From a virus: 22,253 bases of DNA. Of this stretch, positions 1 through 22,253 are shown one piece after another (the stretch's first letter is position 1; every line of letters starts with the position of its first letter). The stretch covers positions 1 to 22,253 of IMG/VR virus record IMGVR_UViG_3300038441_000923. One strand, written 5' to 3'. The notes beneath the pieces are model-generated. The model saw nothing but the letters and a program-made list of their open reading frames with translations. It was not told where the DNA came from and did no database searches. The position numbers and the translations under genes are program-made.

Positions 1-423
1 GCGACCGTTGTCCCCATTCAGGGCCAGCAGGCTGATCCCTTCCTTCACCTTCGCTACGCCGGCGTAGCGATAGCACTCCACGTCAACGGTTGGGTTCTCA
101 ACTTCCGGCAGGCGACGAATGGCCGTGAGGTATTCCAGAGCCTTCGACAGGTTCCAGGCATGGACCATGCGGTCGCTCTTGGTGACGTCTTCGGCGGTGA
201 CTTCGCCGCGGCGGGAGGTCTTCGACCAGTCGATCTCGATGACGCGCTTCCGCCAGCCGATACGGATCTGACCTTCTTCGGTACTCACGAGATACCACGG
301 ATACTTCGCGCGCATGTCGTTGTAGTTTGGATGGTCAGGCCAGTAGCCGTTCTCGATCCGTTGTAACTCGGTGGCGGTGTAACCTGCGAGGCTGAACAGT
401 GCTGCTACGTCTGCTGCTTGCAT
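1..423 (-). CDS. Hypothetical phage protein, 3' end outside window
   Basis: An open frame of 141 codons starts at an ATG at 421-423 and runs off the left edge without a stop. The start has a strong SD (GAGGAG, 6 nt spacing), which overlaps the TGA stop of the upstream gene at 434-688, so the two genes are probably translationally coupled. The protein begins MQAADVAALFSLAGYTATEL and is soluble-looking, with no signal peptide or membrane segment. Several Trp and Tyr residues cluster at about residues 28-57. I do not recognise the family, and the length and C-terminus cannot be judged here. Confidence 0.8.
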   Translation of the reverse strand, partial: MQAADVAALFSLAGYTATELQRIENGYWPDHPNYNDMRAKYPWYLVSTEEGQIRIGWRKRVIEIDWSKTSRRGEVTAEDVTKSDRMVHAWNLSKALEYLTAIRRLPEVENPTVDVECYRYAGVAKVKEGISLLALNGDNGR

Positions 424-433
424 GGGGATCTCC

Positions 434-688
434 TCAGTGAATGTAGACGGTGACTTCGAGCATTTGGTTGTGGGCGGCCTGGGCCTTATAGTTGATGGTG
501 GTGCCTTCAACTTCTACGTCAGCGAACTCGTTCTCTTCGCAGACGAGCTTCTCGTCGATTTCGACGACTACGTCTTCAGGGAAGTGGCCGGTTGCGACCA
601 GGTGTGCTTTAACGTCGATGGAGCCTTCGTGACCAACTGGGAACTTGATGGTCATGCCGGTTACTTTGAATGCTTGCTGAAGTGCCAT
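434..688 (-). CDS. Small acidic hypothetical protein (84 aa)
   Basis: ATG start at 686-688 behind an AGGAG-type SD, 84 residues. The sequence (MALQQAFKVTGMTIKFPVGH...) alternates hydrophobic and charged residues like a small beta-rich fold. It is acidic (the segment VVVEIDEKLVCEENEFADVEVE is Glu/Asp-rich) and has one Cys. There is no signal peptide, membrane segment or recognisable motif. It lies 12 nt after the 701-1048 gene and 10 nt before the 1-423 gene, in one short operon of unknown proteins. Confidence 0.75.
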   Translation of the reverse strand: MALQQAFKVTGMTIKFPVGHEGSIDVKAHLVATGHFPEDVVVEIDEKLVCEENEFADVEVEGTTINYKAQAAHNQMLEVTVYIH

Positions 689-700
689 GTCGTCTAACTC

Positions 701-1048
701 CTAGTGCAATGTGGCGCTGGTATCGGGCACGCCGATGAGTTCGATCTGTATCAGGTAGAGTCCTTCATCACCCTCGCCGAAAGAAACCCCCAGATCGTAA
801 CGAGGTCCCATCTTACTGCTAGCTGGATGATACTTGCCAGACAGCTTCACGAACTTCTCACCGAACTTGGTGGTGAAGACTTCATGCAGTACGCTGAAGA
901 ACAACTCACGTTGGGAGAATTTATCAACAGTCGTCATCTCCATCACGATGAAGGTCTTGGCGAAGAGGTGTATCAGTTCCTTATTGAAGAATTCCTCCTT
1001 CTCAGGTTCTGGTACCATTAACTCGATTCTGTAGCTTTGCTTATCCAT
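701..1048 (-). CDS. Hypothetical phage protein (115 aa)
   Basis: The frame is open from 1156, but the start at 1048 is preferred because it has a GGAG SD 6 nt upstream. The extra residues from 1156 would also read through the inverted-repeat element at 1085-1175. The 115-residue product begins MDKQSYRIELMVPEPEKEEF and looks like an alpha/beta cytosolic protein. It has no membrane segment or known motif. It is the first gene after the non-coding gap 1049-1361 and carries the recurrent CCGCAAA leader just before its SD. Function unknown. Confidence 0.75.
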   Translation of the reverse strand: MDKQSYRIELMVPEPEKEEFFNKELIHLFAKTFIVMEMTTVDKFSQRELFFSVLHEVFTTKFGEKFVKLSGKYHPASSKMGPRYDLGVSFGEGDEGLYLIQIELIGVPDTSATLH

Positions 1049-1084
1049 CGTTCTCCAATTTGCGGCATAAAGGAAAGGAAATGC

Positions 1085-1175
1085 CACCTCCGGTTCTGAA
1101 CCCGCTCTGGCGGTCCCACTATCCCTGATCAAGGGAATAGCGGCGAGCCCAGACACGCTTCATATGCCGGAGGTG
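1085..1175 (-). ncRNA. Candidate structured RNA element in the 1049-1361 gap
   Basis: On the minus strand a perfect 9-bp stem (CACCTCCGG with CCGGAGGTG; arms 1167-1175 and 1085-1093) encloses two further hairpins. One is an 8-bp stem with a single bulged T (CTATTCCCT / AGGGATAG) and the other is CCGC-CAGA-GCGG. Together they could form a three-way junction of about 90 nt. It sits in the 313-nt stretch 1049-1361, which otherwise holds only doubtful tiny ORFs. The 9-bp closing stem followed by GCA resembles a tRNA acceptor, but no canonical D or T arm can be drawn. It could be a 5' UTR element of the 701-1048 gene or an independent small RNA. Confidence 0.4.
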
Positions 1176-1229
1176 ACGGTTGCATCTATACATGACGGCC
1201 TGTGAGCGCATGCCAGGGTGTTGCTTCAT
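1119..1229 (-). CDS. Possible tiny basic ORF (36 aa), doubtful
   Basis: An ATG at 1227-1229 opens a 36-residue frame (MKQHPGMRSQAVMYRCNRHL...) rich in Arg, His and Lys. Its ATG overlaps the stop of an even shorter 14-residue frame (ATGA), which in turn overlaps a 9-residue frame (TGATG), so three tiny frames are chained. There is no convincing SD; only a G-run abuts the start. It overlaps the structured element at 1085-1175, so the sequence may be constrained as RNA rather than as protein. Low confidence. Confidence 0.2.
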   Translation of the reverse strand: MKQHPGMRSQAVMYRCNRHLRHMKRVWARRYSLDQG

Positions 1230-1361
1230 CCCCCGCTACCCATCAGGTTGTCGCCAAAGTATCGCGGCATCACACAAGACGCCTAATTTGAGCGGTCATC
1301 CCGACTCGTGGTTGACTATCTACGCTTATCAGTGGGGTGGGTGATTAAGGTCCCAAAGGCG

Positions 1362-1625
1362 TCAGGGAGTCTGGGCCATGCCAAACCGAGTCCAGATCTC
1401 GGCGGCACAGCAGTTGTTGCCAAGGAATCGCCCCGGTGATTTCCACGACCACGGTCTACCGCCGATCATGCGGAGAACGTACTCGATGTAGTCATCATCT
1501 TCCTCACCTTCAGCGCAGCATTCCTCTTCTTCCCAACTAGGAGTCCGGATTGGAAGACCGATGCGTTTGACGGAGAGTTCGAGAAGTCGGAGTGCGAGAC
1601 CTAAGGCTTTGAAGGATCCAAACAT
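1362..1625 (-). CDS. Hypothetical acidic phage protein (87 aa)
   Basis: ATG at 1623-1625 with an AAGGA SD 6-7 nt upstream. The protein starts MFGSFKALGLALRLLELSVK, which could form an amphipathic helix. A strongly acidic patch follows (EEEECCAEGEEDDDY, about residues 32-46), then a Trp-rich C-terminus. Four Cys occur as two CC pairs. No known motif is seen. The 66-nt leader up to 1691 contains the CACATT motif also seen upstream of three other block-leading genes. It is followed by the non-coding gap 1049-1361. Confidence 0.65.
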   Translation of the reverse strand: MFGSFKALGLALRLLELSVKRIGLPIRTPSWEEEECCAEGEEDDDYIEYVLRMIGGRPWSWKSPGRFLGNNCCAAEIWTRFGMAQTP

Positions 1626-1654
1626 CTAAATCCTTAATGCGGCGGGTGGTGCTT

Positions 1655-1672
1655 TACATACAAGGCAATGTG
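1655..1672 (-). promoter_or_regulatory. Candidate phage promoter motif (CACATT ... TATGTA)
   Basis: On the minus strand CACATTGCC is followed by GTATGTAAAG, about 42 nt upstream of the 1362-1625 start. A similar arrangement of CACATT followed by a TATA-like hexamer occurs upstream of 3680 and 18734, and CACATT alone occurs upstream of 14322. The assignment rests on recurrence and position only. Confidence 0.3.
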
Positions 1673-1691
1673 CCAGTAAAAAGTTACGGAT

Positions 1692-2072
1692 TCACGCAAT
1701 CTTCCTGACGATCTTCCACTCGTCAATGGTGAACGACATGGTGAGGTTGACGTTGTCGCCACGCTTGAACTGACCCGGGTGCTTCTGACGCATATGGGCG
1801 CTTAGCCACTGCGACATAATCATCCTGGCATGTCGGTCAATGCGCGAGTGCGCGTACTTGGTCAGCTTCTCGACCAGACGGTTTACAGCCACACCGATTG
1901 GCCAGCTGATGGCCGCACTGTAGACCGCGATGTAGAAGAACGCGGTATCCTTATACTCGGGGATGGCGGCGAAGATAATGTCGTTAAGCCCGATCAGCAA
2001 CCAGAGCACACAAGCGAAGGCGGCGATAGAAACGAGGAAGATACAGGCCTTGTAGCGGAATGGAATGATCAA
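1692..2072 (-). CDS. Two-pass membrane protein (126 aa)
   Basis: Starts ATG at 2070-2072, overlapping the TGA of the upstream gene (ATGA), so the two are translationally coupled. Two hydrophobic segments are visible at about residues 9-33 (CIFLVSIAAFACVLWLLIGL) and 45-64 (FFYIAVYSAAISWPIGVAV). A roughly 60-residue basic, probably cytoplasmic tail follows (KLTKYAHSRIDRHARMIMSQ...). This suggests an inner-membrane protein with a soluble C-terminal domain. There is no holin or transporter signature I can name. It lies directly downstream of a phosphatase and a small soluble protein. Confidence 0.8.
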   Translation of the reverse strand: MIIPFRYKACIFLVSIAAFACVLWLLIGLNDIIFAAIPEYKDTAFFYIAVYSAAISWPIGVAVNRLVEKLTKYAHSRIDRHARMIMSQWLSAHMRQKHPGQFKRGDNVNLTMSFTIDEWKIVRKIA

Positions 2073-2386
2073 AGTGCATCCTCCAGCAGGCGCATAGGTG
2101 CGAGTTCTTCCAGCGGGTGGCTGGAGTATTGCAGGATACGCCTCTCGAAGTTAGGGTCGGTAGCTTCGATCCAGGCATACCCTTCGAAGGTCTTCACTTC
2201 AACGGCCCAGTCATCTGGCCCGAAGTCGTTACCCATGATGATGCGGAAAGGCGTATCGCCCAGCGCCTGTTTCGTCACGTCACGAATCTGCGACTCGAGG
2301 ATGTTGTACGCCTGACGCAGTTGATAGCCGCGGGCCCGGTTGGTGAGTCTACGGTTGTTACCGAAGTAGTGCTTAAGCTTGCGCAC
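2069..2386 (-). CDS. Hypothetical phage protein (105 aa)
   Basis: ATG start at 2384-2386 inside the last codons of the phosphatase gene (14-nt overlap); the stop overlaps the next start. The 105-residue protein begins MRKLKHYFGNNRRLTNRARG, a strongly basic N-terminus. It continues with a helical segment and an alpha/beta region (GPDDWAVEVKTFEGYAWIEA). It has no membrane segment or Cys. The basic N-terminus could contact nucleic acid, but nothing specific supports that. It forms a tight operon with the phosphatase and the membrane protein at 1692-2072. Confidence 0.75.
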   Translation of the reverse strand: MRKLKHYFGNNRRLTNRARGYQLRQAYNILESQIRDVTKQALGDTPFRIIMGNDFGPDDWAVEVKTFEGYAWIEATDPNFERRILQYSSHPLEELAPMRLLEDAL

Positions 2387-3059
2387 GGATAGGCTCCAGT
2401 GTTGCGAGGTTCAGGAAGGTGAAGTAACCCTTCTTCCAACCCTCGGTGTCGATGTGATGAACGTTCGCTACGATCAACGGTTCAGGTACTTTGCAGTGAC
2501 CTACGATTAGTGCCCGCAGATCTTGCACCGGACGGTCGTCGCGGATTGCGTAACGGTGACGGCTACCTTGTGCACTGTTGCGCACGAGCCATGCGATACG
2601 TTGGTCCTTGTGGTGCAGGTATTCTTTCCAGGTAGCCCAGGTGTCGAACATCACGTCAGCGTGAACGATACCTACCAAGCCGCCTTCGGTTTCGATCTCC
2701 ATGCCAATCGGGAGACGGGCGAAGAAAGTAGCCCACTCATCCTTCATGGTTTCACTGAAGTTCTGGAACCAGGAGCCGCCTTCGCTGACCCACTTGTCTA
2801 CAGGGCGCTGACGCCAGTCCACGACATACTGGTCGTGGTTACCGCATACTGCATGAAACCATGGCTGAGTCAACCACCAGAGCGCTTGACTACTCTGAGG
2901 ACCACGGTCAACCAGATCACCTACGCTGAACAGGCGATCGAAATCTTTGTTGAAACCAATATCCTCAAGCCCCCGCTCAAGACGGTCCCAGCAACCATGG
3001 ATGTCCCCGACCGCAATGTCACGGCCCAAAAGGTTCTTTGGAAAGCGAGTAACTAACAT
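2373..3059 (-). CDS. Lambda-type Ser/Thr protein phosphatase (metallophosphoesterase)
   Basis: Dephosphorylates phosphoproteins using a dinuclear metal centre. The PPP-family motifs are in the right order and spacing: GDIHG (residues 18-22, D19 and H21), GDLVDRG (47-53, D48), GNHD (73-76, N74 and H75), VHAD (H133) and VGHC (H188). These match the metal ligands and catalytic residues of phage lambda phosphatase, and the 228-residue length fits that protein (about 221). A GGSWFQN stretch between motifs III and IV also matches the lambda enzyme. The ATG at 3057-3059 has an AGGAG SD. It heads a three-gene overlapping operon. The enzyme class is secure; the substrate is unknown. Confidence 0.93.
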   Translation of the reverse strand: MLVTRFPKNLLGRDIAVGDIHGCWDRLERGLEDIGFNKDFDRLFSVGDLVDRGPQSSQALWWLTQPWFHAVCGNHDQYVVDWRQRPVDKWVSEGGSWFQNFSETMKDEWATFFARLPIGMEIETEGGLVGIVHADVMFDTWATWKEYLHHKDQRIAWLVRNSAQGSRHRYAIRDDRPVQDLRALIVGHCKVPEPLIVANVHHIDTEGWKKGYFTFLNLATLEPIRAQA

Positions 3060-3104
3060 CTGAATCTCCTGATATTATTCAATTTCCCGGGCCTGCCGAA
3101 GATG

Positions 3105-3680
3105 CTAAAAGTAGTAATTCGAGTTCCCGATTCGTTTGTTGAGTTTTCCTGCGACGCCGCGTTCTACCTCGATGCTTTGACGAGTGCCCGAGAAGCCCCT
3201 GGTCTTGAACAGGACTACTTCGCATGCAACTCGATCTATGTTTAAGAAGTTCATCAGAGAGTGGGCAGCGGCTGCCACCATCTCGTGTTCGTTAGCGATG
3301 ATCCACTTCCGGTCTTCCAACGTTTGTTGGTGATAGTAGCCGTGGGGGTGTTTATTACCATCCTGCATCGCCGACACCTTAGGATCGCGTAGCTTGATGT
3401 CCAGCGGGATAGCCTCACCCTCGTAGATCACGAATCCCGGGAAACCCATCTTCGAGATTTCAGTGGAGCACTCGTACAAGTCGAGCAATCCTTCACAGAG
3501 GAAGTAGACCATCTCCTTACGACCGGTAGCATCGATGACCTTGTTGACCATCGCTTCCCGGACGGACGGAGTGGAGCGCTTCGATAACTTGATGAGTCTT
3601 TTCTTCTGTTCCTTCTTATCTGTTACGTATTCGACAATAAGCGCCATTCGCAGCAATGCGTCGAGAGGATCGTAAGCCAT
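3105..3680 (-). CDS. Hypothetical phage protein (191 aa)
   Basis: The frame extends upstream to a TTG at 3693-3695 and an ATG at 3687-3689. The ATG at 3678-3680 (MAYDPLDALL) is preferred because a GGGAA SD lies at a usable distance. The protein is largely helical and basic in the first 60 residues (DKKEQKKRLIKLSKRSTPSV), with a more hydrophobic alpha/beta core later. It has no signal peptide or membrane segment, and I recognise no catalytic motif. It follows a terminator and candidate promoter region (3696-3773), so it probably starts a new transcript that includes the phosphatase operon. Confidence 0.75.
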   Translation of the reverse strand: MAYDPLDALLRMALIVEYVTDKKEQKKRLIKLSKRSTPSVREAMVNKVIDATGRKEMVYFLCEGLLDLYECSTEISKMGFPGFVIYEGEAIPLDIKLRDPKVSAMQDGNKHPHGYYHQQTLEDRKWIIANEHEMVAAAAHSLMNFLNIDRVACEVVLFKTRGFSGTRQSIEVERGVAGKLNKRIGNSNYYF

Positions 3681-3706
3681 GACACACATTCCCAATTGAT
3701 ATCTAT

Positions 3707-3718
3707 TCTATAATGTGT
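3707..3718 (-). promoter_or_regulatory. Candidate promoter (CACATT + TATAGA)
   Basis: Minus-strand CACATTATAGA, with TATAGA at 3707-3712, lies about 30 nt upstream of the 3105-3680 start and just after the terminator at 3744-3773. A weak -35-like TTTATT sits 17 nt upstream of TATAGA. The same CACATT core with a downstream TATAGA occurs before the 18456-18734 gene. This is recurrence-based inference. Confidence 0.35.
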
Positions 3719-3743
3719 CATTGTAACAAAATAAAAGAGATGA

Positions 3744-3773
3744 AAATGCCGGGGCTTAATCGCCCCGGCATTT
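3744..3773 (-). terminator. Rho-independent terminator (12-bp stem)
   Basis: A perfect 12-bp inverted repeat (AAATGCCGGGGC / GCCCCGGCATTT) with a 6-nt loop. On the minus strand it is followed by TTTTC and, a little later, TTTTATTTTG. It lies just after the stop of the 30-residue gene at 3780-3872 and ends the 5490-3780 block. The A/T-rich flanks could make it work in both directions. Confidence 0.8.
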
Positions 3774-3779
3774 ATGCTG

Positions 3780-3872
3780 TCACTTACCGTTCTTGCCGTA
3801 TTTCTCGATAAGTGCATTGAGCCCAATGAGGGCCAGTCCGATGATTACGATCCAACCAACAATAGTAGCCAT
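3780..3872 (-). CDS. Tiny single-pass membrane protein (30 aa)
   Basis: ATG at 3870-3872 preceded by a strong AGGAG SD (CTAGGAGACACGC). The 30-residue product is almost entirely one transmembrane helix (about residues 3-22, MATIVGWIVIIGLALIGLNA) followed by a short basic tail ending KYGKNGK. It lies 9 nt after the 3882-4220 gene and is followed at once by a strong terminator, which supports a real last gene of an operon. Function unknown; single-helix peptides of this kind can be holin-like or modulators of membrane proteins. Confidence 0.7.
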   Translation of the reverse strand: MATIVGWIVIIGLALIGLNALIEKYGKNGK

Positions 3873-3881
3873 GCGTGTCTC

Positions 3882-4220
3882 CTAGTCTAAGCTTTCGATT
3901 TCGATAGCGTGGGCCTGTGCGATCCCTACTGCTGGGATAGCGGAAGCGTCACGCTGGTAGGTGTTGATGATCTCACCGGCGCTTTCAGCACCGAGGACGT
4001 GGAGCATGAACGTGTAGACGGACATGTCCAGCCACGCATTCTCAGCATCCAGTTCGGTCAGCAGACGCGCCACTTCACCTTGCAGGTAACGAGCCAACAC
4101 TTCTTGGTTGGGCTGGTCACGGAACAAGTCGAGTGGGATGCGCTGAGCATTGGCGAGATATTTGAAGCGTTCCAGCAACTCTCCGCTGAACTTGGCGGAG
4201 AGGAAGTCGAGAATATCCAC
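3882..4220 (-). CDS. Hypothetical helical phage protein (112 aa)
   Basis: Begins with GTG at 4218-4220, chosen because a perfect AAGGAG SD stands 5 nt upstream and no ATG is near. The 112 residues are mostly helical and acidic (MDILDFLSAKFSGELLERFK..., with LLTELDAENAWLDM mid-protein). There is no membrane segment or known motif. It is separated from the 67-residue gene upstream by 9 nt and probably shares its transcript. Confidence 0.75.
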   Translation of the reverse strand: MDILDFLSAKFSGELLERFKYLANAQRIPLDLFRDQPNQEVLARYLQGEVARLLTELDAENAWLDMSVYTFMLHVLGAESAGEIINTYQRDASAIPAVGIAQAHAIEIESLD

Positions 4221-4229
4221 GAGGACTCC

Positions 4230-4433
4230 TTAGAAGAAGCCGAGGTCTATACCTCCGGCCTTGATGCTGATTACTGGACTACCGTTAAAGTAGTCGAGCG
4301 TCATCTCCACATCTGGCGTGACGATGATGATCGATTCGGCGTCCGTGAACTGATCAGGGGTGATCGCGTTTTCCTCGAGTAACTCGAGGAGACGATCATT
4401 GATCTGCTTTGCCCCACGAATTACTTCCGGCAT
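4230..4433 (-). CDS. Small acidic hypothetical protein (67 aa)
   Basis: ATG at 4431-4433 with a near-perfect AGGAGGT SD. The 67-residue acidic protein (MPEVIRGAKQINDRLLELLE...) appears to have an N-terminal helix and then beta strands (SIIIVTPDVEMTLDYF). There is no membrane segment or recognised motif. The strong SD suggests high expression. It lies 12 nt after the membrane protein at 4446-4985. Confidence 0.75.
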   Translation of the reverse strand: MPEVIRGAKQINDRLLELLEENAITPDQFTDAESIIIVTPDVEMTLDYFNGSPVISIKAGGIDLGFF

Positions 4434-4445
4434 AACGATTACCTC

Positions 4446-4985
4446 CTACTTGCAGAATTCGCGATCGGTGAATACCGTTCGCTTATTGCCGACCATGACT
4501 ACATATTGGTCAGCATGTTCGATGGGAAGATTACCGAACTCCCCTTTGCTTGCATTCTTCCACCACCACGACCCATCCTTCATAAGACCGATGACTTCGA
4601 TGTTGTCGCCGGTAAGTTTGATGGTGGTCTTCTCGGTGGACTGCTGTTTGTCAATGTGGCGGTACGCACCGTAGAAGTCAGTGTAAGGCATACCGAAGGT
4701 TCTGGTACCGTTGACGATGACGTCGTTCTTGTTCACGCGGCAGTCTTGCGGATAACTCAGGTAGCCAGTCTTACGACTGTCCCAGCCAGCCCAGCCGATG
4801 GCCGAGAGGATGATGATGCCAACAGTCACGACCAAGAGGTAGAACCGGATCATGAACTTACGAGCACTGGCCAATACATCGTTGTGCTTCTGGACCATCT
4901 TGTCGCGTGCAGCGATACCTGGATCGATGCGAGCATCTACAGGAATCAGGTCGTTCAGTTCATCTTTGTTTTGTTCGGCGGACAT
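4446..4985 (-). CDS. Bitopic membrane protein with periplasmic domain (179 aa)
   Basis: Residues 1-44 are hydrophilic (MSAEQNKDELNDLIPVDARI...). Residues 45-69 form one transmembrane helix (FMIRFYLLVVTVGIIILSAI) flanked by basic residues on the N-terminal side. The remaining 110 residues are polar, with two Cys (in DCRVNKND and at the C-terminus, FCK) that could form a disulfide in the periplasm. The positive-inside pattern predicts N-in/C-out topology. No family is recognised. The start has an AGGAG-type SD, and the gap to the upstream gene is only 4 nt. Confidence 0.8.
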   Translation of the reverse strand: MSAEQNKDELNDLIPVDARIDPGIAARDKMVQKHNDVLASARKFMIRFYLLVVTVGIIILSAIGWAGWDSRKTGYLSYPQDCRVNKNDVIVNGTRTFGMPYTDFYGAYRHIDKQQSTEKTTIKLTGDNIEVIGLMKDGSWWWKNASKGEFGNLPIEHADQYVVMVGNKRTVFTDREFCK

Positions 4986-4989
4986 CTTG

Positions 4990-5490
4990 TCACTCCTGGT
5001 TTAAGCGTAGGTGGTCAGTTACCGGTTGTAGAGGTAAACGTCCTTCGCTGAGTACGCAATTGATGAGGTCGGGTAGCTGTTCGAAAATACCCGGCACGTA
5101 TTCGTTGAAGTTGACGCAGTGAAGTAACTCCAACTTTCTGTACGCTTCTTTTGCTCGAGGCGGTTGGATCAAGTTGAAACCATCGATCGCTCGATCTAGG
5201 GCGCAGATGCTGAACCAGCCTTGCCGGAACATTTTATCTACTTCCCGTACGAGGTTGGCTAAGCGCTGCACTTCCCAAGGATCGTTCGGATCATTAGGTT
5301 CCGGGAACACGATCTGATCGGTTAGACGATTGCGTGGAATTGTCTTGATCTGTCGCGGTTGGTGATGGTCTTGTCTGGCGATATGCCCCATGGCTTGTAG
5401 CGCCAAGAAGACGTCAGCCACGGAGGTTTCGTGAGAGAGCTTGGGTTTATTCTTAACCCATTGGACTTCGATCAATCCAAATAGTTTCAC
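4990..5490 (-). CDS. Hypothetical phage protein (166 aa)
   Basis: Begins with GTG at 5488-5490 behind an AGGAG SD; the ATG inside AGGAGAATGGC is out of frame and stops at once. The first gene after the 5517-5538 terminator, it carries the recurrent CCGCAAA leader. The protein (MKLFGLIEVQWVKNKPKLSH...) is basic, with a helical C-terminal half (KEAYRKLELLHCVNFNEYVP). No catalytic or binding motif is evident. It heads a block of five short genes running down to the terminator at 3744. Confidence 0.75.
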   Translation of the reverse strand: MKLFGLIEVQWVKNKPKLSHETSVADVFLALQAMGHIARQDHHQPRQIKTIPRNRLTDQIVFPEPNDPNDPWEVQRLANLVREVDKMFRQGWFSICALDRAIDGFNLIQPPRAKEAYRKLELLHCVNFNEYVPGIFEQLPDLINCVLSEGRLPLQPVTDHLRLNQE

Positions 5491-5510
5491 GCCATTCTCC
5501 TGTTTGCGGA

Positions 5511-5538
5511 ATAAAGGCCGGGTGGTTTCCCACCCGGC
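5511..5538 (-). terminator. Rho-independent terminator with GAAA tetraloop
   Basis: A 9-bp GC-rich stem (GCCGGGTGG / CCACCCGGC) capped on the minus strand by GAAA and followed by CTTTATT. It lies 8 nt after the stop of the 5546-7207 gene and ends that transcript. Its tail runs directly into the CCGCAAACAGGAG leader of the next gene, leaving almost no room for a separate promoter, so the downstream block may rely on read-through. Confidence 0.85.
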
Positions 5539-5545
5539 TCGGAAC

Positions 5546-7207
5546 TTACTCGACGCGGTCGATCAAGTAGTCGGCTTTGCCGAACTCGGTCTCAACGCGG
5601 ATGATGAACGGAGCACCAGCTGCTGGACGCAGACCGATGACAGGACGCTCAACGTCGATTTCCAGAGTGCCGCCGTCGGAGTAAGCGCTGATCACACGCT
5701 CGATTTCTTTCAGCTCGTGGCGCAGCAGCTCGTTGAACAGGCAGAGCTTGCGATTGTTGGTTTCCTTCAGACCTTCGATCACCAGGATGTCACCGGCGTA
5801 CTTCGCAGCCGATTCGCCACCAGTCCAGGTAGCCGGGATCGGCAGAACACCAACCACGTCGTACAGCTTGTTCGGAACCATGTTGTACTGACGCATGTCA
5901 ACCAGCTCGGTGCTGGTGAACCAGCAGAAGCGGTTGCGATTGTCTTCGTGGTCGTAGAAGAACAGACGACCGGCGTCTTCCTTCGTCGGCGCGGTAACGC
6001 AGAAGAAGTTGCCGTGCGAGATCGCCGGACGAGCCTGCATGGTGCGAGCAGTCGGCAGAACCTTCTGGCAGAACACCGCCCAGGTCATGGTCACCGCAGG
6101 AGCGATGTGCTCTGCGATCTTCGGTTGCGCTTGATCCTGCTTGGTGGTCAGGTTACCGAACAGCTTCTTCTCGGGTTCCTTGACTTCCAGCGGGTTCGGC
6201 GACCAGGTGAAGCGATCGGTGACTTCCGGGATGCGCGCCAGACGACGTCCGAGGTCGCCTTCGTCCAGACCCAGCTCTTCGAAGACTTTGCGAGCGCGCT
6301 CGACGTTGCCTTCGGATGGAGCAGCGGTCTGCTTACGGTAGTTGACCGGGTCGATCTTCTCCATGAACATCGCCTTGGCGCGAGTGGTGGAGTTACCCTT
6401 GAGGATAGGCTCCAGCAGCATGTTGGCCACGACGTTGTTGCCGACGCGAGGGAAGGTCGGGTTGATGGCCATACCGGTAGCTACAGCGCGCCAGATGTAG
6501 TTGCGCAGCAGGGTACCTTGCAGGCCCAGATCGTCCTTCGCCTTGACAACACCGTGGAACCACTTGAGCAGTTCGGTGTGGTCATTGGCCAGCTGACCGC
6601 AGGACTCGGAGATCACCACGGCAGCCGAGATGGCTTGCAGCGGGTAGCGCTTGATCGCCTTTTCCAGCAGGTCGAAGTTCTCGGCGTAACGCCCGATGTT
6701 GTCGGCAACGTTTTCCGGCAGGCAGACCTGACGAACCAGGTCATCCGGCAGGAAGTAGTGCGACCACTTGACCGGGTTGCCGTCTTGATGACCGTCGGTG
6801 AGTTCTTCGCCCCACTGGTTGTGCTCGGTCCAGAAGTAGCCGGACACGCCTTCGCGACGGACCTGCTGCTCTACCGCCTTGATGGAGGCGCGGTATTCTT
6901 CAGGCACCGCATTGGCGTCCCAAAGGGCCGGTACGGTTTTGCCTTCAGGGGTGATGAAGACCAGGTGGCCGAAGCGCTCGAAGAACAACCGGCAGCTGGT
7001 GCAGGTGTTGTGCTTCTGCTGATCTTCAGGGAAGGCCTTACGGTAAATGGTCGACAGACCTTTACCTTTGGTGGAGTACAGGTGCGGACCGTAGGAGGCG
7101 AAGTTCTCCTTGAAGGTCTGGATAGCCAGCGCCTGCGCTCTGTGGAAGTTGGCACCCGAAGCCGACACTACTTCAGTTGCGGTGGTACCTACTGCTTCTT
7201 GAGACAT
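5546..7207 (-). CDS. Large conserved-looking phage protein of unknown function (553 aa)
   Basis: The longest gene in the window. ATG at 7205-7207 with an AAGGA SD and the CCGCAAA leader. The protein has a possible CxxC motif (C69 and C72, TCTSCRLFFERFGH), which could bind metal with other Cys or His residues or simply be structural. A mixed alpha/beta body and a beta-rich C-terminus (EIDVERPVIGLRPAAGAPFI) follow. It has no signal peptide, membrane segment or Walker motif. A dedicated terminator just downstream and GC-biased third positions suggest high expression. I could not link it confidently to a named family; it might be a virion or host-takeover protein. Confidence 0.85.
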   Translation of the reverse strand: MSQEAVGTTATEVVSASGANFHRAQALAIQTFKENFASYGPHLYSTKGKGLSTIYRKAFPEDQQKHNTCTSCRLFFERFGHLVFITPEGKTVPALWDANAVPEEYRASIKAVEQQVRREGVSGYFWTEHNQWGEELTDGHQDGNPVKWSHYFLPDDLVRQVCLPENVADNIGRYAENFDLLEKAIKRYPLQAISAAVVISESCGQLANDHTELLKWFHGVVKAKDDLGLQGTLLRNYIWRAVATGMAINPTFPRVGNNVVANMLLEPILKGNSTTRAKAMFMEKIDPVNYRKQTAAPSEGNVERARKVFEELGLDEGDLGRRLARIPEVTDRFTWSPNPLEVKEPEKKLFGNLTTKQDQAQPKIAEHIAPAVTMTWAVFCQKVLPTARTMQARPAISHGNFFCVTAPTKEDAGRLFFYDHEDNRNRFCWFTSTELVDMRQYNMVPNKLYDVVGVLPIPATWTGGESAAKYAGDILVIEGLKETNNRKLCLFNELLRHELKEIERVISAYSDGGTLEIDVERPVIGLRPAAGAPFIIRVETEFGKADYLIDRVE

Positions 7208-7265
7208 GTTACATTCCTTGTTTGCGGGATTTACATCTAATGGTCTTGTGGTTTATCTTTTTACG

Positions 7266-7835
7266 TTAACTGCCGATCAGTTCTTTGATGGCCATCAAGC
7301 GTTCGGTGATTACCTCTTGGCCAGGGAAGTCGATCGTCTTCACATCACGAGCCCAATAGTAGCTCAGACGCGGATCAGCCAGTGTTGCGATCTCGACCAT
7401 GACGCCGTTGATGTTGCTGTAGAGCATCTCGTTACCCAGGGACTTGGTGTCCTTGAATTCGGAGTCACGCGCTTTCCAGTTCAACTGATACCCCCCGGCA
7501 TCGGTGCTGTGCAGGATAGCGGTGAGCTGATGTTCGATGGTGTCGAACTCAGACTCGATGACCACGAGCGAACGGCGCATTGGCGTAGCCTGACCCAGTT
7601 TGAGGCAGAGCTGTTGGCCGGTGTGCTGGTTCACCAGATAGAGGTGATCCATGAACTCGTTCTTCTCGACGTTCACGTCACGGAACAGAGCGTGCCAGCC
7701 GCCAGCCAGATTGCTCTGGATGTAACCGTCACCGCTGAAGTTCGGGATGATACCTGGAGTCATGGCTTCCAGTTCAGCGACGCGGATGTCGACGAAGTCG
7801 GTAGGGCGTTGGGCGTGGTGCAGACGATCGATCAT
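7266..7835 (-). CDS. Hypothetical phage protein (189 aa)
   Basis: ATG at 7833-7835 behind a TAGGAGA SD. The 189-residue soluble protein begins MIDRLHHAQRPTDFVDIRVA and contains beta-rich stretches (RRSLVVIESEFDTIEHQLTA). There is no membrane segment, and I do not recognise a motif. The 58-nt interval to the 553-residue gene downstream has no clear terminator, so the two are probably co-transcribed. The tight spacing to the 7860-8357 gene upstream (24 nt) suggests one unit. Confidence 0.75.
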   Translation of the reverse strand: MIDRLHHAQRPTDFVDIRVAELEAMTPGIIPNFSGDGYIQSNLAGGWHALFRDVNVEKNEFMDHLYLVNQHTGQQLCLKLGQATPMRRSLVVIESEFDTIEHQLTAILHSTDAGGYQLNWKARDSEFKDTKSLGNEMLYSNINGVMVEIATLADPRLSYYWARDVKTIDFPGQEVITERLMAIKELIGS

Positions 7836-7859
7836 GTAACTCTCCTAATGGAAATTCAA

Positions 7860-8357
7860 TTAATAGCCGCGACGACGTGTGCGCGGGTCATGTGCTTTGG
7901 CGGAACCCTTCTTGGAATGAAGGTGGCGTTCGCTACCGGTCGCTCCATTCAACAATGTACGACCATAATTCCGTTTATCGGGAATGCCGAGTACGAATTG
8001 CTTCTGATCTGGTCCAATGGAATCGATCAGTCTTCTGAAATCCCCCATCGGGTCTTTGGTGAATGATTCCATCGCGCCCAGTACCTTATCGACGTCAGGC
8101 GGTCGGATCAGGCCCGGATATTTGTGACCACGCGCCAAGGTCAGGATCTGCCGCATATCCAGCATGATATCCAGCTGCTTCTCTTCCTCGACAACGATCA
8201 AGATATCCTGAACCGAATTGCTTTCGAGCGCCAATTCGTCAAGGATACTGTTAGCGATGTAACGACGACTCTCAGCGCCGGGACCTGTCAAGATGATGCG
8301 ACATTGACCACTGGATGTAAGAGCTTCGATCAGTTTCTGAATCTTTGCTGCGTTCAT
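7860..8357 (-). CDS. Hypothetical protein with basic C-terminal tail (165 aa)
   Basis: The frame extends to 8384, but those codons read through the upstream terminator. The ATG at 8355-8357 (MNAAKIQKLIEALTSSGQCR) has a GAGG SD and is preferred. A TGPGAESRRYI stretch follows the first strand-like segment but is not a Walker A motif. The last 35 residues are very basic (KKGSAKAHDPRTRRRGY), as in nucleic-acid-binding tails. There is no membrane segment. It is the first gene after the terminator at 8380-8401. Confidence 0.7.
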   Translation of the reverse strand: MNAAKIQKLIEALTSSGQCRIILTGPGAESRRYIANSILDELALESNSVQDILIVVEEEKQLDIMLDMRQILTLARGHKYPGLIRPPDVDKVLGAMESFTKDPMGDFRRLIDSIGPDQKQFVLGIPDKRNYGRTLLNGATGSERHLHSKKGSAKAHDPRTRRRGY

Positions 8358-8370
8358 ACAGACCTCGACA

Positions 8371-8401
8371 AAATAAAAACCCACCCGGTTGCCCGGGCGG
8401 G
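8371..8401 (-). terminator. Rho-independent terminator with GCAA tetraloop
   Basis: A 9-bp stem with one G-U pair (CCCGCCCGG / CCGGGTGGG), a GCAA loop and a TTTTTATTTTG tail on the minus strand. It follows the tiny frame at 8408-8476 and ends the 10820-8408 block. The stem and tail overlap the 5' untranslated region of the 7860-8357 gene. Confidence 0.88.
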
Positions 8402-8407
8402 AGTGGA

Positions 8408-8476
8408 TCAGTCAATGATGACGTGCGGGATGAATTGCTCGTCATCGGCAGCTGCCGCCGATTCACGTCCTTTCAT
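8408..8476 (-). CDS. Possible tiny ORF (22 aa) before terminator
   Basis: ATG at 8474-8476, 22 codons (MKGRESAAAADDEQFIPHVI...), ending 7 nt before the terminator hairpin. The only SD-like sequence is CGGA about 8 nt upstream. The position, filling the interval between the 8516 stop and the terminator, fits a last operon gene, as with 3780-3872. The sequence itself is uninformative: Ala-rich and acidic. It may simply be 3' UTR. Confidence 0.35.
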   Translation of the reverse strand: MKGRESAAAADDEQFIPHVIID

Positions 8477-8515
8477 GAAACATTCCGAGTTAGGTTATTG
8501 GTACAGATAGTTCTT

Positions 8516-9265
8516 TCACTTTGTAGCTTTTGACGCATTACGCGCAGCGACTTCGCCTTTCTTGGGACCCCAGCCTAATTCTCGAGAAAGTGCTCGACAC
8601 GCGTCATAAATGATACGGTTACTTCCGAACCCTTTATGTCGGAACAACTGCTTCTTGACTTTCATCCCTGCGCATGACGTATAGCGGTAGGCGAAAGCGT
8701 GGGCGTAATTCCAGTACTCGATATTGTCCTTGAAGGTTCTGCCCAGATGCTCAAAATAGCGATGGGTAAGTGCTACCACTTCCCCGCCACACTGGCAGCG
8801 CGTTGAGAACCATTCCGGCTCCCACGGCATAGCGAAAACTTCTTCAAAGATCGGACGGACTTGTTCGCGAACTTTATCCATGACGGCCTTCTCGGCAATC
8901 AGGGTTTCTTCGTGAACAGCAGCCAGATCTTTGCGCTCGAAGTTAAGGTTCTCGAAATGCTCCTTACCTTCATTGCGTTCCTTCGCGTCCTGGTAATCAA
9001 CGTAACCCATCGCCTTAAAGACCATCCGAGCACTCACGTTAAGCAGGAACTTCTTATCGGAAGCGATGCGAATCAAGCGACCCGCATCCATGATCTCCTT
9101 GTGAGTCACGAATTTGTTCTTCATGACCTCAGCGATAATACCCGAGATCTCGGTGCCGTACTCCGGCGGTGGTTCTACTTCGTAACCATTGCGGGACTTG
9201 AAGGCTTCTTCATGTTCCTTAAGGTTTCTTGAGAGGCTCTTCGCTGTCAATACTTCCCGGCGCAT
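8516..9265 (-). CDS. Hypothetical phage protein with Cys cluster (249 aa)
   Basis: A GTG and an ATG are adjacent; the ATG at 9263-9265 has ideal spacing to a GGAGG SD. The start lies 47 nt inside the upstream gene. The first 130 residues are helical and charged. A WFSTRCQCGGEVVALTHRYF segment (about residues 154-173) contains CxC and a nearby His, with further Cys later (SCAG, YDACRAL), so a zinc site is possible. The C-terminus is basic (GEVAARNASKATK). No known family is recognised, and a nucleic-acid role is only a guess. Confidence 0.75.
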   Translation of the reverse strand: MRREVLTAKSLSRNLKEHEEAFKSRNGYEVEPPPEYGTEISGIIAEVMKNKFVTHKEIMDAGRLIRIASDKKFLLNVSARMVFKAMGYVDYQDAKERNEGKEHFENLNFERKDLAAVHEETLIAEKAVMDKVREQVRPIFEEVFAMPWEPEWFSTRCQCGGEVVALTHRYFEHLGRTFKDNIEYWNYAHAFAYRYTSCAGMKVKKQLFRHKGFGSNRIIYDACRALSRELGWGPKKGEVAARNASKATK

Positions 9266-9728
9266 CACGCACCTCCTTTAGTTCGGTTTCAAACATCTTG
9301 CCGCCTTTATAGAACAAGGCAGCGAAACACTTGGGCGTATCAAGATGAATGTTAACGACGATCTTGTAATCGGCACGCCGCAGCATGGCGATGTTAACGA
9401 TTTCACGATGTCCATCCGAATGACGACCTACGATCATGTAAGCAGCGCCAAATTCGAGGACACAGTCATTGAAATCACGCAACACGTAATCCCAAGGTCC
9501 GCCATGAACTTCGACGACTGTCAGTTTGATCCCGAAGTTCATGGCGACGGTAGCGTCTAAAATACCGCTGAATATACGACGCGCTTTGTTGGGCGTCTTG
9601 ACTCCCGGAGCTTCTCGAAACATCTTCTCGAGGCGATCCATTCGTACCTTGGTTGCGATGATGTGATGTTTCAACGCCAGTAGAGCTGTTTGCCAATCCA
9701 GCTCCAGCTCCATTTGCTTCTCAGCCAT
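9219..9728 (-). CDS. Hypothetical phage protein (169 aa)
   Basis: The frame opens at 9770, but the ATG at 9726-9728 (MAEKQMELELDWQTALLALK) has an AAGGGG SD and sits 10 nt after the 43-residue gene. A leading helix with a coiled-coil-like charge pattern is followed by an alpha/beta domain (IKLTVVEVHGGPWDYVLRDF). There is no membrane segment. The last 47 nt overlap the next gene in another frame. Function unknown. Confidence 0.75.
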   Translation of the reverse strand: MAEKQMELELDWQTALLALKHHIIATKVRMDRLEKMFREAPGVKTPNKARRIFSGILDATVAMNFGIKLTVVEVHGGPWDYVLRDFNDCVLEFGAAYMIVGRHSDGHREIVNIAMLRRADYKIVVNIHLDTPKCFAALFYKGGKMFETELKEVRDAPGSIDSEEPLKKP

Positions 9729-9738
9729 GTCGATCCCC

Positions 9739-9870
9739 TTAACTTGTCCGCTTGATGATCTGCTCAGCAATCCGGTCGCCGAGCGGTTCCTGTTTGCCTA
9801 ACTCGGAGATTCCGTACAGGCCAGCTACCAGGCAGAGAGTGAGAAACAGTCGGCGTACCAGATTGTTCAT
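9739..9870 (-). CDS. Small exported or membrane-anchored peptide (43 aa)
   Basis: ATG at 9868-9870 with an AAAGGA SD that overlaps the stop codon of the upstream gene. The 43 residues comprise a positively charged start (MNNLVRR), a hydrophobic stretch (LFLTLCLVAGLYGI, residues 8-21) and a charged tail ending IIKRTS. This is a signal peptide or single-pass anchor. The Cys in LTLCLVAG is not in a proper lipobox, so a lipoprotein is unlikely. It belongs to the run of envelope-targeted small proteins between 9739 and 14322. Confidence 0.75.
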   Translation of the reverse strand: MNNLVRRLFLTLCLVAGLYGISELGKQEPLGDRIAEQIIKRTS

Positions 9871-9882
9871 GTGCAAATTCCT

Positions 9883-10404
9883 TTATGCGATGGTGGACAT
9901 TAGTGTTTCGTGATCGGCGCCTTCCACCTTCCAATTAAGGAGGGTGGTTAAGCCGCTGTAGTCGAGAGACTTGAGTTTATCGAGGTCTGCCTCATTACCC
10001 TCGCCGAGGATACCCAAGATAGCGCCGCGTTTAACGCCGCTGCCGAGGAACATAGGTAGACCCATGTCGATGATCCGCGGACTGCCTTCTGACAGCTTCG
10101 TAACCTTGTCGACGAGAGCCTCGCGATACTCAGGCTCCAGCTGCTTAGCTTGCAGCAACATTGCGTAGCTGGCCGCCTTGACCAGAAACTTCATGTCTTC
10201 CTCACTTCCTTTATAGGTCGTAAGGTCGATGCAGCCGAGCACCTTGGCTTTGTTGGACAGCGTGGTGGAGGTGAGCTCGGTGATCTCACTGTTCCAGCCG
10301 ATGTCGCATTCAAGCAACTGGCTCAAGGCATCCCAGACTTTGCAGACCTTCTGGGACTTGTAGACTTCGCCATCTTTCTGGCGTTCGATGTCGATGGTGA
10401 TCAT
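9883..10404 (-). CDS. Hypothetical phage protein (173 aa)
   Basis: ATG at 10402-10404 overlaps the TGA of the upstream gene (ATGA), implying translational coupling. The protein (MITIDIERQKDGEVYKSQKV...) starts with beta strands and continues with a helical C-terminal half containing FLGSGVKRGAILGILGEGNE. It has no membrane helix, and the Gly-rich segment is not a P-loop. The composition is neutral and cytosolic. Tail-assembly chaperone-like proteins can look similar, but nothing specific supports that. Confidence 0.75.
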   Translation of the reverse strand: MITIDIERQKDGEVYKSQKVCKVWDALSQLLECDIGWNSEITELTSTTLSNKAKVLGCIDLTTYKGSEEDMKFLVKAASYAMLLQAKQLEPEYREALVDKVTKLSEGSPRIIDMGLPMFLGSGVKRGAILGILGEGNEADLDKLKSLDYSGLTTLLNWKVEGADHETLMSTIA

Positions 10405-10820
10405 GCAGGAACACCGAGCTTGATGACCTGACCCGGCAGCGCTTCGTCATCGCTCTTGTTCTTTGGAGCGAACGCCAGACCGCCAAGCACTTCGTTGAGC
10501 TTCTGCAGACGACGCCCTTCACGGCGGGTGGAGTAGACCTGGAGCAGCCAGCCGTTGAGCTGGACTTCTTTCGGCATCGGGTATTGGTACGGGGTGCTTT
10601 CGACCACGTTCTCCAGACCACCGAGCAGAGCGCGGGTTTCCTTGTCTTCGTTCCAGAGCTTCTTCAACACCTTGGTGCTGACGGGCTTGTCGGTGGTGAA
10701 GTTGAAGATGAAGACAACGTCATCAGCGCCGCGGGCGTAGAGGCACTTAGCCTTTGGGTTGAAGGCGTCCAGTTCTACGGAGATGTTGATGTCGCCGAGT
10801 TTCTTTTCGTACTTGCTCAT
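10401..10820 (-). CDS. Hypothetical phage protein (139 aa)
   Basis: ATG at 10818-10820 behind AAAGGAAG. The first gene after the terminator at 10866-10885. The 139-residue soluble protein begins MSKYEKKLGDINISVELDAF and is rich in beta segments (DDVVFIFNFTTDKPVSTKVL). It has a basic stretch (STRREGRRLQKL) and no membrane helix or recognised motif. It forms a coupled pair with the 9883-10404 gene. Confidence 0.75.
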   Translation of the reverse strand: MSKYEKKLGDINISVELDAFNPKAKCLYARGADDVVFIFNFTTDKPVSTKVLKKLWNEDKETRALLGGLENVVESTPYQYPMPKEVQLNGWLLQVYSTRREGRRLQKLNEVLGGLAFAPKNKSDDEALPGQVIKLGVPA

Positions 10821-10853
10821 GGGTACTTCCTTTCTTAAGAAATGGTGGTGTGC

Positions 10854-10885
10854 AAAAAATAAAAGGCGGGGGATTTCTCCCCCGC
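10854..10885 (-). terminator. Rho-independent terminator with GAAA tetraloop
   Basis: An 8-bp G/C stem (GCGGGGGA / TCCCCCGC) with a GAAA loop and a CTTTTATTTTTTG tail on the minus strand, 10 nt after the stop of the TAXI-like binding-protein gene. It ends the accessory operon that runs from 14322 to 10896. Confidence 0.9.
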
Positions 10886-10895
10886 TTATGCCGCG

Positions 10896-11786
10896 TTACT
10901 GAACGCGCTGTTGACGCACGTTCTGCACGATCGCCTTGTCAAGAGACTTGCGCAGCAGGCGCGCATCTTTCTTGTCCAGGCCTTCGAACAGCTCGTTGTT
11001 GTACACGATCTGAGCGTTGACGCAGAAGGTGTCAGGCTTGAAGGTGGTAGCGGTCTTCAGGCCGTTGGTTTGCTTGTCGGTCAGTTCGCAGGTGCTGTAC
11101 AGCTGGCCACCGATGGCGTCTTTCACGTCCTTGAAGCTGGAGACATCGATCTCGCCGATGGTCAGGTCTTCTTTGAACTCGCCGGTGATTTCAGAGCTGA
11201 TGTTACCAGGACGACCGATGTAAACCATGCCGGCGATTGGGATGTCGTTCTTGGCGCGGCGCACTTTGCCGTCAGCAGCAGCTTTGGCGGCCGAGAACCA
11301 GTCGTCGAACACGATGACGTTCAGGTCTTTGAAGTCTTTGTCGACGTTACCGAAGTTACGCAGGGTCACTTCAGCACCGGAACCTTCGACAACGGCAATA
11401 CCCTTGTTCTTGTGTTCCTTGTCAGACATGTCGCCAAAGTCTTTCACGCCACCTTTGCCGAACATCCAGTAGATCGCTTCGCGGTGTGCGTCGCTGACGG
11501 CGATGTCAGCCGGCAGTGGGCGGGAGATCACGGCGTCAGCTTGCAGGATGGCAACATCGCAGTCACCGTCCTTCAGCATCTGGGCCGAGGATACCGAGCC
11601 TTCGGTCTGCAGCACGTCGACCTGGACCTTGGCGGCCTTGGCGACATCGTTGGCGATCTGCTTGGCAAAAGACTCGTAGAAGCCGCCTTCGGCACCGCCG
11701 CAGAAGTTGAGGGTTTTGCCTTCAATAGCGAAGACGTTGAACGACATGGCCATCATGGCCAGTGCAGCGACGAGCATCTTTTTCAT
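10896..11786 (-). CDS. TAXI-type periplasmic solute-binding protein
   Basis: A 296-residue exported protein. Residues 1-20 (MKKMLVAALAMMAMSFNVFA) form a classical signal peptide with AxA-like cleavage before IEGK. The mature N-terminus has the two hallmark segments of TAXI-family TRAP-transporter receptors. One is a Gly-rich strand-turn-helix (FCGGAEGGFYESFAKQIAND, from about residue 28) and the other is GSVSSAQMLKDGDCDVAILQ followed by ADAV. In that family these bind small acidic ligands and deliver them to a membrane permease. No TRAP membrane subunit lies nearby. The ATG overlaps the stop of 11783-12046, and the gene is last before a strong terminator. Such a gene in a phage is unusual; it may have been captured from a host. 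Confidence 0.8.
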   Translation of the reverse strand: MKKMLVAALAMMAMSFNVFAIEGKTLNFCGGAEGGFYESFAKQIANDVAKAAKVQVDVLQTEGSVSSAQMLKDGDCDVAILQADAVISRPLPADIAVSDAHREAIYWMFGKGGVKDFGDMSDKEHKNKGIAVVEGSGAEVTLRNFGNVDKDFKDLNVIVFDDWFSAAKAAADGKVRRAKNDIPIAGMVYIGRPGNISSEITGEFKEDLTIGEIDVSSFKDVKDAIGGQLYSTCELTDKQTNGLKTATTFKPDTFCVNAQIVYNNELFEGLDKKDARLLRKSLDKAIVQNVRQQRVQ

Positions 11787-12046
11787 GTTTTACTCTCGGT
11801 TGGTACTGCGGGTTGGAGTTTTGTTACGGGTACGTCTAACATCAGCAAACCTTCGAACAAGTTCTTGGGCTGCTGGTCTTTCGGTAAGGCGCGCATTGCT
11901 GCGATACGTTCTTCGAGCTTGACGCACTCGACTTCGTATCGCTGGTAGGTGCCTGGAGGTGGAGAGGTGAGGTTGAATACGATCTCCGTATCAACCCTAT
12001 CTCGGTTGGCCTTATACAGCGCCATCACATCTAAGATTCTAGCCAC
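11783..12046 (-). CDS. Hypothetical phage protein (87 aa)
   Basis: Begins with GTG at 12044-12046 (a GGGGTGA SD lies 6 nt upstream); an internal ATG at 12023-12025 lacks an SD. The 87-residue protein (MARILDVMALYKANRDRVDT...) is helical with a Pro-rich middle (NLTSPPPGTYQRYEVECVKL). It has no membrane segment. Its stop overlaps the start of the TAXI-type binding-protein gene (ATGA), so translation of the two is coupled. Function unknown. Confidence 0.65.
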   Translation of the reverse strand: MARILDVMALYKANRDRVDTEIVFNLTSPPPGTYQRYEVECVKLEERIAAMRALPKDQQPKNLFEGLLMLDVPVTKLQPAVPTESKT

Positions 12047-12052
12047 GACGAA

Positions 12053-12193
12053 TCACCCCGCAACAAGCTTGTAGGCGCCGTACACCGCCAGACAGACGAT
12101 GACTAGGCCGCCAACGAAGAGCCAGCCTTGCAAGACGCATTGGCATGGCTGACTTTTGCATTCGCAGCAGTAGACGTGATCACGACGAGACAT
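12053..12193 (-). CDS. Cys-clustered single-pass membrane peptide (46 aa)
   Basis: ATG at 12191-12193 with a GGAGGA SD inside the end of the upstream gene (14-nt overlap). Residues 1-20 carry five Cys within eleven positions (YCCECKSQPCQC; C9, C10, C12, C17, C19), which resembles a small metal knuckle. Residues 23-43 form a transmembrane helix (WLFVGGLVIVCLAVYGAYKL). The expected topology has the Cys cluster in the cytoplasm. No family is recognised. Confidence 0.7.
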   Translation of the reverse strand: MSRRDHVYCCECKSQPCQCVLQGWLFVGGLVIVCLAVYGAYKLVAG

Positions 12194-12788
12194 CACAATC
12201 CTCCGCCAGTGCTGAGAGATCGAACTGCACGTCGATGAGCAGGTTCTGCCCTTTGACGTACGCCTGGATATCGAACAACGCGCCATCGTCCGAGATATCG
12301 ACGTAGACCACGTCGAGCTCGTTTTCGATGAACAGCCTGATGCTGCTCTCGATGAACATCGCCACGGCTGGATTCAACCGACCGTAGTCATCGAGCAAGT
12401 CAGCCAGCATCGCTTCCAGCATGTCGTAATCCGGCATGGCTTCAGCGTCGTCGGGACGGATCTGATGCGTGGACTGGAGCGACATGAAGCAGTCGTGATC
12501 TGGACGAACCTTGGTACGCCACAGAACCGCCACGCTCTCACCGACGTTCTCCAGTTTGCCGGTGGTATCCGACTCCTGAGAAACCACCGCCGTGTAGAGA
12601 GAGTGTTGATCACGATACTTCTCGTCAGCAAACTCACGCTGGATCTTACCGGCGATTGGCCAGAGGGGATTGCCTGGGAACAACTGACCGGCTTCTTCAA
12701 AGGCAACTGCGTAGTCCAGCTGGGTCTTACCAGCGGTATCGACTTCGCGTTTCTTTTGGAAACGATCGGTGCTAGCGATAACGGTCAT
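12180..12788 (-). CDS. Hypothetical phage protein (202 aa)
   Basis: ATG at 12786-12788 with an AAGGAGA SD, overlapping the end of the upstream gene by 17 nt. The 202-residue acidic protein begins MTVIASTDRFQKKREVDTAG. The C-terminal half is rich in Asp/Glu and hydrophobic strands (IENELDVVYVDISDDGALFD). There is no signal peptide or membrane helix. It lies within a chain of overlapping genes coding for membrane proteins but looks cytosolic. No motif is recognised. Confidence 0.75.
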   Translation of the reverse strand: MTVIASTDRFQKKREVDTAGKTQLDYAVAFEEAGQLFPGNPLWPIAGKIQREFADEKYRDQHSLYTAVVSQESDTTGKLENVGESVAVLWRTKVRPDHDCFMSLQSTHQIRPDDAEAMPDYDMLEAMLADLLDDYGRLNPAVAMFIESSIRLFIENELDVVYVDISDDGALFDIQAYVKGQNLLIDVQFDLSALAEDCDVSS

Positions 12789-13026
12789 GACGTCTCCTTA
12801 TTCCTTGATCGCTACTTATCAAAATGGCGCCATATCCAGCCAGCATCAGCAGCAGGAAGGCTAAGAGGATACCGCCCACCGCCTCACTGGTGTCGTACGT
12901 TGGGTGATGGATCTCAGCACAACGATCGTACGCAGGGCGCTGTTCTGCCACTACGTACTTTGGATCGTAATGCTCGACACCAGCGGCGCAGAGGCATTGC
13001 TTGAATGCCTCGTCACCTTTGTTCAT
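12772..13026 (-). CDS. Single-pass membrane protein (84 aa)
   Basis: ATG at 13024-13026 overlaps the stop of 13023-13382 (ATGA). Residues 1-46 are hydrophilic, with C11, C13 and C36. A transmembrane helix follows at about 50-71 (GGILLAFLLLMLAGYGAILI), then a short, very basic tail (IRRRHDRYR). The basic tail predicts C-in/N-out topology, placing the Cys residues in the periplasm, where a disulfide is plausible. Unknown family. Confidence 0.75.
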   Translation of the reverse strand: MNKGDEAFKQCLCAAGVEHYDPKYVVAEQRPAYDRCAEIHHPTYDTSEAVGGILLAFLLLMLAGYGAILISSDQGIRRRHDRYR

Positions 13027-13382
13027 TGCAGGGTCAGATCGCCGCGGGCGATAGCTGCCATCTGCTCGTCGTCACGCTTCTGCTTGAACTCAGCCTGTTC
13101 GTCTTCGGAGGCGATGACGACACGCTTGCCATCGACGATCACTTCGGCACCGCCCTCGATCGCTTCGACGGCTGCGTTGAGAGCGATGGACAGGTTGTCG
13201 GCCATGAGGTTCTCACGGTCGCTGCCGGTGGCGCTGACTTCGCCAACGCACTGGCTGATCTGTCCGCCGATGGTCACCTTGGTGGTGATCTTGTTACCGT
13301 TTTCGGTAAGTTCATGCGATACGCTGGTAGCCAGGGCCAGCAGGCAGTCGGTGGTGAAGACTTTGGTCTCGGCATTGCTCAC
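13023..13382 (-). CDS. Hypothetical phage protein (119 aa)
   Basis: The GTG at 13380-13382 overlaps the TGA of the upstream gene (GTGA) and has a GGAG SD 8 nt away. The frame is open further upstream, but that region belongs to the 13379-13645 gene. The 119-residue product (SNAETKVFTTDCLLALATSV...) is alpha/beta and soluble, ending in a charged helix (EDEQAEFKQKRDDEQMAAIA). No known motif is present. It is part of the overlapping envelope-protein operon. Confidence 0.7.
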   Translation of the reverse strand: MSNAETKVFTTDCLLALATSVSHELTENGNKITTKVTIGGQISQCVGEVSATGSDRENLMADNLSIALNAAVEAIEGGAEVIVDGKRVVIASEDEQAEFKQKRDDEQMAAIARGDLTLQ

Positions 13383-13645
13383 AGGGACTTTCTCCGTTTG
13401 GGGCGTCGTACGTCGCGTACGACTAGGGTGATGAAACCAATGATCACTGCGAGGACGATCAGGATTAGCCAAGCTCGCTCATGGAACTCTTTATTGGCAA
13501 TCTCGATATCCCGGCAGCTGTTGTATTGCTTGATCTCGGCGATGGTGCTAGCCGTCGTAGGGACCTTGGCCAAGATAGGCTCACAGTCAATCGACGGTTC
13601 GCGAGGTTTGTCATCGCCATTCAGAACGAAGTACCAGACGACCAT
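13379..13645 (-). CDS. Membrane protein with basic C-terminus (88 aa)
   Basis: The ATG at 13643-13645 follows the stop of 13648-13893 by 2 nt. A short hydrophobic start (MVVWYFVLNG) is followed by a hydrophilic middle with two Cys. A transmembrane helix lies at about 58-78 (AWLILIVLAVIIGFITLVVR), and the tail is highly basic (DVRRPKRRKSL). Topology is probably C-in. The layout resembles small phage envelope proteins but matches no specific lysis family I know. Confidence 0.7.
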   Translation of the reverse strand: MVVWYFVLNGDDKPREPSIDCEPILAKVPTTASTIAEIKQYNSCRDIEIANKEFHERAWLILIVLAVIIGFITLVVRDVRRPKRRKSL

Positions 13646-13647
13646 AC

Positions 13648-13893
13648 TCACAGTCGATAGACGTCTGGAGGGACGATCGGAGCGAAGCGCACCTCGTCCT
13701 CGATCTCGGCCTGGCCGCGTTGCCAGAGCGGGTTCTCGTCGCTGATTGGCAGGCCCGGTTTGGCGTAACCGTAAGCCCACTCGCCGGTGGACTCAAGACG
13801 GTTGTGGTGCAGCTCAGGAGTGGTAACGATTACGTACTCCTGACCCTTGTAATGTTTGACGATCTGACCGGGAGCATACTTGCAAGTTGGCAT
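13648..13893 (-). CDS. Small DUF1653-like protein (81 aa)
   Basis: The ATG at 13891-13893 (MPTCKYAPGQIVKHYKGQEY) has an AGGAG SD and is preferred over the more upstream ATG at 13918. The pattern HYKGQEYVIVTTPELHH, then a Trp/Tyr-rich stretch, then WQRGQAEIEDEVRF resembles the DUF1653 layout (HYKGxxY ... H ... W.R...F), a small SH3-like fold common in phages and bacteria. The match is from memory and only moderate. A second candidate of the same type is at 19931-20134. Function unknown. Confidence 0.65.
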   Translation of the reverse strand: MPTCKYAPGQIVKHYKGQEYVIVTTPELHHNRLESTGEWAYGYAKPGLPISDENPLWQRGQAEIEDEVRFAPIVPPDVYRL

Positions 13894-13950
13894 GATGAAT
13901 CTCCTGTTGGGTTGGTCCATACCAAGTGATTACCCGGTAAAGAAACACGA

Positions 13951-14322
13951 CTACTTCTGGTACGGCATGTCGAAGCCGCTGTAGAGGGAGCAGTTCGCGA
14001 GGTCATCGCTGTACGCCAAGTCGGCGTCGATGTTGGCAGGCGCGTTGAAGATTTTGTTCACGTTGGTGATCGCCATCGGCATCATTGCCCGGTAACCTAC
14101 GTCAGTCAGATGCTCAGGCTTCATCAGCCCCAGTACCACCGCATCCATATCGACACCTTCCTTACGAGCCTCGACAGCGCCCTTGCTGATGTCGGCAATC
14201 ATCCGACAATCATCGCCAGTGACTTTGTGGTATTCGAAGTCAGGCAGGGTTTCATCGTAGTGAGGGGCGGCGTGAGCGATTGCAGTAGCGAGCATCAGAG
14301 AAGCGAAGATTGCAACTTTCAT
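13951..14322 (-). CDS. Secreted periplasmic protein (123 aa)
   Basis: The frame also has an ATG at 14329-14331, but the ATG at 14320-14322 gives a textbook signal peptide (MKVAIFASLMLATAIAHA, cleavage before APHY) and better SD spacing (TAGGAA). The mature part is about 105 residues, mildly acidic, with two Cys (DDCRMIA and ANCSLYS) that could form a disulfide in the periplasm. No family is recognised. It leads the accessory operon that ends with the TAXI-type binding protein, so both exported proteins are made together. Confidence 0.8.
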   Translation of the reverse strand: MKVAIFASLMLATAIAHAAPHYDETLPDFEYHKVTGDDCRMIADISKGAVEARKEGVDMDAVVLGLMKPEHLTDVGYRAMMPMAITNVNKIFNAPANIDADLAYSDDLANCSLYSGFDMPYQK

Positions 14323-14364
14323 GTAGTCCATTTCCTAGTGGTTTGTTTGACTCTTCACTTTCAG

Positions 14365-14370
14365 AATGTG
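14365..14370 (-). promoter_or_regulatory. Recurrent CACATT motif, possible promoter element
   Basis: CACATT on the minus strand lies 43 nt upstream of the 13951-14322 start and just after the terminator at 14393-14424. Unlike the copies at 3713 and 18778 it has no clear TATA-like hexamer after it. A short AT-rich inverted repeat (CTATCCTAGATTTAGATAG) lies just upstream at about 14373-14391. Weak on its own. Confidence 0.25.
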
Positions 14371-14392
14371 TGACTATCTAAATCTAGGATAG

Positions 14393-14424
14393 ACAAAAAA
14401 AAAGAAGTGGGGCCGAAGCCCCAC
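14393..14424 (-). terminator. Rho-independent terminator with UUCG tetraloop
   Basis: A 7-bp stem (GTGGGGC / GCCCCAC) closed by TTCG and followed by CTTC and nine T residues on the minus strand, 5 nt after the stop of the 14430-15134 gene. It has the longest U-tract of any terminator in the window. Confidence 0.93.
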
Positions 14425-14429
14425 GTCAA

Positions 14430-15134
14430 TTACTGCCGACCGGAGTCAGCGCGAATGAACGACAGAGGAACGGCCAGACCGTTAGGCAGCTTGTGCAAGA
14501 CAAGCGCATGACACACGGCTACCGGATAGCTGGTCGACGCATCGTAGAAGCGTTGCGGGTCATCGATCCACGCTTTGACCGACTGACCGTGGTGCTCAGT
14601 TGCGGCGCGGAACTCGGTGTTGATGTTGTAGCGTAACGCGATATGCGCAGCCATGTTGATGCTTTGAGATGGAGCAAACCCGTAGGTGTGGTCGAACACC
14701 AATTCTTCTTCGTCAGGATCTGGCTCGTCATAGGACAGGAAGTCGGTACCATCGACCCCGCCTTTATCCAGCCGGATACCCCCTTGGTTGTAGTAAGGTT
14801 CTTTCCAGTCCAGCGCAACAGCGACGGCGTAGTCCAAGCCTTTGCTACACAGATAGCTTGGGTCGATCCAGACCAGAGGATCTGCCGGGCAGTCAAGATG
14901 CTCGGTTTCGATGCGAGCGATTTCGCGCCGAGTCTTCGGATCGCAATACTTGACGGAGTGATGGATATCGTGACCGACTTCGGCAAGCAGTTCGGTGAGC
15001 GAATCCATGATCAGCGGACCGGCATTGGCAAACTGGAAGCGCAGGTACGCATCGTAGACTTTAGTGCCACCGTCTACAAAGTGGACGGTAACGCGGGGTA
15101 CGCGGGTGGGTTGTTCGCGTAGTTCAGCAATCAT
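14430..15134 (-). CDS. Phage protein, possibly DUF2591-like (234 aa)
   Basis: ATG at 15132-15134 overlaps the stop of the AAA+ ATPase gene (ATGA). The first 85 residues are alpha/beta. From about residue 98 the pattern LDYAVAVALDWKEPYYNQGG, then GIRLDKG, ending in VCHALVLHKLPNG, recalls the phage DUF2591 family (ALDYAVA..ALG ... C.V..KLG). There is a long acidic insert (YDEPDPDEEELVF). The resemblance is from memory and moderate. There is no membrane segment. It is co-transcribed with the ATPase and the DHH phosphoesterase, and followed by a terminator. Confidence 0.7.
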   Translation of the reverse strand: MIAELREQPTRVPRVTVHFVDGGTKVYDAYLRFQFANAGPLIMDSLTELLAEVGHDIHHSVKYCDPKTRREIARIETEHLDCPADPLVWIDPSYLCSKGLDYAVAVALDWKEPYYNQGGIRLDKGGVDGTDFLSYDEPDPDEEELVFDHTYGFAPSQSINMAAHIALRYNINTEFRAATEHHGQSVKAWIDDPQRFYDASTSYPVAVCHALVLHKLPNGLAVPLSFIRADSGRQ

Positions 15135-16276
15135 TCTTCACCTCCTGGAAATTTACGGCGCCGGGACCATGGGTCGTTTGGATCGCGTGGACGATCGTCA
15201 TCATCGTCGCGATGACGCATCATCTTCGACGAGTTAGTGGCACGCTGTTTGTACGGCGACAGGTTGCGGTTGACCTTGATGGTGATAGTCGGACTCACCA
15301 CCACACGCCATTCGCTTTGGTCTGGCGTCGTTTCGACCTTCGATGCAGTCAGCCACTCGAACTTACCGCTGTCAAGGACTTCGTTACTCTTCGGATCGCG
15401 CAGTTCGATAGTGATGCTGCCGTCTTCTTCATGCACGAAGCGACTGTCGCCTTTGAACTCTTCGCCGTTGTGCAGGACTTCACGCAGGTTGTAGTTCGGG
15501 TACACTTCGTCAGGTACGTTGTGGATCTTCATTTCCTGCTTGAAGGACTTCAGATCCTTGGCACCTACGGCCACCTTCGCTACCACGCGCAGCATGTCAA
15601 AGCTGATGCGGTGACATTTGCAGTAGTCGAGGATGTACGTCAGGATGGCCGGGGCGAGCTTCAGCTCTTCGATCACTTCGAGGACAGCATCTTCTTGCAT
15701 GCCTTCGTAGTTGATCTTGTACAGGAACCGACCGGGACGGTGGATCATGTAGTCGCTGAGTTCGTGGATGTGGTTCGAGGTAACGATGAACATCACGCCC
15801 TGGAGATCAGAGTCGCTGAACAGGGTCAGCATGTGCTCACGTTCTTTGTCCTCGTAATACTTCCCGAACTCATCGAAGTACACGACGCACGGACCCATCG
15901 CCGTGATCAGGCGTTTGATCACAGGGGCAGGGATAGCACCGGTGATCATCAGACATGGACGCTGAAGCTTGGCGATCACCTCGTTGATGGTGTCTTCTGC
16001 CAGCAGCGATTTGCCAGAGCCCTTCAGGCCAGTCAGCAGAACGCCGGTGGTACCTGGAGTCTCGCCGTAGGTTCTGATGAACTTCGACTTGTAGGCGTCG
16101 TGCTGACCGTAGCGTTTGGTCGGGACCTTGAACTTCTCGCGGTCTTTGATCAGGACGAGCTCGTCGTCCTTATTACCGACACGATAGACCGCAGGCGGGA
16201 CCTTATCGATCTTGTTGTGCAGGTTGATACTGCTGAGCGTGATGTACGGGCCTTCATCGGCCAGAATGATCGGCAT
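15131..16276 (-). CDS. AAA+ family ATPase
   Basis: A 381-residue ATP-driven protein. Walker A is GLKGSGKS (83-90), Walker B is VVYFDEFGKY (D135, E136), sensor 1 is TSNH (N168), and an arginine-finger-like RPGRF follows (R180, R183). The ATPase core spans about 60-230. The C-terminal part contains a predicted beta-rich region (about 275-345) and a very charged tail (RHRDDDDDRPRDPNDPW). Proteins of this type in large phages are thought to remodel protein or nucleic-acid complexes, but the partner is unknown. It is coupled to the downstream gene by ATGA and lies 9 nt from the DHH phosphoesterase. Confidence 0.9.
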   Translation of the reverse strand: MPIILADEGPYITLSSINLHNKIDKVPPAVYRVGNKDDELVLIKDREKFKVPTKRYGQHDAYKSKFIRTYGETPGTTGVLLTGLKGSGKSLLAEDTINEVIAKLQRPCLMITGAIPAPVIKRLITAMGPCVVYFDEFGKYYEDKEREHMLTLFSDSDLQGVMFIVTSNHIHELSDYMIHRPGRFLYKINYEGMQEDAVLEVIEELKLAPAILTYILDYCKCHRISFDMLRVVAKVAVGAKDLKSFKQEMKIHNVPDEVYPNYNLREVLHNGEEFKGDSRFVHEEDGSITIELRDPKSNEVLDSGKFEWLTASKVETTPDQSEWRVVVSPTITIKVNRNLSPYKQRATNSSKMMRHRDDDDDRPRDPNDPWSRRRKFPGGEE

Positions 16277-16285
16277 CTTGTTTCC

Positions 16286-17131
16286 TTACACGTAGCTGAG
16301 ATGGTTTTCGCGTTTGCACTTGAAGCTTGCGGCATTGGTGTGGCCGCCACCGCCGTATGCTTCGGCGATTTCTGCGACGTTGACGCCAGAGCCCTTAAGC
16401 GAACGCAGACGGTAGTAGCGGAACTTCGCATCCTCGTACCAGGTGATAGAGAATGGAGAGTTGTACTTCTTGATCAGCTCTTCGCCGACACGGCTGCCGT
16501 TGTAGCGCGGAACGTTAGACACCGGGATGTCTTTGTATTCGTGCTGACGGCCGAATGGAGTCAACCAGCTCTCTGCCACATGGCGGGCGATCTGCTGATC
16601 TTCCTGCGCCACCAGTGGCTCGCCAACGTCGATCAAGTGGTCGCTGTACGCCTTAGCGTAAGTGACCGAATCGATCTCGATCGGCATGGTGGCAAAGCCT
16701 GCGATGAACTTGCGAGTATCTTCCAGTTCGAACTTCCACAGGTCGTGGTCTTCGAAGTAGTTGATGATCTCAGGCCGTGGCTTGTTCGGGAAGATAATGT
16801 CCCAGGCAAGTCCGGCGCCGGAGCGAGTCATGTCGAGGCGCAGATCGAGGTTATCCGGATAGCCGGCTTTCTCGAAGTATTCCTCGAGACGCTCAATCGC
16901 CGTTTCGTGGTGATCGAGCAGGGTGACCAGCTTCGCCTTATCGCACATCTCGGCGATGATGTTTGGAGGATACGAGAAGTCGAGGATCAGGACCGTACGG
17001 TCGGTAACGTCAGGTGGCGTGTCGCCGTACGCTGCTGGGATGTATTCGGCATCATTGCCGTACTTCTCACGAGCAACCCATGCAGCAGCTATTCCGTCGA
17101 AGCAGTCAGCGTGGTAGATTACAAGCGTCAT
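16286..17131 (-). CDS. DHH-family phosphoesterase
   Basis: A 281-residue hydrolase. The N-terminal DHH domain has HADCFDG (H7, D9, D12), LILDFSYP (D51), the eponymous DHH (73-75) and FEDHDLW (about 126-132). The C-terminal DHHA1 substrate-binding motif GGGGHTNAASF is at about 260-270. The layout matches family members that act on short RNAs, cyclic dinucleotides or pAp. In a phage it could recycle nanoRNA or destroy nucleotide second messengers used in host defence; which applies cannot be told from sequence. ATG at 17129-17131 with a CGGAGA SD. A perfect 8-bp hairpin lies just upstream (17147-17168). Confidence 0.92.
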   Translation of the reverse strand: MTLVIYHADCFDGIAAAWVAREKYGNDAEYIPAAYGDTPPDVTDRTVLILDFSYPPNIIAEMCDKAKLVTLLDHHETAIERLEEYFEKAGYPDNLDLRLDMTRSGAGLAWDIIFPNKPRPEIINYFEDHDLWKFELEDTRKFIAGFATMPIEIDSVTYAKAYSDHLIDVGEPLVAQEDQQIARHVAESWLTPFGRQHEYKDIPVSNVPRYNGSRVGEELIKKYNSPFSITWYEDAKFRYYRLRSLKGSGVNVAEIAEAYGGGGHTNAASFKCKRENHLSYV

Positions 17132-17146
17132 TACAGTCTCCGGTTT

Positions 17147-17168
17147 GCCTTATGTCAGAACATAAGGC
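17147..17168 (-). promoter_or_regulatory. Hairpin upstream of the DHH gene start site
   Basis: A perfect 8-bp stem (GCCTTATG / CATAAGGC) with a TTCTGA loop on the minus strand, ending 7 nt before the CGGAG SD of the DHH gene. There is no U-tract, so it is not a terminator. The 3' edge continues as AGGCAAACCGGAG, matching the recurrent CGCAAA leader. It may protect or expose the ribosome-binding site or mark an RNA processing site. Confidence 0.45.
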
Positions 17169-17181
17169 GTTGGGTTAGATT

Positions 17182-17808
17182 TTAACCTTCGTCGCTACTT
17201 TGGTTCGTCGGCTCAATATAGCCCATGTTTTCGGTGGCTTGAGCCATGGCGCGTTCGGCGCGTTCTGCTGGAGAAATCTTCTTAATCGGCGGCCGGAGAT
17301 TATGGTCCTCAGTGAAACCCTTAGCGTGGAGTCTCGCCAAGATATCTTCAACGTCGAGTACCTCGAACTTCGGTAAGCCGCCCAACGAACATTTGCGAAG
17401 AAGTTCGCCGGCTTGGTGCAGATCGTCGCTGATGTGTACGGCCATCGTCATCTGCTCTTCGAGCTTGCTGGTAGCGCCGCGAACGTAAGTTACACCTTCA
17501 CCATATTGAATACGCCGCCGCATCATGTAGGTGCGGTGTTTCTCAGCTTCGGAAGGAACGCGGAACTCGTAGAGCTTGCCGCTCGGCGTGAGGATGTTGC
17601 AGATAGTAGCGCATTCAGCTTGACGCACCGGATCATGAGAGCCCTCGAAGAAATCCAAGATCACTGCCCAAGTGCATTCCAGCGGGATGATGAACCCGTA
17701 CTTGGTGCACATGGAATCAATCGACATCTGGGTCAGCAAATCGTTGGGCTTGAAGATGCCGGTTTGGACGAAGACTTTGTTATCCTTGAATACGGTTACG
17801 TTAGCCAT
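17182..17808 (-). CDS. Hypothetical phage protein (208 aa)
   Basis: ATG at 17806-17808 overlaps the TAA of the upstream Ntn-hydrolase-like gene (TAATG), with little SD of its own, so it depends on coupling. The 208-residue protein begins MANVTVFKDNKVFVQTGIFK, has a short basic stretch (YMMRRRIQYG) and ends in a charged helix (SPAERAERAMAQATENMGYI). Several Cys are scattered in the first half. No known motif or membrane segment. Pairing with the Ntn-hydrolase-like protein suggests a shared function, but that is inference. Confidence 0.75.
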   Translation of the reverse strand: MANVTVFKDNKVFVQTGIFKPNDLLTQMSIDSMCTKYGFIIPLECTWAVILDFFEGSHDPVRQAECATICNILTPSGKLYEFRVPSEAEKHRTYMMRRRIQYGEGVTYVRGATSKLEEQMTMAVHISDDLHQAGELLRKCSLGGLPKFEVLDVEDILARLHAKGFTEDHNLRPPIKKISPAERAERAMAQATENMGYIEPTNQSSDEG

Positions 17809-18386
17809 TACTTAGCAGTCCTTCTGGTGCGTGGTTTGCGGGCAGGTTTCTCTGGAGCTGGTGGTGGCGTGATAAGTGGGAGTAACTTATCCTGAGTATA
17901 GATGTCAGCAAACGTGCCGACTTCAGGGTTGATCTCGCCCACCTTCTCGATCACCAATCCTGGAGACATACCTGCCGCCAGACCTACGTAACCCATCCAC
18001 GCCCCATTACCGCGACATTGGGTAGTGTAGGACAGATGTTGGAAGGACTTACCGTGCTCGCGATGATCGAATGCCCAGCAATCGTCCTTCGTCATGATGA
18101 AGTAGCAGCGGTCACCAAGCACGATGTCAATCTGCTCATCAGTCAGCGCAGGTGCTACGTTCTTACCAGCAGCCTCCCAGGCCATCAGCACGATGGAGAA
18201 GATATCCATCATGTGCTGGATGCTATCTTCATGGATGTTGTCGCCACAGAAGGCAACGGCCATACGGCCAGTCTTGCAGACGAAGAGCTTCTTCATCTCT
18301 TGCAAGTTAGAGTAGGTGGTGTGCGGCTGGACTACGCCACAGCGGTCAGCGGCGAGAACGCCATCCTTGTAAATGATCAGCGACAC
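17808..18386 (-). CDS. Ntn-hydrolase (HslV/20S proteasome-like) protein
   Basis: GTG start at 18384-18386 with an AAGGAG SD. The 192-residue protein begins MSLIIYKDGVLAADRCGVVQ. Removal of the initiator Met would expose Ser as the N-terminal nucleophile, where HslV and proteasome beta subunits have Thr. The next hallmarks follow: the AAD acidic residue (D14), a Lys pair before a strand (K32, K33) and the AFCGD turn (46-49) corresponding to the Gly-rich loop. Length fits the family. The last 35 residues add a Pro- and Arg/Lys-rich tail (PAPEKPARKPRTRRTAK). No HslU-type partner is obvious, though an AAA+ ATPase is two genes away. The fold is fairly likely; activity is unproven. Confidence 0.65.
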   Translation of the reverse strand: MSLIIYKDGVLAADRCGVVQPHTTYSNLQEMKKLFVCKTGRMAVAFCGDNIHEDSIQHMMDIFSIVLMAWEAAGKNVAPALTDEQIDIVLGDRCYFIMTKDDCWAFDHREHGKSFQHLSYTTQCRGNGAWMGYVGLAAGMSPGLVIEKVGEINPEVGTFADIYTQDKLLPLITPPPAPEKPARKPRTRRTAK

Positions 18387-18398
18387 GTCAAACTCCTT

Positions 18399-18443
18399 AC
18401 AAAATAAAACGGCATAAAGAGCAGGGTCTTTCGACCCTGCTCT
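18399..18443 (-). terminator. Rho-independent terminator with GAAA tetraloop
   Basis: An 11-bp stem (AGAGCAGGGTC / GACCCTGCTCT) with a GAAA loop. It is followed on the minus strand by TTATGCCGTTTTATTTTG, containing the same TTTTATTTTG tract seen after other terminators. It ends the transcript carrying the 92-residue gene at 18456-18734. Confidence 0.88.
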
Positions 18444-18455
18444 GACATGTGCTGC

Positions 18456-18734
18456 TTACAGATTCGGACGCATGGCGGTCGAACCCTGGCCCTGCTTCTG
18501 AGCAGGAGCTTTGTACACCGGCGCGCCGGTACGGGTGATCTTGCCGTCGGCGCCGAAGAAGACACGAGTGCCGACTACGGTTTCGGCCAGCTTGTCGCCG
18601 TCGAGGGTCAGAGCTTCCATCGAGTTGTCGGCGAATACCAGCGACACGCTTTCAGCGCTGAAGTGCGCCAGAGTTGCGAAAGCCTCACCATTCTCGGTGG
18701 TCAGCTTGGCGATTTGTTCGGCGGTCAGTTGCAT
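18456..18734 (-). CDS. Hypothetical phage protein (92 aa)
   Basis: ATG at 18732-18734 with an AAAGGAAG SD. The 92-residue protein (MQLTAEQIAKLTTENGEAFA...) has an N-terminal helix, a short beta region (VGTRVFFGADGKITRTG) and a Pro/Gln-rich tail. There is no membrane segment or motif. It forms a single-gene unit: candidate promoter at 18768-18783 upstream and a strong terminator downstream. GC-biased third positions suggest high expression. Confidence 0.78.
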   Translation of the reverse strand: MQLTAEQIAKLTTENGEAFATLAHFSAESVSLVFADNSMEALTLDGDKLAETVVGTRVFFGADGKITRTGAPVYKAPAQKQGQGSTAMRPNL

Positions 18735-18767
18735 GTGTATCTTCCTTTACAGGTTGGTTTGGTTTAC

Positions 18768-18783
18768 TCTATACGGTAATGTG
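18768..18783 (-). promoter_or_regulatory. Candidate promoter (CACATT ... TATAGA)
   Basis: In the 68-nt gap 18735-18802 the minus strand reads CACATTACCGTATAGAG, 35-49 nt upstream of the 18456-18734 start. It shares CACATT plus a TATA hexamer with 3707-3718 and 1655-1672. The gap also holds a short direct repeat of CTGTAAAG, one copy of which overlaps the SD region. Confidence 0.4.
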
Positions 18784-18802
18784 TGGTTGTGATTCTTTAC
18801 AG

Positions 18803-19333
18803 TCAGTTGGCCCGCAAGATCACCTGATCGTGACCACCACGTTCTGCCAGCCAATCATAGAACTGGGTGTACTTCATGTTGCCGAAGAAATAACTGGCAT
18901 CGTCGATGATGATGAGCTTGGCTGGAGGAATTGGATCGGGCTTACCGTTCTTACGGTACAGGATCGATCGCTTGAGTTCGTATGGCGTCACTACGCGCTT
19001 ACGCTCGACGGGTACGCGAGGATAGCCAATGAAGTCAGGATTCTGATTCGAGCAGTTCGAGATCAGAGCATCCTTGGCCGGCAGGTTGGGTACGATGAAG
19101 ATCGTTTCCTCAACCAATGAGAAGATCTGTGCCAGCGCTCTGGTGCGGCCAGTCTGACGTGGGACGAACACACCTACCGTCTTGAACTCACGCAGCCACC
19201 TGGAGACATCAGTCTCTCCCCAGCGCTTGTATTGTTCATCGAACCATTCCTGATTGCCGTGGAATGGCGCCAATAGACCCTGTACCATCGCCTTGATATC
19301 GAAGGGAGGTTGTGAGACCGTTTTCTTACTCAT
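18803..19333 (-). CDS. P-loop-like protein with Arg in Walker A
   Basis: A 176-residue protein (MSKKTVSQPPFDIKAMVQGL...). A strand-turn segment VGVFVPRQTGRTRALAQIF (54-71) looks like a Walker A but has GRT where GKT is expected. A good Walker B follows (AKLIIIDDASYFF, D144 and D145), and a final strand (DQVILRAN) sits where sensor 1 would be. The layout recalls terminase- or helicase-type ATPase cores, but the protein is short. With Arg for the invariant Lys it may bind nucleotide poorly, or belong to a variant family with GRT. The stop is followed by the 68-nt promoter gap; the start overlaps the DUF488-like gene (ATGA). Confidence 0.7.
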   Translation of the reverse strand: MSKKTVSQPPFDIKAMVQGLLAPFHGNQEWFDEQYKRWGETDVSRWLREFKTVGVFVPRQTGRTRALAQIFSLVEETIFIVPNLPAKDALISNCSNQNPDFIGYPRVPVERKRVVTPYELKRSILYRKNGKPDPIPPAKLIIIDDASYFFGNMKYTQFYDWLAERGGHDQVILRAN

Positions 19334-19710
19334 CGCGTTAGTTCGCCTTTATATTCAAACGGTAAGTTCGCTTTCTCTGCGATCTTCCGTAGCACGTTTA
19401 TACTTAAGTGTCGGTGACAGAACTTACCTGGACGACAATAGCACGCCACTGCGATATCCGCGTCACGACCGTGTTCGATCATGTCGTAGAAGAACCTACG
19501 CCAACTCAAGTACCTGTCCCGCAGTAACGCATGGTACTGATCGGTATACATCTCTTCAGTGATGAGCTCGTTTTGAATTCCATTAACCATTACCCATGTA
19601 GGCGCAAGGAATGCGTAATCCACTGCGGACTTGACTGTAGTATCGGCAAGGATAATCCCCTGTTCCCTTACCCATCTCCAGTTGCTGATCTGCGTAGTCC
19701 AAAAGGCCAT
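19330..19710 (-). CDS. DUF488-like protein
   Basis: The frame is open up to 19749, but the ATG at 19708-19710 (MAFWTTQISNWRWVREQGII) has a GGAG SD 8 nt upstream and is preferred. The family hallmark is near the end: a strand DADIAVACYCRP followed by GKFCHRHL (C90, C92, C98-H99-R100-H101), matching the Cys...CHRH signature of DUF488 proteins. The biochemical role is unknown; the conserved Cys/His could be catalytic or bind metal. Length (126 aa) is typical. Coupled by ATGA to the P-loop-like gene. Confidence 0.75.
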   Translation of the reverse strand: MAFWTTQISNWRWVREQGIILADTTVKSAVDYAFLAPTWVMVNGIQNELITEEMYTDQYHALLRDRYLSWRRFFYDMIEHGRDADIAVACYCRPGKFCHRHLSINVLRKIAEKANLPFEYKGELTR

Positions 19711-19762
19711 GCTAAGCTCCGGTATTCTCTGACATACATTAGCCAGCATAAATGAAAGTTTA

Positions 19763-19789
19763 CGGCATAAAGCCGGGAGCGATCCCGGC
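19763..19789 (-). terminator. Terminator-like hairpin ending the tRNA region
   Basis: A 7-bp GC stem (GCCGGGA / TCCCGGC) with a TCGC loop and a short TTTATGCCG tail on the minus strand. It lies 8 nt after the 3' CCA of the truncated tRNA at 19798. The U-tract is weak, so termination may be partial, allowing read-through into 19330-19710. Confidence 0.6.
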
Positions 19790-19797
19790 AGTATGTT

Positions 19798-19850
19798 TGG
19801 CCCCGAGCGGGAGATTTGAACTCCCCACCAACTAATAAACGACGGACACG
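19798..19850 (-). pseudogene. Truncated tRNA: T arm, acceptor 3' strand and CCA only
   Basis: On the minus strand a perfect T arm (GGGAG-TTCAAAT-CTCCC) is followed by GCTCGGG, a discriminator G and an encoded CCA. The matching 5' acceptor strand (CCCGAGC) is absent nearby. The sequence just upstream has at most a remnant of a D loop (TTAGTTGGT) and no anticodon arm. This is a 3' half or a degenerate tRNA. The adjoining 80 nt (19851-19930) hold nothing I can identify. Confidence 0.6.
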
Positions 19851-19930
19851 GGAAAGTGCGTCAGGCATGAAACCCTTTCCAGTATATCGTATCGCAGTTC
19901 GCCGGAGTAGCGCCAGCCGCTAGCCAGGGA

Positions 19931-20134
19931 TTAGAAGTCAGAGAAAGTGCGCAGGAATATGGACTCAGCAATAGTCCAGATCTTTCCGGTAGGCGCATCT
20001 TTGGTAGGCTCCAGGTTAGTGTAGACCACCATCGGCCAGGAGCAGTCCTGACCGTGCTGCGCTTTGAACAGAACCTTGAACCGTAATCCGCTAGGCGACT
20101 TGTATTCGCCGCCTTCTTCGTACGACTCAAGCAC
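19931..20134 (-). CDS. Small DUF1653-like protein inside the tRNA region (67 aa)
   Basis: The GTG at 20132-20134 is preferred because a GGAG SD lies 9 nt upstream; a TTG at 20147-20149 would include that SD. The protein contains LRFKVLFKAQHGQDCSWPMV followed by VYTNL and KIWTIAESIFLRTF. This follows the DUF1653 pattern (strand, ...H..., MVVY, ..W......F). The assignment is from memory and moderate. It lies between the tRNA-like element at 20152-20277 and a tRNA remnant, so its mRNA is probably co-transcribed with tRNA-like RNAs. Confidence 0.6.
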   Translation of the reverse strand: MLESYEEGGEYKSPSGLRFKVLFKAQHGQDCSWPMVVYTNLEPTKDAPTGKIWTIAESIFLRTFSDF

Positions 20135-20151
20135 GCTCGCTTTCTCCAATA

Positions 20152-20277
20152 GGTATCCGCTCGTAGAATCGAACTACGTACCTTCCCCTTGTATCCAGAG
20201 TCACGCCGAACCCCGAAGGGATGGGCATGTTCGGAATCGAACCGAATGGGGACGCTCTACCAATGAGCTAAGCGGAT
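20152..20277 (-). tRNA. tRNA-like element with 59-nt structured insert replacing the anticodon loop
   Basis: The outer parts form a good tRNA: acceptor ATCCGCT/AGCGGAT, D arm GCTC-...-GAGC, anticodon stem TCCCC/GGGGA, variable loop AGGTA and T arm CGTAG-TTCGATT-CTACG, ending ACC. Where a 7-nt anticodon loop belongs there are 59 nt (20189-20247). These contain a second complete T arm (TTCGG-TTCGATT-CCGAA) and a hairpin CATGCC/GGCGTG with a TTCG-capped inner stem, like a shrunken second tRNA lacking a D arm. No anticodon can be assigned. It begins 7 nt after the 20285-21013 stop and is flanked 3' by CCTATT. Confidence 0.75.
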
Positions 20278-20284
20278 ATAAAAC

Positions 20285-21013
20285 TTACGAGCAACGGATG
20301 TTCGGGTTCTCGAGAACGATCTCGAGGTCGAAGAACAGCTCGGTCTTGATGCTGGACGGCATGCTGATGGACAGCAGGGCGCGCTCGGGATCTACCTTCA
20401 GATAAACGTCCTGCACACCTGGGATGCTCAGGGAGTAGTTCTGAGTAAGCTGACCTTCGACACGCTTGGTAGCACTGAGGTCGTGCGACAGCTTGATGCC
20501 GTCAGCAGTGCGGACGTTACTGATGCGAATCTCGCCGACAGCGTCGGAGAGGTCCAGCATACTGGTATCGCCCAGGCCGAATACGTTGAACTTACCATCT
20601 ACCAGCGGCAGATCTTTGGCTATCAGGCGGCGCTCGGTAGCGCTGGCGATGCGACGACCCAAGACGCGAGAATACTTGTCCATGGCCTCGCCTTGGTGGC
20701 GCATCATGCCGATCTCGAAGTCGCTCAGACCTTCCGGCTTACCGCCGCCATTATCGACCTTGTGGAGGAATCCAGCCAGGCCATTGAAACGGAAGATCAG
20801 CTGAGCCTGCTCGATGATCATGCGCTGGACGTGTGGCGCTTTGGAGTCGAGATGACCCAACGGCAGATGGTTTTTCAGGAACTCTTCTTCGGATTGCCAG
20901 GTAACGTTGCCGGCTTCGTCTTTGACGTTATAACCAGACTTACCTTCTTCGCCGGAATCGGACTTCCAGGCCAGGACGGTAACGTTCTTGTTCACCAGAT
21001 AGTTTTGAGTCAT
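20285..21013 (-). CDS. Phage protein with possible helical-hairpin domain (242 aa)
   Basis: ATG at 21011-21013; the SD is weak (AGAGAT). Residues 1-45 are beta-rich (MTQNYLVNKNVTVLAWKSDS...). Residues about 60-120 contain VQRMIIEQAQL...KYSRVLGRRI with a G/P-containing turn, resembling a two-helix domain widespread in phages (the crAss001_48-type pattern: ...RV..E...L......F ... M..Y..vL..RI). The last 110 residues are a beta-rich domain ending VLENPNIRCS. The family match is from memory. The gene is embedded in the tRNA-like array, between elements at 21046 and 20277, so it shares their transcript. Confidence 0.75.
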   Translation of the reverse strand: MTQNYLVNKNVTVLAWKSDSGEEGKSGYNVKDEAGNVTWQSEEEFLKNHLPLGHLDSKAPHVQRMIIEQAQLIFRFNGLAGFLHKVDNGGGKPEGLSDFEIGMMRHQGEAMDKYSRVLGRRIASATERRLIAKDLPLVDGKFNVFGLGDTSMLDLSDAVGEIRISNVRTADGIKLSHDLSATKRVEGQLTQNYSLSIPGVQDVYLKVDPERALLSISMPSSIKTELFFDLEIVLENPNIRCS

Positions 21014-21045
21014 GAAAGATCTCTGCGGGTGGTTGGGGATGAATA

Positions 21046-21132
21046 GGGCGTTCCTCGTGGATTGGAACCACGGACCTTCGGCAAGTCGTTAAGCTACGGG
21101 GCCGATGCTCTACCATACTGAGCTAAGGAACG
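21046..21132 (-). tRNA. tRNA-like element with 18-nt anticodon loop
   Basis: Acceptor CGTTCCT/AGGAACG, D arm GCTC-AGTATGGTA-GAGC, anticodon stem TCGGC/GCCGA, variable loop AGGTC and T arm CGTGG-TTCCAAT-CCACG are all perfect, ending CCC. The loop between the anticodon-stem strands is 18 nt (21083-21100) instead of 7, so no anticodon can be read. The loop starts CCCGTAG and ends ACGACTT. A class II tRNA with a long variable arm does not fit, because no 17-nt anticodon arm can be drawn. The spacer to the next element is only 6 nt. Confidence 0.75.
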
Positions 21133-21138
21133 AGAATA

Positions 21139-21248
21139 GGGACTTCTTCGAAGAATCGAACTTCGGACCTCCACCAGGTCTGGTGAACCCGCCCATTTAA
21201 GGGACCGGGGGTTCGGGGGTGGCGCTCTGCCAACTGAGCTAAAGAAGT
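21139..21248 (-). tRNA. tRNA-like element with 42-nt hairpin insert in the anticodon arm
   Basis: A perfect tRNA frame: acceptor ACTTCTT/AAGAAGT, D arm GCTC-...-GAGC, anticodon stem CCACC/GGTGG, variable loop AGGTC and T arm CGAAG-TTCGATT-CTTCG, ending CCC then TATTC. The anticodon loop is replaced by 42 nt (21176-21217) that form an extended arm: a 6-bp stem GAACCC/GGGTTC enclosing CCC-TTAAAT-GGG, with a single-stranded ACCAGACCT on the 3' side. There is no anticodon. The insert is too short for a group I or II intron. Confidence 0.75.
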
Positions 21249-21266
21249 ATAGAGGTGTTGCGAATA

Positions 21267-21342
21267 GGGAGCGCTGACTAGAATCGAACTAGTGACCTAC
21301 GCCAAGTTGGCCTTATGCTCTAACCAACTGAGCTAATGGGCC
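21267..21342 (-). tRNA. Half-swapped tRNA-like segment E (partner of 21349-21421)
   Basis: The D half begins GGCCCAT-TA-GCTC...GAGC-A-TAAGG; the T half is GGCGT-AGGTC-ACTAG-TTCGATT-CTAGT-CAGCGCT ending CCC. Its own acceptor strands (GGCCCAT and CAGCGCT) cannot pair, nor can its anticodon-stem strands (TAAGG and GGCGT). Each strand pairs perfectly with the neighbouring segment instead: GGCCCAT with ATGGGCC, TAAGG with CCTTA, CAGCGCT with AGCGCTG, GGCGT with ACGCC. Read together with 21349-21421, two complete tRNA bodies result, joined through their anticodon stems. Confidence 0.75.
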
Positions 21343-21348
21343 TCGGTG

Positions 21349-21421
21349 GGTGGCCCATGCCGGATTTGAACCGGCGACCTTAAGGGAGGGGCGTCGCTCT
21401 ACCAAACTGAGCTACAGCGCT
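21349..21421 (-). tRNA. Half-swapped tRNA-like segment F (partner of 21267-21342)
   Basis: The D half is AGCGCTG-TA-GCTC...GAGC-G-ACGCC; the T half is CCTTA-AGGTC-GCCGG-TTCAAAT-CCGGC-ATGGGCC ending ACC. The two anticodon-stem strands are only 4 nt apart (CCTC) and cannot pair with each other, and the acceptor strands do not match. Both match segment E as described there. In the joint fold the second tRNA (GGCCCAT...ATGGGCC) is in permuted order, 3' half before 5' half, with its acceptor stem closed by a 9-nt linker (21343-21351). Confidence 0.75.
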
Positions 21422-21444
21422 ATTGAAACGGGTACAGCTAAATA

Positions 21445-21516
21445 GGTAACTCTGGGAGGGACTCGAACCCCCGACCTTCCTCACGTTTGTGCGTCTACCA
21501 ATTCCGCCATTGGCCG
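21445..21516 (-). tRNA. Half-swapped tRNA-like segment G (partner of 21521-21588)
   Basis: The D half is CGGCCAA-TG-GCGGAATTGGTAGACGC-A-CAAAC, with a Leu-type D arm. The T half is GAGGA-AGGTC-GGGGG-TTCGAGT-CCCTC-C-CAGAGTT ending ACC and CCTATT. Its own acceptor strands do not pair. CGGCCAA pairs perfectly with TTGGCCG, and CAGAGTT with AACTCTG, of segment H; GAGGA pairs with TCCTC, and CAAAC pairs at 4 of 5 positions with GTTTA. Only GT separates the two anticodon strands, so there is no anticodon. One extra C lies between the T arm and the acceptor. Confidence 0.7.
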
Positions 21517-21520
21517 ATAG

Positions 21521-21588
21521 TGCCGGCCAAGCAGGACTCGAACCTGCAATCGTAAACGAGGACACTCTACCAGCTGAGCTACAGAGTT
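21521..21588 (-). tRNA. Half-swapped tRNA-like segment H (partner of 21445-21516)
   Basis: The D half is AACTCTG-TA-GCTC-AGCTGGTA-GAGT-G-TCCTC and the T half is GTTTA-CGATT-GCAGG-TTCGAGT-CCTGC-TTGGCCG. The two anticodon-stem strands abut with no nucleotide between them. The acceptor strands AACTCTG and TTGGCCG do not pair, but each pairs perfectly with segment G. The linker to G is 7 nt (GCACTAT), which closes the second acceptor stem as a hairpin loop. Confidence 0.7.
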
Positions 21589-21595
21589 ATTGCTA

Positions 21596-21728
21596 GGGAG
21601 TTCCAGCTGGAATCGAACCAGCGACAACCGCCACGTTGGTGCCTGACCTTTGGCATGCCCGGGTTAGGGGCCGTCCCGACGCTGGGACGGGTCTAAGGCG
21701 GTACTCTACCAGACTGAGTTATGGAACT
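21596..21728 (-). tRNA. tRNA-like element with 64-nt structured insert in the anticodon arm
   Basis: The tRNA frame is perfect: acceptor AGTTCCA/TGGAACT, D arm ACTC-...-GAGT, anticodon stem CCGCC/GGCGG, variable loop TTGTC and T arm GCTGG-TTCGATT-CCAGC, ending CCC. Between the anticodon-stem strands are 64 nt (21633-21696). They can fold into a 7-bp hairpin CCGTCCC/GGGACGG flanked by TTAG/CTAA, and a second hairpin TGCC-AAAGGTCA-GGCA that resembles a D arm. The segment before the 3' anticodon strand reads CCAACGT. No anticodon is assignable. Confidence 0.75.
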
Positions 21729-21734
21729 ACAAAA

Positions 21735-21808
21735 TGGGGTGAAGCCGGGAATCGAACCCTGGTCTCACGGTTCACAGCCGTGCGCTCTACCACTGAGCTA
21801 GCAACACC
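21735..21808 (-). tRNA. tRNA-His (GTG)
   Basis: A normal 7-nt anticodon loop CTGTGAA on a perfect CACGG/CCGTG stem (anticodon at 21773-21775), D arm GCTC-AGTGGTA-GAGC and T loop TTCGATT. An extra 5' G opposite C73, the His identity element, and an encoded CCA are present. The acceptor stem is imperfect: two T-T mismatches and about one nucleotide short between T arm and CCA. It may be a weak or decaying gene despite its correct identity features. Confidence 0.8.
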
Positions 21809-21826
21809 AGAAACTCGGAATAAGCG

Positions 21827-22181
21827 CCTGGGGAGGACATTCCCCAGGTCTTGTCACTACTTACCCTAGTGACCAAGGTGCCTTCATATCGCTTCAGGCA
21901 GAATAGCGCGGTGCATGCTAGTGTCTGACCAGGCATGAACATTGCTCGACGTGTGCGGTGCCGTGCTTCCCTGCTAACTCAAAGCCAACAGACTGGCTCC
22001 TCGTCGTCGTGGGGTAAATGTAGCTACAGAGCTCACGTACAGCGGTGGCACCTAGGGCAAGGTGGGCACATGAGCTAGGATCTTAACTAGGCCCGAGGAG
22101 GCTAGCGTCAGATAAGGGCGATCCTCCTGACGTCATGCGTCAAGTTAAGCGGCGGCGCAGTGCGCTGCGATGCAAGGATCG
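21827..22181 (-). ncRNA. Candidate structured non-coding RNA between tRNA-Asn and tRNA-His
   Basis: About 375 nt (21809-22184) separate the two ordinary tRNAs, with no credible ORF. Many inverted repeats are visible: CCTGGGGA/TCCCCAGG (21827-21848), GTCACTA/TAGTGAC with a 7-nt loop (21853-21873), AGCCA/TGGCT (about 21983-21998), a 9-bp stem 22030-22038/22068-22076 enclosing CACCT/AGGTG, and a 7-bp stem 22119-22125/22175-22181. A further 7-bp pair, 22082-22088/22143-22149, interleaves with the last, so it is a pseudoknot or an alternative state. Large structured RNAs are known next to phage tRNAs (for example GOLLD and ROOL), but I cannot match this to either. Confidence 0.5.
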
Positions 22182-22184
22182 TAT

Positions 22185-22253
22185 TGGCTCCGAGACCTGG
22201 ATTCGAACCAGGGACCAACAAGTTAACAGCCTGCTGCTCTACCGACTGAGCTA
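22185..22253 (-). tRNA. tRNA-Asn (GTT), 5' end outside window
   Basis: D arm GCTC-AGTCGGTA-GAGC, anticodon loop CTGTTAA (anticodon GTT at 22225-22227) on a GCAGG/CTTGT stem with G-T pairs, variable loop TGGTC, T arm CCTGG-TTCGAAT-CCAGG, acceptor 3' strand TCTCGGA, discriminator G and an encoded CCA. The 5' acceptor strand lies beyond the right edge. This is an ordinary tRNA, useful as an in-window control for the aberrant ones. Confidence 0.93.

What the first reader, a model, noticed from the sequence alone, without database searches (positions are those of the whole stretch)
21267..21421. Two adjacent tRNAs have reciprocally swapped 3' halves, nesting a permuted tRNA inside another
Segment F carries the 5' half of tRNA 1 and the 3' half of tRNA 2; segment E carries the 5' half of tRNA 2 and the 3' half of tRNA 1. 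Both 7-bp acceptor stems (AGCGCTG/CAGCGCT and GGCCCAT/ATGGGCC) and both 5-bp anticodon stems (ACGCC/GGCGT and TAAGG/CCTTA) are perfect only across the segments: 24 base pairs that cannot arise by chance. The RNA would be a rod of two tRNA bodies joined at the anticodon stems through a CCTC / CCAACTT internal loop, with one acceptor closed by a 9-nt linker. Permuted and split tRNAs are known from algae and archaea; I know of no such nested pair in a phage.
Basis: seen in the sequence. Interest (0 to 1): 0.92.

Follow-up and report, generated by a model that had tools for sequence, protein, structure and literature searches.

The report
Phage anticodon-less nested tRNA mimics
A bacterial virus carries a small RNA in which one tRNA-shaped body, cut open and re-closed, is built into the anticodon end of another; it belongs to a family of six tRNA look-alikes that cannot read codons and probably act as Y-RNA-like tethers or decoys for tRNA-binding proteins.

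Summary
On the minus strand, window 21270-21421 pairs as two tRNA bodies with swapped halves: 24 of 24 acceptor and anticodon-stem pairs form across the segments, against 8 of 24 within them. Related phages keep every pair, with 8 compensated pairs, six of them in cross-segment helices. It is not unique. A second nested pair lies next to it (21448-21588), and four neighbouring tRNAs have the anticodon loop replaced by hairpin modules. All six share an invariant A-C four and three bases before the 3' anticodon strand (17/17; P about 5e-6) and end in N-CC-TA (five of six NCCTATT), not CCA. Two spliced, decoding tRNAs are unlikely: 11 loop bases must serve two loops, only 2 in the second pair; no bulge-helix-bulge can form; one relative has a 4-nt linker. 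The inner body (T-arm, capped acceptor, D-arm) has the architecture of the tRNA-like domain of bacterial Y RNAs (YrlA; 37-41 bits, below the 69-bit cut-off). The Y-RNA Ro site (AAUGC/CUUG) is not conserved, and no Ro60 gene was found in the DNA held. Best reading: a family of anticodon-less, Y-RNA-like tRNA mimics. Its function is inferred, not shown.

The parts
21270..21421 (-). Unit AB (the finding): outer tRNA body (acceptor AGCGCTG/CAGCGCT, anticodon stem ACGCC/GGCGT) whose anticodon end carries a permuted, capped inner tRNA body
   Evidence: cross-segment compensatory changes in L004 and L008
21317..21375 (-). Inner module of AB: T-arm, acceptor closed by 9-nt linker (4 nt in L004), D-arm; YrlA-like architecture
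   Evidence: 30.1 bits alone; 39.1 bits with flanking stems, 21293-21397
21381..21394 (-). 5' strand of AB junction: ACGCC-CCTC-CCTTA
21299..21315 (-). 3' strand of AB junction: TAAGG-CCAACTT-GGCGT, with the invariant AC at -4,-3
21448..21588 (-). Unit FG: second nested pair. Outer acceptor AACTCTG/CAGAGTT, outer anticodon stem TCCTC/GAGGA, inner acceptor CGGCCAA/TTGGCCG closed by a 7-nt linker; only 2 loop nt at the junction
   Evidence: inner module 21491-21547
21599..21728 (-). Unit E: tRNA body with about 64-nt insert in the anticodon loop, junction TTA..CCAACGT
21142..21248 (-). Unit D: tRNA body with 42-nt anticodon region forming a hairpin; acceptor, anticodon stem and insert helix show compensatory changes in L004
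21049..21132 (-). Unit C: tRNA body with an 18-nt anticodon region, CC-(CGT AGCTTA ACG)-ACTT; insert helix CGT/ACG to CTT/AAG in L004
20155..20277 (-). Unit I: tRNA body whose insert is a T-arm plus a capped acceptor-like hairpin (CATGCC..GGCGTG); lies downstream of the 242-aa gene
21738..21807 (-). Ordinary tRNA-His (GTG) in the same array, followed by CCA (contrast)
22188..22253 (-). Ordinary tRNA-Asn (GTT), cut by window end (contrast)
20285..21013 (-). 242-aa gene just downstream of unit C (crAss001_48-related domain); used to find relatives L004 and L008

Best explanation
The finding is one member of a six-member family of phage noncoding RNAs that are tRNA mimics without an anticodon. 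Each keeps the acceptor stem, D-arm, T-arm and anticodon stem of a tRNA. The anticodon loop is replaced by an internal loop with an invariant AC-N-N-G (the G begins the 3' anticodon strand) plus a variable distal module. In AB (and FG) that module is a second tRNA body, running T-arm, capped acceptor, D-arm, as in the tRNA-like domain of bacterial Y RNAs (YrlA). Mechanism: the RNA is cut from the tRNA array like a tRNA at its outer ends and stays as an uncut rod with two tRNA elbows and one free acceptor. It works as a Y-RNA-like tether or decoy: the internal loop holds a protein, and the tRNA bodies engage tRNA-binding enzymes or host tRNA-attacking effectors that cannot cleave it because it has no anticodon loop. 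Shown: the pairing, its conservation by compensatory change, the family, the motif, the lack of an anticodon and of CCA, the YrlA-like module. Inferred: processing at the outer ends, protein binding, tether or decoy role.
For: Cross-segment covariation and energetics. Compensatory changes also in units C, D and I, including insert helices and acceptors. AC invariant at -4,-3 in 17/17 unit sequences while -2 and -5 vary freely. Junctions offer only 11 loop nt (AB) or 2 nt (FG) for two loops, and the linker is 4 nt in L004. The inner module hits YrlA at 37-41 bits in the window and all relatives, 30 for the module alone. For comparison: Ro-gene-adjacent phage Y RNAs without the full Ro site score 32-36 bits, those with it mostly 48-65, and few ordinary tandem tRNAs reach even 26-30. 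A natural tRNA/Y-RNA fusion at the anticodon stem exists in two spirochaete genomes, in one of them between rsr and rtcB. YrlA is reported not to be a substrate of an anticodon nuclease and was proposed as its competitive inhibitor (PMC7790460).
Against: No expression, processing or binding data exist for any of these RNAs. The conserved Y-RNA Ro site (GNCGAAUGC / CUYGUCGNC) is not present, so the Y-RNA link rests on the tRNA-like module, which any permuted tRNA would share. No Ro60 gene in the held DNA, so the binding partner is unknown. Relatives number only three genome types. The alternative pairing of the inner D-loop AGTTGG with CCAACT seen by RNAalifold could explain part of the loop conservation in AB.
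Confidence: 0.55

Rival explanations
1. A true Y RNA set: the AC-NN-G internal loop is a diverged Ro60-binding site and a Ro60 protein (host, or encoded in an unsequenced part of the phage) is tethered to PNPase or another enzyme by these RNAs.
For: YrlA hits; ACUUG in AB and C matches the 3' Ro strand of some Y RNAs (L164, L168, L182); many phages with tRNA arrays carry both Ro60 and YrlA.
Against: The 5' AAUGC strand is absent; the motif is ACACG, ACCTG, ACGTG, ACATG or ACAAG in most units, whereas Y RNAs beside rsr keep C-U-Y-G far more than A-C; no Ro60 by a 9-sequence profile in the 74-kb relative, the 32-kb relative or the window; below Rfam's gathering score.
Confidence: 0.2
2. Nested splicing: the outer genes are valine tRNAs (anticodon NAC left by AC at 35-36) interrupted between positions 33 and 34; excision of the insert gives tRNA-Val, and the inner permuted body is the intron, possibly circularised into a second tRNA.
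For: Invariant A35-C36 in all six units; units E and I would give plausible loops (TTAACGT, ATTACAA).
Against: C at 33 in AB and C and in most D copies, pyrimidine at 37 in AB and D; position 34 drifts between orthologues (D: G/U/A; AB: A/C) and is often A, which bacterial Val tRNAs do not use (general knowledge); no bulge-helix-bulge possible; inner body left with 4 or fewer loop nt; no RNA ligase among 64 ORFs scanned.
Confidence: 0.05
3. Decayed tRNA genes: ordinary tRNAs whose halves were shuffled by recombination and are drifting.
For: Anticodons lost; inserts vary in length; unit E and tRNA-His are missing from L004.
Against: Compensatory changes keep acceptors, anticodon stems and insert helices in AB, C, D and I; no broken pair among 168 cells in AB; shared loop motif and 3' tail.
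Confidence: 0.03
4. A valyl-tRNA synthetase or other synthetase mimic: the A35-C36-like bases in the internal loop are read by ValRS as in plant-virus tRNA-like structures, so the RNA is charged or sequesters the enzyme.
For: AC invariant at the positions that, from general knowledge, are the main ValRS identity bases; tRNA bodies intact.
Against: N73 is C in four units; CCA not encoded; the internal loop is split by a helix, not a 7-nt loop.
Confidence: 0.07

Closest known systems
Bacterial Y RNA YrlA (Rfam RF02553), tRNA-like domain
   Same: T-arm, acceptor stem closed by a short loop, D-arm, in that order on a basal stem; found in phage tRNA arrays; one strand of the junction resembles ACUUG
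   Different: Basal stem here is the anticodon stem of a complete outer tRNA; Ro-site consensus not kept; no Ro60 found; scores 37-41 bits against a 69-bit cut-off
tRNA/Y-RNA fusions of Spirochaetes (L164, L185; the L164 one lies between rsr and rtcB)
   Same: Intact tRNA acceptor, D-arm and T-arm with a Y-RNA stem in place of the anticodon loop; no encoded CCA
   Different: There the Ro stem is capped and carries AAUGC/ACUUG; no second tRNA body
Permuted tRNA genes of red/green algae and Thermofilum (literature knowledge)
   Same: 3' half precedes 5' half, joined through the acceptor ends
   Different: Those have a bulge-helix-bulge, leader and trailer and a normal anticodon after processing; none of these is present here
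Archaeal split tRNAs and tRNA introns (literature knowledge)
   Same: Insert or joining point in the anticodon loop
   Different: No BHB, no restored anticodon loop, bacterial-type tRNA bodies

Membership tests
YrlA / bacterial Y RNA | tRNA-like domain: T-arm, capped acceptor, D-arm | tested here: met
   AB and FG by sequence; YrlA hits on AB in the window and all relatives
YrlA / bacterial Y RNA | Ro60-binding basal stem GNCGAAUGC.../...CUUGUCGNC | tested here: not met
   5' AAUGC absent in all six units; 3' strand AC-NN-G only partly like the Y RNAs near rsr
YrlA / bacterial Y RNA | Ro60 (TROVE/vWA) gene in the genome | tested here: inconclusive
   None in window, 74-kb and 32-kb relatives by a 9-sequence profile, but no genome is complete and the host is unknown
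YrlA / bacterial Y RNA | Rfam gathering score (69 bits) | tested here: not met
   37-41 bits; genuine phage Y RNAs next to rsr also fall below it, mostly 48-65 bits
Permuted tRNA | 3' half upstream of 5' half with pairing acceptor | tested here: met
   Inner body of AB with 3 doubly compensated acceptor pairs
Permuted tRNA | Bulge-helix-bulge splice motif at the junction | tested here: not met
   CCUC and CCAACUU contain no G; no 4-bp helix can form (sequence)
Permuted tRNA | Normal 7-nt anticodon loop after processing | tested here: not met
   11 loop nt in AB and 2 nt in FG for two loops; linker 4 nt in L004
Decoding tRNA | U33 and purine 37 around a defined anticodon | tested here: not met
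   C33 and U37 in AB and C of the window; no contiguous anticodon loop
Decoding tRNA | Encoded CCA as in the same array's normal tRNAs | tested here: not met
   N-CC-TA follows every altered tRNA, NCCTATT in all but unit E; Ile, Asp, Tyr, Asn, His are followed by CCA
Splicing-dependent tRNA | RNA ligase / splicing endonuclease available | tested here: inconclusive
   No RNA ligase or RtcB among 64 ORFs of the 74-kb relative; host unknown

The most novel reading that the evidence does not exclude
A new class of phage noncoding RNA: tRNA bodies with a common protein-binding internal loop in place of the anticodon loop, two of which carry a second, capped tRNA body, used to outcompete or shield against tRNA-targeting defence. 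Such D-T-D-T arrangements could also be intermediates showing how Y RNAs arose from two adjacent tRNA genes exchanging pairing partners.
Probability: 0.3. Interest if true: 0.88.

Novelty: new variant of a known kind. Interest (0 to 1): 0.74.

Why it matters
It shows that phage tRNA arrays hold conserved RNAs that look like tRNAs but cannot decode, and that tRNA finders miss or mislabel (ARAGORN reports one of six, with an undefined anticodon). If they act as decoys or tethers, they add an RNA-only layer to the contest over tRNAs between phages and bacteria. The D-T-D-T order also gives a concrete, testable route from two neighbouring tRNA genes to a Y RNA.

Tried and rejected
Artefact or assembly error: rejected, since independent contigs L002, L004 and L008 carry it with covariation. 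Rfam at gathering threshold: only ordinary tRNA hits. Homologues in 50,697 named phages by DNA: the rows shown are ordinary tRNAs. Search for distant relatives through the 242-aa gene: no further genomes. Identifying the 553-aa window protein as Ro60: rejected, as it is a widespread phage family (phrog_1735) with no Ro60 signal. PF05731 through the genome search missed a real rsr in L164, so its negatives were not used alone; a profile of 9 Ro60 proteins replaced it. I first took ACUUG as a clean Ro60 site; Y RNAs next to rsr in other phages showed the core there is C-U-Y-G with 5' AAUGC, so I downgraded that claim. In one search the printed 'anticodon' rows used the wrong segment index (variable loop instead of 3' anticodon strand); the anticodon-stem comparisons for C, D and I were read from the sequences instead.

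Full report
OBSERVATION. The tRNA array is on the minus strand. From 21421 down to 21270 the RNA reads AGCGCTG-TA-GCTC..GAGC-G-ACGCC-CCTC-CCTTA-AGGTC-[T-arm]-ATGGGCC-ACCCACCGA-GGCCCAT-TA-GCTC..GAGC-A-TAAGG-CCAACTT-GGCGT-AGGTC-[T-arm]-CAGCGCT. All 24 acceptor and anticodon-stem pairs form across the two segments; within segments the counts are 3/7, 4/7, 1/5 and 0/5.

CONSERVATION. The gene just downstream (242 aa) led to three genome types in IMG/VR: L002 (nearly identical), L004 = L005 = L007 (76% protein identity) and L008 (68%). All carry the structure. On the alignment of four sequences all 168 pair cells are standard pairs; 8 of 42 pairs have changes on both sides, none or one when partners are slid. 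Examples: outer acceptor G-C to A-U; outer anticodon stem ACGCC/GGCGT to TCGTC/GACGA in L004; inner acceptor GGCCCAT/ATGGGCC to GACCCAT/ATGGGTC in L008 and GGGTGAT/ATCGCCC in L004, where the linker is only GTAT. L002 shows a G-U at the position that is A-U in L008. The inner anticodon helix TAAGG/CCTTA never varies, so it is untested, and RNAalifold prefers a competing pairing of the inner D-loop with CCAACT.

A FAMILY OF SIX. A second nested pair, FG (21448-21588), has outer acceptor AACTCTG/CAGAGTT and inner acceptor CGGCCAA/TTGGCCG with a 7-nt linker. Units E, D, C and I (21599-21728, 21142-21248, 21049-21132, 20155-20277) have intact tRNA bodies with inserts of 11 to about 60 nt in the anticodon loop. 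Unit C folds at minimum energy into exactly the tRNA body with a 2x4 internal loop and a 3-bp hairpin. Compensatory changes occur in the acceptors of D and I and in the insert helices of C (CGT/ACG to CTT/AAG) and D (GAACCC/GGGTTC to GAGCCT/AGGCTC). In the 17 unit sequences from three genome types the loop bases four and three before the 3' anticodon strand are always A and C, while their neighbours vary; six unrelated 8-mers would share such a dinucleotide about 5 times in a million. Every unit has T at -1 and ends N73-CC-TA (NCCTATT in all but E); the array's normal Ile, Asp, Tyr, Asn and His tRNAs are followed by CCA.

WHY NOT SPLICED tRNAs. Two 7-nt anticodon loops need 14 nt; the junction of AB has 11 and that of FG 2. 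The strands CCUC and CCAACUU contain no G, so the central helix of a bulge-helix-bulge cannot form. If the A-C pair were A35-C36 of a valine anticodon, position 33 would be C in about half of the unit sequences and position 34 would drift between orthologues. No RNA ligase or RtcB appeared among 64 ORFs of the 74-kb relative, although that genome is incomplete and the host unknown.

RESEMBLANCE TO Y RNAs. Rfam's YrlA model matches the inner body with its flanking stems (21293-21397) at 39.1 bits, 37-41 in the relatives; the inner body alone gives 30.1. In arrays used as calibration, Y RNAs next to Ro60 genes in phages mostly scored 48-65 when they keep the Ro site, and 36.1 and 32.0 in Mycobacterium phage Essence and in L170; ordinary tandem tRNAs rarely reached 26-30. 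So the module has YrlA architecture. The second defining part fails: Y RNAs found beside rsr among 80 phage loci have a 5' strand ..GNCGAAUGC.. and a 3' strand ..CUYGUCGNC, and these phage units lack the 5' part and keep A-C rather than C-U-Y-G. A profile from nine Ro60 proteins found no Ro60 in the window, the 74-kb relative or the 32-kb relative. I therefore do not file these RNAs as Y RNAs; they may work like them.

A PRECEDENT. In a Spirochaetia genome (L164, 4845-4961) and a second one of the same phylum (L185) a tRNA with intact acceptor, D-arm and T-arm has a capped Y-RNA Ro stem (ACUUG-UCG..CGA-AUGC) in place of its anticodon loop; in L164 it lies between rsr and rtcB in the RNA-repair operon. 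Joining a tRNA and a Y RNA at the anticodon stem is thus a natural design, though in that case without a second tRNA body.

MECHANISM. Most likely the array transcript is trimmed at the outer ends as for a tRNA, leaving rods with one (C, D, E, I) or two (AB, FG) tRNA bodies and no anticodon. The common AC-NN-G internal loop is the best candidate for a protein site, and the tRNA bodies for contact with tRNA enzymes or effectors. For YrlA, published work says its tRNA-like domain is not cut by an anticodon nuclease and may inhibit it competitively (PMC7790460). The same role for a phage RNA is plausible but untested. Alternatives are a true Y RNA with an unseen Ro60 and a synthetase mimic.

KNOWN WORK. 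YrlA's tRNA mimicry and its tether role between Rsr and PNPase are described (PMC8394870); Ro60/TROVE proteins and Y RNAs in phages are mentioned (PMC7824862, PMC7765460, PMC12282133). Searches of the held library for permuted tRNAs in phages found no case like this in the titles, abstracts and passages seen; most subscription papers are not held.

Noticed in passing
L164:4845-4961 and L185 (Spirochaetes genomes): tRNA/Y-RNA fusion: intact tRNA body with a capped Ro-binding stem in place of the anticodon loop; in L164 it lies between rsr and rtcB, after a first Y RNA (4731-4836).
   Followed up: partly
window:21815-22130 (minus): About 300 nt of noncoding DNA conserved at about 83% identity in L004, no Rfam match at E<=1, ending in a strong hairpin CCTGGGG..CCCCAGG; folding energy not unusual (z -0.6).
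   Followed up: partly
L182:340-450 (minus) and just downstream: Phage contig with tandem YrlA-like RNAs (44 bits for the first) inside a tRNA array, with ACUUG at the basal stem.
   Followed up: partly
L196-L275: 80 viral contigs encode Ro60-like proteins, many beside YrlA RNAs in tRNA arrays: a large set for defining the phage Ro site.
   Followed up: partly
L179:6970-7103: A phage tRNA-Pro (TGG) that seems to carry an insert of about 65 nt in the anticodon loop, too small for a self-splicing intron.
   Followed up: no
L033:10014-11792 (74-kb relative): 592-aa protein with a complete Ser/Thr kinase domain, a kinase C-terminal domain and a Myosin_TH1-like region, eukaryote-like for a phage; the 74-kb contig may not be purely phage.
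   Followed up: no
window and relatives, after every altered tRNA: Conserved N-CC-TATT tail instead of CCA (unit E has CCCTAGC); could be a processing signal.
   Followed up: partly
L004:4483-4759: A protein-coding ORF is inserted between units AB and D in this relative, and unit E and tRNA-His are missing there: the cluster is modular.
   Followed up: no
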